From positions 61,795 through 125,794 of the forward strand of contig CAIYLG010000019.1 in assembly GCA_903927025.1 (NCBI GenBank): 64,000 bases of DNA, in the 5' to 3' direction. This document shows, in pieces, positions 1-64,000 of the stretch; within the stretch, counting starts at the first letter, position 1; every line of letters starts with the position of its first letter. Below the pieces are notes generated by a model. The model did not search any database and was not told the origin of the DNA. It worked only from the letters and a program-made list of their open reading frames with translations. A program made the translations under genes and the position numbers. Source of the DNA: an uncultured Armatimonadota bacterium. Its GTDB lineage: Bacteria; Armatimonadota; Fimbriimonadia; Fimbriimonadales; Fimbriimonadaceae.

Positions 1-1
1 T

Positions 2-559
2 ATTGCCAAGACTCGACCAGATGCGAGGATCGCTCTCAGCGTTACGGCGCCGTCGCTGCTGGAGGATGCCCTCACGAAGCATGGGGCGCACGTGATTCGA
101 ACCAAATCCGACACACGCAGCCTGATGAACAGCAGCCTAGAAGAGAACGTCATGTTCGCGGGTGACGAGAACGGCGGGTTCATCTTCCCTGCCCTTCACC
201 CGGGTTTTGATGCACCGTTCAGCTTCGGAATGCTTGTAACCATGCTTCAGGAGACGGGCCTCTCCGTCAGCGAAGTTTCTGGCGAGCTGCCTGTATTCAA
301 GCTGGCGTACGAGCAGGTTCGAGTGCCTTGGGAATCCAAGGGATCTGTGATGCGCAAAATCTCGGAGGAGAGCCGGCCCGGTTCTCACGTCGAGCTCCTG
401 GACGGAATCAAGATCTACGACAACGACTCGTGGGTGCTGGTCCTTCCTGACTCCCTAGAACCGGTGTTCCACGTCTATGCCGAGTCCCCGGAGGCTGATG
501 CCAGCCAGGCAATGGTGGAACACTATGTTAAGAAGATTGAGGGGCTAATCACTCCCTAG
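2..559 (+). CDS. Phosphohexomutase (phosphomannomutase/phosphoglucomutase family), C-terminal part, 5' truncated by window edge
   Basis: Frame is open from base 2; motif GDENGGFIFP..HPGFDAPFSFGMLVTML is typical of the substrate loop of alpha-D-phosphohexomutases; C-terminal domain present. Confidence 0.85.
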   Translation: MAKTRPDARIALSVTAPSLLEDALTKHGAHVIRTKSDTRSLMNSSLEENVMFAGDENGGFIFPALHPGFDAPFSFGMLVTMLQETGLSVSEVSGELPVFKLAYEQVRVPWESKGSVMRKISEESRPGSHVELLDGIKIYDNDSWVLVLPDSLEPVFHVYAESPEADASQAMVEHYVKKIEGLITP

Positions 560-1782
560 TGGACGTACTGCTCTTGGGCTGGTTTCGGCCCAAGAGACTC
601 GACGGCATAGGGATACCGGTTTTGGGCATTCCAGATCAGAAATCCTTGGTAGCCAACGTCCCGAGTCGCCTTGATCTGCGCCTTGAGCTCTTTGGCGGAA
701 TACTTCATCATGCCGCCGAGATTGAACGCCTGAAGCCATGGGCGAATCACCGTCTTGGGCAACCGTTTTTTATAGTCGTCCAATGACTTCTTGATGATCT
801 GATACGGCGCCTCATTGGGGTTCTTGATGCCGTACTCACCCTTCGCAAAGTGAGAGGGGTAGATCATCGGAGAGAGGACGTCAAACGAGGCGCTTACCTT
901 CTCCAGTTGCTGACCAATTCCTTCGTCACCCTTCGTGGAAGAGATGATGCCGAAGATGTCTACCGAGAACACCCCGTGTCGCTTATGGACTCGGTCACCA
1001 ATGAACTTCGTAAAGTCGGCGATAACGTCTGCATTCAGCCCATTTGCTCCGGATGGATAATCCTTCTTTGCAGGGAAGAACTGAGTTGCTGCCTTACCTT
1101 CACTTGGGAATCGCACGTAATCCAGCTGGATCTCCGGGAAGCCCATGTCGAGGGCAAAATCCACACAGGCGGCCAGGTATTCCCAGTTCTTCTTGTTGTA
1201 GGGGTCCAGCCAGTGGTTTCGCTTCCGGTCACTCCACACGCGATGATCGGGGAACTGGATCGCAAGCTCTGGGTGCTTCACCGTCACAAAGTTGTCTCGA
1301 AAACAGGCAATTCTGGCGATTGGCCAGACCTTGTGATCTTCAAACATTTTCATCATCGCGGCAGGCTTGGCGACTGCGATGTGGTTGGCACCCGAATCAT
1401 CGGCAAGGGGGATGCCAGTCTTGAAGTACATCTGGCCCTCATCCCGAACGTCCACGACTGCCGCATTGATCTCCGTTTTGTCTGTGATCGCCATCAATCG
1501 CGCGGTGCCAGTCTTGCTGCCCGCAACCCAGGCGGTCCAGTAAAGTCCCTTCACGTGGGCTGGCCGGTCAAAGTGGTAAGTGGGTAGGCCAGGTTTGGAC
1601 GGAGTGATGCCTGGTTTTGGCTTGGCGGCTGCCGGCCGAGATTTGGAAATCTTTCCGCCAGAATTCGATTCTTTATCAGAATTTGGCCGACCTGCGCAAG
1701 AATAGATACACGTCAAAGAAAGCAGCGCTAGGACTGCGCTGGATATCCGCACGGAGAGCATATGAAAGTTAGAGCCAGCCAT
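556..1782 (-). CDS. Putative glycosidase, DUF4015-like, secreted or lipoprotein
   Basis: N-terminal hydrophobic signal with Cys; VKGLYWTAWVAGS..., AAVVDVRDEGQM, WLDPYNKKNWEYL, IQLDYVRFPSEG motifs of the DUF4015 TIM-barrel family; alternative start at 1761. Confidence 0.75.
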   Translation of the reverse strand: MAGSNFHMLSVRISSAVLALLSLTCIYSCAGRPNSDKESNSGGKISKSRPAAAKPKPGITPSKPGLPTYHFDRPAHVKGLYWTAWVAGSKTGTARLMAITDKTEINAAVVDVRDEGQMYFKTGIPLADDSGANHIAVAKPAAMMKMFEDHKVWPIARIACFRDNFVTVKHPELAIQFPDHRVWSDRKRNHWLDPYNKKNWEYLAACVDFALDMGFPEIQLDYVRFPSEGKAATQFFPAKKDYPSGANGLNADVIADFTKFIGDRVHKRHGVFSVDIFGIISSTKGDEGIGQQLEKVSASFDVLSPMIYPSHFAKGEYGIKNPNEAPYQIIKKSLDDYKKRLPKTVIRPWLQAFNLGGMMKYSAKELKAQIKATRDVGYQGFLIWNAQNRYPYAVESLGPKPAQEQYVH

Positions 1783-2673
1783 TGTCGGCGAGTCATTGTA
1801 CTAGGAATTCTTACAGCGACTCTGTCTTATTTATCTACAAGCGCAGAGGCTACTCTGCGAACCGTCGCGATAGGCACACAGCAGCGGGTGACGAACCGTC
1901 CAGCGAACCCAAACGGAGCTGTCTTCGTTGCTGAATACCACCACATTCGCAGCGGGAAGAACGACATGTTCCGCTCAGCGGATAACTTCCGACGCGACCT
2001 GGAGCAGTTTTACGCAATGGGCTTTCGGCCCGTTCTCGCCAGCGAATACCTGGCCAACCGAATCAACATCCCCTCTGGAGCTCTGCCACTCGTGATGACC
2101 TTTGATGACGCGGTACCAAGTCAGCTGCAATTGACCCCAACCGGACAGCCGACCCCTGACTGTGCCATCGGCATCTGGCAGGATTTTGCACGGCGCCACC
2201 CTGACTTTCCCGTTCGCGCCACCTTGTTCGTACTTCCAGATTCCATGTGGGGCCCCAAGAGGGACGTAAAGAGAAAGATCGACCTACTCAAGCGGCTTGG
2301 CTGTGAACTTGAGAATCACACCATCACCCATCCAAAGCTCAAGAAACTGACCGACGACAAAGTGATGGAAGAGTTGGGCAAAGCCGAGGATCGTTTGGCC
2401 TCCAATGGGCAGTCTGGCCCACATTCTCTGGCACTTCCATACGGCATCAGCCCCAAGAATGCCAACATCCTCAAGGGCTTCGACTGGCATGGCAACCGGA
2501 TTACATTTACTGGAGTTTTTCTGGTCGGAGCGAATCCTGCGCCGTCTCCAAACAGTCCGAAATTCAATCGCTACCGTGTTCCAAGAATCATGGCTATTTC
2601 AGGTCCATACGGGATTGATTTCTGGCTCAAGAAGCTCTCCCAAGGCCAGGTTAAGCCTTACGTCCAGCCGTAG
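1762..2673 (+). CDS. Polysaccharide deacetylase-like protein (copy 1)
   Basis: VAEYHHIR...GFRPVLASEYLAN...LVMTFDDA...ENHTITHPKL (TFDD and H-x3-H NodB-type motifs); signal peptide. Confidence 0.8.
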   Translation: MKVRASHCRRVIVLGILTATLSYLSTSAEATLRTVAIGTQQRVTNRPANPNGAVFVAEYHHIRSGKNDMFRSADNFRRDLEQFYAMGFRPVLASEYLANRINIPSGALPLVMTFDDAVPSQLQLTPTGQPTPDCAIGIWQDFARRHPDFPVRATLFVLPDSMWGPKRDVKRKIDLLKRLGCELENHTITHPKLKKLTDDKVMEELGKAEDRLASNGQSGPHSLALPYGISPKNANILKGFDWHGNRITFTGVFLVGANPAPSPNSPKFNRYRVPRIMAISGPYGIDFWLKKLSQGQVKPYVQP

Positions 2674-2694
2674 CCGCGACCGAATCCTAAGCCG

Positions 2695-3639
2695 ATGAAA
2701 CTAGCACTCCTCAAGCTCGCCTCTTCGCTAGGGCGTACTTCTTCCCTCTCTCCTGTGTTGTTCGCATGCGCGACGGGTTGTGGTTCCCACCAGACGACCA
2801 AGGCTCCTGCCGTCAAAGCCGTCCCCAAACAAGAAGACACCGCTCCCAAGCGTGTTTCCAATCGCCCTGCCAATCTCATGGGTAGGGTTTATGTGGCCGA
2901 GTATCACCATATCCGCGCGGGTAGAGGGCCAATGTTCAGAACCCCGAAGCAGTTTCGGGCAGACCTGAATCTGTACTACAAGATGGGCTTTCGGCCGGTG
3001 TTGGCAAGCGAATACCTTGCCAATAAGATGCCGCTGGCACCCGGTGCCTCGCCCGTGGTGATGACATTTGACGACTCTAACCCCAGCCAGATTCAACTCA
3101 CCAAAACCGGTGAAGTCGATCCGAGGTCTGCAGTGGGCATCTGGATGGAGTTCGCAAAGACCCACCCGGACTTCCCAGTTCACGGGACATTCTTTGTGCT
3201 GCCGGGAAGCCTCTGGGGCAAAAAGAAACAGGCGAAGGAGAAGGTCAAGCTGCTCCTTTCAATGGGCTCAGAACTTGCGAATCACACAATGTCCCACCCG
3301 TTCCTCAACCATTGCTCAGACGCCAAGGTGAAATACGAAGTTGCCACCTGCAACTTCCGCCTTGATGCACTCGGTCAACCAGGCCCGCACACTTTGGCGG
3401 TGCCGTACGGCGAGTTCCCTCGGCACAGCTCGATCCTCAAAGGGTTCACCTACAAGGGTAAGCAAGTAGAGTTCAGCGGCGTCTTCATGGCCTGGGGCGG
3501 CCCCGCCCGGTCTCCCAATGACCCCAAGCTCAATCGCTACAAAATCCCCCGCATGATGGCCGTCAACGAAGAGGACAGCATCGAGAACTACATCAAGACA
3601 ATCAAGAAGGGCCACTACAAGCCCTACGTCCAGCCGTGA
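2695..3639 (+). CDS. Polysaccharide deacetylase-like protein (copy 2, tandem paralogue)
   Basis: Same motifs as 1762..2673 (VAEYHHIRAG, GFRPVLASEYLANK, VVMTFDDSNPSQIQLT, ANHTMSHP); same length and order. Confidence 0.8.
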   Translation: MKLALLKLASSLGRTSSLSPVLFACATGCGSHQTTKAPAVKAVPKQEDTAPKRVSNRPANLMGRVYVAEYHHIRAGRGPMFRTPKQFRADLNLYYKMGFRPVLASEYLANKMPLAPGASPVVMTFDDSNPSQIQLTKTGEVDPRSAVGIWMEFAKTHPDFPVHGTFFVLPGSLWGKKKQAKEKVKLLLSMGSELANHTMSHPFLNHCSDAKVKYEVATCNFRLDALGQPGPHTLAVPYGEFPRHSSILKGFTYKGKQVEFSGVFMAWGGPARSPNDPKLNRYKIPRMMAVNEEDSIENYIKTIKKGHYKPYVQP

Positions 3640-3680
3640 GCATGCTGTTGCTCATGTCGGGACGAAGGGCTTGCCGGGTG

Positions 3681-3737
3681 GGCGCGCGGACATTTATTCC
3701 GCATCAAGAAAGGGGTTTCAACCCCGTCGTTGTAGGT
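3681..3737 (+). repeat. 57-bp intergenic double-hairpin repeat, copy 1
   Basis: ggcgcgcggacatttattccgc...ggggtttcaaccccgtcgttgtaggt; aligns without gaps to 26480..26536. Confidence 0.8.
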
Positions 3738-3875
3738 TCCTGGAGGTTCCTCCACGCGCTCCAACTGTGTCAGTTAGAGATGAACGGCGGCGGGGGTATG
3801 GCCGTCCTGGCCATGGGTTGCGCCCGCCAATCCGTTGGCATGGGTTAAGACGCAAACGTTGAGTGGAAAGCACCT

Positions 3876-4682
3876 TCAAATTTCGATGAGCATCCCATCG
3901 AAACCAGGCTCAATTCCGTGTGGCTGCAGGGTCTGCTCGAGGTCACAGTGGCGAGCATTGCCATGGTGGCTGTGGTGAGTGGTGACGACCTTGGAGGACG
4001 CTGTGAGCACACCAGTGGCTCTTAGGCGAGAAATCACGCTGAGGACGCCTTCAATGTTGAGATGCCCTTTGTAGGTTGACTCCACAAACCCGTCTGAGCA
4101 CTCGATAATCAGCAGATCCAGTGGATAGCGCTTCAAGAATTCAAACGTCTCTTCAGGCCAAATCCCTGTGTCGGTGGCGTACAGCAGGGTTTTGCCATCC
4201 GCCTGGACGATCAGGTTGTGGCAGTCCTCATCTTCGATATGGGTCGCCCGGATCGGCGTAATCAGGTACCGACCATGCTGAAACGACTCGAAGCTCTTGG
4301 TCTCCATGATCTCCAGCGGCCAATCTGGATATCGATCCAAAATCTCCCGGGAAACAACAGCGTTCGCGTAGATCGTGTAGGGCAGGTGATCTAGTTCAGT
4401 GAACGGATACAGCGCGTACTGCAGCTCGTTGACGGCGATATGGTCGTCGTCGCTGTGCGTGAACACGAGACCGGTCCAATCCCGAGCATCAAGTCCGGCC
4501 TGCTGAAGCTGGACGATGGTCTCGGGCGGCAGGTCAATCTTGAGACCGTCGTCAATAATCGCCGCCGTTCGACTTCGAACATCTTTCCCCCCGTTGGCAC
4601 GGGCATACCGGCTCACCATGTCGTCTCCGAAGAAACCGGGAATTCCGTCTGCCGCGCCTGTGCCAAGGAGTCGAATGTTCAT
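3876..4682 (-). CDS. MBL-fold metallo-hydrolase (PhnP/RNase Z-like)
   Basis: MNIRLLGTGAADGIPG start; VFTHSDDDHI (HxxxDH-like), ATDTG, VVTTHHSHHGNARHCDLEQ. Confidence 0.75.
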   Translation of the reverse strand: MNIRLLGTGAADGIPGFFGDDMVSRYARANGGKDVRSRTAAIIDDGLKIDLPPETIVQLQQAGLDARDWTGLVFTHSDDDHIAVNELQYALYPFTELDHLPYTIYANAVVSREILDRYPDWPLEIMETKSFESFQHGRYLITPIRATHIEDEDCHNLIVQADGKTLLYATDTGIWPEETFEFLKRYPLDLLIIECSDGFVESTYKGHLNIEGVLSVISRLRATGVLTASSKVVTTHHSHHGNARHCDLEQTLQPHGIEPGFDGMLIEI

Positions 4683-4689
4683 GGCTCTG

Positions 4690-5967
4690 TCAAAAGTCGT
4701 TCAAGCTCCAGATTATGAGGCCGCTCAGGATTTTCGGATAATAGTAGGTACTTTTCTGGGGCATCTTTTCCCCACATTGAGCAATTTCCTGCATATCTGC
4801 CACCGACGGAGGGTTCATCAGGAACGCTGCAGCAGAACCAGAGTCCGGTGCGGCGACCGCTTCTTCCGCATCGCGGGTGTAGGCGATCTGCTCCAATCCC
4901 TTAATGCCCAGCAGCTTCTCGAGGATAACGCGATGAAGAACCGTCACGTCCAGGGCCTTTAGCGCGTCGCCCTCTTCTGCATCATTCATGGCGACGGCCG
5001 TACCTGGCACCTTTTCCACAAGGACATACCCCTTGTTTCCTGGGAGAGCAAGGCCAAACGCGCGAGAGCCAGAAGCGTGAATCTTCTCGATCTCCGCCAT
5101 GAGGCTTTCCCCAGAAACTTCCCTGAGGTCGTACACCGTTGAAAGCCGCTGGATCAGTTCATCTGGCCCAAACGGCAGAGTTTTCAGAATTCGATGGGTC
5201 GGCAGCAGGACGAGCCCAGGGTCCGAGATGGAGCAGAGCGCCATCATCAGATAGTCCTCAGGGATCAGGTCCGACTTCTCGCCCTGCGACTGTCGATACG
5301 CCAAAGCCGTTTCATATCGATGATGGCCGTCTGCGATCCAGACCTTTCGATCCGCGAGCAGGTCTACCAAAGCTTTGACGGCAGTTTCGTCGGTAATCGG
5401 CTCCAGTTCGTGATCGACTCCTTCATCGGAGTGGGTATCCACCTTCTCTGTCACAGGCGCGGCCAGAATCGCTTTCAGGACGTCGCTGTTGGCATCCTCA
5501 TAGAGGCCAAAGATGCACTCCAAGTGCGATCTCGTTGCCTCAAGGATGCGCATTCGATCCTCTTTGTGCTTCGGGAATGTCTGCTCGTGCGGCAACACGA
5601 TCCCCTTGTCGTACGGCTCTACTTTGATCAGTGCAATCATCGCCGTCCGCGAGAAAGCATCCGGGATTCCCGGAAGATGAAAGTGCTGGGTGTATCGATA
5701 GATGGCTGGCTTTGCCTCTGGCGATAGAGCTCCTTCCTGTCTCCATGCGGTCAGGAGGGCCGCGCTGCGTGCGTACTTGATGTACTTGCTGCGATCGTCT
5801 TCCTTCTGTTCAGGGAGCGTCAGGTGAACGACGTTGTGAGGGTTGCGGGCAGCATACTCGTCACGCTGAGCAGCCGAGAGAACATCGTACGGCGGCGCCG
5901 TAAGCGAATCAATGGGGCCAGCCCCAGAAGAAAACCGAAGCCCCTTAAAGGGCCGAATCGACGCCAT
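4690..5967 (-). CDS. DUF1015 domain-containing protein
   Basis: MASIRPFKGLRFSSGAGPIDSLTAPPYDVLS; ADGHHRYETALAYR; start trimmed from the 6348 ORF start because the extra 127 codons lie antisense to the prenyl synthase. Confidence 0.85.
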   Translation of the reverse strand: MASIRPFKGLRFSSGAGPIDSLTAPPYDVLSAAQRDEYAARNPHNVVHLTLPEQKEDDRSKYIKYARSAALLTAWRQEGALSPEAKPAIYRYTQHFHLPGIPDAFSRTAMIALIKVEPYDKGIVLPHEQTFPKHKEDRMRILEATRSHLECIFGLYEDANSDVLKAILAAPVTEKVDTHSDEGVDHELEPITDETAVKALVDLLADRKVWIADGHHRYETALAYRQSQGEKSDLIPEDYLMMALCSISDPGLVLLPTHRILKTLPFGPDELIQRLSTVYDLREVSGESLMAEIEKIHASGSRAFGLALPGNKGYVLVEKVPGTAVAMNDAEEGDALKALDVTVLHRVILEKLLGIKGLEQIAYTRDAEEAVAAPDSGSAAAFLMNPPSVADMQEIAQCGEKMPQKSTYYYPKILSGLIIWSLNDF

Positions 5968-6017
5968 AGCCTCTGAGTCTACCAGCGCCTTCCCTTCACG
6001 ACGGTAGACTCGGACGC

Positions 6018-6893
6018 GTGGGGTTCGATACACATCTAAAGGCCTATGCTGAGCTCGTTGACGGGCGCATGGCTCAGCTTCTTCCATCGGCAGATGCGGT
6101 GCCTCAAAAGCTTCACGAGGCGATGCGCTACAGCTGTCTGGCGCCTGGCAAGCGGATGCGTCCAGCCCTGGCGATGGCCTCGGCCGTAGCGTTCGGTAAA
6201 GACGCCGACTTTGTGGTTGACGCTGGATGCGCCATTGAGTTCGTTCATTGCTTCTCGCTGATCCACGACGACTTACCGGCCATCGACAACGATGACTTGC
6301 GACGCGGGGTACCCACTTGTCACGTAAAGTTCGGCGAAGCGGTCGCAATTCTTGCCGGGGACGGCCTTTTTGCCCTCGCCTTTGACACCCTTGCCAACGG
6401 CCCGTGGCCGGCAGAGGCCCGCATCCGAGCGGTTGCCTCGCTCACGAAAGCCACCGGCTCAGACGGGCTGGTAGGTGGTGAAACTCTCGACATCCTCTCC
6501 GAGGGGCAGGAGATCAGCTTCGAGACGCTTCAGATCATCCACCGCCGCAAGACTGGCTCCCTGATTGCCGCATCCTGCGAGATAGGCGCTCTCCTTGCTG
6601 GGGCCACCCCAGAGCAGTCTTGCCGGATGTACGAATACGGTGCCGCTGTCGGCCTCGCCTTCCAGATTGCGGACGACCTTCTTAACGAAACGTCAACGCC
6701 CGAGAAGCTGGGCAAGGCGGCAGGGTCCGATCGGGAGAGAGGCAAGGCGACCTATCCCGCGATGATAGGACTGGAAGCAAGCCGCAAGGCAGCCGAAGAT
6801 GCGGTTCAGCACGGCATCTGTTGCCTTGAAGGACTCGAAAACACCGAATTCCTGGTGGATATCGCGAAGTACTCCATTCACCGGCTCTACTAG
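6018..6893 (+). CDS. Polyprenyl synthetase (farnesyl/geranylgeranyl diphosphate synthase)
   Basis: FSLIHDDLPAIDNDDLRRGVPTCHVKFGEAVAILAGD and FQIADDLLN DDxxD-type motifs; GTG start. Confidence 0.88.
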   Translation: MGFDTHLKAYAELVDGRMAQLLPSADAVPQKLHEAMRYSCLAPGKRMRPALAMASAVAFGKDADFVVDAGCAIEFVHCFSLIHDDLPAIDNDDLRRGVPTCHVKFGEAVAILAGDGLFALAFDTLANGPWPAEARIRAVASLTKATGSDGLVGGETLDILSEGQEISFETLQIIHRRKTGSLIAASCEIGALLAGATPEQSCRMYEYGAAVGLAFQIADDLLNETSTPEKLGKAAGSDRERGKATYPAMIGLEASRKAAEDAVQHGICCLEGLENTEFLVDIAKYSIHRLY

Positions 6894-6927
6894 ACCCAGG
6901 TCGCTCAGCGGTAATCTTGGCGACAAT

Positions 6928-7866
6928 ATGGCGACCTGGAGCCTCGACTCGACTCGTGAAACTGTTCATGGCCACTTCAGCCGTGATCTCAAGCCGATCC
7001 TAACCATCGATTCTGGAGACCGTGTCGATTTCAGGACGCTGGACGCACGATGGTACACCGAGCCTCACGCGTCCCCATCCGCACCGCAGCCACCCAGAAT
7101 TGAGCCGAGGGATCCGGTTCTCGATGCGGGGCACTGCCTGGTCGGCCCCGTCTACATCAACGGTGCTCAGCCGGGCATGACGCTGGAAGTGCAGATTCAT
7201 GAGATCGAAATTGGCTCCTGGGGCTGGACCGTCGCCGGCTTTCCCAGCAGGGCCAACGACCGACTCGAAGTCGGGGATAAGTTCACCTACCACCTGTGGT
7301 CGCTCGACAGTGCCCAGCAGACCGCCCAAAACCAGTTCGGCACCGAGATCTCCCTGAACCCGTTCATGGGAGTGATGGGGATGCCCACGGACGAAGAGGG
7401 CGTACTCTCCACCGCACCTCCGCGCTTTACCGGCGGCAATATGGACTGTAAGGAGCTTCTCGCAGGCACGACGCTGTATCTTCCAATCGCGGTCCCAGGG
7501 GGGCTGTTCTCAGTGGGAGACGGCCACGCCGCCCAAGGCGACGGCGAAGTCTGCGGGACTGCTATCGAGTGCCCAATGGAACGTGTCAGCCTAACTTTCC
7601 GAGTCCACCCAGAGATGTCACTCACGACCCCGCGCATCCGGACCAGCGACTCCTGGATGTGCCTAGGTTTCCACGAGGATCTCCACGAAGCGACGATGAT
7701 CGCCCTAAGCGACATGATGGACCTGATGAGCGTCGAATACGGCATCAGCCGATCTGACGCTATCGCCCTCGCCAGCCTCGTCGTCGATATGCGAGTCACC
7801 CAGATCGCCAACGGGGTGAATGGCGTTCACGCAGTCCTCAAGGACTCCGCCATCCGAAAGGTCTAA
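6928..7866 (+). CDS. Acetamidase/formamidase family protein
   Basis: VGPVYINGAQPGMTLEVQIHEI, GGNMDCKEL, GDGHAAQGDGEVCGTAIECPM; start trimmed to ATG 6928. Confidence 0.85.
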   Translation: MATWSLDSTRETVHGHFSRDLKPILTIDSGDRVDFRTLDARWYTEPHASPSAPQPPRIEPRDPVLDAGHCLVGPVYINGAQPGMTLEVQIHEIEIGSWGWTVAGFPSRANDRLEVGDKFTYHLWSLDSAQQTAQNQFGTEISLNPFMGVMGMPTDEEGVLSTAPPRFTGGNMDCKELLAGTTLYLPIAVPGGLFSVGDGHAAQGDGEVCGTAIECPMERVSLTFRVHPEMSLTTPRIRTSDSWMCLGFHEDLHEATMIALSDMMDLMSVEYGISRSDAIALASLVVDMRVTQIANGVNGVHAVLKDSAIRKV

Positions 7867-8876
7867 GCAACTCGGATAACGATTTTCCCGAAGTGGGCGG
7901 CCGACTCAAGGAGTCGAAGTGCCTTCGGCGCCTCTTCGAACCCAAAGACTTCGCCAATTACGGGTTGAATGTTGTTCGTTGAGATAGCTCGATTCATCGC
8001 CGCGAACATCTCTACCGAGCCAACATAAATGCCCCGCATCTCGATCGCCTTGTGGAGAATCATGGTCGTGGGCACCTCTGCCTTCACACCTGAGAGCACC
8101 CCGATCACCTCTACTCGGCCGCCAAATCGAACCGCATCGAGCGATTGAGCAAGGGTCTCCGCTCCCCCGACTTCTATCACACGGTCAACCCCACCTCCTG
8201 TGAGGTTTCGCACATCTTTGCCCCAGTGGGGATGAAGTCGGTAATTCACGCCAGAGGCGGCACCGAGGGAGATCGCTCGGGCCAGCTTTTCATCGCTGCT
8301 GGAGGTCACCACAACGCTGGCACCGGCTGCCACTGCAAATTGAAGCGCGAAGATGGACACACCACCGGTTCCCTGCACCAGCACGCTCTCTCCCGGCTGG
8401 AGGGGATCCTTTGCGAACAGGGCGTTCCAAGCAGTTACCCCTGCGCACGGAAGGGTCGCCGCCTCCTCAAATGTCAGGTGCTCCGGGATAGGCACGGCCG
8501 CTTCGGCCCGAAGGACCATTTGCTCCGCCAAGGTGCCGGGAAGGGGGCCACCCAAGGCTCCTCGAGCCTTTTCGTGACTGTATCGGCCGCAAATCCAGGA
8601 TTGAAAGAACGCACCAGCGACCCGGTCCCCAACTTTGAGTCCTGTGACCCCTTCTCCCAACTTCGAAACCACTCCGGCTCCATCTGAAAGCGGGATCAGA
8701 GGCAGCGGCATTCGGCCGTCATAGAGTCCTTCCACCATCAGCAGATCCCGATAGTTGAGCGACGCGGCCTTCAGATCCACCAGAACCTCGCCATAACCTG
8801 GCTCCGGTGCTGGAACCTCGGCCATGCGCAAACCGTCTTGACCAAACTCCTGAATTTGAAATGCCTTCATCCTCAC
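7863..8876 (-). CDS. NAD(P)-dependent alcohol dehydrogenase, MDR/quinone oxidoreductase family
   Basis: MKAFQIQEFGQDGLR, GDRVAGAFF, VLVQGTGGVSIFALQFAVAAGASVVVTSSSDEKL Rossmann motif. Confidence 0.85.
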   Translation of the reverse strand: MRMKAFQIQEFGQDGLRMAEVPAPEPGYGEVLVDLKAASLNYRDLLMVEGLYDGRMPLPLIPLSDGAGVVSKLGEGVTGLKVGDRVAGAFFQSWICGRYSHEKARGALGGPLPGTLAEQMVLRAEAAVPIPEHLTFEEAATLPCAGVTAWNALFAKDPLQPGESVLVQGTGGVSIFALQFAVAAGASVVVTSSSDEKLARAISLGAASGVNYRLHPHWGKDVRNLTGGGVDRVIEVGGAETLAQSLDAVRFGGRVEVIGVLSGVKAEVPTTMILHKAIEMRGIYVGSVEMFAAMNRAISTNNIQPVIGEVFGFEEAPKALRLLESAAHFGKIVIRVA

Positions 8877-8958
8877 CTGAACCTACGACTGGGGATCATC
8901 CCATGTCACCCGGGGCGTAGTAAAGCGATACACTAGCCTCCAAGCTTCCACCAACCTT

Positions 8959-9879
8959 ATGAACTCCATCCAACTTAAACGCAATGCCAAGCTGCTTGGC
9001 GCGATTGCCCTGCTGTTTTCTGCGGCGGCATTCTCATCGGCACAGGCTCCCAAAGCGGCCGTCGCCACCAAGAAGTGCCTGTTCTGGAAAGCAGTTTCCG
9101 GAACAAACGTCGTCTATCTGCTGGGTAGCATCCACCTGGCATCCAACGCCGTCTATCCGCTCCCAAAACCGATTGACGACGCATTTGCCGCTTCAAAGTC
9201 GATGGTCGTGGAAGTAGACGTCAATAAGCTGGATCCAGCTTCAGTGACGCAGTATTTGGCCAAGGGCGCCTACACCGATGGAGACACGCTTTGGAAGCAC
9301 CTAAAGCCTGAGACCACTGCGAAAGTGAAGAAGTTCCTCGCCGCGCAGGACATGCCTGCGGACTTTGTGGGGAGCCTTAAGCCATGGTTGGCTGGTGTCA
9401 TGTTGCCCCTCATCCCAATGATGAAAGCGGGCGCCAACAACGACAACGGCATCGACAAGCACTTCCTGGACCTTGCCCAGGGCAAGAAGAAGATTGAGCA
9501 GGCAGAGACGGCAGAATTCCAGTTCAAGCTGCTCTCCTCCGTTCCAGATAGCCTAGGCGACATCTATGTGAACTACTGTGTTGGCGAGACCGAGAAGGGC
9601 AAAACGGAAGACCTCAAGCTCGAAAAGCTTTGGCTCTCGGGCGATGACGAAATGCTCCAGAAGGTGATGTCTCAATACCCCAAGGAGTTGGAGCCGTTGA
9701 TGAACTCGCTTCTGCGAGATCGAAACCCGCATATGGCGGACGTGGCCGAGAAATATCTCAAGACCGGCGGCGGCCCCTGCTTCTTTGTCGTAGGAGCCGC
9801 ACACCTCGTTGGGCCAACTGGCGTTGTCGCGATTCTTCAGAAGCGCGGCTACACCATCACCCGAGTGCAGCCAAACTAG
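8959..9879 (+). CDS. TraB/GumN family protein, secreted
   Basis: Signal peptide; [41 protein letters not shown]. Confidence 0.85.
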
Positions 9880-11378
9880 CTGCCGATCGCTGGGGCGAGA
9901 TGATAGTACAGCTCGTTCCAGCGCAGTTCATTGCGGTACGTGTCCAAATTGGTGTTTTTGTCGATCACCACGATTTCGATGCCGGCAATCTCGGCAAAGT
10001 CCCGCATGTGCGCCGTCGTCACCGAGTAGCTGTAACCGGTATGGTGCGCTCCGCCTGAATAGATCCACGCCGCCAAGGCAGTCTTAAAGCTCGGCTCGCA
10101 CTCCCACAGCGCACGCGCAACAGGCAACTTGGGCAGAGGCTGAGTTGGGGCTACCGCGTTGACCTCATTGATGATCAATCGGAACCGGTTGCCCAAATCG
10201 ACCAGTGATGCGTTGATGGCCGGCCCTGTTTGGGCATCGAACACGAGGCGGACAGGATCAGACTTGCCGCCAATTCCCAGAGGATGAATCTCCAGCTTTG
10301 GCTTGTGGCTGGCGATGGTTGGGCAGATCTCCAGCATGTGAGCACCCAGTACCTGCGGGTGGGCTGGGTCCATGTGATAGGTGTAGTCCTCCATAAAGGA
10401 CGTGCCGCCGCCAATGCCCTCTCCCACCTGCTTCATAAAGCGCAGGAGAGCCGCCGTCTTCCAGTCACCTTCCGCACCAAATCCATACCCCTTCGCCATT
10501 AGCCGCTGGGAAGCGAGACCGGGAAGCTGGTCGAGACCGTGGAGGTCTTCAAACGTGGTGGTGAAGCCCTTGAATCCACCCGATTTAAGGAACGACTCAA
10601 TGCCGAGCTCCTGTCTAGCGCCGTAGCGTAGCGCCTCATGCCGTGCGCCTCCTTTACGGAGTTCGGGAGACACATCGTAAATCTCTTCGTACTCGGCGGA
10701 CAACGCGTCGATATCGGCATCGGAGACACCGTTGAGTACCTTCACGAGGTCGCCGACACCGTAGCCGTTGACGGAGAACCCGAACTTGATCTCTGCGGAA
10801 ACTTTGTTGCCTTCGGTAACGGAAACCTCGCGCATGTTGTCTCCGAAGCGGCAGAAACGTCCGCCCTGGAGGTCATGCCATGCGCGGACCACACGGGTCC
10901 ATGCCCCGAGACTCGCAAGGGTTTCTGAGTCCGACCAGTGACCCACCACGACCTTTCGAGGCAGCCGCAGGCGGGTGTGCAGGAACCCGGCCTCTCGGTC
11001 TCCATGGGCAGCCTGGTTGAGGTTCATGAAGTCCATATCGATCTCCGACCAGGGCAGATCGCGATTGAACTGGGTATGGAGGTGCGCCACCGGTTTTTTC
11101 AGTGAGGTAAGGCCGCCGATCCACATCTTGGCGGGGGAGAAGGTGTGCATCCAAAGGATGAGGCCCGCGCAGTTGGGTGAAGAGTTTGCCTCGATGCAAA
11201 GGCTGCGCACGGCGGCAGGATCCGTGAGCACCGGCTTGAATACGACCTTAAGCGGAATCTCAGGCGCGGCATCCAGCGCTGCCGCAATCTTTTGCGAGTT
11301 GACAGCGACCTGCCGAAGAGTCTCGTCTCCGTAGAGATGCTGACTGCCAGTGACAAACCAAACTTCGATGCATTCCAT
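9876..11378 (-). CDS. araA: L-arabinose isomerase
   Basis: [74 protein letters not shown]; start trimmed to 11378. Confidence 0.95.
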
Positions 11379-11416
11379 GTGTGCTCCTGAGATCGTCCGC
11401 AGCAAGCGTGCCGGGC

Positions 11417-11438
11417 TATATTCCCTTCACGGAATATA
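11417..11438. promoter_or_regulatory. Candidate operator: perfect 8-bp inverted repeat upstream of araA
   Basis: TATATTCC-cttcac-GGAATATA about 40 nt upstream of the araA start. Confidence 0.45.
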
Positions 11439-11469
11439 CTTGATTGCGGGTGTCATCTGCCTTGTTTAC

Positions 11470-13158
11470 CTAACCAAACAGCGAGCTGGGCATCGCTGGC
11501 CCACCTAGCATTTCTCTCGCGTTCGAGAGCGCGCTCTCGGTGATCACATCCCCGGCGACCATGCGGGCGATCTCTTCCACTCGCTCGTCGTAGGAGAGCT
11601 GGCGGACTCGGGTGAGCACGCGGCCGGCGGATTCCACCTTTTCAATACGGAAATGCGTGGTCGCCCTGCTTGCGAGCTGAGGCAGGTGGCTGATGACAAG
11701 GATTTGATAGTGTTGGGCCAGTTCTTCGAGCTTTTTCGCCACAGTTGCTGCCGCCCGGCCTCCGAGCCCGGTGTCCACTTCATCAAAGATCAGCGTAGGA
11801 ACGCCTGCTTTGCCTGCCAGCGCGGTCTTGATCGCCAGCATCACCCGGCTGATTTCGCCGCCGCTGGCGATCTTGCCGAGTGGTCGTGGCACCTCTCCAG
11901 CGTTGGCAGAGAAGAAAAACTCCACGGTATCGCACCCGTCCGCATCGGCAGGCTTCTGCTTGAAGTCGACTTCGAATAGGGCGCGATCCATTGCCAGATC
12001 CCGGAGCTGCTCCTGGACCAGACCGCTGAACTCGGCTGCCCTTCCCTTTCGCAGATCGGATAGCTTCTTGGCCGCTTTCTCCAACTCTGATTCTGCCTTT
12101 GAGACGCCGGCGGCGAGTTCTTCTTCGCTTGCTTCAGAGTCTTCGAGGAGATCCAGTTCGGACTTGGCTGTGTGCAGGTACGCGAGGATGGCGACTTCGT
12201 CCTCACCATATTTGCGCCGGAGCCGCTTGATCGCGTCAATTCGGTCTGCGACCAGGTCCAGCTGGCCCGGGTCCGCCTCAAGACCCTCCGCGTACTGGCG
12301 AAGGCCATGGACGCCATCTTCGGCAAGAATCAGCGCTTCGCGAAGGGGAGCCAGGCGCTCTTCCAGCGTCGCGTCGAAGCGGACGCAGTCCTCCAGCGCC
12401 TTCACCGCGGTTCCCAACAGATCGATGGCGCAGTTCTCTTGGTCGCTCACCGCTTCAAGGGCGCCGAAGGATGCGGTCGCCAGCTTCTCCATGTGCTTGA
12501 GGCGAGAGAGCTGCGTTTCGAGTTCCTCAAGTTCTCCCGGCAACGGGTTGACCGACTCAATTTCGTTGACCTGGAACCGCAGAAGGTCGAGACGATGCTC
12601 TCGATCTCTCATCCCGGCACGCAGCGCCAGAAGCTTCTTCCGTGCCTGCTCCGCCTCAAGGTGGCGGGCGGCAACCTCTACCTTGAGCAGATCGACTGGC
12701 TCGCCAATCCAAAGATCCAAATAGTTGATATGGCGGAAGGAATCCAGAAGGCTCTGATGGTCGTGCTGACCGTGCAGATCCACGAGAACCTGACCAAGCT
12801 GTTTTAGGGCAGAGACCGGGATCATCTTGCTGTTGACCCGGCACTGTGAGCGCCCCTCCGCGAATACTTCCCGCTGGATATAGAGGAGGCCGTCTTCCAA
12901 AACGATGCCGAGTTCGGCGCACTTATCGGCTGCTGTCTTCTCGGTGGAAAGGTCAAGAACCACGTTGACGGACGCCCGGGGTGCACCGGTACGAACGAGT
13001 TCCGCGTCTGCACGCTCGCCGAGGGCAAGCTCGATCGCATCAATGAGCAGCGACTTGCCCGCGCCAGTCTCACCCGTGAGCACGGTGAAACCGGGTCCGA
13101 GCTGGATGTTGGCGCGCTCGATGATGGCGAGCTGTTCGACGGTCAGTTCAACAATCAT
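11470..13158 (-). CDS. recN: DNA repair protein RecN
   Basis: GPGFTVLTGETGAGKSLLIDAIELALGERAD; DLHGQHDHQSLL; IASGGEISRVMLAIKTAL; TLIFDEVDTGLGG. Confidence 0.95.
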   Translation of the reverse strand: MIVELTVEQLAIIERANIQLGPGFTVLTGETGAGKSLLIDAIELALGERADAELVRTGAPRASVNVVLDLSTEKTAADKCAELGIVLEDGLLYIQREVFAEGRSQCRVNSKMIPVSALKQLGQVLVDLHGQHDHQSLLDSFRHINYLDLWIGEPVDLLKVEVAARHLEAEQARKKLLALRAGMRDREHRLDLLRFQVNEIESVNPLPGELEELETQLSRLKHMEKLATASFGALEAVSDQENCAIDLLGTAVKALEDCVRFDATLEERLAPLREALILAEDGVHGLRQYAEGLEADPGQLDLVADRIDAIKRLRRKYGEDEVAILAYLHTAKSELDLLEDSEASEEELAAGVSKAESELEKAAKKLSDLRKGRAAEFSGLVQEQLRDLAMDRALFEVDFKQKPADADGCDTVEFFFSANAGEVPRPLGKIASGGEISRVMLAIKTALAGKAGVPTLIFDEVDTGLGGRAAATVAKKLEELAQHYQILVISHLPQLASRATTHFRIEKVESAGRVLTRVRQLSYDERVEEIARMVAGDVITESALSNAREMLGGPAMPSSLFG

Positions 13159-13194
13159 AGTTGGCAGAGAGGGGGTGAGGACGCCAAAGAAAAA

Positions 13195-13222
13195 GGTCGC
13201 TCATCCTTTAGGACGAGCGACC
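13195..13222 (-). terminator. Rho-independent terminator after rpmF
   Basis: Minus strand GGTCGCTCGTCCTAAAGGATGAGCGACC followed by TTTTTCTTT. Confidence 0.8.
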
Positions 13223-13252
13223 CCGTTGGAAGGAACCTTGAAGGTTCTTTCG

Positions 13253-13435
13253 TTAATCTTTGAAGCCTGGCAGTCGGCGACCCTTATAGTAGCCGTCTGG
13301 AGTGGCGCATCCACGAAGCACGTATGGCTCGCCGCCAATCTGCTTGTTGACCTGAATCTCAGGCAGGATGGCAACGTAATTGGTGCGTCGGAGAGCGGTT
13401 CGCTGGTGACTGTGTCGTCGTTTTGGATTAGGCAT
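13253..13435 (-). CDS. rpmF: 50S ribosomal protein L32, zinc-ribbon-less form
   Basis: [18 protein letters not shown]...GYYKGR, 60 aa; lies inside the 13253..13561 track ORF. Confidence 0.85.
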   Translation of the reverse strand: MPNPKRRHSHQRTALRRTNYVAILPEIQVNKQIGGEPYVLRGCATPDGYYKGRRLPGFKD

Positions 13436-13602
13436 TACTTCTTCTCCCGGTGCAGCGTGTGCTTGCGCAGTCGCGGGTTGTACTTCATGATCTCCAAGCG
13501 CTCGGTGGTGTTTCGCTTGTTCTTGGTCGTCGTGTAGTAATTCTTGCCGTCGACGGTGCACACGACTCTAATAATTTCTCTGGCTTCGGCTTTCTTGGCC
13601 AT
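13435..13602 (-). CDS. rpmG: 50S ribosomal protein L33, zinc-ribbon-less form
   Basis: [55 protein letters not shown], 55 aa, read from sequence (below track cutoff); TAATG overlap with rpmF. Confidence 0.92.
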
Positions 13603-13733
13603 GTTCTTGGTCCTCTTCCGCCGTCATACTGGCGATAACCGCCGGACAGCCTGAGAATTATGACCAACTCCCCTGCCCTTTTGCAACGGCAGCCGAGTGG
13701 TAATGGCGAAAGAGACCTCATTCCGCCCCCGTG

Positions 13734-14651
13734 CTACCAAGCACGAGCCCGGTTGGAGCTCCAATTGAGCAGCCACCTTCTCGATGCGACGCGCATCGCG
13801 TTCTTTTCAACCGACTGAATTCTTGCTGGTTCTTCAAGGACGAACGGCTGGCCCATATGGCTTCTCTCAAACTTGATCCCTCGCCACCGCATCGGCCCGT
13901 CAAACTCTGCAACCGCGATCCAGCCATCCAGAACCGTTAGCGGGAGCTGTTTCACATCCATAACTGTCGTCTTTGCATTCCGATCTCGATACGTCTTTCC
14001 TGAAAACCGACTGAACACCGGCTCCTCCTTTGAGCTCAAACCGATCTCATTAATGTTCGACAATTTGAACGTGATGCTGTCCCTTCGCCGAATGGCCACC
14101 GTTTCCTTGGGTCCCGCCATCACGCAGATCCAGGCCGGGGATACGTCGACAAAGCTTGGCGGATGCGATAGGGTCAGCACGAGGTTGGTGCTTCCCCGCA
14201 TAAAGACCTTAGATGGATACGTGTCTGCCGCCGACCAGGCGCAAATCAGATCCTTCGATTGGTAAAGCCTTACATTGAGCGGTGTCACTTGACCAGGAAA
14301 GGTTGCCCGGAACGCCTTCTCTGCCTCGCTACCGTAGATTGGGGCCCCGTTGCGAACGCCCGAGATGAGTTGAGGGCTTAGATCCTGCTTCAAATGCATT
14401 TGCAGGTCAACACGGAACACGCCGCTGCCCTTGGCATGCGTATCCACCCAGATCCCGTTCGCGAAGGCGACATTGGGCGTAAAGAACGTCTCTTCCACCT
14501 GATAGAGCGACTTCGCGACGCTTTCCACCGGCATATCCACCGTCCCGATGTGCCCCCAGAACTTGAGAAGCCAAAGGTTCATGAGAGGTACGGCGATCAT
14601 CGTTGCGATTCTCTTTGGCAGATTGCCTCTCCAAGTGTAATGAATTGGCAC
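13734..14651 (-). CDS. Hypothetical protein
   Basis: Long ORF on the coding-consistent strand; N-terminal hydrophobic stretch; no family recognised. Confidence 0.5.
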   Translation of the reverse strand: MPIHYTWRGNLPKRIATMIAVPLMNLWLLKFWGHIGTVDMPVESVAKSLYQVEETFFTPNVAFANGIWVDTHAKGSGVFRVDLQMHLKQDLSPQLISGVRNGAPIYGSEAEKAFRATFPGQVTPLNVRLYQSKDLICAWSAADTYPSKVFMRGSTNLVLTLSHPPSFVDVSPAWICVMAGPKETVAIRRRDSITFKLSNINEIGLSSKEEPVFSRFSGKTYRDRNAKTTVMDVKQLPLTVLDGWIAVAEFDGPMRWRGIKFERSHMGQPFVLEEPARIQSVEKNAMRVASRRWLLNWSSNRARAW

Positions 14652-14726
14652 AAAAAGCGTGCGTTCAATCTGAATCTCAACCGCCGCAACCGTGCCCCTA
14701 GCCCCATCGGTATAATTTCACCGCCT

Positions 14727-14812
14727 GCCCGGGTGGTGGAATGGTAGACACAGGGGACTTAAAATCCCTTGATCGTAAGATCGTGTGGGTTCGAATCCCA
14801 TCCCGGGTACCA
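14727..14812 (+). tRNA. tRNA-Leu(TAA)
   Basis: gcccggg...gacTTAaaatc anticodon loop, extended variable arm gatcgtaagatc, T-arm gggttcgaatccc, acceptor cccgggt + A + encoded CCA. Confidence 0.95.
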
Positions 14813-14999
14813 GATAGCCTGATTCGCCAAAGGCGGGTCAGGCAATCTGGCATTCGGGGTCGGTGAGAAACGCACTTGTGGGCTGAGCGGAGCGAAGTGC
14901 CGCCGAATCCAGTGAGGAAAATTCGCAAAGAGAAATGGCAATCTCACCTGGAAAACAAAGCCGACATCCTGCGGCAGCCCCGTGGTATACCTGGCTCCC

Positions 15000-15578
15000 A
15001 TGGAAGACCAGAACGAAGTGGATCCGGAGTCGACCGCCAACCCTGACTTCGAGCGGCTGGAGGATGAGCTCCAGGTATTCGAGCTCATGATCGCGGGTTA
15101 TGTTGGAAGCATCTTGCGGGCAGCAAGGTTGATCCCTGAGGACAAGTGGAACTGGAGCTTTTCTGAACGCACCCCCACCGCGCGCGAGGTTTGCGAGCAT
15201 ACGTTTGTGTGGCTGTGGTGCGATCGCCAGCAGCTGACGGTGGCGGATCGCCGGCTTCACAAACCAACCCCCAATCTCCCGGCCGATCGTGAGTCCATGA
15301 TCCGAATACTGGAGCAGGAGAGCCTCGCCTGGCGGCGATTGGTCAGGTCCCTAAAGCCCGACGAACTGAACCAAGAGCGAGAGCCTTGGGAGGGCGAGCA
15401 GCGACTCGTAAGGTCGTTCCTGTTCCATATGGGGCAGCACGTGATCTACAAGGCTGGGCAGATTTGGATGCTTGCCTTCGACCTCGACCCGGATAGCCCA
15501 GGTGCGTACGACGCTCCCTATCCGAACCGACTCTACGGCTTCTCCGATGCTGCGCCATGGCCAGCACCCAGAGCCTAG
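15000..15578 (+). CDS. DinB-family-like protein
   Basis: Helical; PTAREVCEHTFVWLW and FLFHMGQHVIYKAGQIWML histidine spacing typical of DinB-like proteins. Confidence 0.65.
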   Translation: MEDQNEVDPESTANPDFERLEDELQVFELMIAGYVGSILRAARLIPEDKWNWSFSERTPTAREVCEHTFVWLWCDRQQLTVADRRLHKPTPNLPADRESMIRILEQESLAWRRLVRSLKPDELNQEREPWEGEQRLVRSFLFHMGQHVIYKAGQIWMLAFDLDPDSPGAYDAPYPNRLYGFSDAAPWPAPRA

Positions 15579-15717
15579 AGTTCGTTTCAAATTTGCAAAG
15601 ATCCTGCGGAGCCATCCGCAGGATCTTATTGACGCCCGAGCCGCATTTCGACGGGGTAGAAGCACGCAAGATCCTCCGTGGGTGATGACCCCAACGGTCG
15701 CCTTCATACAAACCCGC

Positions 15718-17652
15718 TCATGCCTTCGGTTGAGAGCTTGGACTACTTTCGGTCAAGCCGCGAATGGCTGCCTCGCGCTTTTGAAGATCAACCGGATTCG
15801 GCTTCAGTTCGGCATTCGAAGCCGTCTGGAGAGCCTTTTCAGCTCCTGCGCGGTCTTTTAAACCGACCTTCGCATCAACCATATCCAGCCAGGCGTAACC
15901 GTTGACCGGATACAGGGCCAGCGCGTGTTCGAGCAACCTTGAGGCATCCGCATATTCGTGATCGATGAGGCGCTGGTGGGCAAGGGCTAGGCCGCAGAGA
16001 TAGTAGTCAGGGTTGAGGCGAAGGGCGACCTCCCAATGGCGGATAGCTTGCACACGGTCCGTCTTCAGAATCAGACGGCCGTAATAATAGTTGAGCCAAT
16101 AATCGGACGGGGATAAAATCAGGGCATCCCGAGCAACGACCGTCGCCTCCGGATATCGCTTAGCCTGGCCAAGTGAAAAGGCGTTTGCACCCATAAAGTT
16201 TCCGAGATTCTGCAAGTCAGCCCTCGTTTCTTCCAAACGTAGCCCCACGCCGGGTGTGATGGCATCCTTCTGCTTTTGATCCAACAGCTGCGCCCACTGC
16301 GGTGAGTCAAATATGTAGGTCAAGGATTTCGACGTAACTTCGACTGACTCGTCATATAGCCCTTTGTCATCCAAGCTATGAGCGTAGAATTGCGCTCCCT
16401 CTAAAAAGTGCGGATCATCGCGGTAGACCTCCTGCCAAAAGTCGAACGGCAGGTGCCAATGCTGGGTTGCCTCCCAGGTGACGGCAAAACTAAGGATGAA
16501 ATTCAGCCCCAACGGCAGAGCGAGGATAACCCGCCTGTGGGCAGCGGCAAATGCTCCCGCCATACCCAATATGCAGGCGACTGGCAAGCCAACGATCGCG
16601 CATCGATAAGGAGCAGCGATTAGGGTGCCGACAAGAGTGAAGTTGGAGACGGGTACATATCCAAGCACCGCCGCAAGACCAAACCAAAACAGGATCGGGC
16701 TTCTCTTCCAAGCCAACCTAAGTGCCCATACTGATCCAGTTACGACCAGCGCACCGAGGGGGATGAAGACGAAGTTGCTGACGTCGCCCAACGTGAAAGT
16801 AAAAACAGAGGATCGAGTGGGCACGATGAATCCCATCGCATAGTGGGAAACGGTTCGCAGCATCAGCACCACCGTCTCACTGAGACCGTGGGTCGTCGCG
16901 TGAATGGAGGGGTGTCCGATCATCCACAGCCCGGCATAGACCACTAAAATGAATGCATAAGGAGCGCTCACCTTAAGGGCGCCTTTGAAATTACTAGATC
17001 CAAAGGTGAAGGCGGAAAGGGGCACAAGCGGCCAAAACGCCAGAGCCTGTTCTTTGGTTAGTGCGGCGAGCAGGAGGAGAACGGGGCCGATAACGAGCCA
17101 CCGCCCCTTCTGTGAGTCGTGATACATCACAAGCGCGATGAGAAAGAGCACTAGGAAGAGAAGCGACAGCACATCAGGCCGTCCGCCAATCCAGGCAGCC
17201 GCACCAACCTGGGCGGGCTGAACCGCAAAGAAAATGCCAGCCAAAACTCCTGCAATTCGTCGACGGGTGACAAGGAGCACCAAAAATGCCACCAGCACCG
17301 CGGTAACGGCATGTAGAAGCAGATTCGTGAGGTGATAGTAAAACGGGATGCCCTTAAAAATCCCGTTTTCAATGACGAACGAAAGAGACGTCAAAGGGCG
17401 AAAATAGTTCCCGAACAGAGGATGGGTGAACGCAGTCTTGACGTCACTAATTCCAAAGGTCGCTTTGAGCGTCAAAAGCTGATGATCGTCCCAAATCGCC
17501 CACCCTTGCAGAACGGGAAAATACAGGGCAACGGCCAGCAAGAAAATCGAAGTGAGGGCAAAGCGCCAGTTGAATAAGAATCGAGGAGCGATCCCCGAAG
17601 ACTTTTCTGGAATTGAATCTCCTCGGGGAGTCACTTCTTGCGGTTGGGACAT
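15718..17652 (-). CDS. Multi-pass membrane protein with C-terminal TPRs (TMTC/O-mannosyltransferase-like)
   Basis: WAIWDDHQLL near the N-terminus, many TM segments, NLLLHAVTAVLVA, C-terminal TPR-like helices. Confidence 0.65.
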   Translation of the reverse strand: MSQPQEVTPRGDSIPEKSSGIAPRFLFNWRFALTSIFLLAVALYFPVLQGWAIWDDHQLLTLKATFGISDVKTAFTHPLFGNYFRPLTSLSFVIENGIFKGIPFYYHLTNLLLHAVTAVLVAFLVLLVTRRRIAGVLAGIFFAVQPAQVGAAAWIGGRPDVLSLLFLVLFLIALVMYHDSQKGRWLVIGPVLLLLAALTKEQALAFWPLVPLSAFTFGSSNFKGALKVSAPYAFILVVYAGLWMIGHPSIHATTHGLSETVVLMLRTVSHYAMGFIVPTRSSVFTFTLGDVSNFVFIPLGALVVTGSVWALRLAWKRSPILFWFGLAAVLGYVPVSNFTLVGTLIAAPYRCAIVGLPVACILGMAGAFAAAHRRVILALPLGLNFILSFAVTWEATQHWHLPFDFWQEVYRDDPHFLEGAQFYAHSLDDKGLYDESVEVTSKSLTYIFDSPQWAQLLDQKQKDAITPGVGLRLEETRADLQNLGNFMGANAFSLGQAKRYPEATVVARDALILSPSDYWLNYYYGRLILKTDRVQAIRHWEVALRLNPDYYLCGLALAHQRLIDHEYADASRLLEHALALYPVNGYAWLDMVDAKVGLKDRAGAEKALQTASNAELKPNPVDLQKREAAIRGLTESSPSSQPKA

Positions 17653-17767
17653 CTCTGCACTCTTACCCGTTTTGCGGTAAGAGATAACAAAGTTGGATTA
17701 GAACGGCCTGGAAGGTCGTCCCCAAGTTCGAGAACGATGTGCCGCAGTGCCGAGACAGAATCAGACC

Positions 17768-18478
17768 ATGACACCACAAATTGATCGCCATCCGAGAGAG
17801 ACTCTGGACCGACTGCTAGGCGTCCTTGCCGCAGATCCTGCGGTCAAAAGCGTTCACATCGGTGGATCGTTGGCGAGAGGTGAAGATGACGCCTACAGCG
17901 ACCTAGATCTCTGGGTCGAAGGCGAGAAATGGAACCCGGAATGCCTCGGCGGTCAGTTCCTCGTCGCGACGAAATCTGAGATCGCGGGGATGCCGTTCAT
18001 TCACGGTGTTGCGGTTGGCGGGACGATCATCGATCTGATTCACAGTGCCCCAAAGTGGGAAGGATGCGCCCGTCTCGACCTACCTGCCCCAACTCCGATG
18101 CCTCCCGCGCCGCTGCCGGGCTGCGGCCTCGTCGACGAGTTCTGGGCACTTTCCCTAAAGCACCGAAAGAACTTCATGCGCGGATACGAAAAACTCGTCC
18201 CGTTTGGCCTGGATTTCGATCGAAGACTTCTCTTCCGGGCTTGGGCAATGTCCGAGACGGGCTCGGACCCAGGCCCAAATGCTTTCAACCTATTTACGCT
18301 GAAGTCTCTGCACGATGCGGTACTTACTCCACGTCGAATGGCTCTGCTGGGGATGCCACTTCGCACTCGAGAGGAGATCCTTGCAGCCGTGGAGGCCTAT
18401 CGCGAAGAGATGACTCGACTCTATCCAGTGCCGAGTGCCTTAGAACTCACCGTGAGGGCGCTTGGGCTGGCGAATTAG
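17768..18478 (+). CDS. Nucleotidyltransferase-domain protein
   Basis: SVHIGGSLARGEDDAYSDLDLWV (GGSxxRGxxxxxSDxD). Confidence 0.75.
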   Translation: MTPQIDRHPRETLDRLLGVLAADPAVKSVHIGGSLARGEDDAYSDLDLWVEGEKWNPECLGGQFLVATKSEIAGMPFIHGVAVGGTIIDLIHSAPKWEGCARLDLPAPTPMPPAPLPGCGLVDEFWALSLKHRKNFMRGYEKLVPFGLDFDRRLLFRAWAMSETGSDPGPNAFNLFTLKSLHDAVLTPRRMALLGMPLRTREEILAAVEAYREEMTRLYPVPSALELTVRALGLAN

Positions 18479-18511
18479 GTCGCTAGCCCGTACACCAAAC
18501 CGACAGCAGCC

Positions 18512-19792
18512 CTATTCGCGAGTCGTGCCGAAGCGCTCGAACGCTTCGCGCTCCAGCGCCTCGCGATGATCTGGATGGGCGATGTCGATCATGGCTCGGG
18601 CGCGTTGGCGAAGGCTCTTGCCGTGGAGGTTGACAGAGCCGTACTCAGTGACCACATAGTGGACGTGCGCTCGAGTCGTGACAACTCCCGCACCCTGTTT
18701 CAACATGCCGGCGATGCGCGATTCTCCTCGCTTGGTCTGAGATGGCAGAGCGATGATCGGCTTGCCACCTTCTGAAAGAGACGCGCCACGGATGTAGTCG
18801 ATCTGACCACCGACGCCGGAGTACAGCTTGCTGCCGATGGAGTCGGCGCAGACCTGACCGGTGAGGTCCACTTCGATCGCGCTGTTGATCGCAGTCATCT
18901 TTGGATTACGGCGGATAACAGTTGGGTCGTTGACGTAACCGATATCGAGGGCGGCGATCAGAGGGTTGTCGTCCACGAAGTCGTAAAGCCTTCGGCTGCC
19001 GATGATGAACGCCACCACGATCTTGCCGGGGTGAATCTTCTTGAGGCGGCCATTGATCACACCCGACTCCACCAGGTCAATGATGCCGTCCGACACCATC
19101 TCGCTGTGCACGCCAAGGTCCTTATGGCTCTTCAAGCTAGCAAGGACGGCATTCGGGATCGCACCGATTCCCATCTGCAGGGTCGCGCCATCTTCAATCA
19201 GTTCCGCACAGTGGGCACCAATTCTCGCCTCGACATCGGTTGGCACTTTCGCCATGACCTCGGGAAGCGGCTCATCGTGTCGAACGAAGGCGTGGATGTT
19301 GTCGATGTGAATCAGGCCGTCCCCGTGAGTCCGCGGCATGTACTTGTTCACCTGTGCGATGACGTACTTGGCAGAGACCACCGCTGAACGCGTGGCTTCC
19401 ACGGAGACGCCAAGGGAGCAGTAGCCGTGTCGGTCTGGTAGGGACACCTGGATCAGCGCGACATCGATCGGCATTGCCCCGCTTCGAAACAGCGCCGGAA
19501 CTTCGCTGAGGAAGATGGGTGTGTAGTCGGCTCGACCCTCCTGAACGGCCTGGCGGACGTTGGCACCGATGAACAGGGCGTTCACTCGGAAGCTTTCCGC
19601 CATCTCAGGAGCAGCATAGGGAGCAGGACCTTCGGTGTGGAGTTGGACAACTTCGACGCCACGGAGCTGATGGGCTCGGGCGGTCATCGCCTTAACGAGT
19701 TCAACAGGCGCCGCCGCCATTCCGTGGATGTACACGCGCTGGTGGCTTTTAATGATTTCGACAGCTTCGGAGGGAGTGCAGGGAACGTTCAC
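18512..19792 (-). CDS. Acetyl-CoA hydrolase/transferase (4-hydroxybutyrate CoA-transferase-like)
   Basis: VYIHGMAAAPVELVKAM; LQMGIGAIPNAVLASLKSHKDLGVHSEM; YSGVGGQIDYIRGASLSEGGKPIIALPS. Confidence 0.88.
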   Translation of the reverse strand: MNVPCTPSEAVEIIKSHQRVYIHGMAAAPVELVKAMTARAHQLRGVEVVQLHTEGPAPYAAPEMAESFRVNALFIGANVRQAVQEGRADYTPIFLSEVPALFRSGAMPIDVALIQVSLPDRHGYCSLGVSVEATRSAVVSAKYVIAQVNKYMPRTHGDGLIHIDNIHAFVRHDEPLPEVMAKVPTDVEARIGAHCAELIEDGATLQMGIGAIPNAVLASLKSHKDLGVHSEMVSDGIIDLVESGVINGRLKKIHPGKIVVAFIIGSRRLYDFVDDNPLIAALDIGYVNDPTVIRRNPKMTAINSAIEVDLTGQVCADSIGSKLYSGVGGQIDYIRGASLSEGGKPIIALPSQTKRGESRIAGMLKQGAGVVTTRAHVHYVVTEYGSVNLHGKSLRQRARAMIDIAHPDHREALEREAFERFGTTRE

Positions 19793-19854
19793 TACTAGGA
19801 AGTAAGCACCGTTTCCAGGTTTCGTTTCAAGTCAAAGGATCACTGTCCCTAGAT

Positions 19855-20418
19855 TCACTGACTCTGATCATCGGCCTGATCGGGGGCCTCCAAGATCTCT
19901 AGAATTCTGCTCAGAGCCATCTGCTGATCGTCCAAAGCGATCTTGTCGGGCATCGGAATGTGCAGAAATCCGACGTGCTTATCCGGAAATCGCTGAAGCG
20001 CCCGGAACGAGATGTAGTTGCACAGATAGCTGCCGGCATCCATGCTCGCACGGGCATGAGGGACTTCCATCAGAACGCGCGCGGATCGATCTGGAGTCCA
20101 GAGCGTCGCCGACAGCAATAAGGGCGCTTCCTTATCGATTTGACCGAAAGGCGCATAGCCACGCACGTCTGGGGTTTTGCCGATGATGTTGCGGGCAAAC
20201 AACTCGAGGCTCATGTGATCTCGCCCCGCCGCAACCCCAATCATCAACAGTCGATCAAAAGTGGAGGCTTCTAGGCTGGCAAGGAAGTCGTCAACCGCGC
20301 GGTAGGAGACTTCGAGCGTCTGATGCCTTCGCGCCGACGCTTCTGCGAGTGTTTCGGACGGATTTTGCCCGACTTTGAGGAACGCCTTGAACCCGGTAAC
20401 GAACGTGCGGTCGGACAT
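19855..20418 (-). CDS. Pyroglutamyl-peptidase I family
   Basis: VTGFKAF..GQNPSE; IGVAAGRDHMSLELFARN; DAGSYLCNYISFRAL; VGFLHIP. Confidence 0.82.
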   Translation of the reverse strand: MSDRTFVTGFKAFLKVGQNPSETLAEASARRHQTLEVSYRAVDDFLASLEASTFDRLLMIGVAAGRDHMSLELFARNIIGKTPDVRGYAPFGQIDKEAPLLLSATLWTPDRSARVLMEVPHARASMDAGSYLCNYISFRALQRFPDKHVGFLHIPMPDKIALDDQQMALSRILEILEAPDQADDQSQ

Positions 20419-20467
20419 AGGGATGCGATAGTTCTACCCTGCTTGCAGGGAAAGGTAAAACAACTGG

Positions 20468-21316
20468 GTGTCTTCCCCCAAAGTTTGGTTTGTCACCGGC
20501 TGCTCCTCCGGGTTCGGCCGCGGTCTCGTCGAGGAGCTTCTTGCCGCTGGGTATCGCGTGTGTGGAACGCTTCGAAAGCCTGAGGCTCTTGCCGATCTAG
20601 CGGCCAAGTTTCCAGAGACTTTGATCACTCCTTCCGTGGATGTCACCCAGTCGGATCAAATTCGGGCGGCCGTTGACGAGACGATTGCGAAATGGGGACG
20701 AATCGATGTTCTCGCCAATAATGCCGGCTATGGCTTGGGCGGCATGATTGAGGACACCCCTGTCGAGCAGATACGAGACGTGTTTGAGACCAACGTCTTC
20801 GGAGCCCTCACCGTCATTCGAGCCGTTCTGCCCACGATGCGAAACCAAAACTCGGGAGTTATCCTGAACCTCAGCAGCATCGTCGGCCTTGTTTCCTACC
20901 GAGGGGGCGGGTTCTACGCGGCCACCAAGCACGCTTTGGAAGCGATTTCCGAAAGCCTTTCTATTGAGGTTGCCGGCTGGGGAATCAAGGTCATCTCCGT
21001 TGAACCTGGCCCCTTCCGCACCGACTTTGCGGGCAGATCCTTTGTCTGGCCAACGACGCGGATGCCTGAGTACGATGCTCTTTACAAAACCACGTTTGAC
21101 ATCTACGAGAACATGAATGGCAACCAGGCGGGCGATCCTGTGCGTGCGGTGAAGCTGATGATTGAGGCGGCCGAGCACCCTGAACCGCCGCTCCACCTCC
21201 CGATGGGACAGTTTGCCCTTGAAGAAGTTGAGCTGCTTATCGACACTCTAACCAAAGAGAAGGAAGCCTGGCGGGAGAAGATCCTAGCCACCGATTATCC
21301 AGGAGGCACCGAGTGA
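20468..21316 (+). CDS. SDR-family oxidoreductase
   Basis: VTGCSSGFGRGLVEELLAAGY; NNAGYG; YAATKHALEAISESL. Confidence 0.88.
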   Translation: MSSPKVWFVTGCSSGFGRGLVEELLAAGYRVCGTLRKPEALADLAAKFPETLITPSVDVTQSDQIRAAVDETIAKWGRIDVLANNAGYGLGGMIEDTPVEQIRDVFETNVFGALTVIRAVLPTMRNQNSGVILNLSSIVGLVSYRGGGFYAATKHALEAISESLSIEVAGWGIKVISVEPGPFRTDFAGRSFVWPTTRMPEYDALYKTTFDIYENMNGNQAGDPVRAVKLMIEAAEHPEPPLHLPMGQFALEEVELLIDTLTKEKEAWREKILATDYPGGTE

Positions 21317-22068
21317 AATTCATCGCGAGCACCACCGACGCCGCTGGAGTCCGCCCATTTAAAGACTTGTACCGCCAGCAGGCGAACTGCCAGGTCATTC
21401 ACTTCACCAGCATCGACCGCGGATTCACCCAGCCGTACCTGTTGGAAACCGGCGGTCGCTTGGCTGGTTATGGGGCGATGTTCACCAAACACTATGACCC
21501 CCGCGTCATGGAGTTCTATCTGTTCCCAGAGTTCGAGTCTTTCGCGTCGGACGCCTTCAGGGCTCTCCTTGAGACCAGCGGCGCGGTTGAGATAGAGGCT
21601 CAAACGAATATGCCTCTCGCGAACAGGATGTTGGAGGAGTTTTCGGTGGAAATCCAAGAGGAGGCTCGCCTATTTGCGGTAGGCCAAACCACCTCCATTG
21701 AAATTCCAGAGGCAATTTTTCGTAAACGGAAGCCCGAAGACCGCCTCGAAAACCATGGTGAACCGGAAGGAGACTGGGTGTTGGAGTGGGACGGACGAGT
21801 TGTAGCGAACGGCGGATTCCTTACCCACTACAACCCTCCGTATGGCGACATCTACATGGAAACGGCAGAGCCCTACCGTGGACGCGGTTTTGGAAAGTAT
21901 CTCGTGCAAGAACTCAAACGAGTCTGCTATGAGGCTGGCAAGCTTCCTGCGGCACGTTGCAATCCAGACAACGAAGCGTCCCGCCGAACCATTCTCAGCG
22001 CTGGGTTCCAGGAAGTTGGATTTCTGCGATGCGGAAAGGTGAACCCTAAAGCATTGAACGTAAGATAG
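21313..22068 (+). CDS. GNAT-family N-acetyltransferase
   Basis: PYRGRGFGKYLVQELKRVCYEAGKLPAARCNPDNEASRRTILSAGF; 4-nt overlap with the upstream SDR. Confidence 0.8.
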   Translation: MKFIASTTDAAGVRPFKDLYRQQANCQVIHFTSIDRGFTQPYLLETGGRLAGYGAMFTKHYDPRVMEFYLFPEFESFASDAFRALLETSGAVEIEAQTNMPLANRMLEEFSVEIQEEARLFAVGQTTSIEIPEAIFRKRKPEDRLENHGEPEGDWVLEWDGRVVANGGFLTHYNPPYGDIYMETAEPYRGRGFGKYLVQELKRVCYEAGKLPAARCNPDNEASRRTILSAGFQEVGFLRCGKVNPKALNVR

Positions 22069-23101
22069 CCAGGACCCTGTCCTCATGATCGGGTGCGGTC
22101 AAGCCGATGCGAATGAACCGATCTCCGAGGACCTCTCCCATGCCGTCTGGTGTTCGGACAATGAGGCCAGCATTGGAAAGCTCAGACGCCCAGCTGTGCG
22201 CCGTCTTTTCTGGTGGCACGCCAATCAGGATCGCGGGAATCTCTCCAAACCAGACGTCCAACCCCATTGAAGAGACCTGTGCGGCAAGACGCTGAGTCCT
22301 GCAATTGGAATCTCGCCAAACCCTGATATAGGAGGTTTCGTTCTGAACGGCGGCCACCGCCGCCGCCATCGCGGAGGTCCCGACGATCCACGGTGGCGTG
22401 TGGGCGCGAATCCCACAGGCAGTTTCTGGGTGGGCCACCAGGTACGCGGCACGTATCCCGCTGAGCGCATAAGCCTTGGAGAGCGACTTGAGGACAACAA
22501 GCCCCGGTGTCACCGCCGCATCTGCCTCTACCGTGGTCTTTGTTCCGCAATAGTCCACGTAGGCCTCATCGACCCATAGGATCGTTCTCTGATCGAGTTG
22601 AGCCCTAAGCTCAAGCACTTCTCGGCGAGTCAGGCTCCTGCCGGTTGGGTTGTTCGGATTCACCAGAATGAGCATCGAGCATCCAGCGGCCGCGCTCACC
22701 AGAGCATCCAAGTGGAGTTGGAATCCGTCATTTGGGTTCAGCCGGATTGAAACCACATCGCATCGATCCCGACTCAGGACGTGGAGATATTCCGAGTAGC
22801 CGGGATCGACCACCGCAACTGGCCCACTCCCGGCCATACGAGGGAGCACCCGATGAATGATCTCGCTAGATCCAGATCCAAGTGAGAGCGAGTCAAAGGG
22901 CACCTCTCTGGCCGATGAGATTGCACAAAGAAGAGGCTTGCCTTGCACATCCGGACTGATCCGCATGTTGTCGGGGTTCTGCGTAAAAGCCTCCAGCGCC
23001 TCAGCACACGGCGGAAACCAGGCGTCCAGCACATCTGCACAGATCGCTCCCTTTCGGTGAGCGCTGTCGTAACCCAGTCCATGGACCGCGGCCTGAATCA
23101 T
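22046..23101 (-). CDS. PLP-dependent aminotransferase, class I/II (histidinol-phosphate aminotransferase-like)
   Basis: LILVNPNNPTGRSLTR; WVDEAYVDYCG; VLKSLSKAYALSGIRAAYLVA. Confidence 0.85.
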   Translation of the reverse strand: MIQAAVHGLGYDSAHRKGAICADVLDAWFPPCAEALEAFTQNPDNMRISPDVQGKPLLCAISSAREVPFDSLSLGSGSSEIIHRVLPRMAGSGPVAVVDPGYSEYLHVLSRDRCDVVSIRLNPNDGFQLHLDALVSAAAGCSMLILVNPNNPTGRSLTRREVLELRAQLDQRTILWVDEAYVDYCGTKTTVEADAAVTPGLVVLKSLSKAYALSGIRAAYLVAHPETACGIRAHTPPWIVGTSAMAAAVAAVQNETSYIRVWRDSNCRTQRLAAQVSSMGLDVWFGEIPAILIGVPPEKTAHSWASELSNAGLIVRTPDGMGEVLGDRFIRIGLTAPDHEDRVLAILRSML

Positions 23102-23186
23102 GTTGCCATGTTACAACTGTGAGCATTTTCCCGGAGACTGAGTTTCGTAGGACTAGAAGCTCGAAAATTCGGAGCTGCGGGCTCTC

Positions 23187-23624
23187 TTATCGGGAGTTAG
23201 CCACGAGGAATTGATCGAAGACGTAATGATCGTCTCCATCCATCACAAGCGTCTCTTCATAAATCTTGCCTCTCCGCTTCACCGTGAGATACACCAACGC
23301 TGGCGTTGGGCCTATTTCTTGGGCAACCGAATCGACATGGAATGCTTCCACTTTGCCGAGCCGCGCTGCCTGATCCGCCATCTGAACTCGGACTCTCTCA
23401 CTCAGACATGCTGTCACTGTGAGTGGCGAGCCAACCTCCTGCGCGTACACATCTGACGCAAGCTGCTTTGCAAACCTCGCCGCCGTGTCATTCCCTCCGC
23501 ACGTGAGTCCAACAAGGAATCCGATTCCAACAAGCAATCCAATTTTCGCAGCCATCTTCAGCCACCCAGCTACCGATATAGGTTTGGGATCGAAGTTGTC
23601 CGGTGGAACAGACCCTTGAATCAC
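23187..23624 (-). CDS. Hypothetical single-TM protein
   Basis: GTG start at 23624 overlaps the TGA stop of the upstream CDS; TM segment IGLLVGIGFLVGLTCGG. Confidence 0.5.
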   Translation of the reverse strand: MIQGSVPPDNFDPKPISVAGWLKMAAKIGLLVGIGFLVGLTCGGNDTAARFAKQLASDVYAQEVGSPLTVTACLSERVRVQMADQAARLGKVEAFHVDSVAQEIGPTPALVYLTVKRRGKIYEETLVMDGDDHYVFDQFLVANSR

Positions 23625-24397
23625 TTCGCATCCACCCTTTGCTTTAGCCAACTGCAAAACTGAGCGACCCTTTTCAACTCGGGAAGACTCATGTGCGTGG
23701 TGGAGAGAACCAGCCATTCATCTTTCAGTCGAACGCAATATCCGGTCGTCTTTCGGGCTGGATTAAACTCGAAGCCGGACGTGATGAGTTTCGCCGAGAA
23801 CCCTGAATAGCCAAGCGATTTCTCCATCTGCGCACGTTTGCTCAGTCGGAACTGCTTTACGGCGATTCCGTTGCCAAACGCTGAGCTGCAAAGCCAATTC
23901 GGGGCAAGTTCTAACGTACAACCCAGTTTTTCATCGAGCCAAAACCAGTCAGAAGGAAGTGAAATGACTTTCCCGCTAAGAAGCTTCAGCTCAGAATTGT
24001 CGACGCGATACAGGATGTTGCGGTTGGATATTTTTGCGAGAGAGGCGACAGCTTGATCCGGAAATGTTTCCAAACTCTTCCGCCAATCACTCTGCTTGAA
24101 CTCGCCAGTAGCCCAAGTACGACCGACAAATCCGCAAAGGAGTGTTGAATTGGTAGACGTAGTGCGGAGACAGACGTTGCTATCGATATCGCTCAACAGC
24201 ACCGCTTTGGGAAAGATCGAACAGTATCGACCCAGTCTGCGCAACATGTCTCGCTTGAGGAGCCTTGGAGGTTGCTTTGACACGGCAACTTGGTCTCCAA
24301 ATGAGTTCTGCCAGATGCCCAAGTCGGTCAACTTCCAACCCGAACAGACCGAAAGGGCACACAAAAGGGACGCTACCATCTCACCATTGCCTTCCAT
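23621..24397 (-). CDS. Hypothetical protein
   Basis: Long ORF, 4-nt coupled to the downstream ORF; signal-like N-terminus. Confidence 0.5.
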   Translation of the reverse strand: MEGNGEMVASLLCALSVCSGWKLTDLGIWQNSFGDQVAVSKQPPRLLKRDMLRRLGRYCSIFPKAVLLSDIDSNVCLRTTSTNSTLLCGFVGRTWATGEFKQSDWRKSLETFPDQAVASLAKISNRNILYRVDNSELKLLSGKVISLPSDWFWLDEKLGCTLELAPNWLCSSAFGNGIAVKQFRLSKRAQMEKSLGYSGFSAKLITSGFEFNPARKTTGYCVRLKDEWLVLSTTHMSLPELKRVAQFCSWLKQRVDAK

Positions 24398-24605
24398 ATG
24401 CTTATTCGCCGCATGGATGCCACTTGGACCATGTTACGACAGACAACACTTCGGGTTGCCATTAGTTGGTGCCGAGAATTCTTCAGAAGCCGTGGTCACC
24501 TCCCCGGCTCTTTTTGTTCGGGTGCAAGGCACGGAACGTGGCGTCGAGTGATCCCAAGCCCAAAGGGGTTGTCTACCCTGCTATTGTCAGAGTCCTTGTT
24601 AACTC

Positions 24606-25409
24606 TCACCATCCGCCCCCATGTGGCTCGTACCAAGTGAGCTCGTACTTGGACTTCCAATCCATTTTCGCCAATACTCCAACTCTCACAAAAGACGCCT
24701 GACCGCGGGTGCGAAACCAGGCGAGGATTTCCTGACCGCTCAACTCTGGCAACTTCTCATCGATGATGACAATGTCCACTCTGGACTTGGGATTCCCGTC
24801 GATCTTCTCCAGTACCGAAATGGCTCCCGAAGTGTCTCTCGCCGTTGTCACTTGATGCCCCTCACGCGTATGGATCACCTCTAGCAGGCGGCAAACGTGT
24901 CGCTCCGTTGCACAAATCAAAATGCGCCTCGGCGACTTGCCGACATCGGCGCGAACCAGGAGTTTGTAGTCCTTCGGGTCCTCTGCTTGATCTCCAAAAC
25001 CCTGATCCTGGCTGAGGATAGACCCTGCGGCCCTAGGGAACATCGACCCGATGAACAGGATCGCGAAGCTGGTAAGCCATAGGTCGATCGTGATCCGAAT
25101 ATCCGGTTGCTGGCCCGGAATCATCTCTAAAAACTGAAGTACGAATATCGCCAGTCCTATCTGTGAGAGCGCTACCGCCTCAACCAAAAAAACAAAGAGC
25201 CTCGATACTCGGGGCAGGAAGCTCATCACTGCGGAAGTGACAAACAGCACGTCCAGAAAAGCGATGAACCAACCGATTGGAAACTTCATCTGGGACCGGA
25301 CGGCAGACAGCCCCTCAATAAGGCCCTCAAATCGAAAGATCTGGAAAAGGAGAATCAGATGCGCGCAAAGGAAAACGCCAATTGCTGCAGCTAATATCCC
25401 CCTCTTCAT
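24606..25409 (-). CDS. Multi-pass membrane protein with C-terminal response-regulator-like domain
   Basis: About four hydrophobic segments, then RRILICATERHVCRLLEVIHTREGHQVTTARDTSGAISVL...VDIVIIDEKLPELSGQEIL. Confidence 0.6.
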   Translation of the reverse strand: MKRGILAAAIGVFLCAHLILLFQIFRFEGLIEGLSAVRSQMKFPIGWFIAFLDVLFVTSAVMSFLPRVSRLFVFLVEAVALSQIGLAIFVLQFLEMIPGQQPDIRITIDLWLTSFAILFIGSMFPRAAGSILSQDQGFGDQAEDPKDYKLLVRADVGKSPRRILICATERHVCRLLEVIHTREGHQVTTARDTSGAISVLEKIDGNPKSRVDIVIIDEKLPELSGQEILAWFRTRGQASFVRVGVLAKMDWKSKYELTWYEPHGGGW

Positions 25410-25418
25410 TTGTTCTCT

Positions 25419-25598
25419 CTAAACGTTTTGAAACGGGATGGGAAGGAAGATCGATAGGAATACGAACATCAAGAACGAGAGAATAATCTCCCTGAATGTA
25501 GCCTTGTACTTCGATTTAACGCGGACAGCGATGGACAGCAGATACAGAGTCACTGCCACGGCCAACGCGAAGTCAGTAGGACGGTCGAACTTAACCAT
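25419..25598 (-). CDS. Small membrane protein (59 aa)
   Basis: MVKFDRPTDFALAVAVTLYLLSIAVRVKSKYKATFREIILSFLMFVFLSIFLPIPFQNV, two TM segments, stops 9 nt before the next start; absent from the track. Confidence 0.45.
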   Translation of the reverse strand: MVKFDRPTDFALAVAVTLYLLSIAVRVKSKYKATFREIILSFLMFVFLSIFLPIPFQNV

Positions 25599-25700
25599 GC
25601 TGATCTCTGCTCAGTCTTAATCTTAACCCGACTCAACAGTTTTAACCAAAAATCCATTCAATGACATTTAGCAACTGGTGCCCTTGATTCGCCAGCCCCT

Positions 25701-26096
25701 TCAATCGTCTTCGAAATACCGACTCAAAACCTGCATCCCTAAGCCGATGGTTGCTTCAGGCCCCCCCACTAGAACCATCCCAAACCCAATGGTCTCGACC
25801 ACGGTGTCCGTGAATTTCCCAATATGGAGAAAGAAAAGGCTGACCAAGGCGAGCGGCCAACTCGAGGCAAGGCTGATAAGCCCACTCCCAACCCACCCCA
25901 CGATGAGCCAGCCGTTCTCTCGACGTGCAGCACCATAGGTGACGATGACAAACATCGGAACTCCGACAGCCAAAGCTTCTGAGCCAGGGAAGCTGAATAC
26001 CCCGCTCAAGATAAGTCCTGTGTGGAGAATAGCTAGCCCAGCGAGCCAGGCAAGTCGCGTTATGGACATTTCATCAGTCTCGTCAGCGATCCTCAC
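25701..26096 (-). CDS. Hypothetical membrane protein
   Basis: 131 aa, several hydrophobic segments; overlaps the upstream ORF by 14 nt. Confidence 0.5.
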   Translation of the reverse strand: MRIADETDEMSITRLAWLAGLAILHTGLILSGVFSFPGSEALAVGVPMFVIVTYGAARRENGWLIVGWVGSGLISLASSWPLALVSLFFLHIGKFTDTVVETIGFGMVLVGGPEATIGLGMQVLSRYFEDD

Positions 26097-26415
26097 CCAA
26101 AGCGCGAGCCTGGAAGAACTCGTGGCTCAGTGAGTCCAATCCAACGAGCAAGACGGCGCCGCACGATCCGATCCACACCCCGAAGAGGACAAAGATCACG
26201 AAGGAACTTGAGCGTCCCCTCGGAGTTCGGCATTTCTGAGCCAACCGAAACCGTGTGTTCAGAAAGATCAATATCGCCAAACTGAGGATAGCAATCGCAC
26301 CCTTAACGCTCTCGTTGGGATGCCACATAGACAGAGCCCATCGAACGCCGAAGTAACTTCCGAGCGCAAGAAGGATCGACACCACCCAGCCGATTGGGTT
26401 CCAAATTAATCTCAC
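26083..26415 (-). CDS. Hypothetical membrane protein
   Basis: 110 aa, about three TM segments. Confidence 0.45.
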   Translation of the reverse strand: MRLIWNPIGWVVSILLALGSYFGVRWALSMWHPNESVKGAIAILSLAILIFLNTRFRLAQKCRTPRGRSSSFVIFVLFGVWIGSCGAVLLVGLDSLSHEFFQARALGEDR

Positions 26416-26479
26416 ATCAGCGCTAGAGTATCAGACTAGCGACTATTGGGCCAGATAGAGCGGTGGCATGGGGCCAATG

Positions 26480-26536
26480 GGCGCGCGGTCATTTAGACCG
26501 CTTTTCAAAATGGGTTTCAACCCTGTTGTTGTAGGT
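26480..26536 (+). repeat. 57-bp intergenic double-hairpin repeat, copy 2
   Basis: ggcgcgcggtcatttagaccgc...tgggtttcaaccctgttgttgtaggt; ungapped match to 3681..3737. Confidence 0.8.
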
Positions 26537-26551
26537 CTCCACAGGTTCAAG

Positions 26552-26581
26552 CACGCTGTGCCGACTTGTCAGCACAGCGTG
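26552..26581. repeat. Inverted repeat, 10-bp perfect arms
   Basis: CACGCTGTGC-cgacttgtca-GCACAGCGTG between copy 2 of the 57-bp repeat and the pseudopilin 3' end. Confidence 0.6.
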
Positions 26582-26611
26582 GCGGAGGGCTGAGGCCATG
26601 AGGCTAGGGTG

Positions 26612-27199
26612 TTACGGCTTGGAGAAGAACTGCTTCACGGACCCATCGGCCATGAGCTGGTTGCTCACACCCCTCTTCAAGCCTGTGTGCCTTGGGGGCA
26701 TGGGCAGGTCCGGCGCACTTGAGTGGGCGTTTCGCTCAAGGTGAGCAGAGTCGGTAACCATCCATACAAATGCGTTGGCGCCAGACTGCTTTTTGCCACT
26801 CAGCGCATCATTGAAAGCGTAGCCGGACGAATCGACATTCTTCAGGCGCACGACCGGACACTGCAGGATGCGAGGAGATCGAAGATGGCCCTGGATTTCG
26901 TCCATCCACTTCGAGGCCAACGGCAACTTGCCGTCATTCTCGGTGGCGTACATGGACATGGCGGAACCGATACGCTGGAGGTTGTTCAGACAGCTCGTCT
27001 CACGACGCATCGTTAGCATCTGCCCGCGGTACTTGAGAAACACGGGGCCAATGAGGCCCCCAAAAATGAGGACAACCAAACATCCACCGCCTCCCAAGAT
27101 CATCAGGATAGTGGTCAGAGTGAGCTTTTGCTTTTCCTGCTTAAAGGAGCTCGACGGCCCCTCCATCGGTGGCGTCATCCGTGGAGGGGTGTCGGACAT
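26612..27199 (-). CDS. Pseudopilin-like (DUF1559/H-X9-DG-like) protein
   Basis: N-terminal TM, CLNNLQRIGSAMSMYATENDGKLP, C-terminal NQLMADGSVKQF. Confidence 0.6.
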   Translation of the reverse strand: MSDTPPRMTPPMEGPSSSFKQEKQKLTLTTILMILGGGGCLVVLIFGGLIGPVFLKYRGQMLTMRRETSCLNNLQRIGSAMSMYATENDGKLPLASKWMDEIQGHLRSPRILQCPVVRLKNVDSSGYAFNDALSGKKQSGANAFVWMVTDSAHLERNAHSSAPDLPMPPRHTGLKRGVSNQLMADGSVKQFFSKP

Positions 27200-27200
27200 T

Positions 27201-27863
27201 TCAGCCCTTTTCGCCCAGGCGTGACTTCACTGCCTTCATGGCGGCTTCGGTTCGGCTGTTCACCTGAAGGGCTTTCAGGATGTTGCTGACATGGTTCTTC
27301 ACCGTCTTTTCGGCGATGCAGAGTCGGGAGGCGATCTCTTTGTTTCGAAGCCCCATGGCGACGAGGTCAAGGATCTCTTGCTCGCGATCGCTGAGAACAA
27401 ACATCTCGCTATCGTCGATTTCATCCTCTTCCTTCACTCGGCGGAAATCTTCAAGGACCTTGGTGGCGATACGAGGAGTGATCTTGGCCTCGCCTTTGTC
27501 GGCAAGTCGGATGCTTTCGATCACGTCCTGAGGAGTCGAGGTCTTCAGAAGGTAGCCAAGGGCACCGGCGCGGAAAGCCTCATATACCGTGTCGTCGTCC
27601 TCTTTGACCGTGAGAATCACGATCTTGACCGCTTTCTCCTTCTTCAAGAGCTTGCGAGTGAGCTCTATTCCGCTCACGCGAGGCATGTTGATGTCGGTCA
27701 GCAAAACGTCAGGTGGATCGGAGAGGCAGGCGTCCAAACCCTCTTGACCATCCTTACAAACGGCAATCACTTCACAATCGGCCATCAACGAGAGGGTCTT
27801 CTCGAGCGCTTTGCGGTACGAGGCCTCGTCGTCTACTACGACAACGCGGATCTTCTTAGGCAT
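27201..27863 (-). CDS. NarL/FixJ-family response regulator
   Basis: IRVVVVDDEASYRKAL, DVLLTDINMPRVSG, LSDREQEILDLVAMGLRNKEIASRLCIAEKTVKNHVSNIL (LuxR HTH); start trimmed to 27863. Confidence 0.93.
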   Translation of the reverse strand: MPKKIRVVVVDDEASYRKALEKTLSLMADCEVIAVCKDGQEGLDACLSDPPDVLLTDINMPRVSGIELTRKLLKKEKAVKIVILTVKEDDDTVYEAFRAGALGYLLKTSTPQDVIESIRLADKGEAKITPRIATKVLEDFRRVKEEDEIDDSEMFVLSDREQEILDLVAMGLRNKEIASRLCIAEKTVKNHVSNILKALQVNSRTEAAMKAVKSRLGEKG

Positions 27864-28101
27864 GGGGGCGAGTATATCAGGGTTCATATCGTAGCCATCG
27901 GCTTTGGGTCCATCAGCAAGACTTTGGACATACAAACCGGCTTTTGTGTTCTTGTGGCTAGACCGTTTGCCCTACGCTTCACTCTTGGTTCCGTACGGCA
28001 CCTTTGCCGCTTATGATGTAACGACGAACCGGCGCAAGTGTTCGGTGGATGATTGTTGAAGTCAAAGAATTCCCATTCAAGAGGGGTACGCTCACACCGC
28101 G

Positions 28102-29094
28102 ATGGCGATTCTTGAAGTTCGTGATCTAGAAGTTTCGTTTGGCGCGATCAAGATCCTCAACGGCGTTTCTTTTGACCTCGAGCAGGGAGAAACCCTTGGT
28201 GTCGTTGGTGAGTCGGGTTGTGGCAAGTCGATGACCGGCTTCGCGATCATGGGCATGCTCCAGCCGCCCGGACGCATCTCAAAGGGATCGATTAAGCTTG
28301 GCGACCGGGAACTCGTAGGTCTGAAGGAAAAAGAACTCCGAAACATACGTGGCGACAAGATCGCCCTGGTGATGCAGGATCCCTTCACCAGCCTCAACCC
28401 AATGATGCGAATTGGCGACCAGATTGGAGAAGCGTTCCTGCTCCACCAAGGCATGCGCCGGAGAGAAGCCTTCGATAAAGCTATCGAGATGTTGGAGAAG
28501 GTTGGCGTTCCCGATCCCAAAGGTGCCGCCCACAAGTATCCGCACCAAATGAGCGGCGGCCAGCGGCAGCGCGTGGTGATTGCGATTGCGTTCGCTTGTA
28601 AGCCCGACGTGCTTATCGCCGACGAGCCCACCACCGCTCTCGACGTCACCACCCAAGCCCAAATTTTGCGGCTGATCCGAGATATGCAGGAGACCAACGG
28701 CACCGCCGTGATGCTGATCTCGCACGACGTGGGTGCCATCGCAAGTATCTCCGAGCGGATCGCCGTTTTCTATGGCGGGCAAATCGTAGAGTACGGACCT
28801 GCTGAGAAGGTGTTGCGCCATCCCGCAATGCCATACACCCGAGCCCTTCTCAACGCCCTGCCCCATGCAGGAATGACGCGCCTGGAGGCGATTGGCGGAT
28901 ACCCGCCCGATTTCAGCAACATGCCGCAGGGCTGTGCCTTTTCCCCGCGTTGCCCCCTGAAGATCGACAAGTGTCTGCAGGCTCCGAGGCTCTCACCGGT
29001 TGAAACCGGGCATGATGCAGCGTGCTGGCGATCGGCCGAAGTAGCCGCGATGCGGGAAGGTCGCCTGCTGTCCGAAGAACAAGCCAGCAGCTAG
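28102..29094 (+). CDS. ABC transporter ATP-binding protein, oligopeptide/dipeptide type (OppD/DppD-like)
   Basis: Walker A GESGCGKS, signature MSGGQRQRVVIAIAFACKPDVLIADEPTTALDVTTQAQIL, C-terminal Cys-rich GCAFSPRCPLKIDKC. Confidence 0.93.
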   Translation: MAILEVRDLEVSFGAIKILNGVSFDLEQGETLGVVGESGCGKSMTGFAIMGMLQPPGRISKGSIKLGDRELVGLKEKELRNIRGDKIALVMQDPFTSLNPMMRIGDQIGEAFLLHQGMRRREAFDKAIEMLEKVGVPDPKGAAHKYPHQMSGGQRQRVVIAIAFACKPDVLIADEPTTALDVTTQAQILRLIRDMQETNGTAVMLISHDVGAIASISERIAVFYGGQIVEYGPAEKVLRHPAMPYTRALLNALPHAGMTRLEAIGGYPPDFSNMPQGCAFSPRCPLKIDKCLQAPRLSPVETGHDAACWRSAEVAAMREGRLLSEEQASS

Positions 29095-29155
29095 ACGGTT
29101 AAAACACTCCCCGCAGCCACGCGAGGAGCCTGGCATGGCTAGTAGACTCAGGCCA

Positions 29156-31648
29156 ATGCTTCATACGACTTACCTCCACTCCGGATGGGAATTTGCCGAG
29201 AAATCTTGGCCAGGCGGCAAAGTTGCCACCGTCGAAACCGGTTGGCTGCCCGCGATTGTTCCCGGCCACGTCCACCTCGACCTCATCGAGAACGGCATCA
29301 TCGCCCACCCGTTTGAGCGGATGAATGAGTTGGGATGCCAATGGGTCGACCAAAAGGACTGGAGCTACCGGACATCGTTCGAGTGGGAAGCAAAGGACGG
29401 ATTGCCGAATCGAGTCCTGAAATTCGAGGGCCTCGACACGATCTGCGACATCTTCCTGAACGATGAAAAGATCGGCAGCCACGACAATATGTTCGTGTCG
29501 CTGGAAATCGACGTCACCGAGCATCTGAAAGAGGGTGAGAACACGGTTCGAATCGACTTCAAGAGCGCCATTCAAGTCGGTCTTGAGCGAAAGGCCGCCT
29601 ACTTTGCCCAGGAGGGTCTCCCGCCCGAAACGATTTACTTCGACGAGCGATCTTTCGTGCGAAAGGCACAATACATGTACGGCTGGGATTGGGGTCCCCG
29701 TCTCGTGTCGTGCGGCATTTGGCGACCGGTAAGCCTCGTTGAGTTCTCCGGCCGAATTGTGGATGTGCACGTCATCCAGAAGCATCTGGAAGACGGAACC
29801 GTGTCCGTCACCGTCAACATCGATCAAGAGGGAGACGGCGAGTTCTACGCGGTCCACGGATTCTCGCCAGATGGCGAATTTATCGAATCGTTCTCCGAAA
29901 CCGAGCCCGGTGAGCCAGTGATCGTTTCCAACCCGATTCTGTGGGACCCAAGAGATCCTCAACTCTACGAAATTACGGTCTCTCTCGGAGGCTCGTCGAT
30001 CGATCCTGAGACCAACGACCAGATCATCGCGCTCAGGGATATCAAGACGATCAAGGTGGGCCTGGTGGAAACCAAGCTCCTAAGGGAGCCGGACGAGTAC
30101 GGCGAGTCGTTTGAATTTGAAGTCAACGGTACGAAGCTGTGGGCTCGCGGCGCCAACTGGATTCCAGACCATTCCTTCCCAAGCGTCGTGACGCGGGCTC
30201 AGTATCGGGACCGACTTGAGAAGGCCAAAGACATGGGCTTCAACATGTTGCGAGTGTGGGGCGGCGGACTTTACGAGACGGACGAGTTCTACGAGCTTTG
30301 CGACGAAATGGGGATTCTGGTCTGGCAAGACTTCCCCTTCGCCTGTGCCTACTACCCAGACGACGAAGCGTGGCAGGCTGTGATCCAAGCCGAGGCGGGA
30401 GCCAACATTCGCCGTCTCCGCAACCACCCTTCCCTTGCCCTCTGGTGCGGCAACAACGAGAACCTGGAGATGAACATCAACACCTGGGGCGGCCCAGAGA
30501 AGCATCCCAGCCGCTACTACGGTGCAAACCACTACGACAAGGTGCTTCCTGCCATCGTCTCGGAACTGGATCCACAGACCTCCTACATTGCGACCTCCCC
30601 AATTGGAGAAAATCCAGTCAACGACGGCAAGTCCGAAAAGCAGAAGGGACCCAACTCAGGCGGCTTTGGCGACCAACACTGTTGGGATGTTTGGCATGGA
30701 CGGGGCGACTGGAAGTATTACGCTGACTCCACCGGCCGGTTCTCCAGCGAGTACGGCTTTGCATCTTCCTGCAGCACCGCACTTTGGGCCAAGACTTTGG
30801 ACGAAGCCGATTGGGATCCACATTCCGCCGTCGTTCAGTGGCATGACCGCACGGGCAAGGGGCATGACACGTTCCACGGCTATGTCAAGCTCCACTATCC
30901 AGAGCCTGTCACCCTGGAAGACTGGGTGTACTACAGCCAGCTCAATCAGCGTGATGCGCTTCGGTTCGGGGTTGAGCACTATCGACGGTCCGTGTTCTGC
31001 CGCGGCTCGCTCATCTGGCAGCTCAACGACTGCTGGCCAGTGCAGAGCTGGGCGATATTGGACAGCGAAGGAGACTACAAGGCCCTCGCCTACGATCTTC
31101 GCCGCCTCTACGCCGACAACCTCGTGAGCATCGCCCGTGATGCCGATCAGATCAGCATCTGGGCTATGAACGACGGCACAGAGGCTTGGTCAACCGGTAT
31201 CGTCCTCTCCGCGAGCAGCGTCTCCACCGGCGAGGTCTTTGCCGAGTGGCAGGACCAGATCGAGTTGGAGCCGAACTCACGCGGAGTGGTTCTGGAAGCC
31301 TCCATCCACGGCCTGAGCGTGCCTGACACGATGCTTTCGGTCTGGGATGAAGACGGAGAGCTCTTGGCATGGCAGCTTCTGTCTGAGCCAAAGGCAGCAC
31401 GTCTTGCCGAGCCGGCAACCCTGACGGTGTCCACCGCTGAAGAAGGCGTTCTCACGATTGAGACCACCGCGCCGGTCATCGACCTCATGTTCACCGAAGA
31501 CGGCAGTCCTTCACCGTTCCTGGACAACTTCATCACCCAGACCGAAGCAGGAGTCTTCGCCATTCGAGTGAATCGAGTTCCAGACGTGATCGAAGCGCGA
31601 TCCCTTTCTGGAGAGCACCGAGTCAAGATCACCCGTTCGCCCCTTTAA
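29156..31648 (+). CDS. Glycoside hydrolase family 2, beta-mannosidase-like
   Basis: WLPAIVPGHVHLDLIENGII; GANWIPDHSFPS; NMLRVWGGGLYETDEFYELCDEMGILVWQDFPFACAYYP; LWCGNNENLEM; SEYGFASS. Confidence 0.9.
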   Translation: MLHTTYLHSGWEFAEKSWPGGKVATVETGWLPAIVPGHVHLDLIENGIIAHPFERMNELGCQWVDQKDWSYRTSFEWEAKDGLPNRVLKFEGLDTICDIFLNDEKIGSHDNMFVSLEIDVTEHLKEGENTVRIDFKSAIQVGLERKAAYFAQEGLPPETIYFDERSFVRKAQYMYGWDWGPRLVSCGIWRPVSLVEFSGRIVDVHVIQKHLEDGTVSVTVNIDQEGDGEFYAVHGFSPDGEFIESFSETEPGEPVIVSNPILWDPRDPQLYEITVSLGGSSIDPETNDQIIALRDIKTIKVGLVETKLLREPDEYGESFEFEVNGTKLWARGANWIPDHSFPSVVTRAQYRDRLEKAKDMGFNMLRVWGGGLYETDEFYELCDEMGILVWQDFPFACAYYPDDEAWQAVIQAEAGANIRRLRNHPSLALWCGNNENLEMNINTWGGPEKHPSRYYGANHYDKVLPAIVSELDPQTSYIATSPIGENPVNDGKSEKQKGPNSGGFGDQHCWDVWHGRGDWKYYADSTGRFSSEYGFASSCSTALWAKTLDEADWDPHSAVVQWHDRTGKGHDTFHGYVKLHYPEPVTLEDWVYYSQLNQRDALRFGVEHYRRSVFCRGSLIWQLNDCWPVQSWAILDSEGDYKALAYDLRRLYADNLVSIARDADQISIWAMNDGTEAWSTGIVLSASSVSTGEVFAEWQDQIELEPNSRGVVLEASIHGLSVPDTMLSVWDEDGELLAWQLLSEPKAARLAEPATLTVSTAEEGVLTIETTAPVIDLMFTEDGSPSPFLDNFITQTEAGVFAIRVNRVPDVIEARSLSGEHRVKITRSPL

Positions 31649-31680
31649 CCCAGCGCCTCTCCGGATGGAGCGCTGGGTTT
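31647..31680 (+). terminator. Rho-independent terminator after the GH2 gene
   Basis: AACCCAGCG ... CGCTGGGTTT overlapping the TAA stop. Confidence 0.65.
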
Positions 31681-31791
31681 ACCCGGCCCGCGGCGTGTTG
31701 CTTCAGCGCACGCTCCGTGGCCCGGGAATCTCAAATGCCTTTCTTGCAGGCTGAAGCTCTGCTTGGCATGCCGGGTGAATCCAGCGCTCCA

Positions 31792-33285
31792 TCATTCTCC
31801 TTCTGGACATCCCCTGGACCTTAGGAGGTCCTGGACTTGGGGGCTTCCCCAGACTCGGGTTGGCATGATGCCTCCGTTGTCGAGCAGCGTCTCAACCACA
31901 TCGACGTAATCCTGCGGACGAAGCCAGCCGTGCTGGGTTGAGCCGTGACAGGCGAAGCCGATAGCGTGGCCGTTGTGCGCGCGCTCGATGATGGTAGGGT
32001 CCGCGTGAAACTCGAGGAGCATCCGAACGGTTCGAATTCCGCCTCGAAGCGAGGCTTCAATCAATGGCGTCCAGCCGTTCTCATCCTGCGCGTTCACATT
32101 CGCACCGAGTTCAAGGAGAGCGCGTAGCGGACCGTCATACCCGTTGGCGGCCCAGATGCAGACCTGCGGTGCGCGCTCGCTATCGAGTTGCCGGATAGCC
32201 TCCGGATCCACTTCCTCTCGACTCACCTTTTCGCCGGCGATGAGCTTTTGAATCAGTTGATCGGCGGGAGAGAGCGTCAAATCCGCCCTGTTCAGCTCTA
32301 GCAGGCTCGCCACATCCTTGCGGCCCATCCGAATCGCCGCCTGGAATGGAGTCAACCCGCCGGTAGCCGGAGAACTGATATCGGCGCCGGATTCGATCAA
32401 GATGCGAATCATGCTCGCGCTCCTTCCCCGCCGCAGGGCATGCGGGATGATCACGGGAAGCGTCTTCACATCCTCACACTGTTCCAGCACCACGGTTAGG
32501 AAGTCAGGTCGCTCAAAGTCGAATAGACGCGCGAAGGCATTGCGTACTTTCCCAACGTCCCCTCCGTGGGTCAGGAGCACCTTGAGGCAGTCTGGAGTCG
32601 GCAGCTCCATGGCATGGTAGAGGCACTCGTCGTCATTCGGGTTGGCTCCAGCGTCCAGCAGAACCTCTGCCAATTCGGGACAGTTGTTCACTCCGATGGC
32701 CCCATAGAGGCAGGTAGCGGAATACCCATCCGTTTTCCAGTCGGCGTTGCTGTCTGCTCCGGCCGCCAACAAACGCTTGGCGGTATCGATCAGGCTCTGC
32801 ACGTACTCAGGCCGCCGGAGCAGCCTTGAATAGCAAACATAGAGTAGGGGCGTCCAGTCCCGCGGGCCAGTGGCTTCTGCCACGAGACTTGGATTCTTCG
32901 CCAGCAGCGTTCCAACCACTGCTGAGTTGCCAGTGACACAGGCGGCGGCAAGGCTGGCAGCTGCCAAACCGGGGTTTTCGTTCAAGCCAGAAACGGCGGT
33001 CTGAAAAGAATCGGTCAGCAACTGACGGATCATCTCATCGGACTGCTCTTTAAGAGCCGACTGACGCTCCATCAACAGCACGTGAGCCCGTAATTTGGGC
33101 CAGCTCTCAAAGCCATATTCTCGTGCAAGCACGAGTTGGGCGTCGGACAAGGTTGGGATCGACTTGTCAGGAAAGACCCGATGAATTCGATCAACATTGA
33201 CACCGTTTCGGTAGTCAGAAAGAAGTTCCTTGGCCTTGGACTTCAAATGTTCCAGGTTGGGGCGTTGCGGCAGCTGAGCAGACAT
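31792..33285 (-). CDS. Ankyrin-repeat protein
   Basis: Repeated units such as GANVNAQDENGWTPLIEASLRGGIRTVRMLLEFHADP and GADISSPATGGLTPFQAAIRMGRKDVASLLEL. Confidence 0.85.
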   Translation of the reverse strand: MSAQLPQRPNLEHLKSKAKELLSDYRNGVNVDRIHRVFPDKSIPTLSDAQLVLAREYGFESWPKLRAHVLLMERQSALKEQSDEMIRQLLTDSFQTAVSGLNENPGLAAASLAAACVTGNSAVVGTLLAKNPSLVAEATGPRDWTPLLYVCYSRLLRRPEYVQSLIDTAKRLLAAGADSNADWKTDGYSATCLYGAIGVNNCPELAEVLLDAGANPNDDECLYHAMELPTPDCLKVLLTHGGDVGKVRNAFARLFDFERPDFLTVVLEQCEDVKTLPVIIPHALRRGRSASMIRILIESGADISSPATGGLTPFQAAIRMGRKDVASLLELNRADLTLSPADQLIQKLIAGEKVSREEVDPEAIRQLDSERAPQVCIWAANGYDGPLRALLELGANVNAQDENGWTPLIEASLRGGIRTVRMLLEFHADPTIIERAHNGHAIGFACHGSTQHGWLRPQDYVDVVETLLDNGGIMPTRVWGSPQVQDLLRSRGCPEGE

Positions 33286-33461
33286 AAAACCTCCATGCGT
33301 TGGCTTGCAGTCCGCAGACAAGCAGCATAAAGGTTGCTGTCACAAGGCATTCAAAGCTGAGAGGTGGGTTCAACCCTTTCCGCGGACCCGGATGCACCCT
33401 CGTGGCGCAGGGATATTTTACAGGAGATGACCGCCCAAGGCAACACGCTGGCTCAAAGAAA

Positions 33462-33492
33462 AGGGGGCTCGGCAAGAATTGCCGAGCCCCCT
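33462..33492 (-). terminator. Rho-independent terminator
   Basis: GGGGGCTCGGCAA-gaa-TTGCCGAGCCCCC, 13-bp perfect stem, T-rich tract on the minus strand, downstream of 33513..34055. Confidence 0.85.
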
Positions 33493-33512
33493 AAACATGA
33501 GTTCACTAACCG

Positions 33513-34055
33513 TTAGAAGCGCTCACCGATGGAGAAGAAGATCGGCGGTGTGCTGGGGCCAAGCAGAATTCCAGCTTCGACAAACGCATTCTGAGGAAGG
33601 CTGATTCCCCCAACAAGCTTAAGCCCAAATCCGCTGCGGCGATCTCCATTGTCATCCGTGAAGTAGAAGGACGGACCGTAGCCAAAGTAGCTCATGGCGA
33701 CTGTCTGAATTCCCAAGATTGAGAAAGCGTTGCCGCGACGGTTCTTTCCAAAGTTCCCCGGCTCACCCCAAACTTCGCCATCCACGCGAAGCGCTGGCAA
33801 CGGAATGACGGGCACATTGAACGTCACATCGACGCCGCCGTCAATCATGAAGCTGTTCCACTGACCGCCGCCAATGCGGAGGCCAACCTTAGGAACCGGG
33901 AACGAGAGTACGTTGCCTTCTACCGCAACCGACTTCGATGCAGCCACATCGGCTGGGGCGACCTTCAAAGCATCGGTATCGGCGAAGGCCGAAACGGCGA
34001 CGGCACCCAACGCGCAGAGCGCAAAACACTTGTTCAGATTCACAATTCCTCCCAT
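33513..34055 (-). CDS. Secreted hypothetical protein, possible outer-membrane beta-barrel
   Basis: Signal peptide CFALCALGAVAVSAFA; alternating beta pattern; terminal aromatic F. Confidence 0.5.
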   Translation of the reverse strand: MGGIVNLNKCFALCALGAVAVSAFADTDALKVAPADVAASKSVAVEGNVLSFPVPKVGLRIGGGQWNSFMIDGGVDVTFNVPVIPLPALRVDGEVWGEPGNFGKNRRGNAFSILGIQTVAMSYFGYGPSFYFTDDNGDRRSGFGLKLVGGISLPQNAFVEAGILLGPSTPPIFFSIGERF

Positions 34056-34149
34056 TCCCGCGGAAGCACTCCCGCGCACAGTAAACATTACGGATATGGG
34101 GAGCCGAAACGACTCCCCAATTTTGCATTTATGGGACTCTTATGGCCCC

Positions 34150-35637
34150 TTACTGCCCTTGTCCAAGCGAGAATCCTGGCTTGCCGTCGAAGAGGCACAG
34201 CGTTTCCGCCTTGATGAAGTCCAATCCCGCGCCGTAAATTCCTGCAATCAACGCGATGACCAAATCCGGTGAAACCGGCGCCATCGGCTCACTGAGGAAC
34301 CGACATCGCCAGTGGTCGGTGTGAAACGTCTCGGGAAAGCCATTTGGCCAAACCTTGACGCCACGGTTGGTAATCATCTGCAGGTCGAGTCCGGGGCACG
34401 AGGCACGCTTTAGCTTTACGGCGAGCTCGTCCACCGCTCCCGTCCACTGCACGAAGATATCGATCCCCACCAGTTCCTTCGCCTCTGCCTTATGAGCGTG
34501 AAGGTCTAGCGTCGGAAGCGCCTCCACATGTTGCGTATAGGCGACTGGAGTTAGGACAAGCGGAAGGAGCCCCAATCGGTCTCGCACGGCCTGAGCAAAC
34601 TCGCGCGTGCCCACAAGTTTCTCAGACCTCCCTGGTGTGTAGATATCGGCGGTGTGAATGCCGTCTTCCACCGTTCTCAGCCAGGCGTTATGAATCTTGG
34701 ATGCCACCTCGGGCTGGCCAATGTGGACCAGCATCATCACTGCGGCAAGAAGCAATCCTGATGGATTTGCCACATTTTGCCCGGCAATGTCCGGTGCGCT
34801 GCCGTGGATCGCCTCAAACATCGCACAGTGCGGTCCGATGTTGCTGGAAGGCGCGATGCCTACCGAGCCCGCGACCTCCGCCGTCACGTCGGAAAGGATG
34901 TCTCCGTAAAGATTTGGAGCCACGATGACGTCGAATGCTTCCGGCTGAGTGGCGGCCTTGGCCATTCCGATGTCAATGATCTTGTGATCCGCCTGAATTT
35001 GCGGGTAGTCCGCCGCGACCTCGTTGAACACCTGGTGAAACAGACCGTCGGTCAGTTTCATGATGTTGTCCTTGGTCATGCAGGTGACCTTCTTTCGGCC
35101 ATGGGCTACCGCATACTCGAACGCGTACCGGCAAATTCGCTCACAGCCCGGACGAGTGATCAGCTTGAGGCATTGATACACTTGATCTGTCTGTCGATGT
35201 TCAATGCCCGCATACAGATCTTCCTCGTTCTCCCGAATCACGACGATGTCCATTTCTGGGTGGGCCGTCGCAATGAAGGGGGCGTAGGTGGGACACGGCC
35301 GGATGTTGGCGTACAGCCCCAGCGACTTTCGGATGGTGACGTTAAGGCTCTTGTATCCGCCGCCCTGTGGAGTTGTGATTGGGGCCTTGAGGAACGCCTT
35401 TGTGTTGCGGATAATGTCCCAAGAGTCGGGCTCGATGCCGGACGAGAACCCCGCCTTGTAGACCGATTCTCCAATTTCAACCGGATAGAGTTCCAGCTTG
35501 GCACCGGCTTCCACCATTGTCGTCAATACTGCTGTCATGATTTCAGGGCCGATGCCATCGCCGAATGCAATCGACACAGGGGTCCCGCCAGCAGCAGAAA
35601 GTGAGTGAATTTCGGGTTTCGTTAGAACGCTTTCCAT
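34150..35637 (-). CDS. icd: NADP-dependent isocitrate dehydrogenase, Thermus-like with C-terminal extension
   Basis: VSIAFGDGIGPEIM; LNVTIRKSLGLYANIRPCPTY; IVVIRENEEDLYAGIEHRQT; NLYGDILSDVTAEVAGSVGIAPSSNIG; about 495 aa. Confidence 0.85.
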   Translation of the reverse strand: MESVLTKPEIHSLSAAGGTPVSIAFGDGIGPEIMTAVLTTMVEAGAKLELYPVEIGESVYKAGFSSGIEPDSWDIIRNTKAFLKAPITTPQGGGYKSLNVTIRKSLGLYANIRPCPTYAPFIATAHPEMDIVVIRENEEDLYAGIEHRQTDQVYQCLKLITRPGCERICRYAFEYAVAHGRKKVTCMTKDNIMKLTDGLFHQVFNEVAADYPQIQADHKIIDIGMAKAATQPEAFDVIVAPNLYGDILSDVTAEVAGSVGIAPSSNIGPHCAMFEAIHGSAPDIAGQNVANPSGLLLAAVMMLVHIGQPEVASKIHNAWLRTVEDGIHTADIYTPGRSEKLVGTREFAQAVRDRLGLLPLVLTPVAYTQHVEALPTLDLHAHKAEAKELVGIDIFVQWTGAVDELAVKLKRASCPGLDLQMITNRGVKVWPNGFPETFHTDHWRCRFLSEPMAPVSPDLVIALIAGIYGAGLDFIKAETLCLFDGKPGFSLGQGQ

Positions 35638-35663
35638 TTCACGATAAATAATACACGAAAACT

Positions 35664-35999
35664 ATGTCGTATATTGATTCACAGAAAGATTCTTCAGAAT
35701 CTGTCGATCAAAGTTGGACGTACCTCACCAACCACTCCCATGTACTGGTATGCGTCTGGCGGAATCCCCAACTGACGGCGAGGGAGATTTCCAATCTTGT
35801 CGGAATCACGGAGCGATCCGTTCAGCGCATCATTCGCGAACTTACCGCCGATGGCGTGCTTAAGGTGGAGAAAGATGGGCGCAAGAATCGGTATCAGGTT
35901 GATCCAACTCGGATGCTGAGGCATCCGCTCGAAAACCACTGCTCGGTTGCCGATCTGTTGCGACTGGTCGTCCAATTAGAAGACACCCCCTCAGCCTAG
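35664..35999 (+). CDS. Winged-helix transcriptional regulator (MarR/ArsR-like)
   Basis: HVLVCVWRNPQLTAREISNLVGITERSVQRIIRELTADGVLKVEKDGRKNRYQV. Confidence 0.75.
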   Translation: MSYIDSQKDSSESVDQSWTYLTNHSHVLVCVWRNPQLTAREISNLVGITERSVQRIIRELTADGVLKVEKDGRKNRYQVDPTRMLRHPLENHCSVADLLRLVVQLEDTPSA

Positions 36000-36009
36000 G
36001 CACAAAAAG

Positions 36010-36038
36010 ACCCCCTCGATGCTGATGATCGAGGGGGT
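36010..36038. terminator. Bidirectional terminator between convergent genes
   Basis: ACCCCCTCGAT-gctgatg-ATCGAGGGGGT with A tract on the left. Confidence 0.8.
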
Positions 36039-36046
36039 ATGAAACC

Positions 36047-37543
36047 CTACTTTGCGATTTCGAGAGTGCCGGCGTAAACCGACATCGGCGGAAGGCTGAT
36101 CGTAGCAACTCCACCTTCAATCGAGATGTCCTCGTAGGATTGGCTTCGAACCAAATTTGGACAGTCGTAAGAGTTGGCGGCGCGTGGGTCTTTGCCCGTA
36201 ACCACTTCCGCATCCAGGAGCTTGACCACGCTGGCATCGCCGATCTTGATCTTCACTTCCATCGGCTTGTTCAGGTCGCGATTGACCAAGAACACGCTGA
36301 GACGGTTGCCGTCCAGGATTGCGCTGGCGTCCACGTAGTCAACTTCACCGTACTGCTTGGAGGTGTATCGGGGACCGTCCAGTCGGAGCTGAAGCGAAGT
36401 CCCCTCTCGTCGCTTGCTGTACATTTCGATTGGATAGAAGATCGACTGGATCAGCATCTCGTCGCCCTTCGTGAGAATCGGTGCGATCACATTGACGATC
36501 TGGGCCAGATTCGCGATCTTCACGCTGTCTGCGTGGCGGATGAAGCTGTTGAGGAAGCCGGCGGCCACGAGTGCGTCCTCGAGGTTGTACACCTCCTCAA
36601 GCAGAGGCGGTGCGAACTTGCCACGCCCGTCCACATGCTCACCCGTTCGAGCTCGGTACCAGACGTTCCACTCGTCAAAGCTCAGATACACTCGGCGGCG
36701 CGTCTTTCGCGTGTGGTGAACGGCTCGGCACACGGAGTCGGTCGCTTCAATCTGTCGGTCAATGCTGTTGGTTACGGCAAGGAAGTCTTCGGTGTCGTTG
36801 TCGGGATTCCCTACGTAGCGGTGAACGCTGAGATATTCGACCTCGTCACGGCAATGCTCCAGCACCTGGCGGTCCCACTCAAGGTAGGTGGGCAGTTCTG
36901 GCGCGCAGGATCCACAGACCACCAGTTCGATGCTGGGGTCGCACATCTTCATCATCCGCGCGGTCTGCTGGGCACTGATGGCGTACGTTTCAGCCGGGAC
37001 GTGGCCAATCTGCCATGGGCCATCCATCTCGTTGCCTAGGCACCAGAGCTTGATGTTGTGAGGCTTCTCGTACCCGTGTTCCCTTCGCAGGTTGGCATAG
37101 CGAGAACCGCCATCGATGTTGCAGTACTCCAGCCAGTTTCGCGCCTCTTCCGGCGTTCCCGTTCCCAGATTGACCGCCATCATCGGAGTCCAATCCATGC
37201 GCTCACTGAGTTGGACGAATTCATCGGGACCAAACTGGTTCGTCTCAAGGCTCTGCCACGCAAGGTCGCGGGTCAAGGGACGCTTATCTCGTGGCCCCAC
37301 CGCATCCTGCCAGTGATAGCCGCTGACGAAGTTGCCGCCGGGGTATCGCATGGCGGTAAATCGAAGACGCTTCAGTGCGTCGAGGACATCCGTTCGGCAG
37401 CCCAAGTCGTCCGCATGGATGCTTGCTGGATCGTAAACACCTTCGTATACGGCCCTACCCAAATGCTCTAGAAACCCGCCGAAGATTCGAGGATCTACTT
37501 TGTCGACGGTGAAGGCAGTGTGGAGGTGAATGGTTGTTGTCAT
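36047..37543 (-). CDS. Alpha-L-arabinofuranosidase, GH51
   Basis: DPRIFGGFLEHLGRAVYEGVYDP; MRYPGGNFVSGYHWQDAVGPRDKRP; LWCLGNEMDGPWQIGH; LSFDEWNVWYR. Confidence 0.93.
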   Translation of the reverse strand: MTTTIHLHTAFTVDKVDPRIFGGFLEHLGRAVYEGVYDPASIHADDLGCRTDVLDALKRLRFTAMRYPGGNFVSGYHWQDAVGPRDKRPLTRDLAWQSLETNQFGPDEFVQLSERMDWTPMMAVNLGTGTPEEARNWLEYCNIDGGSRYANLRREHGYEKPHNIKLWCLGNEMDGPWQIGHVPAETYAISAQQTARMMKMCDPSIELVVCGSCAPELPTYLEWDRQVLEHCRDEVEYLSVHRYVGNPDNDTEDFLAVTNSIDRQIEATDSVCRAVHHTRKTRRRVYLSFDEWNVWYRARTGEHVDGRGKFAPPLLEEVYNLEDALVAAGFLNSFIRHADSVKIANLAQIVNVIAPILTKGDEMLIQSIFYPIEMYSKRREGTSLQLRLDGPRYTSKQYGEVDYVDASAILDGNRLSVFLVNRDLNKPMEVKIKIGDASVVKLLDAEVVTGKDPRAANSYDCPNLVRSQSYEDISIEGGVATISLPPMSVYAGTLEIAK

Positions 37544-37555
37544 GAGGTTAGTGGT

Positions 37556-38401
37556 TCAGTCCTTAAGACCGGTTGTGGCCATGCTGGAGATAATTCGCTT
37601 TTGAAAGATGCAGTAGACGATCACGAGAGGGGCAGTTCCCAGCACGCTGGTGGCGAGGGTCTTGCCGTACTCCGTGAAGTAGGAGGATTGGTAGAGGGCA
37701 ATTCCGACCGGCAGCGTGTAGTTGCGAACGGAGTCCATGAAGACGAGCGGCCCCAGGAAGTCATTCCAGGAGCCGATAAACGTGAAGATCCCCAGCGTTG
37801 CCATGGCAGGGGCGCATAGTGGCAGGCAGATTTGGGTGTAGACACCCCAAAGACTGCAGCCATCGATGAGCGCCGCTTCCTCAAGCGAGGGTGGAATCGT
37901 GCGCATGAATTGGGTGAGCATAAACACCCCAAACCCACCGGCCGTCGCGGGAATGATCAGGGCAAACGGGGTATCCAGCCAGTGGAACCAGCCCAGCATC
38001 AGATAGACAGGAATTAGGAAGAGCTGACCGGGGATCATCATCGAGGCGACGATCACGATCAGGATTTTCTCCCCGCCCTTGACCTTCAGCCGTGCGATGG
38101 CGAACGCACAGAGCGACGAAACGAACAGCACCAGGAACGTCACCGACGTGGAGATAAATAGGCTGTTGAGCAGCCACTGTGCAAAGGGTGCTTCCTCAGA
38201 GTACTTCAGGGTTCGGGCGAAGTTTTCAAGGGTCCAGACGTGAGGAATGGCGGAACTGGGATTCAGTACTTCGTCCGGCTTCTTGAACGAGGTCATCACC
38301 ATGAGCACCGCCGGTGCAAGAAACACGGCGGCGACCAAGAACATGAAGAAGGCAGCGACTCGGCCTTTTCGTTTCAATCTACGGCCCTCCTCAGCAACCA
38401 T
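37556..38401 (-). CDS. Carbohydrate ABC transporter permease (MalG/AraQ-like)
   Basis: EEAALIDGCSLWGVYTQICLPLCAPAMATLGIFTFIGSWNDFLGPLVF (EAA motif). Confidence 0.9.
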   Translation of the reverse strand: MVAEEGRRLKRKGRVAAFFMFLVAAVFLAPAVLMVMTSFKKPDEVLNPSSAIPHVWTLENFARTLKYSEEAPFAQWLLNSLFISTSVTFLVLFVSSLCAFAIARLKVKGGEKILIVIVASMMIPGQLFLIPVYLMLGWFHWLDTPFALIIPATAGGFGVFMLTQFMRTIPPSLEEAALIDGCSLWGVYTQICLPLCAPAMATLGIFTFIGSWNDFLGPLVFMDSVRNYTLPVGIALYQSSYFTEYGKTLATSVLGTAPLVIVYCIFQKRIISSMATTGLKD

Positions 38402-39249
38402 GCCTGGATAAGCACCACGACGAGAATCATCCCGAATAGAAGCCAGCTCACTGCCGCCGCATATCCAAGCCGATACTTGTTGAACGCGGTGTCGTAGATG
38501 AGCTGAACGAGTCCAGTGGTCGATCTCTCCGGACCGCCGTTGGTCATCATGAAGGTCTGGCCGAACACTTGAAAGGCACCAATCGTGCTGGTCACCACGA
38601 TAAACAGAAGCACCGGTCGCATCTGCGGAATCGTGATGTTGGAAAGAAGTCGGCGCCCGTTCGCACCGTCCAGCATGGCCGCCTCATAAAGGTGAGTGGG
38701 AATCTGCTGAAGTGCGGCGAGGAGAATGATCGTCGCACCGCCAAGGCCCCACCAGAGACTCATGATCACCACGCTGGGCAGTGCAATGGTCTTTTCGCCT
38801 AGCCAGTGAATCGGCTGCATACCGACTCGCTTGAGAAGGTAGTTGAAGAAGCCGAACTCGCCGTCATAGAACCATCGCCAAATGATGGAGGCGACAACGA
38901 CGTTGAACATTCCGGGCAAGAAGATGAGCCCTCGTACGAAGTTGCGACCAAACGCCATCGCCTGAAGACCAAGGGCTAGGCCAAAGGCCAACACCACAAA
39001 GGCTGGAACGATCATCACTGAGTAGGTGACGGTCACCTTCATCGCTTGAATCACGTACGGGTCCTTCAGCGCCTCACGGAAATTGTCCAGCCCCACAAAG
39101 TGGAGATGCTCCTTTGAGGTGAGGTCAAGCTGAGTGAACGCCAGCGCTGCCGCAAAAATGATCGGGCATACGATGAACACCAAGAACGAGGTGCTGTACG
39201 GAAGGATGAACATCCGAGAGCGAAACTGCTGTGCGCGGATCGTCTTCAT
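38374..39249 (-). CDS. Carbohydrate ABC transporter permease (MalF/AraP-like)
   Basis: LYEAAMLDGANGRRLLSNITIPQMRPVLLFIVV (EAA motif), six TM. Confidence 0.9.
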   Translation of the reverse strand: MKTIRAQQFRSRMFILPYSTSFLVFIVCPIIFAAALAFTQLDLTSKEHLHFVGLDNFREALKDPYVIQAMKVTVTYSVMIVPAFVVLAFGLALGLQAMAFGRNFVRGLIFLPGMFNVVVASIIWRWFYDGEFGFFNYLLKRVGMQPIHWLGEKTIALPSVVIMSLWWGLGGATIILLAALQQIPTHLYEAAMLDGANGRRLLSNITIPQMRPVLLFIVVTSTIGAFQVFGQTFMMTNGGPERSTTGLVQLIYDTAFNKYRLGYAAAVSWLLFGMILVVVLIQAWLLRRAVD

Positions 39250-40544
39250 GATCCGTTCAACTCCTTGTCGTTCTCCAGTTTGTCGCGGTCTATCGCCTTG
39301 GCTACGTTGTCGTTAGCCACCTTCAGAGACTTCTCCGCGGTCATGTCTCCACGTAAAACCCGTTCTACAGCCTGATCGATCTCCTGGATCAGCTCGAACA
39401 GCAACGGTGTTCTTGGCGGATATTCCAGATACGGCAGCTGCTTTGCGAATGCAGACTGCACCTGAAGCTTCTGAAACTCTGGAGAATTTCGAATACTGAT
39501 TCGCGCCGGCACCTGCCCAGCCTTTGCCCATGCCAGACCGTGGTCAGATAAAAATGCAATGAACTTCTCCGCAGCCGCTCGCTGCTTCCCGGTAAGTCCG
39601 GTGCGAATGCAGAGGCAGTGGGAATCGCCTAGAGTCCCTGGCTTGGGGCCAATTTGCGGGATCGGAGCTCCCCAGTACCTAAAGTCGGTGAGGTTCTGGA
39701 GGTCGCCAATCATGTAGACGCCCTCAAAGAGCATCGCGACCTTCTTCTGCCGGTATCCGGTCCAACCTGCGTTGCTCTCGGCTGGCGGAGTCAGCTTCAG
39801 CTCATTCATCAGCTTGCCCATATAGGCAAGCGCGGCGATGTTTCCGGGGTTGGTGAGGTCGGCCTTGCCGTTTTCATCAAAGTAGCGGCCGCCAAATTGG
39901 GGCACCAGTGCCATGAAGTTGTTCCGCCAGAACGTCCAGGAGAATCCCCAAACATCGTGCTCGCCCTTGGCGTTCACGCGTTGCATGGACCTCATCGCTG
40001 CGATAAATTCTTCTCCGGTGGCGGGAGCGCGAGGGGTGCCATCGGGATTTTTATAGCCTGCCGCCACCAGCATGTCTGCATTGCAGAACATCCCCTGCGG
40101 GTGCACATCCAAGGGAACCGCCACCATCTTTTTGCCAAACTTGACCTGCTCAAGAACCTTGGCTTCGAAGTCCGCACGCAAAATTCCGGATTGAGGACCA
40201 TACAGGTCACTCACGTCGTCCAGATAGCCTGCCCGAACCATTCGGGGAAGAGTGCTGGCGTGAATGACAAAAACTTCCGGACCGCGACCGCTCATCGCGG
40301 CAACCATCAGCTTGTTGTAGTAGGTGTCCCACGCCATCCGCTGCATCGAAACTTCGATATCCGGGTTGGCCTCGTTGAACTCACGAATCACCTCCAGCAT
40401 GGCAACGCCATCTGGACCGGTCCAGCCGTTCCAAAAGCTGATTTCGGTCTTGGCGCGCGCAAGTGGGCCTCCCCCAGAAAAGAGCTTCACGAGCCCTAAT
40501 CCGAAGCAGATTAGAAATAGAACAGTTAGGAAGTGACCCCGCAT
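39246..40544 (-). CDS. Extracellular sugar-binding protein (family 1)
   Basis: TEISFWNGWTGPDGVAMLEVIREFNEANPDIEVSMQRM; coupled by 4-nt overlap to the permease. Confidence 0.9.
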   Translation of the reverse strand: MRGHFLTVLFLICFGLGLVKLFSGGGPLARAKTEISFWNGWTGPDGVAMLEVIREFNEANPDIEVSMQRMAWDTYYNKLMVAAMSGRGPEVFVIHASTLPRMVRAGYLDDVSDLYGPQSGILRADFEAKVLEQVKFGKKMVAVPLDVHPQGMFCNADMLVAAGYKNPDGTPRAPATGEEFIAAMRSMQRVNAKGEHDVWGFSWTFWRNNFMALVPQFGGRYFDENGKADLTNPGNIAALAYMGKLMNELKLTPPAESNAGWTGYRQKKVAMLFEGVYMIGDLQNLTDFRYWGAPIPQIGPKPGTLGDSHCLCIRTGLTGKQRAAAEKFIAFLSDHGLAWAKAGQVPARISIRNSPEFQKLQVQSAFAKQLPYLEYPPRTPLLFELIQEIDQAVERVLRGDMTAEKSLKVANDNVAKAIDRDKLENDKELNGS

Positions 40545-40627
40545 TGATATCCCCCGCCTCTGGCCAGATTCGGAGACACGACTCGCGTCATCCGTATTTC
40601 AGCCTGGCAGAGACTCAATCTTAGCGG

Positions 40628-40834
40628 TTACTTGGAGCCTTGTGGAGAGCCTGGGACGACTGGAGTTGAACCGTACGTCTTTTTCATTTCTTCGCGCTGC
40701 TTCATCATCTGCGCGCGACCCTCAACCATCTTGGAAGGCTTTTCAGCGCCATCGCACCCGGACATTCCGATAGCGACTGCGGCAGTGCAGAGAGAGGCGA
40801 CGATGAGTTTCTTAGTTGAGGAGAGGTTAAACAT
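40628..40834 (-). CDS. Small lipoprotein, hypothetical
   Basis: MFNLSSTKKLIVASLCTAAVAIGMSGCDG lipobox-like. Confidence 0.5.
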   Translation of the reverse strand: MFNLSSTKKLIVASLCTAAVAIGMSGCDGAEKPSKMVEGRAQMMKQREEMKKTYGSTPVVPGSPQGSK

Positions 40835-40949
40835 GCTGAAAAGGGTCCCAATGGAGAGGTGAATGACTGTTACTCGAAAGGCGATTGTGCCTTGAGTATT
40901 CAACATCTTCTGGGCCGGACAGGACCAGCCCAGAAGATGTTCGTGACGA

Positions 40950-41810
40950 TCAGTTAATGGCCGTCAGGTCGCAAATGCCCCACGTCTGCCAGTAGCTGGG
41001 ATTGATACTGATATCCGTAAGACCCGTCGTATTGGGAACGGTTGAGCCGTTGTTGTGCCAGTCGTACACGTCGCTGCTGATGCCGAAGTCCTTGAACTTC
41101 ACCTGAGTGTGAACCTGGAACTTGGCATGGCCGTCGGCATAGGAGAAGTTGTCGCCGTTGCCGTGAGCCTCACCCATCCAGTTGATGTCGATACCGTTGC
41201 AGGCAGGGGTGCCGTTAACCGTGATCAGCGTGTTGTTGTTGGATGAGTTGACGTTGAAGATGGTTGGCTGCATGTAAGCGTCGACCGTCACGCCGTCTGA
41301 GCTCCAGAGGGTGATGGTGGAAGCTGGTGCGCTCATCGACGTCATCGGAGCGCCAACGACTGCACCATTGAGGGAGTAGTTGGTGTTTCCTGCGCCAGGA
41401 TAAGCGCTGAAGCCGTAAGGCACGCCGGTGATCTTCTGAACGGACGGGCAGATGAACAGGCCGAGGCTCTTTACGTATGGATAAAGCTCAGCGCCCCAGT
41501 TCTGAAATGCGCCGGTATCAAGGAAGCCCTGGTGGCAGACGCCGTAGGAGCAGTTCTCACTTGGATACCAAGCCCAGAATCCGCCGTTGTCGCCGGTGTA
41601 AACCAGTCGATCGTCGTTGTCGTTGGCATACATCGTGGTCGCCAGTCCAAGCTGCTTGAAGTTGGAGAGACAGGAAGTCTTCTTCGCTGCGGCTTTAGCC
41701 TGAGCGAAAACAGGGAAAAGAATAGCTGCGAGGATCGCAATGATAGCGATGACGACAAGCAGCTCGATGAGCGTGAAGGCCTTTGATGTGCGTGCGATGC
41801 GATTTTTCAT
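40950..41810 (-). CDS. Type II secretion-like prepilin, DUF1559 family
   Basis: [74 protein letters not shown]; start trimmed to 41810. Confidence 0.93.
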
Positions 41811-42053
41811 AAATTCCTCTTCAGTGAGGGAAACAATGGACCAGCGGGGTCCGAGAATATTTCTTAACGAGCCGAAACCGGTCTGTTCCACGACGGACTC
41901 TGGGCCCATGCAGGACGACGGGATCTTCAAGAATCATCATACGACAATTCATAGCCATTTGGGAATATCCCATATACATTTCGAATAACCCCACCCAAAT
42001 TCGGCGATTTGGGCCCTCATTCGGCAATTTAAAGGGGGATGAGCCCCGAGTAG

Positions 42054-42998
42054 CTATACACCCTTGATGCGGCGAGGATCAGTTGTGTGTCGGATTCTCA
42101 GTACAAGGTCCAGCTCGTAGTTGCCAAACCCCTTTCCAAAAAGCGTGAATCCGCCCTGGTGGGCTGCATCTGGCTTTACACCGAGCCGGACCTTTGTTGC
42201 CTGCCAAGGCTTGATGTTAAGCTCATTAACCTTGATCGCCGAAAGCTCTACCCCGTCGATGGAGCTTCCCGAACCATCGACTCGCCAGACCTTCAGCAGG
42301 CCATGCTGATTCATATTGTCCGGCCACCATTGTGGGTTGAGCCGTCCGCGCGTTCCGCCAAAGTCACCTGGAGAGCACCATGTTCCAATCTCGATGTCGT
42401 TGACCCACATCGTGATGTCGGAAGGGTAATCATTCTCGTATCCTGGCGCCTCCGAACAGATCTCCATCGCGAGATCGATCGAGGTGACCACCGCCTGAAG
42501 GGGAATGGTGTTGGCGAATGCGTATTCGATAAATCCGGCTGAGGACCACAGCAGCTCTGCCTTTGCGCGCTCCGGCATAAAGAACGAGAGCGGGTTGTCG
42601 ATGAGGCCGATGAACTTTTCGCGAATAGCGAGTCCACAGGTCGGAAACGCCTCGACGTTCGTGAACATTCCAATTGGCACTTCGATTTCGGCGATACCCT
42701 CGTCGCTGTGGGCGGCTGGCGCCATCTCAACGATGAGGCGATCATGAACACGTCGACAGCGCTTCTGCATTCCCTGCGGCCCCGCAAGGTAGTCGCTGAC
42801 CACGAGGCCCGCCTCTTCAAGAATTCGAACGTGCTTCGTGACACTCGGCTGGGCAAGTCCCAGAGCCGTGCTCAACTCGTTGATGTTCATATCCCGCTCA
42901 GCCAGGAGTTCGATAATCCGCGCCCGCGATTCAGACGCGAGTGCCCTGAATATGGCCACGCTGTCCGATGCGGAAATCTCCTGAATGTGATGCGGCAT
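42054..42998 (-). CDS. ArsR-type HTH regulator with large C-terminal domain (COG4189-like)
   Basis: FRALASESRARIIELLAERDMNINELSTALGLAQPSVTKHVRILEEAGLV. Confidence 0.75.
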   Translation of the reverse strand: MPHHIQEISASDSVAIFRALASESRARIIELLAERDMNINELSTALGLAQPSVTKHVRILEEAGLVVSDYLAGPQGMQKRCRRVHDRLIVEMAPAAHSDEGIAEIEVPIGMFTNVEAFPTCGLAIREKFIGLIDNPLSFFMPERAKAELLWSSAGFIEYAFANTIPLQAVVTSIDLAMEICSEAPGYENDYPSDITMWVNDIEIGTWCSPGDFGGTRGRLNPQWWPDNMNQHGLLKVWRVDGSGSSIDGVELSAIKVNELNIKPWQATKVRLGVKPDAAHQGGFTLFGKGFGNYELDLVLRIRHTTDPRRIKGV

Positions 42999-43058
42999 TG
43001 CTTTAACGTTAGTTTGGCTCAAAAGTGGACAATCGCCCACTTCTAGGGTCAATTACCA

Positions 43059-43391
43059 CTAGCCGGGAGGCCAGCCCATTGGGCGACCACCGAGAAGATG
43101 CACGTGGAGGTGGCTCACCGTCTGCCCGCCATCTTCCCCCTGGTTAAGCACAAGCCGGTATCCATTCACCAAGCCCTGCTGTTCGGCGATAATCTTCGCC
43201 GCGTTCAGGAGGTGCGTGTGATCACCATGCTCTGGAACCGATGCGGGCCCCTCAATCTCAGTTCGAGTCACAAGAATGATGTGGACGGGAGCGACGGGCG
43301 CAATGTCCCTAAACGCGACGACATGCTCATCTTCGTAAACGATGTCGCCCGGAATTTCGCGGTTGATGATCTTTGTAAAGAGGGTCGACAT
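43059..43391 (-). CDS. HIT-family protein (HinT-like)
   Basis: TLFTKIINREIPGDIVYEDEHVVAFRDIAPVAPVHIILVTR; QTVSHLHVHLLGGRPMGWPPG. Confidence 0.95.
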   Translation of the reverse strand: MSTLFTKIINREIPGDIVYEDEHVVAFRDIAPVAPVHIILVTRTEIEGPASVPEHGDHTHLLNAAKIIAEQQGLVNGYRLVLNQGEDGGQTVSHLHVHLLGGRPMGWPPG

Positions 43392-43446
43392 GACTCATTT
43401 TGACATGAGAGGCTTGGACGAAAGCGGGCTCCGGTAAGCTTGCCAA

Positions 43447-45495
43447 ATGCCGAAACGCCCCATCAGAGCCGATGATCTACTGAAGATCGTTACCGTTGGA
43501 GACCCTCAGATCAGCCCAGACGGGTCGAAGGTTCTCTTCACCAAGAAGACGATCAACGAGAAGAACAAGTCCATTTCCAACCTGATGAGTGTGGACATGG
43601 AAGGTCGATTGACTCAGTGGACCCAAGGCGACGGTGGCAATGGCGGCGGAAGATGGTCGCCAGATGGCGGCACCATTGCTTTCATCAGCGGACGCGAGAA
43701 GCACGCGCAGATCTTCCTGATTCCCACCTCGGGCGGAGAAGCCCATAAGTTGACCTCGCTTCCCCAGGGATCGATTGGGGCGATGAAGTGGTCGCCAGAT
43801 GGCAAGTGGATCGCCTTCACCTACCGCGAGCAGATGGCAGGATTTACCGACAAAGCCAAGAAAGAGCGCGAAGAATCCGGAATGAGCCAGCCGCCGATCG
43901 AGATCGACGATATCTGGTACCGCCTAGATGGCGATGGCTACTTCGCCGGCCAGCGGTTCAAGGTCTATGCCATTGAGGTGGCCACGGGCAAATACGCTTC
44001 CGCCTCGATTGATGGCGAATTCGCACCCCTTTACGAAGGCAGCCCCTTGGGTGCCTATGCGTTTGACTGGTCCCCGAACTCAAAGGAACTCGCAATCTCC
44101 CACACGGCATGCAAGCGACCGTTTGTGGAGCCTCCAAACGACCAGATCTACCGAGTCTCGATGGACGGGCAGGCATGGAAGGTAGAAGGTTTGCCGAAGG
44201 GAGAAAAGGGCAACGTGCTCTGGTCTCCCGATGGAACCAAACTGGCCTACGCGGGCGACGTTGACGAGTCGGACCCATGGGGTACGCGCAATACAAAGCT
44301 TTATGTCGTCTCCGCGGACGGAGGCACGCCAATCGACCTGACGGGTCACCAAGATTACGACCTCGATGTTGCCACCCTAAGCGACACCAAGGACGCCGGG
44401 TTTGGCGCAACCATGTTCTGGAAGCCAGACGGAAGCGGCCTGTTTGTTCAAATCGGCTGGCACGGTGAAGTTCAGCTCGGATTTGTGGGACTGGACAGCA
44501 AGGTCGAACTGATCACAGAAGGTCTACACAGCATCGGGGTCGGCAACCTCAGCCACGACGGCACCAAGATCGGAGCCACCTTTGGTCACGCGACGATGCT
44601 GCCGGAAGTCGCGGTTCTGGAACCCGAACTGGGCACCGGACGAATGGCTCCAAAGGTCCTGACTCACCTCAACGAGGAATTCCACAATGAGATCAAGCTC
44701 AGCGAGCCCGAGGAGTTCTGGGTGGAATCCACCGACGGCATTCAGGTTCACGGCTGGGTGATGAAGCCAATTGGCTATCTGCCACCCCGGCGCTATCCTG
44801 CCCTGCTGGAGATTCATGGTGGGCCTCACACACAGTACGGATGGGCCTTCTTCCACGAATTCCAGCTTCTGGCTGCGGCTGGCTATGTGGTGGTGTTCAC
44901 CAATCCGAGAGGTTCAAAGGGGTACGGCGAAGATTTCTGCGGAGCGATCCGTGGAGATTGGGGCAACAAGGACTGGGACGACGTGCAGGCCGTCACTCGA
45001 TGGATGCAGCATCAGCCCTACATCCACCCCGGCCAGATGGGCGTCCTCGGCGGCTCTTACGGCGGGTACATGACGAACTGGGTCATCGGCCATACCCATG
45101 AGTTCAGTGCCGCTGTCACCGATCGCTGCGTTTCAAACATGGTATCCATGGCTGGCAACAGCGATTTCCCATTCAACAAGAATGGCTATTTCAAGGGCGT
45201 CGCTTGGGGCTCGCTGGAAGAGATCAAAGAGCTTTGGCGACAGTCGCCGATTGCCTACTTTGAGAATGTAAAGACTCCAACCCTCGTGATCCACAGCGAA
45301 GGCGACCTCCGCTGCAACATCGAACAGAGTGAGCAGGTGTTCACCGCACTTCAGCAGCAGGGGATTGAGTCACGGTTTGTGCGATATCCCTCCTTTACCT
45401 CCCACGGTATGTCTCGATCTGGACCGGCGGATTTGCGGCTCCACCGCCTCAACGAAATCGTGACCTGGATGGATCGATTCCTTAAAGTGAAATGA
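43447..45495 (+). CDS. S9-family peptidase (acylaminoacyl-peptidase-like)
   Basis: WSPDG beta-propeller repeats; LLEIHGGPHTQYGW; GVLGGSYGGYMTNWVIGHT; HGMSRSGP. Confidence 0.92.
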   Translation: MPKRPIRADDLLKIVTVGDPQISPDGSKVLFTKKTINEKNKSISNLMSVDMEGRLTQWTQGDGGNGGGRWSPDGGTIAFISGREKHAQIFLIPTSGGEAHKLTSLPQGSIGAMKWSPDGKWIAFTYREQMAGFTDKAKKEREESGMSQPPIEIDDIWYRLDGDGYFAGQRFKVYAIEVATGKYASASIDGEFAPLYEGSPLGAYAFDWSPNSKELAISHTACKRPFVEPPNDQIYRVSMDGQAWKVEGLPKGEKGNVLWSPDGTKLAYAGDVDESDPWGTRNTKLYVVSADGGTPIDLTGHQDYDLDVATLSDTKDAGFGATMFWKPDGSGLFVQIGWHGEVQLGFVGLDSKVELITEGLHSIGVGNLSHDGTKIGATFGHATMLPEVAVLEPELGTGRMAPKVLTHLNEEFHNEIKLSEPEEFWVESTDGIQVHGWVMKPIGYLPPRRYPALLEIHGGPHTQYGWAFFHEFQLLAAAGYVVVFTNPRGSKGYGEDFCGAIRGDWGNKDWDDVQAVTRWMQHQPYIHPGQMGVLGGSYGGYMTNWVIGHTHEFSAAVTDRCVSNMVSMAGNSDFPFNKNGYFKGVAWGSLEEIKELWRQSPIAYFENVKTPTLVIHSEGDLRCNIEQSEQVFTALQQQGIESRFVRYPSFTSHGMSRSGPADLRLHRLNEIVTWMDRFLKVK

Positions 45496-46319
45496 AGGCA
45501 CGTCTCAATCGCCTGATGGGGTCGGACGGCAAGTGCTTTGACGTCGCCATTGATCACGGCTTCTTCAACGAGCCGTCCTTCCTGGCGGGGATTGAGGACA
45601 TTCGCCCCGCCATTCAGACGGTTATTTCTGCGGCTCCCGACGCGATCCAGCTTCCGCCGGGAACCGCGCCCCTCCTTCAGGCACTGCCCGGAAAGTCGAA
45701 GCCTTCGCTCGTTCTAAGAACGGACGTGGCCAACGTCTACGGCAAAATGCTTCCCCGCCATCTCTTCAGCAGGATGATTGAGGATCCGGTGGGTCAGGCA
45801 GTCCGTCTCGACGCCGCATGCGTCGTGGTGAATCTCCTCCTGTTGCCGAATCAGCCTGATCTCCACGAGGCGTGTATCGACAATATCTGCCGCCTCAAAC
45901 CGCTGTGCAATCAGGCCGGGATGCCGCTGATGGTCGAGCCCCTCGTCATGCAGTCGAACGAGAAGGCGGGCGGCTACATGGTGGACGGTGATCTGAACAA
46001 GATCCTTCCCCTCGTTCGCCAGGCGGTCGAACTTGGAGCAGACGTCATCAAGGCCGACCCATGCGACGATGTGTCGCACTATCACAAAGTGATTGAGGTC
46101 GCCAGCGGAATCCCCGTCCTCGTGCGAGGCGGCGGCAAAGCCACCGACGAAGAGATTCTAAAGCGAACCTTCGACCTCATGAAGCAAGGTGCCAGCGGCA
46201 TCGTCTACGGCAGAAATGTCATCCAGCACCCATCGCCCGACCGAATGACCCGAGCCCTAATGGCCATCGTCCACGAGGAAGCCAGCGTCACCGAAGCCTG
46301 GTGCATCCTAAACGGCTAG
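45492..46319 (+). CDS. Class I aldolase (DeoC/LacD/FbaB superfamily)
   Basis: DVAIDHGFF; LGADVIKADPCDDVSHYHKVIEVASGIPVLVRGGGKATDEEIL; 4-nt overlap with the S9 peptidase. Confidence 0.85.
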   Translation: MKARLNRLMGSDGKCFDVAIDHGFFNEPSFLAGIEDIRPAIQTVISAAPDAIQLPPGTAPLLQALPGKSKPSLVLRTDVANVYGKMLPRHLFSRMIEDPVGQAVRLDAACVVVNLLLLPNQPDLHEACIDNICRLKPLCNQAGMPLMVEPLVMQSNEKAGGYMVDGDLNKILPLVRQAVELGADVIKADPCDDVSHYHKVIEVASGIPVLVRGGGKATDEEILKRTFDLMKQGASGIVYGRNVIQHPSPDRMTRALMAIVHEEASVTEAWCILNG

Positions 46320-46340
46320 CGGACTAAATGTCCGCGCGCC
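46319..46340 (-). repeat. Hairpin core of the 57-bp repeat family, copy 3 (core only)
   Basis: Minus strand GGCGCGCGGACATTTAGTCCGC, between convergent genes. Confidence 0.7.
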
Positions 46341-46347
46341 CGCATGT

Positions 46348-48159
46348 CTAAATCGGCAGGCCTCGCAACATCACGACCGCGGTGACGCACCCCGCGAGAA
46401 GCACCAGGTTGCCGATGACGGCCCACACGAAGTAATTCGAGTTCACCCGCTCGCCGGTATCCAGCACGTCGAAGTGGTGGATCTCGATGTAGGGAGCGTT
46501 GAATCGTCGATACCAGCCATAGACCCGTACCCTTTTGCCTACGTATCGGTCGGCGGTGGTGAGACCAAACCACAGCTTCATGATGCCAAGCGGAGTTCGG
46601 TAAAGGCATGCAAGGAACCCAGTATCGTCTTGAACGATGAAGTCGCTGGCCCATGCGATGCCCGGGGAAATCCGTCCCGTGAACGTCCCCTCGATTGCGG
46701 TCGGAATCGGATTCACGTGCGAAACCTCCACCTCGCCAAGCAAACGGATGACCTTGCTGGGTTTGAATTCTCCCATATAGCTGAAGATAAGCACGAAGAG
46801 TCGGCCCGCCGAAAACCCAGCGAGGGGCATGAAGATTTGTGAGAGGTCAAACCGCTTCTGGCTAAAGAAGAAGGATCCCGCTACGGCCCCGCCGATCACC
46901 GCACCCAACCAAGGAGAACTCACCAGAAGGAGGTCTCGAGCAAATCCGTTGTACTTCGCAGGCTTGATCTTACTGAAGTCGAAAGCGTCTGGCTGATTGA
47001 AGAGTCGGTTCAACTTTTGAAGGGCCTTGATTCTCAGTGCAGTCAGCGGGTGAGTCGAGAACACCTCGCCGATCTTTCCCCAAGGATTGAACAGTTCCCA
47101 CCTGGCGGCAGTAGTGAATGTGTCCGGGTTGGCCAGACCATCCGCGCCCGACCAGGCGACGGCGGCGCGCATCGACGACACGCCCATCACGCCAAACGCT
47201 CCAAGCTGAGCCGCCGAGAACGCTTCCTTCTTCTTGGGCTGCGGTTTGGTTGCAGCCGTCCCTGCAGCGCCTTTGGGAGCAATGGCACCTGCCGCAATCG
47301 CGTGGGCATTATCGTAGCGAGCGGATTCGAGCATCGCTCTCTGTTTCGCAACCGTGGCGTCGTCATAGGAGTACGGGCTCGCGTTTGCAGGCGGAGGAGC
47401 CTGAGTGGTCGGTCGCACCTGGCCCGATATTGGCACTGTTGCGCCCCCAACCGTTTGGGTCTTCGCCAAACCATAGGCGATCTTGACGAGGGCGTAGGAG
47501 AGATGGTTTGGGTTGCCAGTGATCTGTGCAGACGAGTAGTCCGCCATGTATTCCCGAATACGAGAAAGCAGCAGCGAAGCGTAATAGCTGGCCCAGTAGG
47601 CAACATAGGCGGCGAGCACGATGTACCAGTTGTTGTTGCGGCTGGACGTACGTGAGGTGTAGTAGAGCGTCCAGAGGAACAGCACGAGGGCTTGAACCAT
47701 CGTCATCACCACGAAGTCGCCGTTTCGGATATGCCCCAGCTCATGGGCTACGACCGCTCGGAGTTCGTCTTCCGAGAGCACTTCGATGAGCCCCCGCGTC
47801 ACCACAACCCTCGCGTCGTAGGCGCCATGACCGTAAGTAAAGGCGTTCGGAGCAGCCTCTTCGATGATTCCAATTCGCGGTTTGGCAATTTTGAACGTCC
47901 CGCAAGCATTCGAGAGCCACACATCCGACCCCGATCCAAGCTCTTCTGGAGAAGTCCACCGGACTTTCACGATGTGATCGATGATCATCGGGCCTAGGCA
48001 GTACTGCAGCACCACGACACCCACTGCAAGCCCACCGGTAAGGCCCATCGTGATGCCGACCGGTAGGTGAAGCTTCAGCAGTACCAAGAACCCAATCGCA
48101 AATACGAGCCCCAAAATGGAAACGATCACCAGCATCGAAGCTCCGAGAAGTTTCGTCAT
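46348..48159 (-). CDS. M48-family metallopeptidase (HtpX-like)
   Basis: VVAHELGHIRNGDF (HExxH), VTRGLIEVLSEDEL, TM segments, LFNPWGKIGEVFSTHPLTALRI. Confidence 0.92.
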   Translation of the reverse strand: MTKLLGASMLVIVSILGLVFAIGFLVLLKLHLPVGITMGLTGGLAVGVVVLQYCLGPMIIDHIVKVRWTSPEELGSGSDVWLSNACGTFKIAKPRIGIIEEAAPNAFTYGHGAYDARVVVTRGLIEVLSEDELRAVVAHELGHIRNGDFVVMTMVQALVLFLWTLYYTSRTSSRNNNWYIVLAAYVAYWASYYASLLLSRIREYMADYSSAQITGNPNHLSYALVKIAYGLAKTQTVGGATVPISGQVRPTTQAPPPANASPYSYDDATVAKQRAMLESARYDNAHAIAAGAIAPKGAAGTAATKPQPKKKEAFSAAQLGAFGVMGVSSMRAAVAWSGADGLANPDTFTTAARWELFNPWGKIGEVFSTHPLTALRIKALQKLNRLFNQPDAFDFSKIKPAKYNGFARDLLLVSSPWLGAVIGGAVAGSFFFSQKRFDLSQIFMPLAGFSAGRLFVLIFSYMGEFKPSKVIRLLGEVEVSHVNPIPTAIEGTFTGRISPGIAWASDFIVQDDTGFLACLYRTPLGIMKLWFGLTTADRYVGKRVRVYGWYRRFNAPYIEIHHFDVLDTGERVNSNYFVWAVIGNLVLLAGCVTAVVMLRGLPI

Positions 48160-48614
48160 GCCAATATCTTAATGCTACTTTCTACAAAAACCTAAGATGA
48201 TTTTTCTCCTTTAGCCAGGTTCTTAACGTATCGCACGAAAGATTTGGCGGCAGAATGCTGGCTTACGGTCTTCTCGTTCTATTCCTATCGTCTGTCCTGA
48301 GGGTTCTGCCTACGGGAGTGGGGTTTGTACGACGGGTGCCATCGAGCTTGAGATTCGAGGAAACCGAAACGCATGTTCATGGCTTGCCCCAAGCGGTTGG
48401 GTCGTCCAGCCAGTTGGCCAATCGAATTACTTTCAAGCGAGAAAACTGGTGGCATCGACTCCTTCTCCTGCCCGCGGAGGGAGAAGGTAGGTTGAGAGTG
48501 GAGCTGACAGGCATTCCCGACGAAGGCGGGGTCCGTTACAAGACGCCTTGCCGTGCTCAACTGAGCGTGGGATTCCAAACCAGGCGGCCGGCTAATTCTT
48601 TAACGGGATGGTCT

Positions 48615-48635
48615 TAGGCTAAATACCCGCGCGCC
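48615..48635 (-). repeat. Possible degenerate fourth copy of the GGCGCGCGG..ATTTA hairpin core
   Basis: Minus strand GGCGCGCGGGTATTTAGCCTA; stem imperfect. Confidence 0.35.
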
Positions 48636-48789
48636 AACCGGCGCTCAGCCTGCAACGATTCGCGCTCAGAATCGTTCTTTAGGTATGCGCCAAACCCTTA
48701 TCCCAAACGGAAAATCCGCAATCCCTGCCGCGGCAACGAAGTTTGCCCATCGGCGTGGGTGGCTGAACCTTGGGCTGGGGGTTGAGCTC

Positions 48790-49056
48790 ATGAAGGACCG
48801 CCGGATTTCGGTCTGGACGAAACTGGCCGCCGTGGGTGGCGGGGCGGCGGTTACTGCTATTTTGGTCGGGCTGGAAGTGCCGCTTGAGATGCTGATTGGC
48901 CTCTTGGTTCCCTTCTTGGGCGTCGCCGTGGACATTGCCTTCGATGGGCTTGAACTGGTGGTCTTCCCGGTGCTTCTCTCGCTCGTGCTGATTCGGTGGC
49001 TTGCTCCCAAACCGCTACTGGCGGAGTACCTGCTTCCTTCCGAAGCTAAGGGCTAA
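48790..49056 (+). CDS. Small hypothetical membrane protein
   Basis: Two hydrophobic segments; ATG at 48790; overlaps the end of PIG-L by 11 nt. Confidence 0.45.
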   Translation: MKDRRISVWTKLAAVGGGAAVTAILVGLEVPLEMLIGLLVPFLGVAVDIAFDGLELVVFPVLLSLVLIRWLAPKPLLAEYLLPSEAKG

Positions 49057-49957
49057 TCTTCTCGCAGCGCAGCCCCTCTCCAAGCTCAACGCCGATGCGA
49101 GCTCCATCCTTCTCGGCGGACGCTTCGATCATGTTCTCAACACCTGCCAGGTGGCTTCCAAAGAACTGGCTCTTGTGAATCTGCAGCAGCTTCTTCTGGT
49201 CTTCCCATAGGTCAGAGATATCCACGACGTAGTTGGGAGCACAGGTCTGAAACAGCATCAGCCAACACGGAACATGCGCCTTCTGTGCCGCGATGCGAGC
49301 GGCATCCCCTGCCCGTCGATGGTCCTGATGGCTCACCCTCGAGGGTAGCTCCCCATCAAAGGTTAGGATGTACTCCGGTCGATACCGCTCAATCACGGCT
49401 TGAATCTGATAGACCACGTCCGGATTCGGATGCAGGAATCGATCGGGATAGCCGAGGAATTCGATGGTTTTGGCATGCCAGGCCCTTGCCGCGTCCAGCG
49501 CCTCTCGCTTGCGAACCACGCGATTCTTTGCGGCGTCGGTGAAAAAGTAATAGTAGCCCTTATCTCCATCGGTGCAGATCACTTGATGGAGCTCAGCCTT
49601 TGTTTTGGAAAGCTTGGAGAGTAGCCCTCCGATAAAGAACTCGGAGTCATCAGGGTGAGCCGTGACGATTAGGACCCGCGTTCCCCTCTCAAAGAGATGC
49701 TTTGAGTCTGGATCGATAAGCGGATTCGGATTTGGAATCTTGCGCGGAATCCAGTCAACTTCATACGGTTGATACCAAAGGGCCAGGTACAAGATCCCGA
49801 ACGTGGTGCCGTAAAACCACAGCCTTCCCCGTATCGCGCGCCTGCGCTTCGCCGCCAGCTCTTCTGGCGTGGGCACCGGCTTCGGCTCCGGAATGCCATC
49901 TGCAAACGGATCCTCCGTTTGCCGCTTAAAGCGTAAGGAAGTGAATCGCACTGGCAT
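49046..49957 (-). CDS. PIG-L-family deacetylase
   Basis: VLIVTAHPDDSEFFIGGLLSKL; ILTFDGELPSRVSHQDHRRAGDAA. Confidence 0.88.
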   Translation of the reverse strand: MPVRFTSLRFKRQTEDPFADGIPEPKPVPTPEELAAKRRRAIRGRLWFYGTTFGILYLALWYQPYEVDWIPRKIPNPNPLIDPDSKHLFERGTRVLIVTAHPDDSEFFIGGLLSKLSKTKAELHQVICTDGDKGYYYFFTDAAKNRVVRKREALDAARAWHAKTIEFLGYPDRFLHPNPDVVYQIQAVIERYRPEYILTFDGELPSRVSHQDHRRAGDAARIAAQKAHVPCWLMLFQTCAPNYVVDISDLWEDQKKLLQIHKSQFFGSHLAGVENMIEASAEKDGARIGVELGEGLRCEKISP

Positions 49958-51767
49958 GCTCCCCGCCTAAATAGACCCACTCGGTTGCGGACTGAAAGTC
50001 CTCCGGCTTGGCAAAGTAGATATGCTCAAACCGCTGGGGATTGAGGTCCGCGAGGGGAAACCAGGAAGACTGAACTTGGACCATGATGCGGTGACCCTTC
50101 TTAAACGTATGGAAGACGTCTCGTAGTTCAAACGGAACGTGAGTGATCCGACCCGGCACAAATGGCTCTGGCTTTTCTAAACTGTTGCGAAACTTTCCGC
50201 GCATGATTTCACCGCGCACCAGCATCTGGTAGCCAGCCATCCTCACCGGCGGCGTTACCTTGGCGTTGGGTGCCGCATCACTGGGATACTCGTCGATCAC
50301 CTTAACGACAAAGTCAGAGTCAGTCCCCGTCGTCGCCACCCAGAGGTCAGCCTGGATAGGCCCCGCAAACGTGGTGTCCTTGTCCAGCACCGGGGTTTCG
50401 TAGGAGAGAACGTCTGAACGGGACCAGGCAAATCTCTGGTCGCCAGTCATAAACGCAGGGCTCACCCCCGTGGTGACCTCGGCGGTGTACGGGACGGGTC
50501 GTCGCGGGTCGCTTACATACGTATCAACGGCGCTCTTTCCAGACTTTGGATTCAATACACCACTCGGTTGGAAATACAGTGTGCTCGGCTTAGCGGTCTT
50601 TGGCGGCCAGGCGTCAAAGGTCTTCCACACGTTTTCACCTGTCTGGAAAACAATCGCTTTCGGAAGGTTCGGCGACTTGCCGTCCTTCAGATAGTGGTTA
50701 AAGAATGGAAGTTCCACCTGGTCTCGAAGATAGGGGCTTGTCTTCTGGTCGAATTCGATGGCCCCCATCCGCTCGCCATCTCCCCCAGCCCAGCCACCAT
50801 GAGACCACGGCCCCATCACGAGCGTCGCGGGTTCCACGGCTTCTGTAGACGCAGACTTGCCCGTGTCAATCGACTTGAAGGTTTTGAGCGCCCCAAATAG
50901 ATCCTCTGCATCAAACCACCCTCCCACCACCAACGTGGCCGGCTTGACTGCCTTCAGGTGCTGCTCCATGCCTCTTGGCTTCCAATAGGCGTCGTAGGTG
51001 CCGTGAGACATGATCTGCTCCCAGAACATATTTCGATGCTTGAAGTAGGTTTGGAGGCGATCCAAAGGCTCGTTGTCGAGGAAGAATCGATACGAGTCCT
51101 GAATCGGCCACTTGAAGCCATGTCCGTACGTTTTGGATGGAATCGGATGAGGCCAGCCAAATCCCCAAAGGAACGAGAACCGCTGGGCAAGGAAGAATGC
51201 GCCGTTGTGGTGGTCATCGTCCCCCACAAACCGATCCGTCACCGGCGCCTGAGGCGAGGCGCACTTTAGGGCAGGGTGTGCGTTGACCAACGCATTGGAA
51301 GCATAAAATCCTGGTTGGGAGATGCCCCAGATTCCAGCCTTGCCATTGTTGTTCGGAACGTTCTTGAGGAGCCATTCTATGGTGTCGTAGGCATCGGTGG
51401 TTTCGTCCACATCTTTCGCCGTCCGCTTAATCGGGTTCACGGGGGGCGAAAACCGGTGATGCCCTTCCGACATATAGCGCCCCCGCACGTCCTGATTGAC
51501 AAAGATAAACCGCTCCTTCGGGAAGGCCGGCGTCGGCCCCAGACTGCGCGGATAGGCCGCCGGCCCGTACGGCGCACAGCTGTAAGGAGTGCGCTGAATC
51601 AAAAACGGCAACCGCTCCGCCGTGCGCTTTGGAGTGTAGATCGCCGTGTAAAGCCCCTCCCCATCCCGCATCGGCACCATCACTTCCCGCTTCGTATACT
51701 CCGCCCGGAGGTCAAACACAGGCTGCGCCTGGGCAACGGAGATAAGGAGAGCAAGGGCAAAAGGCAT
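49926..51767 (-). CDS. CocE/NonD-family hydrolase (X-Pro dipeptidyl-peptidase-like)
   Basis: VMVPMRDGEGLYTAIYTPK; NQDVRGRYMSEG; GKAGIWGISQPGFYAS; MGPWSHGGW. Confidence 0.9.
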   Translation of the reverse strand: MPFALALLISVAQAQPVFDLRAEYTKREVMVPMRDGEGLYTAIYTPKRTAERLPFLIQRTPYSCAPYGPAAYPRSLGPTPAFPKERFIFVNQDVRGRYMSEGHHRFSPPVNPIKRTAKDVDETTDAYDTIEWLLKNVPNNNGKAGIWGISQPGFYASNALVNAHPALKCASPQAPVTDRFVGDDDHHNGAFFLAQRFSFLWGFGWPHPIPSKTYGHGFKWPIQDSYRFFLDNEPLDRLQTYFKHRNMFWEQIMSHGTYDAYWKPRGMEQHLKAVKPATLVVGGWFDAEDLFGALKTFKSIDTGKSASTEAVEPATLVMGPWSHGGWAGGDGERMGAIEFDQKTSPYLRDQVELPFFNHYLKDGKSPNLPKAIVFQTGENVWKTFDAWPPKTAKPSTLYFQPSGVLNPKSGKSAVDTYVSDPRRPVPYTAEVTTGVSPAFMTGDQRFAWSRSDVLSYETPVLDKDTTFAGPIQADLWVATTGTDSDFVVKVIDEYPSDAAPNAKVTPPVRMAGYQMLVRGEIMRGKFRNSLEKPEPFVPGRITHVPFELRDVFHTFKKGHRIMVQVQSSWFPLADLNPQRFEHIYFAKPEDFQSATEWVYLGGEHASAIHFLTL

Positions 51768-51858
51768 TGGAGAAGGGGTATTTCGTCAAGAGGGTCCAGT
51801 TTTCCTGCCTGGGGCAGCGCGAGCATCACCCGTACAACCCTGACGGGGTTGACGAGAT

Positions 51859-53045
51859 TGTCCAATTGCGATAGCTCATTCCCGGGTCACGGCCTTGCGG
51901 ATCGGCTCCCTCCACCGCCTCCTGTGGCGGTGGAGGGCTTGGGGAGGGGGTGGCGGACTCTGCGCGTTGCCGACGCAGTCGGCGTCCCTATTCGTCTGGA
52001 AATCGCGAGATTCCAATCAAGTCGGCAACAGGGGCGCGTGTGCCTTCGCCAATCTGTCCCTCAGCCGCCTAACCGCTGTTGTGTCGGATAGGCAATCCGG
52101 CCGCTTACCTTGGGTCGCAAGGACGTCCAACCGAATCAACCCCAACGCGGGTTGCCGAAAATGTCCAATTGCGATAGCTCATTCCCGGGTCACGGACTTG
52201 CGGATCGGCTCCCTCCACCGCCTCGTGTGGCGGGCTGGAGGGCTTGGGGAGGGGGTGGCGGACTCTCGGCGTTGCCGACGCAGTCGGCGTCCCTATCCGT
52301 CTGGAAATCGCGAGATTCCAATCAAGTCGGCAACAGGGGCGTGTGTGCTTTCGCCAATCTGTCCCTGAGCCGCCCACCCGCTGTTGTTTCGGATCGGTAT
52401 CGCCCCCAACCTCAAAGAAGTTGCCTCTGCATAGCCCAACGGTTAGGCGCTCCGGCGGCTTACCTTGGGTCGCCAGGGCGTCCAACCACCTCAACCTCAG
52501 CGCGGGCTACCTCACCGGAAACCTTCTTCATGACCGCATATCCCGGAAGTCAACCCCTTCAGGGTTGGAAGGTTGGTTGCCTCCGAACCCAAGGTAGCCC
52601 GCGCTTCACGCGTGCAACCGTTGGGCTATACAGAGGGAAGCCCTTCAGGCTTGGGGCTGTCGGCTGTTGCATGGACTTCGCATGCTTCCAACCCCAACGC
52701 GGGTTGCCGAAAATGTCCAATTGCGATCGCTCATTCCCGGGTCACGGCCTCGCGGATCGGGTCCCTCCACCGCCTCGTGTGGCGGGCTGGAGGGCTTGGG
52801 GAGGGGGTGGCGGACTGTGAGCGTTGCCGACGCAGTCGGCGTCCCTATTCGTCTGGAAATCGCGAGATTCCAATCAAGTCGGCAACAGGGGCGCGTGTGC
52901 TTTCGCCAATTTGTCCCTGAGCCGCCCACCCGCTGTTGTTTCGGATCGGTATCGCCCCCAACCTCAAAGAGGTTGCCTCTGCATAGCCCAACGGTTAGGC
53001 GCTCCGGCGGCTTACCTTGGGTCGCAAGGACGTCCAGCCAAATCA
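51859..53045. repeat. Three long direct repeats of structured non-coding DNA plus one inverted sub-element
   Basis: Units begin tgtccaattgcgat[a/c]gctcattcccgggtcacgg at 51859, 52162 and 52714; share ccctccaccgcc...ggaggg, gccgacgcagtcggc and tggaaatcgcgagattcca hairpins. Confidence 0.85.
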
Positions 53046-53074
53046 ACCCCAAAGAGGGTTATCTCTCTGGCTAG

Positions 53075-53275
53075 CTAAAGCTCTATCTTTTGGCGCTTCT
53101 TTCTGACATCAAGATAGTAATAGACAGCTTCCAGGCCGATCGCGACCAAACACCCAAGGGCAGCCATACGGCGCAAGCTATTGAGATATCCAAAATCGGT
53201 GGCAAGAATGATCAGCAAGCTCACAAGAGTAATCAATGCAGGAACTTTCCGCCTCAGGTTTCTTCTAGGCGTCAT
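53075..53275 (-). CDS. Small hypothetical membrane protein
   Basis: MTPRRNLRRKVPALITLVSLLIILATDFGYLNSLRRMAALGCLVAIGLEAVYYYLDV, two TM, ATGA overlap with the upstream ORF. Confidence 0.5.
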   Translation of the reverse strand: MTPRRNLRRKVPALITLVSLLIILATDFGYLNSLRRMAALGCLVAIGLEAVYYYLDVRKKRQKIEL

Positions 53276-53553
53276 TTTGCGGCACGACCTACAATCTTGG
53301 CCATCCAAATCCAAGCCCATATGAGAATGCCTAGGCACGCGGCTGTGACAAGGATTGCTGAATGCGGCTGACTGGGGTGGTTCAAGTTAATGAGCCTAGT
53401 AATAAAGCTAAAAGCAAACAAGCCCATCGCCTTGCTAACGCCCTTGGCACCATCAGAGTTGAGCCCTGTATAAACAGCGAAGGCGAAGCAAGCGCCAAAA
53501 TAGACCCAGATGCACAGGAGAGAGAACTGCTGAATTGTTGGCACCATCAGCAT
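53272..53553 (-). CDS. Small hypothetical membrane protein
   Basis: 93 aa with three hydrophobic segments. Confidence 0.5.
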   Translation of the reverse strand: MLMVPTIQQFSLLCIWVYFGACFAFAVYTGLNSDGAKGVSKAMGLFAFSFITRLINLNHPSQPHSAILVTAACLGILIWAWIWMAKIVGRAAK

Positions 53554-53637
53554 CCCTCTTCCTCTTCCTCTTCCTTTTCCTTTTCTGCAGTCGAATTCAT
53601 GGAGCCATATGTATCATACAGCGGTCAGTTCGCTGAC

Positions 53638-54310
53638 GTCGAGCCAGTTGAGTTCGACTTGCTCACACGCATTCCATCGGCACGGTAGACGTAGCTCGTT
53701 GTGTCTGAAGACGTGAACGAGGTCATTCGGTTGAGGATGTCGTTCGTGACCGTTGTTCCGCCAAGGCTCGTGGCACGGTTCAGATTGTCGGTTACCACGT
53801 CATTTCGGTTCCCCGCCGCATCGTAGCTCCAGGTTGGGCTTGCAGTGGCAAGACCATCTCCATAGGAGGCGGCAGTCAGGTAGTCGAGCTAGGCGTCATA
53901 GCCATAAGTATTCGTCTGGGAAGTTGTCCAGCTCGCCGAGCCTGCAGTTGTTGCCGTCTTGTAGAACAAATCGGTCTTCGCTCCAAAGGTTCAGGGCCGA
54001 ATACTCTTAATCGCACGCCTGGCCGACCATGGCCTGGCTTGTATAGGTGTTGCCGGATCCCAAGATGTCCCAGTAGTGGCCGAGCCAGGTCACCTGCCCT
54101 GCGGCGTCGTATTCGTAGCGAGCTCTCGCCCTCGTCTGAGCCTCGTAGCCATCATAGTATCCGCTGGAATCCGGCGTCAAGTTGGAGGGTGTTTGGGCGA
54201 AGGCCGCTTCGAAGAGTCTCCCTTGCCGGTCGTAGGCATAAAATGGAACTCATCCTGAGTCCTGTTGCCGCTGCTGTCCAGCTTGCAGAGCGTCAGGAAC
54301 GCGTGGGCGC
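53638..54310 (-). pseudogene. RHS/YD-repeat core relic (copy A)
   Basis: Nucleotide-level similarity to 57610..58215 and 61400..62060 but with in-frame TAG (53889-53891), 48-nt deletion at 53734-53741 and +2 insertion near 54240. Confidence 0.85.
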
Positions 54311-54463
54311 ATCAACATAACCTTGCCATCCATTTTAGTAACTGAAGTGGTTGACGCTCCTTCGCCCGGTTGGTCGTTTCTCTGACAGTTAATCGCAGGA
54401 TGAACACCTATCTGTCGAAAGCGGTCGACAAACCATTCATCGATAGTATTGAACCTAGGGTCT

Positions 54464-54742
54464 TCACCACTGGCTGGCACCGCTCTTGCTTGGCTTCGGG
54501 AGCCGCCATTTAGATCGGATGCCAAAATAGAAGAAGGGTATTCCCACAAATATCGCCCAGATCTCCCCAATGGCACAACACAGGATGGCAAATAGTATTG
54601 CGTGCGGGACAATAGAAATGGCAATGGCCCACATGAGCCTGCCCATCGCCGTCCTCCCTAAGGATTTAAGCGATCTCGCGTCTCTTACGACGAAGCCGAG
54701 AATGAAAAATATGATCGGCATAGCTATTGGCATAGCCAGCAT
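54464..54742 (-). CDS. Small hypothetical membrane protein
   Basis: 92 aa, three TM segments, directly downstream of the truncated rhs copy B. Confidence 0.5.
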   Translation of the reverse strand: MLAMPIAMPIIFFILGFVVRDARSLKSLGRTAMGRLMWAIAISIVPHAILFAILCCAIGEIWAIFVGIPFFYFGIRSKWRLPKPSKSGASQW

Positions 54743-54774
54743 CGTTATCTGTTTATCGAGCTAATCTGACAATA

Positions 54775-55563
54775 TTAATCTCCACTTGCGTCGTTTCGGT
54801 TGCGTGCCGCATCGTAGCTCCAGGTTGGGCTGGCGTTGGCGAGGCCATCTCCGTAGCTCGCCGCAGTCAGGTAGTCGAACTTCGGATCGTAGCCGCATGT
54901 GTCCGTCTGGGATGTGGTCCAGGATGCAGAGCCGGGCGTGCTCGCCGTCTTGTAGACCGAGTCCGTCTTCACCCCACGGCTGGGTGCTGTGGTTGATAGC
55001 TCACAGTCGCATGCCTGGCCAATGATGGCCCAGCTGGTGTAGGTGTTGCCGGTTCCCAAAGTGTCCCAATAGTGGCCGAGCCATGTCATGCGGCCGCCGG
55101 CGTCGTACTCGTAGTGTGCCCTCGCCCTAGTCGCAGCCTCATAGCCATCATAGTATCCGCTCGAATCGGGAGTCAAGTTTGATGGCGTCTGTGCGAATGT
55201 CGCTTCGAAAAGCCTTTCCTGCTGGTCGTAGGCGTAATGGAACTCCTCTCCGGTCCGATTTCCGCTTGCTTCGAGCTTACACAGCGTCTGGAACGCATGA
55301 GCGCTCTTGCTGTGGCTGCCGATGCTCAGGTAGTCGTAGTAGCCCCATGATGCGAGAAGGATTCCAGGTGAATCGGGACCCTGGTAGTACTTGGCGGCTA
55401 TCCGGTCTTCGCTTGGACCATAGAAGTAGTCGCAGGTGGTGTCGACAGTGCCGCCGCGGATCTCCTTGATGGAGAAGGGCTGACCGGCTCCTGATCCGGT
55501 CGCGCCGTTACAGCTGATATCCAGCTCCACGCCAGAGAGATTGTCGACAATGCTGGTGATCAT
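54775..55563 (-). CDS. Truncated RHS/YD-repeat protein (copy B)
   Basis: [47 protein letters not shown]...GDGLANASPTWSYDAARNRNDASGD*; stops where the homologues continue. Confidence 0.75.
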   Translation of the reverse strand: MITSIVDNLSGVELDISCNGATGSGAGQPFSIKEIRGGTVDTTCDYFYGPSEDRIAAKYYQGPDSPGILLASWGYYDYLSIGSHSKSAHAFQTLCKLEASGNRTGEEFHYAYDQQERLFEATFAQTPSNLTPDSSGYYDGYEAATRARAHYEYDAGGRMTWLGHYWDTLGTGNTYTSWAIIGQACDCELSTTAPSRGVKTDSVYKTASTPGSASWTTSQTDTCGYDPKFDYLTAASYGDGLANASPTWSYDAARNRNDASGD

Positions 55564-55573
55564 GGACCAGTTG

Positions 55574-56131
55574 TCAACTGTTGCCTGAATGCGCGATCCT
55601 CGCGATTTCGCATTTGTTAAGCTTGATTAAATTGGCGCGACTCGATTGGAACAGAATTCGCGCTTCTGCCTGAGCAAGTTGATAATGCAACTTGTCCCAT
55701 CCATGAGCCTCTCCGTCACGTTCTATTGTCCTGTACAAAGCAAGAGAAAATTCCAGGTCATCCAGCGCATGACTCCAACATGCACCATAGTCCATCGTGG
55801 AATCTCTGATTACCTTCAAACTACGTTCGCAATTCTGCAGAACTACCGCAAATATGTCCACGGATCCGATCAGTCGATTTCCCAATGGCGTTCCGTCCCC
55901 AGAAGACATCGTCCGAAGAGATGTGCCAAATGGAGGAGGCTCAGTCAAGGAGCGCAACAGACAATCGACTGCTTTCCCTCTGTCTCCCGAGGAAAAGTAG
56001 AATTCCGACTTGGTAGCCTCAACAGTTGAGTGCGACCTGGCATTACTCGTCTTAACTACCCAAATTACGAGAAACACTCCGAGAAGAACAGACAAAAACC
56101 AGAGGCTCGCTCCTAATGTTAGTACTGCCAT
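55574..56131 (-). CDS. Hypothetical protein, candidate immunity protein of an orphan tip
   Basis: ATG at 56131 overlaps the orphan tip stop by 13 nt; N-terminal TM segment. Confidence 0.5.
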   Translation of the reverse strand: MAVLTLGASLWFLSVLLGVFLVIWVVKTSNARSHSTVEATKSEFYFSSGDRGKAVDCLLRSLTEPPPFGTSLRTMSSGDGTPLGNRLIGSVDIFAVVLQNCERSLKVIRDSTMDYGACWSHALDDLEFSLALYRTIERDGEAHGWDKLHYQLAQAEARILFQSSRANLIKLNKCEIARIAHSGNS

Positions 56132-56313
56132 AGACCTAGATACATACCCATACCGTTCAACATTTCTGCATAGCCCATGATCTCCGCGATACATCTTCCA
56201 GCGATGCCAGAGCACGCCGATTGCATCCCCTCCGTATTACCAATTGCCTTCCATGCGTTCTTGAATTGTGAACCATCTAGGATGCCGTTTCCGAATGCCG
56301 TTTTGGCGTTCCG
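56119..56313 (-). pseudogene. Orphan RHS-type C-terminal tip fragment
   Basis: Open frame RNAKTAFGNGILDGSQFKNAWKAIGNTEGMQSACSGIAGRCIAEIMGYAEMLNGMGMYLGLWQY* without its own start; not in the track. Confidence 0.45.
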
Positions 56314-56350
56314 TCAGGGGTAGTTGGCTGCCTCTTTGGTCAACAGTCTC

Positions 56351-56626
56351 CTAGAGCTTCTGTCTTTTCTTAACACTGTTACTAGGTTGTGTTACAAAGA
56401 GGCAACCGTACGTTATCCCATTCGCTATGACTAGCACCCCAAGTATCCAGTTGAATCCAATAGTGGATGTGTTCAGACCAATAACTGTTGGCACTACGAG
56501 AGCCACAGTAAGAACTGCACGTTGTTTAATTCCGAATTTTAAGCGTCGAGAGAGCGTAATGGTAGCTACGGCAAAACTCAAGCAGCATACCTGCCACAGA
56601 AACATCATAAAAAAGGTATTGATCAT
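56351..56626 (-). CDS. Small hypothetical membrane protein, candidate immunity to the copy C tip
   Basis: 91 aa, about three TM, first ORF downstream of rhs copy C. Confidence 0.45.
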   Translation of the reverse strand: MINTFFMMFLWQVCCLSFAVATITLSRRLKFGIKQRAVLTVALVVPTVIGLNTSTIGFNWILGVLVIANGITYGCLFVTQPSNSVKKRQKL

Positions 56627-56775
56627 TTCGAGATAGGAACATCAACTAGACGATTGAGATTTAGCCATTCATTAGCTCTGCAGTATTTGATAACCAACCT
56701 AAAACCCAAACACAGTGGGTATTTTCCAAGCATTCTGGCATCATTATTTTCACAACATCTATTCATCAACACTTT

Positions 56776-58317
56776 CTAAGTCGTCATTAGCAAACAGAGC
56801 CTTTCCGTGGCGTATACGCTCGTTCCGATGATTGCCGACTGTGCAAGTCCGCCACACTCTTGCGCCGTCATTGCTCCATTAAGTATAGACTTAAAAGTAT
56901 TAAGATACCCGGTGCAGGTGAGTGCCATTGCCGATAATCCAAATCCGCTAAAGCAAAAACCTACATTAAGGTTGCTGAGAAATGCCCCTGATCCATTCTC
57001 GATGAAACCGCCCAGCAACTGAATTGATAGTCCAATAATCTGGCCAACCCTTCCTGAGGACGCGACCATTAGCACAATACCAATTAGTACGAGACACCAG
57101 CCACCTATCAAGACCGCGACCCCGGATAACTGCTGATTATTTGGTGTTGTGTCCTTGCCAGTTGATTCAATGTTGTCTACCGGATTATCGTTTGCGTATT
57201 CAAACAAATTCATTCCAGACATTGCCGGGTCCTCTGAAACGAACCGCCCGCTAACCGCCTCATGGAACCGGGCTCTCATGTAGACCAGCCCTGACTCCTC
57301 GACCTGCTTGTGCCCTAGGCTTGCATAAAAGCGTCCTTTCGGATCGCTTGCCTGAGCTCCCCGTCGAATCGAGCCCCAAGCGTCGAACGTGCGCAGTGCG
57401 GAAGAGGCGAATCCGCCAGTCCCCGGCTTCGTCAGGGTCGAAATCATGTTCCCGTGAGCATCGTAAATCGGATAATTTGCCGAAGTTGAACCATTCTGCG
57501 TGACGAATACCACATCGATATCACGTGGACCAATTCCGTAGTCGGTGACCCTAGAGACAGTTCCATTGGAGGCAAAATCGATATCCTCCATCCCCATCTG
57601 CCCGTCGTACCGGTAGCTGGTCGAGCCCGTCGAGTTCGACTTGCTCACACGCATGCCGTCGGCACGGTAGACATAGCTCGTTGTGCCTGACGACGTGAAC
57701 GACGTCAACCGGTTGAGGATGTCCCAGCCATAGGAGGCGGTTCCCTTCGTGAGACGGTTCCCCAGGATGTCGCTTGTAACCGTACTTCCTCCGAGGCTCG
57801 TGGCACGATTCAGATTGTCACGTACAGCGTCGTTTCGGTTCCCCTCCGCATCGTAGTTCCAGGTTGGGCTCGCATTGGCAAGGCCGTCGCCGTAGCTGGC
57901 GGCGGTCAGGTAAGCGAGGCTAGCGTCATAGCCGTACGTATCTGTCTGGGAGGTCGACCAGGCCGCCGAACCCGGAGTCGTTGCCGTCTTGTAGATCGCG
58001 TCCGTTCTAACACCACGGTTCGTGCCTGTAGTCTCATAGGCGCACGCCTGGCCGACGATGGCCTGGCTGGTGTATGTGTTGCCGGTTCCCAAGGTGTCCC
58101 AATAGTGGCCGAGCCACGTCAGTCGCCCCGCGCCGTCGTACTCGTAGTGAGTTCGCGCTCTGGTCTGAGCCTCGTACCCATCATAGTATCCGCTCGAATC
58201 TGGCGTCAAGTTGGAGTGCATAGGGGAACTATGGTGGGCAATACCCAAATTCCCCTCTACGGAGGGGTGGACGGCGAAGCCGGACGGGGTGGTCTCCGGA
58301 AAGTTGGAGGTTTCCAC
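56776..58317 (-). CDS. RHS repeat-associated core protein with variable hydrophobic C-terminal tip (copy C, 5' truncated)
   Basis: GLVYMRARFHEAVSGRFVSEDPAMSGMNLFEYANDNPVDNIESTGKD hallmark; real homology begins at about 58215, upstream codons lie in REP-like DNA. Confidence 0.85.
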   Translation of the reverse strand: METSNFPETTPSGFAVHPSVEGNLGIAHHSSPMHSNLTPDSSGYYDGYEAQTRARTHYEYDGAGRLTWLGHYWDTLGTGNTYTSQAIVGQACAYETTGTNRGVRTDAIYKTATTPGSAAWSTSQTDTYGYDASLAYLTAASYGDGLANASPTWNYDAEGNRNDAVRDNLNRATSLGGSTVTSDILGNRLTKGTASYGWDILNRLTSFTSSGTTSYVYRADGMRVSKSNSTGSTSYRYDGQMGMEDIDFASNGTVSRVTDYGIGPRDIDVVFVTQNGSTSANYPIYDAHGNMISTLTKPGTGGFASSALRTFDAWGSIRRGAQASDPKGRFYASLGHKQVEESGLVYMRARFHEAVSGRFVSEDPAMSGMNLFEYANDNPVDNIESTGKDTTPNNQQLSGVAVLIGGWCLVLIGIVLMVASSGRVGQIIGLSIQLLGGFIENGSGAFLSNLNVGFCFSGFGLSAMALTCTGYLNTFKSILNGAMTAQECGGLAQSAIIGTSVYATERLCLLMTT

Positions 58318-58344
58318 AAGCTACAGGTACCCGGAGACCACCCC
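58252..58344. repeat. REP-like hairpin block at the 5' break of rhs copy C
   Basis: CCCCTC-tacg-GAGGGG (58252-58267) and 15-bp perfect inverted repeat CGGGGTGGTCTCCGG...CCGGAGACCACCCCG (58285-58345). Confidence 0.7.
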
Positions 58345-58679
58345 GCCTGAGAGGGAAATTGTGGCTGACGGGATTCCGCGCGAAGCCGGACGTGGCGGTC
58401 CCTCGAAACTGGGAATCTCCCACCGCTCACCATTAGCCAGAGACCAGCCGGACCTAAGAGATTGTTGAAGATCGCGCCCCGTTCCCATCATGCGTCTCAT
58501 TTCGACCATCTCAATGACATAGATCGGAATCAAAAGGAACAGGCTATAAAACCGAGGAAGCTTAAGACCACTCCTCACCCAAATGGCGATATTCACGATT
58601 TGCGCGGGCAAAAGAAAGGCCTAAGTCATGACTTTTCTTGAGTTTATTCGCCTTGGCCCGGATGCCACGTCCCGCCAGT

Positions 58680-59159
58680 CTATTGAGTCTCTTTGGTACT
58701 CCGGCGATGATTGATCTTCCAGAAGCCGAAGCCATATAGGACGCCCATTGCGAGGAAGAACAATGTCAGGCAAACGAGTGCAACAGCGTTGCCTCGGAGG
58801 TAGTCGATATCCAACGTTGACGTCGTCGGATCCGTCTTGCTGAAAGTCACTGCAACGGTAGCCCCAGTCGTATTCAAACCGTGATAGTGGTTGCCCTGCT
58901 CAACTCCACCGTATTTCCTCCGTCCCCAGGCGAATTCATACCGCAAGTGCTGTCCTCGTTGGCCGGGCCGCTCAGCCTCGACAATCCTGCCAAGCACATT
59001 TCCTCTGTTCTCGCTGATCGTTATCCACCTGATGGTTCCATCGATTGCATGTTCTCCGGCAAGGCACACGAGCACCGCAAACCCGCCAATTACGACGACC
59101 GCATGAACGAGTCTGCTGTTGATGCGATTACTGTCCCTCATGTTGTTGCTAGTGATCAT
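58680..59159 (-). CDS. DUF3592-like two-TM protein, candidate immunity protein
   Basis: N- and C-terminal TM with beta-rich middle (GRIVEAERPGQRGQHLRYEFAW...VAVTFSKTDPTTSTLD); start overlaps the upstream tip ORF by 11 nt. Confidence 0.55.
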   Translation of the reverse strand: MITSNNMRDSNRINSRLVHAVVVIGGFAVLVCLAGEHAIDGTIRWITISENRGNVLGRIVEAERPGQRGQHLRYEFAWGRRKYGGVEQGNHYHGLNTTGATVAVTFSKTDPTTSTLDIDYLRGNAVALVCLTLFFLAMGVLYGFGFWKINHRRSTKETQ

Positions 59160-59511
59160 TTATAGACTGACCCAACACTGGTGCCGAGCCCAGAAAGAAT
59201 CCCAGTGCACCAACAGCTCCTGGTCCACTCATTGACACTCCGCCGCCGACTCCACCGGCCATAAAGCTAACACAGAGATCTCCAAAAGTCGTGTCGTCGC
59301 CAGTGATCTCGTTGATGATCCATGATGCCGCTCCATTTGCAAAAGCACCAGTTGTCATATTGCATAGCGTCGCTCCGCTCGCCGTCATGGCTACACCAAG
59401 TACAGCTTCCGCAGCATCGCTAGTTGCTGCGGCCGCCGTTGAGATCCTGGGCAGGCATTGTGTAGCTGGCGCTGGAGAGGTTGGCCTGAGTGAAACGACA
59501 ACTTTGAGCCC
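59149..59511 (-). pseudogene. Orphan Gly-rich RHS-type tip fragment
   Basis: Frame open from 59511 to the stop at 59149; GAFANGAASWIINEITGDDTTFGDLCVSFMAGGVGGGVSMSGPGAVGALGFFLG. Confidence 0.5.
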
Positions 59512-59518
59512 TCAATCG

Positions 59519-59959
59519 TCACCAGTGGTCCAAGCCGTGAATGACTGGCAGGGAACCAAAGAAGAGAAGAGGCAAGTATCCAACCAAATTCATCAGGATC
59601 AGATTGATTGCCCTCCAAGTGCGCAAGCAGGTGTCAGATCGTACAACCACGCCGTAAAACATGATCAACCTAGTCATGGCGACACTGAGCAAAGACAAGA
59701 GATATGGATAGATTCCCAGGCCCGTGTAGTAGTAAATCCAGGTTAGGAAGCAGCTATCGAGGAGAATCTGGGGAACTGGATTATTCCAATGTAGCTCGTC
59801 TGCACCAGTCATCGAAGTTTGCCCCATCCATCCAGATGAGTAGAATTTTCGATATGCTAGATTTGTCAGTCGATCCGAAATTAGAATATGCCCGAAAATT
59901 GACCCAGCGAGCCAAGCCAAATCTGCAACATTAGTGACCACCCGAACCTCCACTTCCAC
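59519..59959 (-). CDS. Multi-TM hypothetical protein, candidate immunity protein
   Basis: About three to four TM segments; GTG at 59941 overlaps the upstream tip stop by 11 nt. Confidence 0.5.
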   Translation of the reverse strand: MEVEVRVVTNVADLAWLAGSIFGHILISDRLTNLAYRKFYSSGWMGQTSMTGADELHWNNPVPQILLDSCFLTWIYYYTGLGIYPYLLSLLSVAMTRLIMFYGVVVRSDTCLRTWRAINLILMNLVGYLPLLFFGSLPVIHGLDHW

Positions 59960-60140
59960 CCGTCACAGTTTCAAGAATATCCAGACCGGTCCCTACTAAG
60001 TCAATATCAATGATCAGGGCAACGAGTATCATCATATACCCGACAAGTTTGGATACTCCCACGCCCAACCTATAGCTTCTTTGCGCTAGCTTAAGGTCTG
60101 CCAGGTTTGCGCCTACAAAGAAGAGCCGAGCTGTCGAGAC
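59931..60140 (-). pseudogene. Orphan RHS-type tip fragment
   Basis: VSTARLFFVGANLADLKLAQRSYRLGVGVSKLVGYMMILVALIIDIDLVGTGLDILETVTGGSGGSGGH*; not in the track. Confidence 0.4.
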
Positions 60141-60201
60141 CTAGCGGCTATGCGCTGCCGAAGGGTCATCAGCGGTCACTGCATTCATGGCCGGACTATC
60201 A

Positions 60202-60522
60202 TCAACCTCGCGTAGCTTCCTCGAGTTCAGAGTATCTCCCCTTGAAGTAATGGAGTGCTCTCTCATAGACCTGCACAGGATTTGGGTCTCGCTTGAACTG
60301 CATCTCAAGATATTTCATACTCATCATGTCTGCAATCTTGGCGCTGACTTCCGCGTTATCCGCAGCTTTTGCCAGGGCAGATCGAAGCATCTCAGCATCC
60401 ACGTGCTGAACCTTCGACATTGTATGTCCGCGCAACTCGGTCAACTCATCCAATTCCGCTACAAGCTCTTCGAGGGCACCCCTAAACCATCGTATAAATG
60501 CGGCGTACTCTGCTACCTCCAT
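60202..60522 (-). CDS. Soluble helical hypothetical protein, candidate immunity to the copy D tip
   Basis: 106 aa, starts 19 nt after the copy D tip stop. Confidence 0.5.
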   Translation of the reverse strand: MEVAEYAAFIRWFRGALEELVAELDELTELRGHTMSKVQHVDAEMLRSALAKAADNAEVSAKIADMMSMKYLEMQFKRDPNPVQVYERALHYFKGRYSELEEATRG

Positions 60523-60541
60523 CTGTGTCTCTTTTTACTCA

Positions 60542-62077
60542 TTACTCACCCAGTGCTATGTCAGACAGCCAAAGCTCTTCAGACATAGTTCTGAGTTGCA
60601 GCCTACCTAGCGCTCCACATTCTACGAAATTTGCGGTCGCCATCATTGCCGCCCCTTCGGCTATATCTGCAGCTTCTTGGGCGGCAAGTTTAAATGGGCC
60701 ATCAGGAAGACTGTCGGCAGCTTGTTGATTTTGCTCCCATAGTTTATTTTGCCGAGCTGCTTCCTCTCCATTGCCAGCTTGATATTCCAAGATAAGCTTT
60801 TCCACGTCTTCTTCCAAGAAGTCAAGGGCCATTGCTATCGAACCACCTGGCAACGTCGAAAGGAGCTGAGCCTCCGCGAAAAGTGTCTGCAAGTCCACAG
60901 ATAACTGAGCCACTGTGAAATCCCATCCACTTCCGTCAACCAACCCAGTAGGGCAATTGCCGCAATAGCCAAACAGATTTTTGCCACCACGAGCTGAATC
61001 TTGACTAATGAATCTGTCTGACCCAGGTTCATTAGTATCTGGCCTTCATATAGATGAAACCAGATTCGTCGTCCTGCTTATGCCCAAGACTGGCACAATA
61101 GCGCCCCTTGGGATCTCCGGTTGCAGAGCCACGGCGAATGACACCCCATGCATCAAACGTCCGGACCGCTGCATACCCAAACCCACCTGTTCCCTGCCTG
61201 GTCAGAGTGGAAATCATATTTCCGTGAGCGTCGTAAAGCGGATAGCTGGCTGACATTGTCCCGCTCTGGGTCACGAACATGGCGTCGATGCCTCTTGGCC
61301 CAATACCGTAATCGGTTACCTTCGAACCTGTGCCGTTAGAGGCGAAGTCGATGTCCTCCATCCCCATCTGTCCATCGTATCGATACGACGTCGATCCGCT
61401 GGAATTCGACTTGGTGACCCGCATTCCGTCGGCACGGTAAATGTAGTTCGTGACTCCCGATGACGACGTGGACGACGTCATACGGTTGAGGATGTCCCAG
61501 CCGCAGGTCGTGGAACCCTTGGTGATCCTGTTCCCAAGGATGTCGTTCGTCACCGTTGCACCGCCGAGGCTTGTGGCGCGATTGAGATTATCGGTCACGG
61601 CGTCGTTTCGGTTTCCAGCCGCATCGTAGCTCCAGGTTGGGCTGGCGCCCGCGAGGCCGTCTCCGTAGCTGGCGGCGGTCAAATAGTCGAGCTGGGCGTC
61701 GTAGGCATACGTGTCCGTCTGGGGGGTAGTCCAAGACGCCGATCCGGGTGTAGTTGCGGTCTTGTATACCGAGTCGGACTTAACGCCACGGTTCAAGACC
61801 GAAACTTCATAATCGCACGACTGGCCAATGATCGCCTGACTCGAATAGGTGTTGCCGGTTCCCAAGGTGTCCCAATAGTGGCCGAGCCACGTCAATCGGC
61901 CCGTGCCGTCGTCCTCGTAGTGAGCTCGCGCCCTCGTCTGAGCCTCGTACCCATCACAGTATCCGCTAGAATCTGGCGTCAAGTTGGAGGGAGTCTGGGC
62001 GAATGTCGCCTCGTAGAGGCGTCCCTGCTGGTCGTTTGCGGAATGGAACTCCTACTGCGTCCTGTTGCCACTATTGC
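60542..62077 (-). pseudogene. RHS core plus tip (copy D), split by +1 frameshift and carrying an in-frame TAG
   Basis: 61032..61982 ends GFIYMKARY*; removing one T at 61032-61033 gives ARYYEPGSDRFISQDSARGGKNLFGYCGNCPTGLVDGSG, joining the 60542..60943 ORF; TAG at 62052-62054. Confidence 0.85.
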
Positions 62078-62326
62078 AACTGGGGCATCGCGCCTCTTTA
62101 CCCACCCACCAGAAGGGATCTTCTCGAAGTCCTGGACGACCGATATCTGAAGAAGTCAACGCTCATCGCCGCGCAATTGCCGCTCGAAAACTGGCACGCC
62201 TGGATCGACGATCCTACGCTCGCAGATGCCATCCTCGACTGCCTCATTCACACTGCTTACAGGCTTGAACTTAAAGGAGAATCCCAAAGAAAAGCAAGAG
62301 GGATTCCAAAGACCGAACTCCGGTAA
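62078..62326 (+). mobile_element. istB: IS21-family IstB-like ATPase, C-terminal remnant
   Basis: [72 protein letters not shown]. Confidence 0.88.
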
Positions 62327-62364
62327 CCTCGACCACAAGAACCAACCGACAAGCCCGCAAGAAA

Positions 62365-62419
62365 CTGATCAGTTTTGACAGTTGGACTGATCACTTTGAA
62401 GCGGCAGCGTGATCACTTA
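62365..62419 (+). mobile_element. IS21-type terminal repeats (right end)
   Basis: ctgatcagttttgac, ctgatcactttgaag and cgtgatcactta at about 22-nt spacing, directly 3' of the istB remnant. Confidence 0.7.
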
Positions 62420-62918
62420 GCGCCGGTAGGATTAAAGCGGAATTTGGCATCATCGCCTTTAATTCGCTTAACAGGTTTGGAAGTTGAGGAAAACTGCCAA
62501 AAAGCGATGAGGACGTGGGGACAAGGTACATGGAACCATCTGAACTCTCAAAGACAAGTGCTTGGCTAAAATAGGACGTCCTCAGCGGGTAGCGCCGAAG
62601 TCTGATCGCCCGTACATTATCTGAATTGACGGTCCACAATGTCTTCCCCCTCCGCACCAACTCGAGGCGATCACGATGCAACACTAGTTCCGAATTCATG
62701 ATGTTGTATCGCAACACAAACACATAGACTTCGAACAAGCCAATGCCAGTAATCAAAACTGCAACGAATCCCTTGTCCGCGAGAATATCTGCACTTTTGA
62801 GCCCGTGGTCCCTGCACAGCACAACCAAAAGAACGGTCATGGCAATGGGCACAAAGAAGCCCAATGCAACACTCGTCCCTTGCCTCCGGCTTACCAAAGG
62901 ATACAGCTTAGCGTGCAT
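62391..62918 (-). CDS. Two-TM protein with PH-like domain, hypothetical
   Basis: SELVLHRDRLELVRRGKTLWTVNSDNVRAIRLRRYPLRTSYFSQALVFESSDGSMYLVP; C-terminus runs into the IS21 end. Confidence 0.5.
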   Translation of the reverse strand: MHAKLYPLVSRRQGTSVALGFFVPIAMTVLLVVLCRDHGLKSADILADKGFVAVLITGIGLFEVYVFVLRYNIMNSELVLHRDRLELVRRGKTLWTVNSDNVRAIRLRRYPLRTSYFSQALVFESSDGSMYLVPTSSSLFGSFPQLPNLLSELKAMMPNSALILPALSDHAAASK

Positions 62919-63063
62919 GATTTGAATCCAAACTCTTTACCCAGAGGAATATACTTTTAGTTGCCATCATCACTAGCAAGCATTTGAATTTGAAGGTTAT
63001 GAACTTCAAGACTCAACACTGCCCCACCAATTCCCCAATGACACCCTGCTAGGAACTTCATTA

Positions 63064-63873
63064 CTAAACGAAGAACGAAAGACGTTCTATAGATCGCCAG
63101 ATAGTCCGATTCAACTCGACCAAATCTTCGTGACTTATCACCACAGCGAACCTATCAGACCAACGAACTGCTGTAAATTGAAATGTTCGTTGCGCCCGGC
63201 CTTCTTGAGAATTTCCTTCACTCGAATAGAATTCCTCTACAGATATCCTCAGATTCCCAAGACACTTAAATATCGAAGTGCTTCGTCGATGTTCAATTAC
63301 CCCGAAATAATTCGAATGATTGTCAATGTGACGCCTAGCCTGATCCCGTGACAGGCATTTCATCTCCTCAGCTAATTCAAGCAACTGCACTAATGTTTTT
63401 GTGTTGCGCTCACAAAGCACAGAAGCGGACATATTCGTACTATCCACTAAATGGAATTTCAAGTACCCACCACGCTCAAAGATTGAGAATTGAGCTAACT
63501 GCGGACCAAGTTGTCGCTTAGGTAGACCTGTTTTACTGAATCGATGTTCAATACAGAAGGTTTCCATCGATTGATCTTGGAACAACGTATCTTCATTCGC
63601 TTTTTCGATTGAGTGAATCTGAGTGATAGGCCTGCAACTAATTTCTGCTAAAAGAACTTCATCTATTATCGGGCCAACAATTGAATCAACAAGACTGATT
63701 TTCGCGGTGGAAATTCGAATTGCGGAATTGCCAACGACACTAGACTCTTGAACCACTAACGACTCGATATGACACTCAAAGAAATGACTAAACCGCAGGC
63801 GACAGCAAAACAAAAGTGTTTCGAGGATATTGCTTTCAGCAAAAGTGTGACTAGTCCCCGGATTCTGACCCAC
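63064..63873 (-). CDS. Hypothetical protein, possibly 5' disrupted by the adjacent IS
   Basis: 269 aa AT-rich ORF whose start abuts the IS3 transposase stop. Confidence 0.45.
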   Translation of the reverse strand: MGQNPGTSHTFAESNILETLLFCCRLRFSHFFECHIESLVVQESSVVGNSAIRISTAKISLVDSIVGPIIDEVLLAEISCRPITQIHSIEKANEDTLFQDQSMETFCIEHRFSKTGLPKRQLGPQLAQFSIFERGGYLKFHLVDSTNMSASVLCERNTKTLVQLLELAEEMKCLSRDQARRHIDNHSNYFGVIEHRRSTSIFKCLGNLRISVEEFYSSEGNSQEGRAQRTFQFTAVRWSDRFAVVISHEDLVELNRTIWRSIERLSFFV

Positions 63874-64000
63874 CTAGAGTGTTAGTGCCTCTGCCTCCAT
63901 TTTAGTCTTTAGATTTGCCTTGTATGTCGCGGGAGATAGCCCTCCGAGTGCCGAGTGAGGACGACGGTTGTTGTAGAACTCCGAGAAGTCGTCCAGGTGA
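63874..64000 (-). mobile_element. IS3-family transposase (OrfB, DDE) C-terminus, cut by window edge
   Basis: HLDDFSEFYNNRRPHSALGGLSPATYKANLKTKMEAEALTL*. Confidence 0.9.

What the first reader, a model, noticed from the sequence alone, without database searches (positions are those of the whole stretch)
51859..53045. Three long, highly structured non-coding direct repeats at the entrance to the toxin array
Seen: units at 51859, 52162 and 52714 (roughly 230-330 bp) share at least three conserved hairpins: CCCTCCACCGCC..GG(C)GG..GGAGGG, GCCGAC-gca-GTCGGC, and TGGAAATC-GCGA-GATTCCA capped by a GNRA-type loop. Differences in the first stem between units 1 and 2/3 keep most pairing. ORFs called here on both strands are low-complexity by-products. 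This could be a structured RNA or a recombination/attachment element.
Basis: partly seen in the sequence, partly recalled or inferred. Interest (0 to 1): 0.6.

Follow-up and report, generated by a model that had tools for sequence, protein, structure and literature searches.

The report
Dispersed triplex-type palindromic DNA repeats
The three repeats are local copies of a dispersed family of short, self-folding DNA elements scattered between genes across this genome, built like the DNA-triplex repeats already known from E. coli, rather than a new structured RNA or attachment site.

Summary
The three repeats are real: units at 51859, 52162 and 52714 are about 94% identical. They are not a local RNA or att array. 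Their core is a hairpin plus G-rich tail, CCCTCCACCGCC-loop-GGCGG(GC)TGGAGGG-spacer-GGGGAGGGGGTGGCGGA. The tail occurs 55 times in this genome, against 5 for a reversed control. Many copies form inverted A/B pairs or alternating +/- arrays, several at contig ends. The tail is a mirror image of the hairpin's purine arm (12 of 12 bases, one 3-nt insertion, p about 0.002). That is the plan of the purine-motif intrastrand triplex repeats of E. coli, which also pair as inverted type A plus type B (PMC4666352). Similar inverted pairs occur in Deltaproteobacteria and Devosia. A second module (52085, 52440, 52992) resembles the palindrome flanking an IS200-like transposase gene in the same genome. There is no Rfam match. 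Only hairpin 2 shows convincing two-sided changes, probably few events; hairpin 3 is no more stable than chance. The mobiliser is unknown. Verdict: a BIME-like family of a known kind, new in sequence; triplex formation untested.

The parts
   Evidence: the repeat finder D1; blastn
52137..52688 (+). repeat unit 2 (552 bp), with an additional inverted copy of part of module 2
   Evidence: the repeat finder D1, I1, I2
52689..53062 (+). repeat unit 3
   Evidence: the repeat finder D1
51908..51937 (+). hairpin 1 of unit 1: pyrimidine arm 51908-51919, purine arm 51926-51937, 12 bp perfect
   Evidence: I11; DNA fold z -2.9
51942..51956 (+). G-rich tail GGGAGGGGGTGGCGG of unit 1, mirror image of the purine arm: candidate third strand of an intrastrand triplex
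   Evidence: nearly invariant in genomic copies
52211..52261 (+). type A core of unit 2: arms 52211-52222 / 52229-52242 (2-nt insertion), tail 52247-52261
52763..52813 (+). type A core of unit 3: arms 52763-52774 / 52781-52794 (2-nt insertion), tail 52799-52813
51969..51983 (.). central hairpin GCCGAC-gca-GTCGGC of unit 1 (52274-52288 in unit 2, 52826-52840 in unit 3); CCCGGC/GCCGGG in most other genomic copies
   Evidence: 97.7% cells paired, two pairs changed on both sides
   Evidence: 40% paired; z -0.8
52045..52069 (-). decayed inverted partner (type B end) of unit 1; equivalents at 52350-52374 and 52902-52926
   Evidence: aligned with intact B ends of other copies
52085..52153 (+). module 2 of unit 1 (further copies 52440-52508 and 52992-53060; inverted arm 52616-52656): palindrome GGTTAGGCGCTCCGGCGGCTTACC plus AACCCC..GGGTT hairpin
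   Evidence: D2, I1 and I2; 94% over 31 nt to the arm flanking an IS200-like tnpA on contig C58

Best explanation
A dispersed non-coding repeat family, BIME-like in arrangement and intrastrand-triplex-like in sequence. Each complete element is two related ends (type A and type B) in inverted orientation, separated by a fixed stretch that holds a short central hairpin. Each end is a pyrimidine arm, a purine arm and a G-rich tail that mirrors the purine arm, so the G-rich strand can fold as a hairpin whose tail lies antiparallel in the major groove. Shown: copies, inverted pairing, fixed spacing, mirror relation and conservation pattern. Inferred: that single-stranded ends fold during replication, that elements were multiplied by an enzyme acting on folded single strands (an HUH/Y1-type nuclease is most likely, none identified), and that repeats then duplicated locally by recombination, giving the three units here. 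In this window the A ends survive, the B ends have decayed, and the element sits next to a second palindromic module related to the ends of an IS200-like transposase gene. Most likely a selfish or passive repeat with side effects (fork stalling, rearrangement, transcript ends), not a dedicated functional RNA.
For: 55 tail matches with up to 2 mismatches against 5 for the reversed control pattern. Alternating +-+- arrays on C1, C41, C44, C47 and C66, several ending at contig ends. The A to B' distance is 89 nt in all six pairs the strict pattern recognised. Types A and B differ consistently in spacer (TG/CTTG against CTCA/CCA) and mostly in tail end (GCGAA against GCGGA). Mirror match 12/12, p 0.0018; the triplex detector gives 2 hits in the window and 0 on average in shuffles. 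Purine arm 0.97 and tail 0.97 mean identity against 0.91 for the pyrimidine arm, whose middle positions vary. Similar inverted pairs in unrelated bacteria: of 104 pattern matches 45 have a stem and 24 of these an inverted partner; in two Deltaproteobacteria nearly all A ends have a B' start about 50 bp away. TM_ECO precedent: same order of parts, A+B inverted pairs, triplex shown by CD/NMR in vitro (PMC4666352).
Against: No transposase gene is bracketed by the G-rich element: the four Y1_Tnp genes of this genome have their own different flanking repeats, and no bracketing was seen in the sampled relatives and carrier genomes. One hit close to such a gene, in L299, has other repeats next to the gene. 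Units 2 and 3 have a 2-nt insertion in the purine arm and an imperfect hairpin, and the tail needs a 3-nt insertion to mirror the arm. Arm and tail contain C and T, which weaken a purine-motif triplex. No empty site could be examined because relatives are only about 70% identical.
Confidence: 0.72

Rival explanations
1. Ordinary REP/BIME system of this genome: palindromes spread by a RAYT, with the G-rich tail incidental.
For: Two genes pass the NCBIfam cut-off for REP-associated tyrosine transposase; alternating arrays as in BIMEs (PMC2817692); a G-rich array lies about 1.5 kb from one RAYT gene on C66; module 2 resembles IS200-like tnpA flanks.
Against: Both RAYT genes are flanked by other inverted repeats; the G-rich element has no GTAG-type tag at its hairpin foot in the copies read; the tail is more conserved than the pyrimidine arm, which a plain palindrome would not predict.
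Confidence: 0.35
2. The conserved G-strand acts as a G-quadruplex (or protein-recognised G tract), not a triplex.
For: Purine arm and tail carry several G runs and are the most conserved parts; Holder et al. had to exclude a quadruplex by NMR for TM_ECO.
Against: The pyrimidine arm is kept in nearly all copies, which a quadruplex does not need; the tail mirrors the arm including its A, T and C positions; only three runs of at least three G are present in the arm plus tail of unit 1.
Confidence: 0.25
3. A structured non-coding RNA or 3'-end/terminator element transcribed with the neighbouring genes.
For: The 303-nt unit folds better than shuffles; hairpin 2 keeps pairing through two-sided changes; the long ORFs on both sides lie on the minus strand.
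Against: No Rfam match; both strands fold alike; hairpin 3 is not conserved; the two-sided changes in hairpin 2 sit in one subtype (units 1-3, C39, C7, C34), so probably one or two events; both orientations occur in arrays.
Confidence: 0.08
4. A local recombination or attachment array linked to the RHS-type gene array.
For: Direct repeats next to truncated RHS-like copies.
Against: Copies occur on more than 15 contigs with different neighbouring ORFs.
Confidence: 0.04

Closest known systems
TM_ECO / PIT intrastrand triplex motifs (Holder et al. 2015, PMC4666352; earlier Hoyne et al., cited there)
   Same: Order pyrimidine arm, purine arm, antiparallel purine tail; G/C-rich; intergenic; two spacer types that pair as inverted A+B; copy number varies strongly between relatives.
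   Different: Arms of 12-14 nt with C and T interruptions instead of 9 nt; 3-nt insertion in the tail; a longer dimer of about 215 bp with a central hairpin; different sequence.
BIME / REPIN arrays of REP palindromes with RAYT (PMC2817692, PMC3116915)
   Same: Dispersed intergenic palindromes, inverted pairs, alternating arrays, presumed non-autonomous.
   Different: No GTAG-type tag seen, no flanked RAYT found, and an extra G-rich tail inside each end.
CGTC-tagged REPs (Di Nocera et al. 2013, PMC3733652)
   Same: Palindromic dimers that lack a dedicated transposase.
   Different: Different sequence; stems of 8-9 bp in that family; no mirrored G-rich tail in the sections read.
Inverted repeats flanking IS200-like tnpA or TIRYT genes (PMC3733652; contigs C58 and C41 of this genome)
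   Same: Module 2 shares the palindrome GGTTAG.CGCTCC.GCGGCTTACC with the C58 tnpA flanks.
   Different: In the window it flanks no transposase and is joined to the G-rich element.

Membership tests
Intrastrand triplex motif (general purine-motif class) | Pyrimidine arm, purine arm and a third purine strand mirroring the purine arm | tested here: met
   Unit 1: 12/12 pairs and 12/12 mirror with one 3-nt insertion, p 0.0018; units 2 and 3 imperfect.
TM_ECO | Sequence CCCTCNCCC-N3-6-GGGNGAGGG-N3-GGGNGAGGG | tested here: not met
   Window cores are CCCTCCACCGCC..., by direct reading.
TM_ECO | Type A and type B paired in inverted orientation | tested here: met
   in the window itself the B end is decayed.
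TM_ECO | Stable triplex in vitro | not testable with these tools
   Needs CD/NMR.
REP/BIME | Dispersed intergenic palindromes in alternating orientation | tested here: met
REP/BIME (GTAG) | GTAG-type tetranucleotide at the foot of the palindrome | tested here: not met
   Outer feet read mostly GGCT and GGTT in types A and B.
REP/BIME | Cognate RAYT gene flanked by the repeat | tested here: not met
   All four Y1_Tnp genes in this assembly have other flanking repeats; arrays break the assembly, so a missed gene is possible.
Known RNA family | Match to an Rfam model | tested here: not met
   cmscan of 51500-53600, no match up to E = 1.
IS200-like tnpA flanking repeats (module 2) | Shared palindrome with the inverted arms around a tnpA gene | tested here: met
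   94% over 31 nt, E 5e-6, to C58; arms 11047-11106 / 11761-11820 of L050.

The most novel reading that the evidence does not exclude
A phylum-crossing family of non-autonomous mobile dimers whose inverted ends are recognised as folded intrastrand triplexes by a still unidentified single-strand nuclease, which would give the long-known bacterial triplex repeats a mechanism of spread.
Probability: 0.12. Interest if true: 0.65.

Novelty: new variant of a known kind. Interest (0 to 1): 0.3.

Why it matters
The finding is mainly useful as a correction: a locus that looks like a structured RNA is a dispersed repeat family that also breaks the assembly. It extends the known bacterial intrastrand-triplex repeats to another sequence form. 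The fixed A/B' dimer seen here and in Deltaproteobacteria suggests that the unit of spread is the inverted pair, which can be tested. Who moves these repeats is an open question.

Tried and rejected
Rfam search of the region: nothing. Plasmid and phage collections: no match. Relatives: only a few weak matches, in one same-genus genome (2 places) and two more distant ones (1 each), among 60 searched; the same-genus loci have a comparable hairpin plus GGGAGGGGGTG layout. Empty-site comparison failed because relatives are too diverged. Y1 transposase genes of relatives and of carrier genomes checked for the motif in their flanks: no bracketing found. Hairpin 3 rejected as a conserved structure. 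The second detector hit at 48476 lies inside an ORF (48255-48617) and was not pursued.

Full report
Observation. In register they start at 51832, 52137 and 52689. Hairpin 1 is perfect in unit 1 only; hairpin 2 is sound; hairpin 3 does not beat shuffled sequence and is not kept in related copies. The ORFs listed over the repeats on both strands look like by-products of the repeats.

Genome-wide copies. A blastn search of the host genome with unit 1 gave 55 matches on many contigs. The tail GGGAGGGGGTGGCGGA gave 55 matches with up to 2 mismatches, against 5 for the reversed pattern; a few of the weaker ones lie in genes and are probably chance. Read in context, most copies share one plan: pyrimidine arm, loop, purine arm, short spacer, G-rich tail. 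They fall into type A (spacer TG or CTTG, tail end mostly GCGAA) and type B (spacer CTCA or CCA, tail end mostly GCGGA). A and B often face each other with 89 nt between the tails, with a central hairpin CCCGGC/GCCGGG or GCCGAC/GTCGGC. Arrays alternate in orientation, and several run into contig ends. The window units are type A ends followed by a decayed B end.

Structure. The tail of unit 1 is the mirror image of its purine arm, 12 of 12 bases with one 3-nt insertion; permuted tails reach this in 0.18% of cases. A detector for arm, arm and third strand found two places in the window and none on average in shuffles; one is unit 1, the other lies in an ORF. Across 22 copies the purine arm and tail are almost invariant while the middle of the pyrimidine arm varies. 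This is more than a plain palindrome needs, and fits a triplex, a quadruplex or a protein that reads the G strand. Hairpin 2 shows two-sided changes at two pairs, but the changed rows belong to one subtype, so this is few events; covariation cannot separate RNA from DNA palindromes here.

Second module. Segments at 52085, 52440 and 52992 carry the palindrome GGTTAGGCGCTCCGGCGGCTTACC or a close variant, which matches the inverted arms around an IS200-like transposase gene on contig C58 at 94% over 31 nt. The window locus is therefore a mosaic of two palindromic repeat types, duplicated locally.

Known relatives. Holder et al. 2015 (PMC4666352) describe TM_ECO, with the same order of parts, intergenic, in inverted A+B pairs, shown to form a triplex in vitro and associated with instability; triplex formation in vivo was not clearly shown there. 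The consensus sequence differs from ours. A scan of public genomes with the G-rich core found matches in many phyla; 45 of 104 have an adjacent stem and 24 an inverted partner. In two Deltaproteobacteria nearly every A end has a B' partner starting about 50 bp away.

Mobiliser. Four Y1_Tnp genes are in the assembly: two RAYTs, one protein over the IS200 cut-off and one just below it. Each is bracketed by other inverted repeats. No bracketing by the G-rich element was found in sampled relatives or carrier genomes. Di Nocera et al. (PMC3733652) note a similar lack of transposase for CGTC repeats.

Judgement. The identification as a dispersed, inverted-pair repeat family is firm. The triplex plan is well supported by sequence but untested in solution. 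Mobility and mobiliser are inferred. A host function is not needed to explain the data.

Noticed in passing
window 53634-54186, 54778-55182, 56776-58317, 61035-61988 (minus strand): Four copies of one RHS-type core (74-79% amino-acid identity to the copy at 56776); the copy at 53634-54186 is split over two frames, so the repeats lie beside a broken RHS remnant.
   Followed up: partly
L037 (contig C41) 1420-2960: An IS200-like transposase gene bracketed by many copies of another palindromic repeat (CTACCCCGGCAGGGGTTG...) whose layout resembles module 2 of the window.
   Followed up: partly
L040 (contig C66) 4230-5360 and L050 (contig C58) 1150-2180: Two RAYT genes, each with its own inverted flanking repeats, giving four separate Y1-gene and repeat pairings in one genome.
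   Followed up: partly
L042 (contig C34) 2540-3180: A chimeric pair: one end of the window family facing an end of the type CCCTCNCCCTCGTGAGGGAGAGGGTGGGGTGAGGG, close to the E. coli TM_ECO form.
   Followed up: no
L086 and L088 (same-genus genome G004): A diverged family with a comparable layout, GCCCTCCACCGCG...CGGGCGGAGGGTCGGGAGGGGGTGA, suggesting rapid turnover between species.
   Followed up: no
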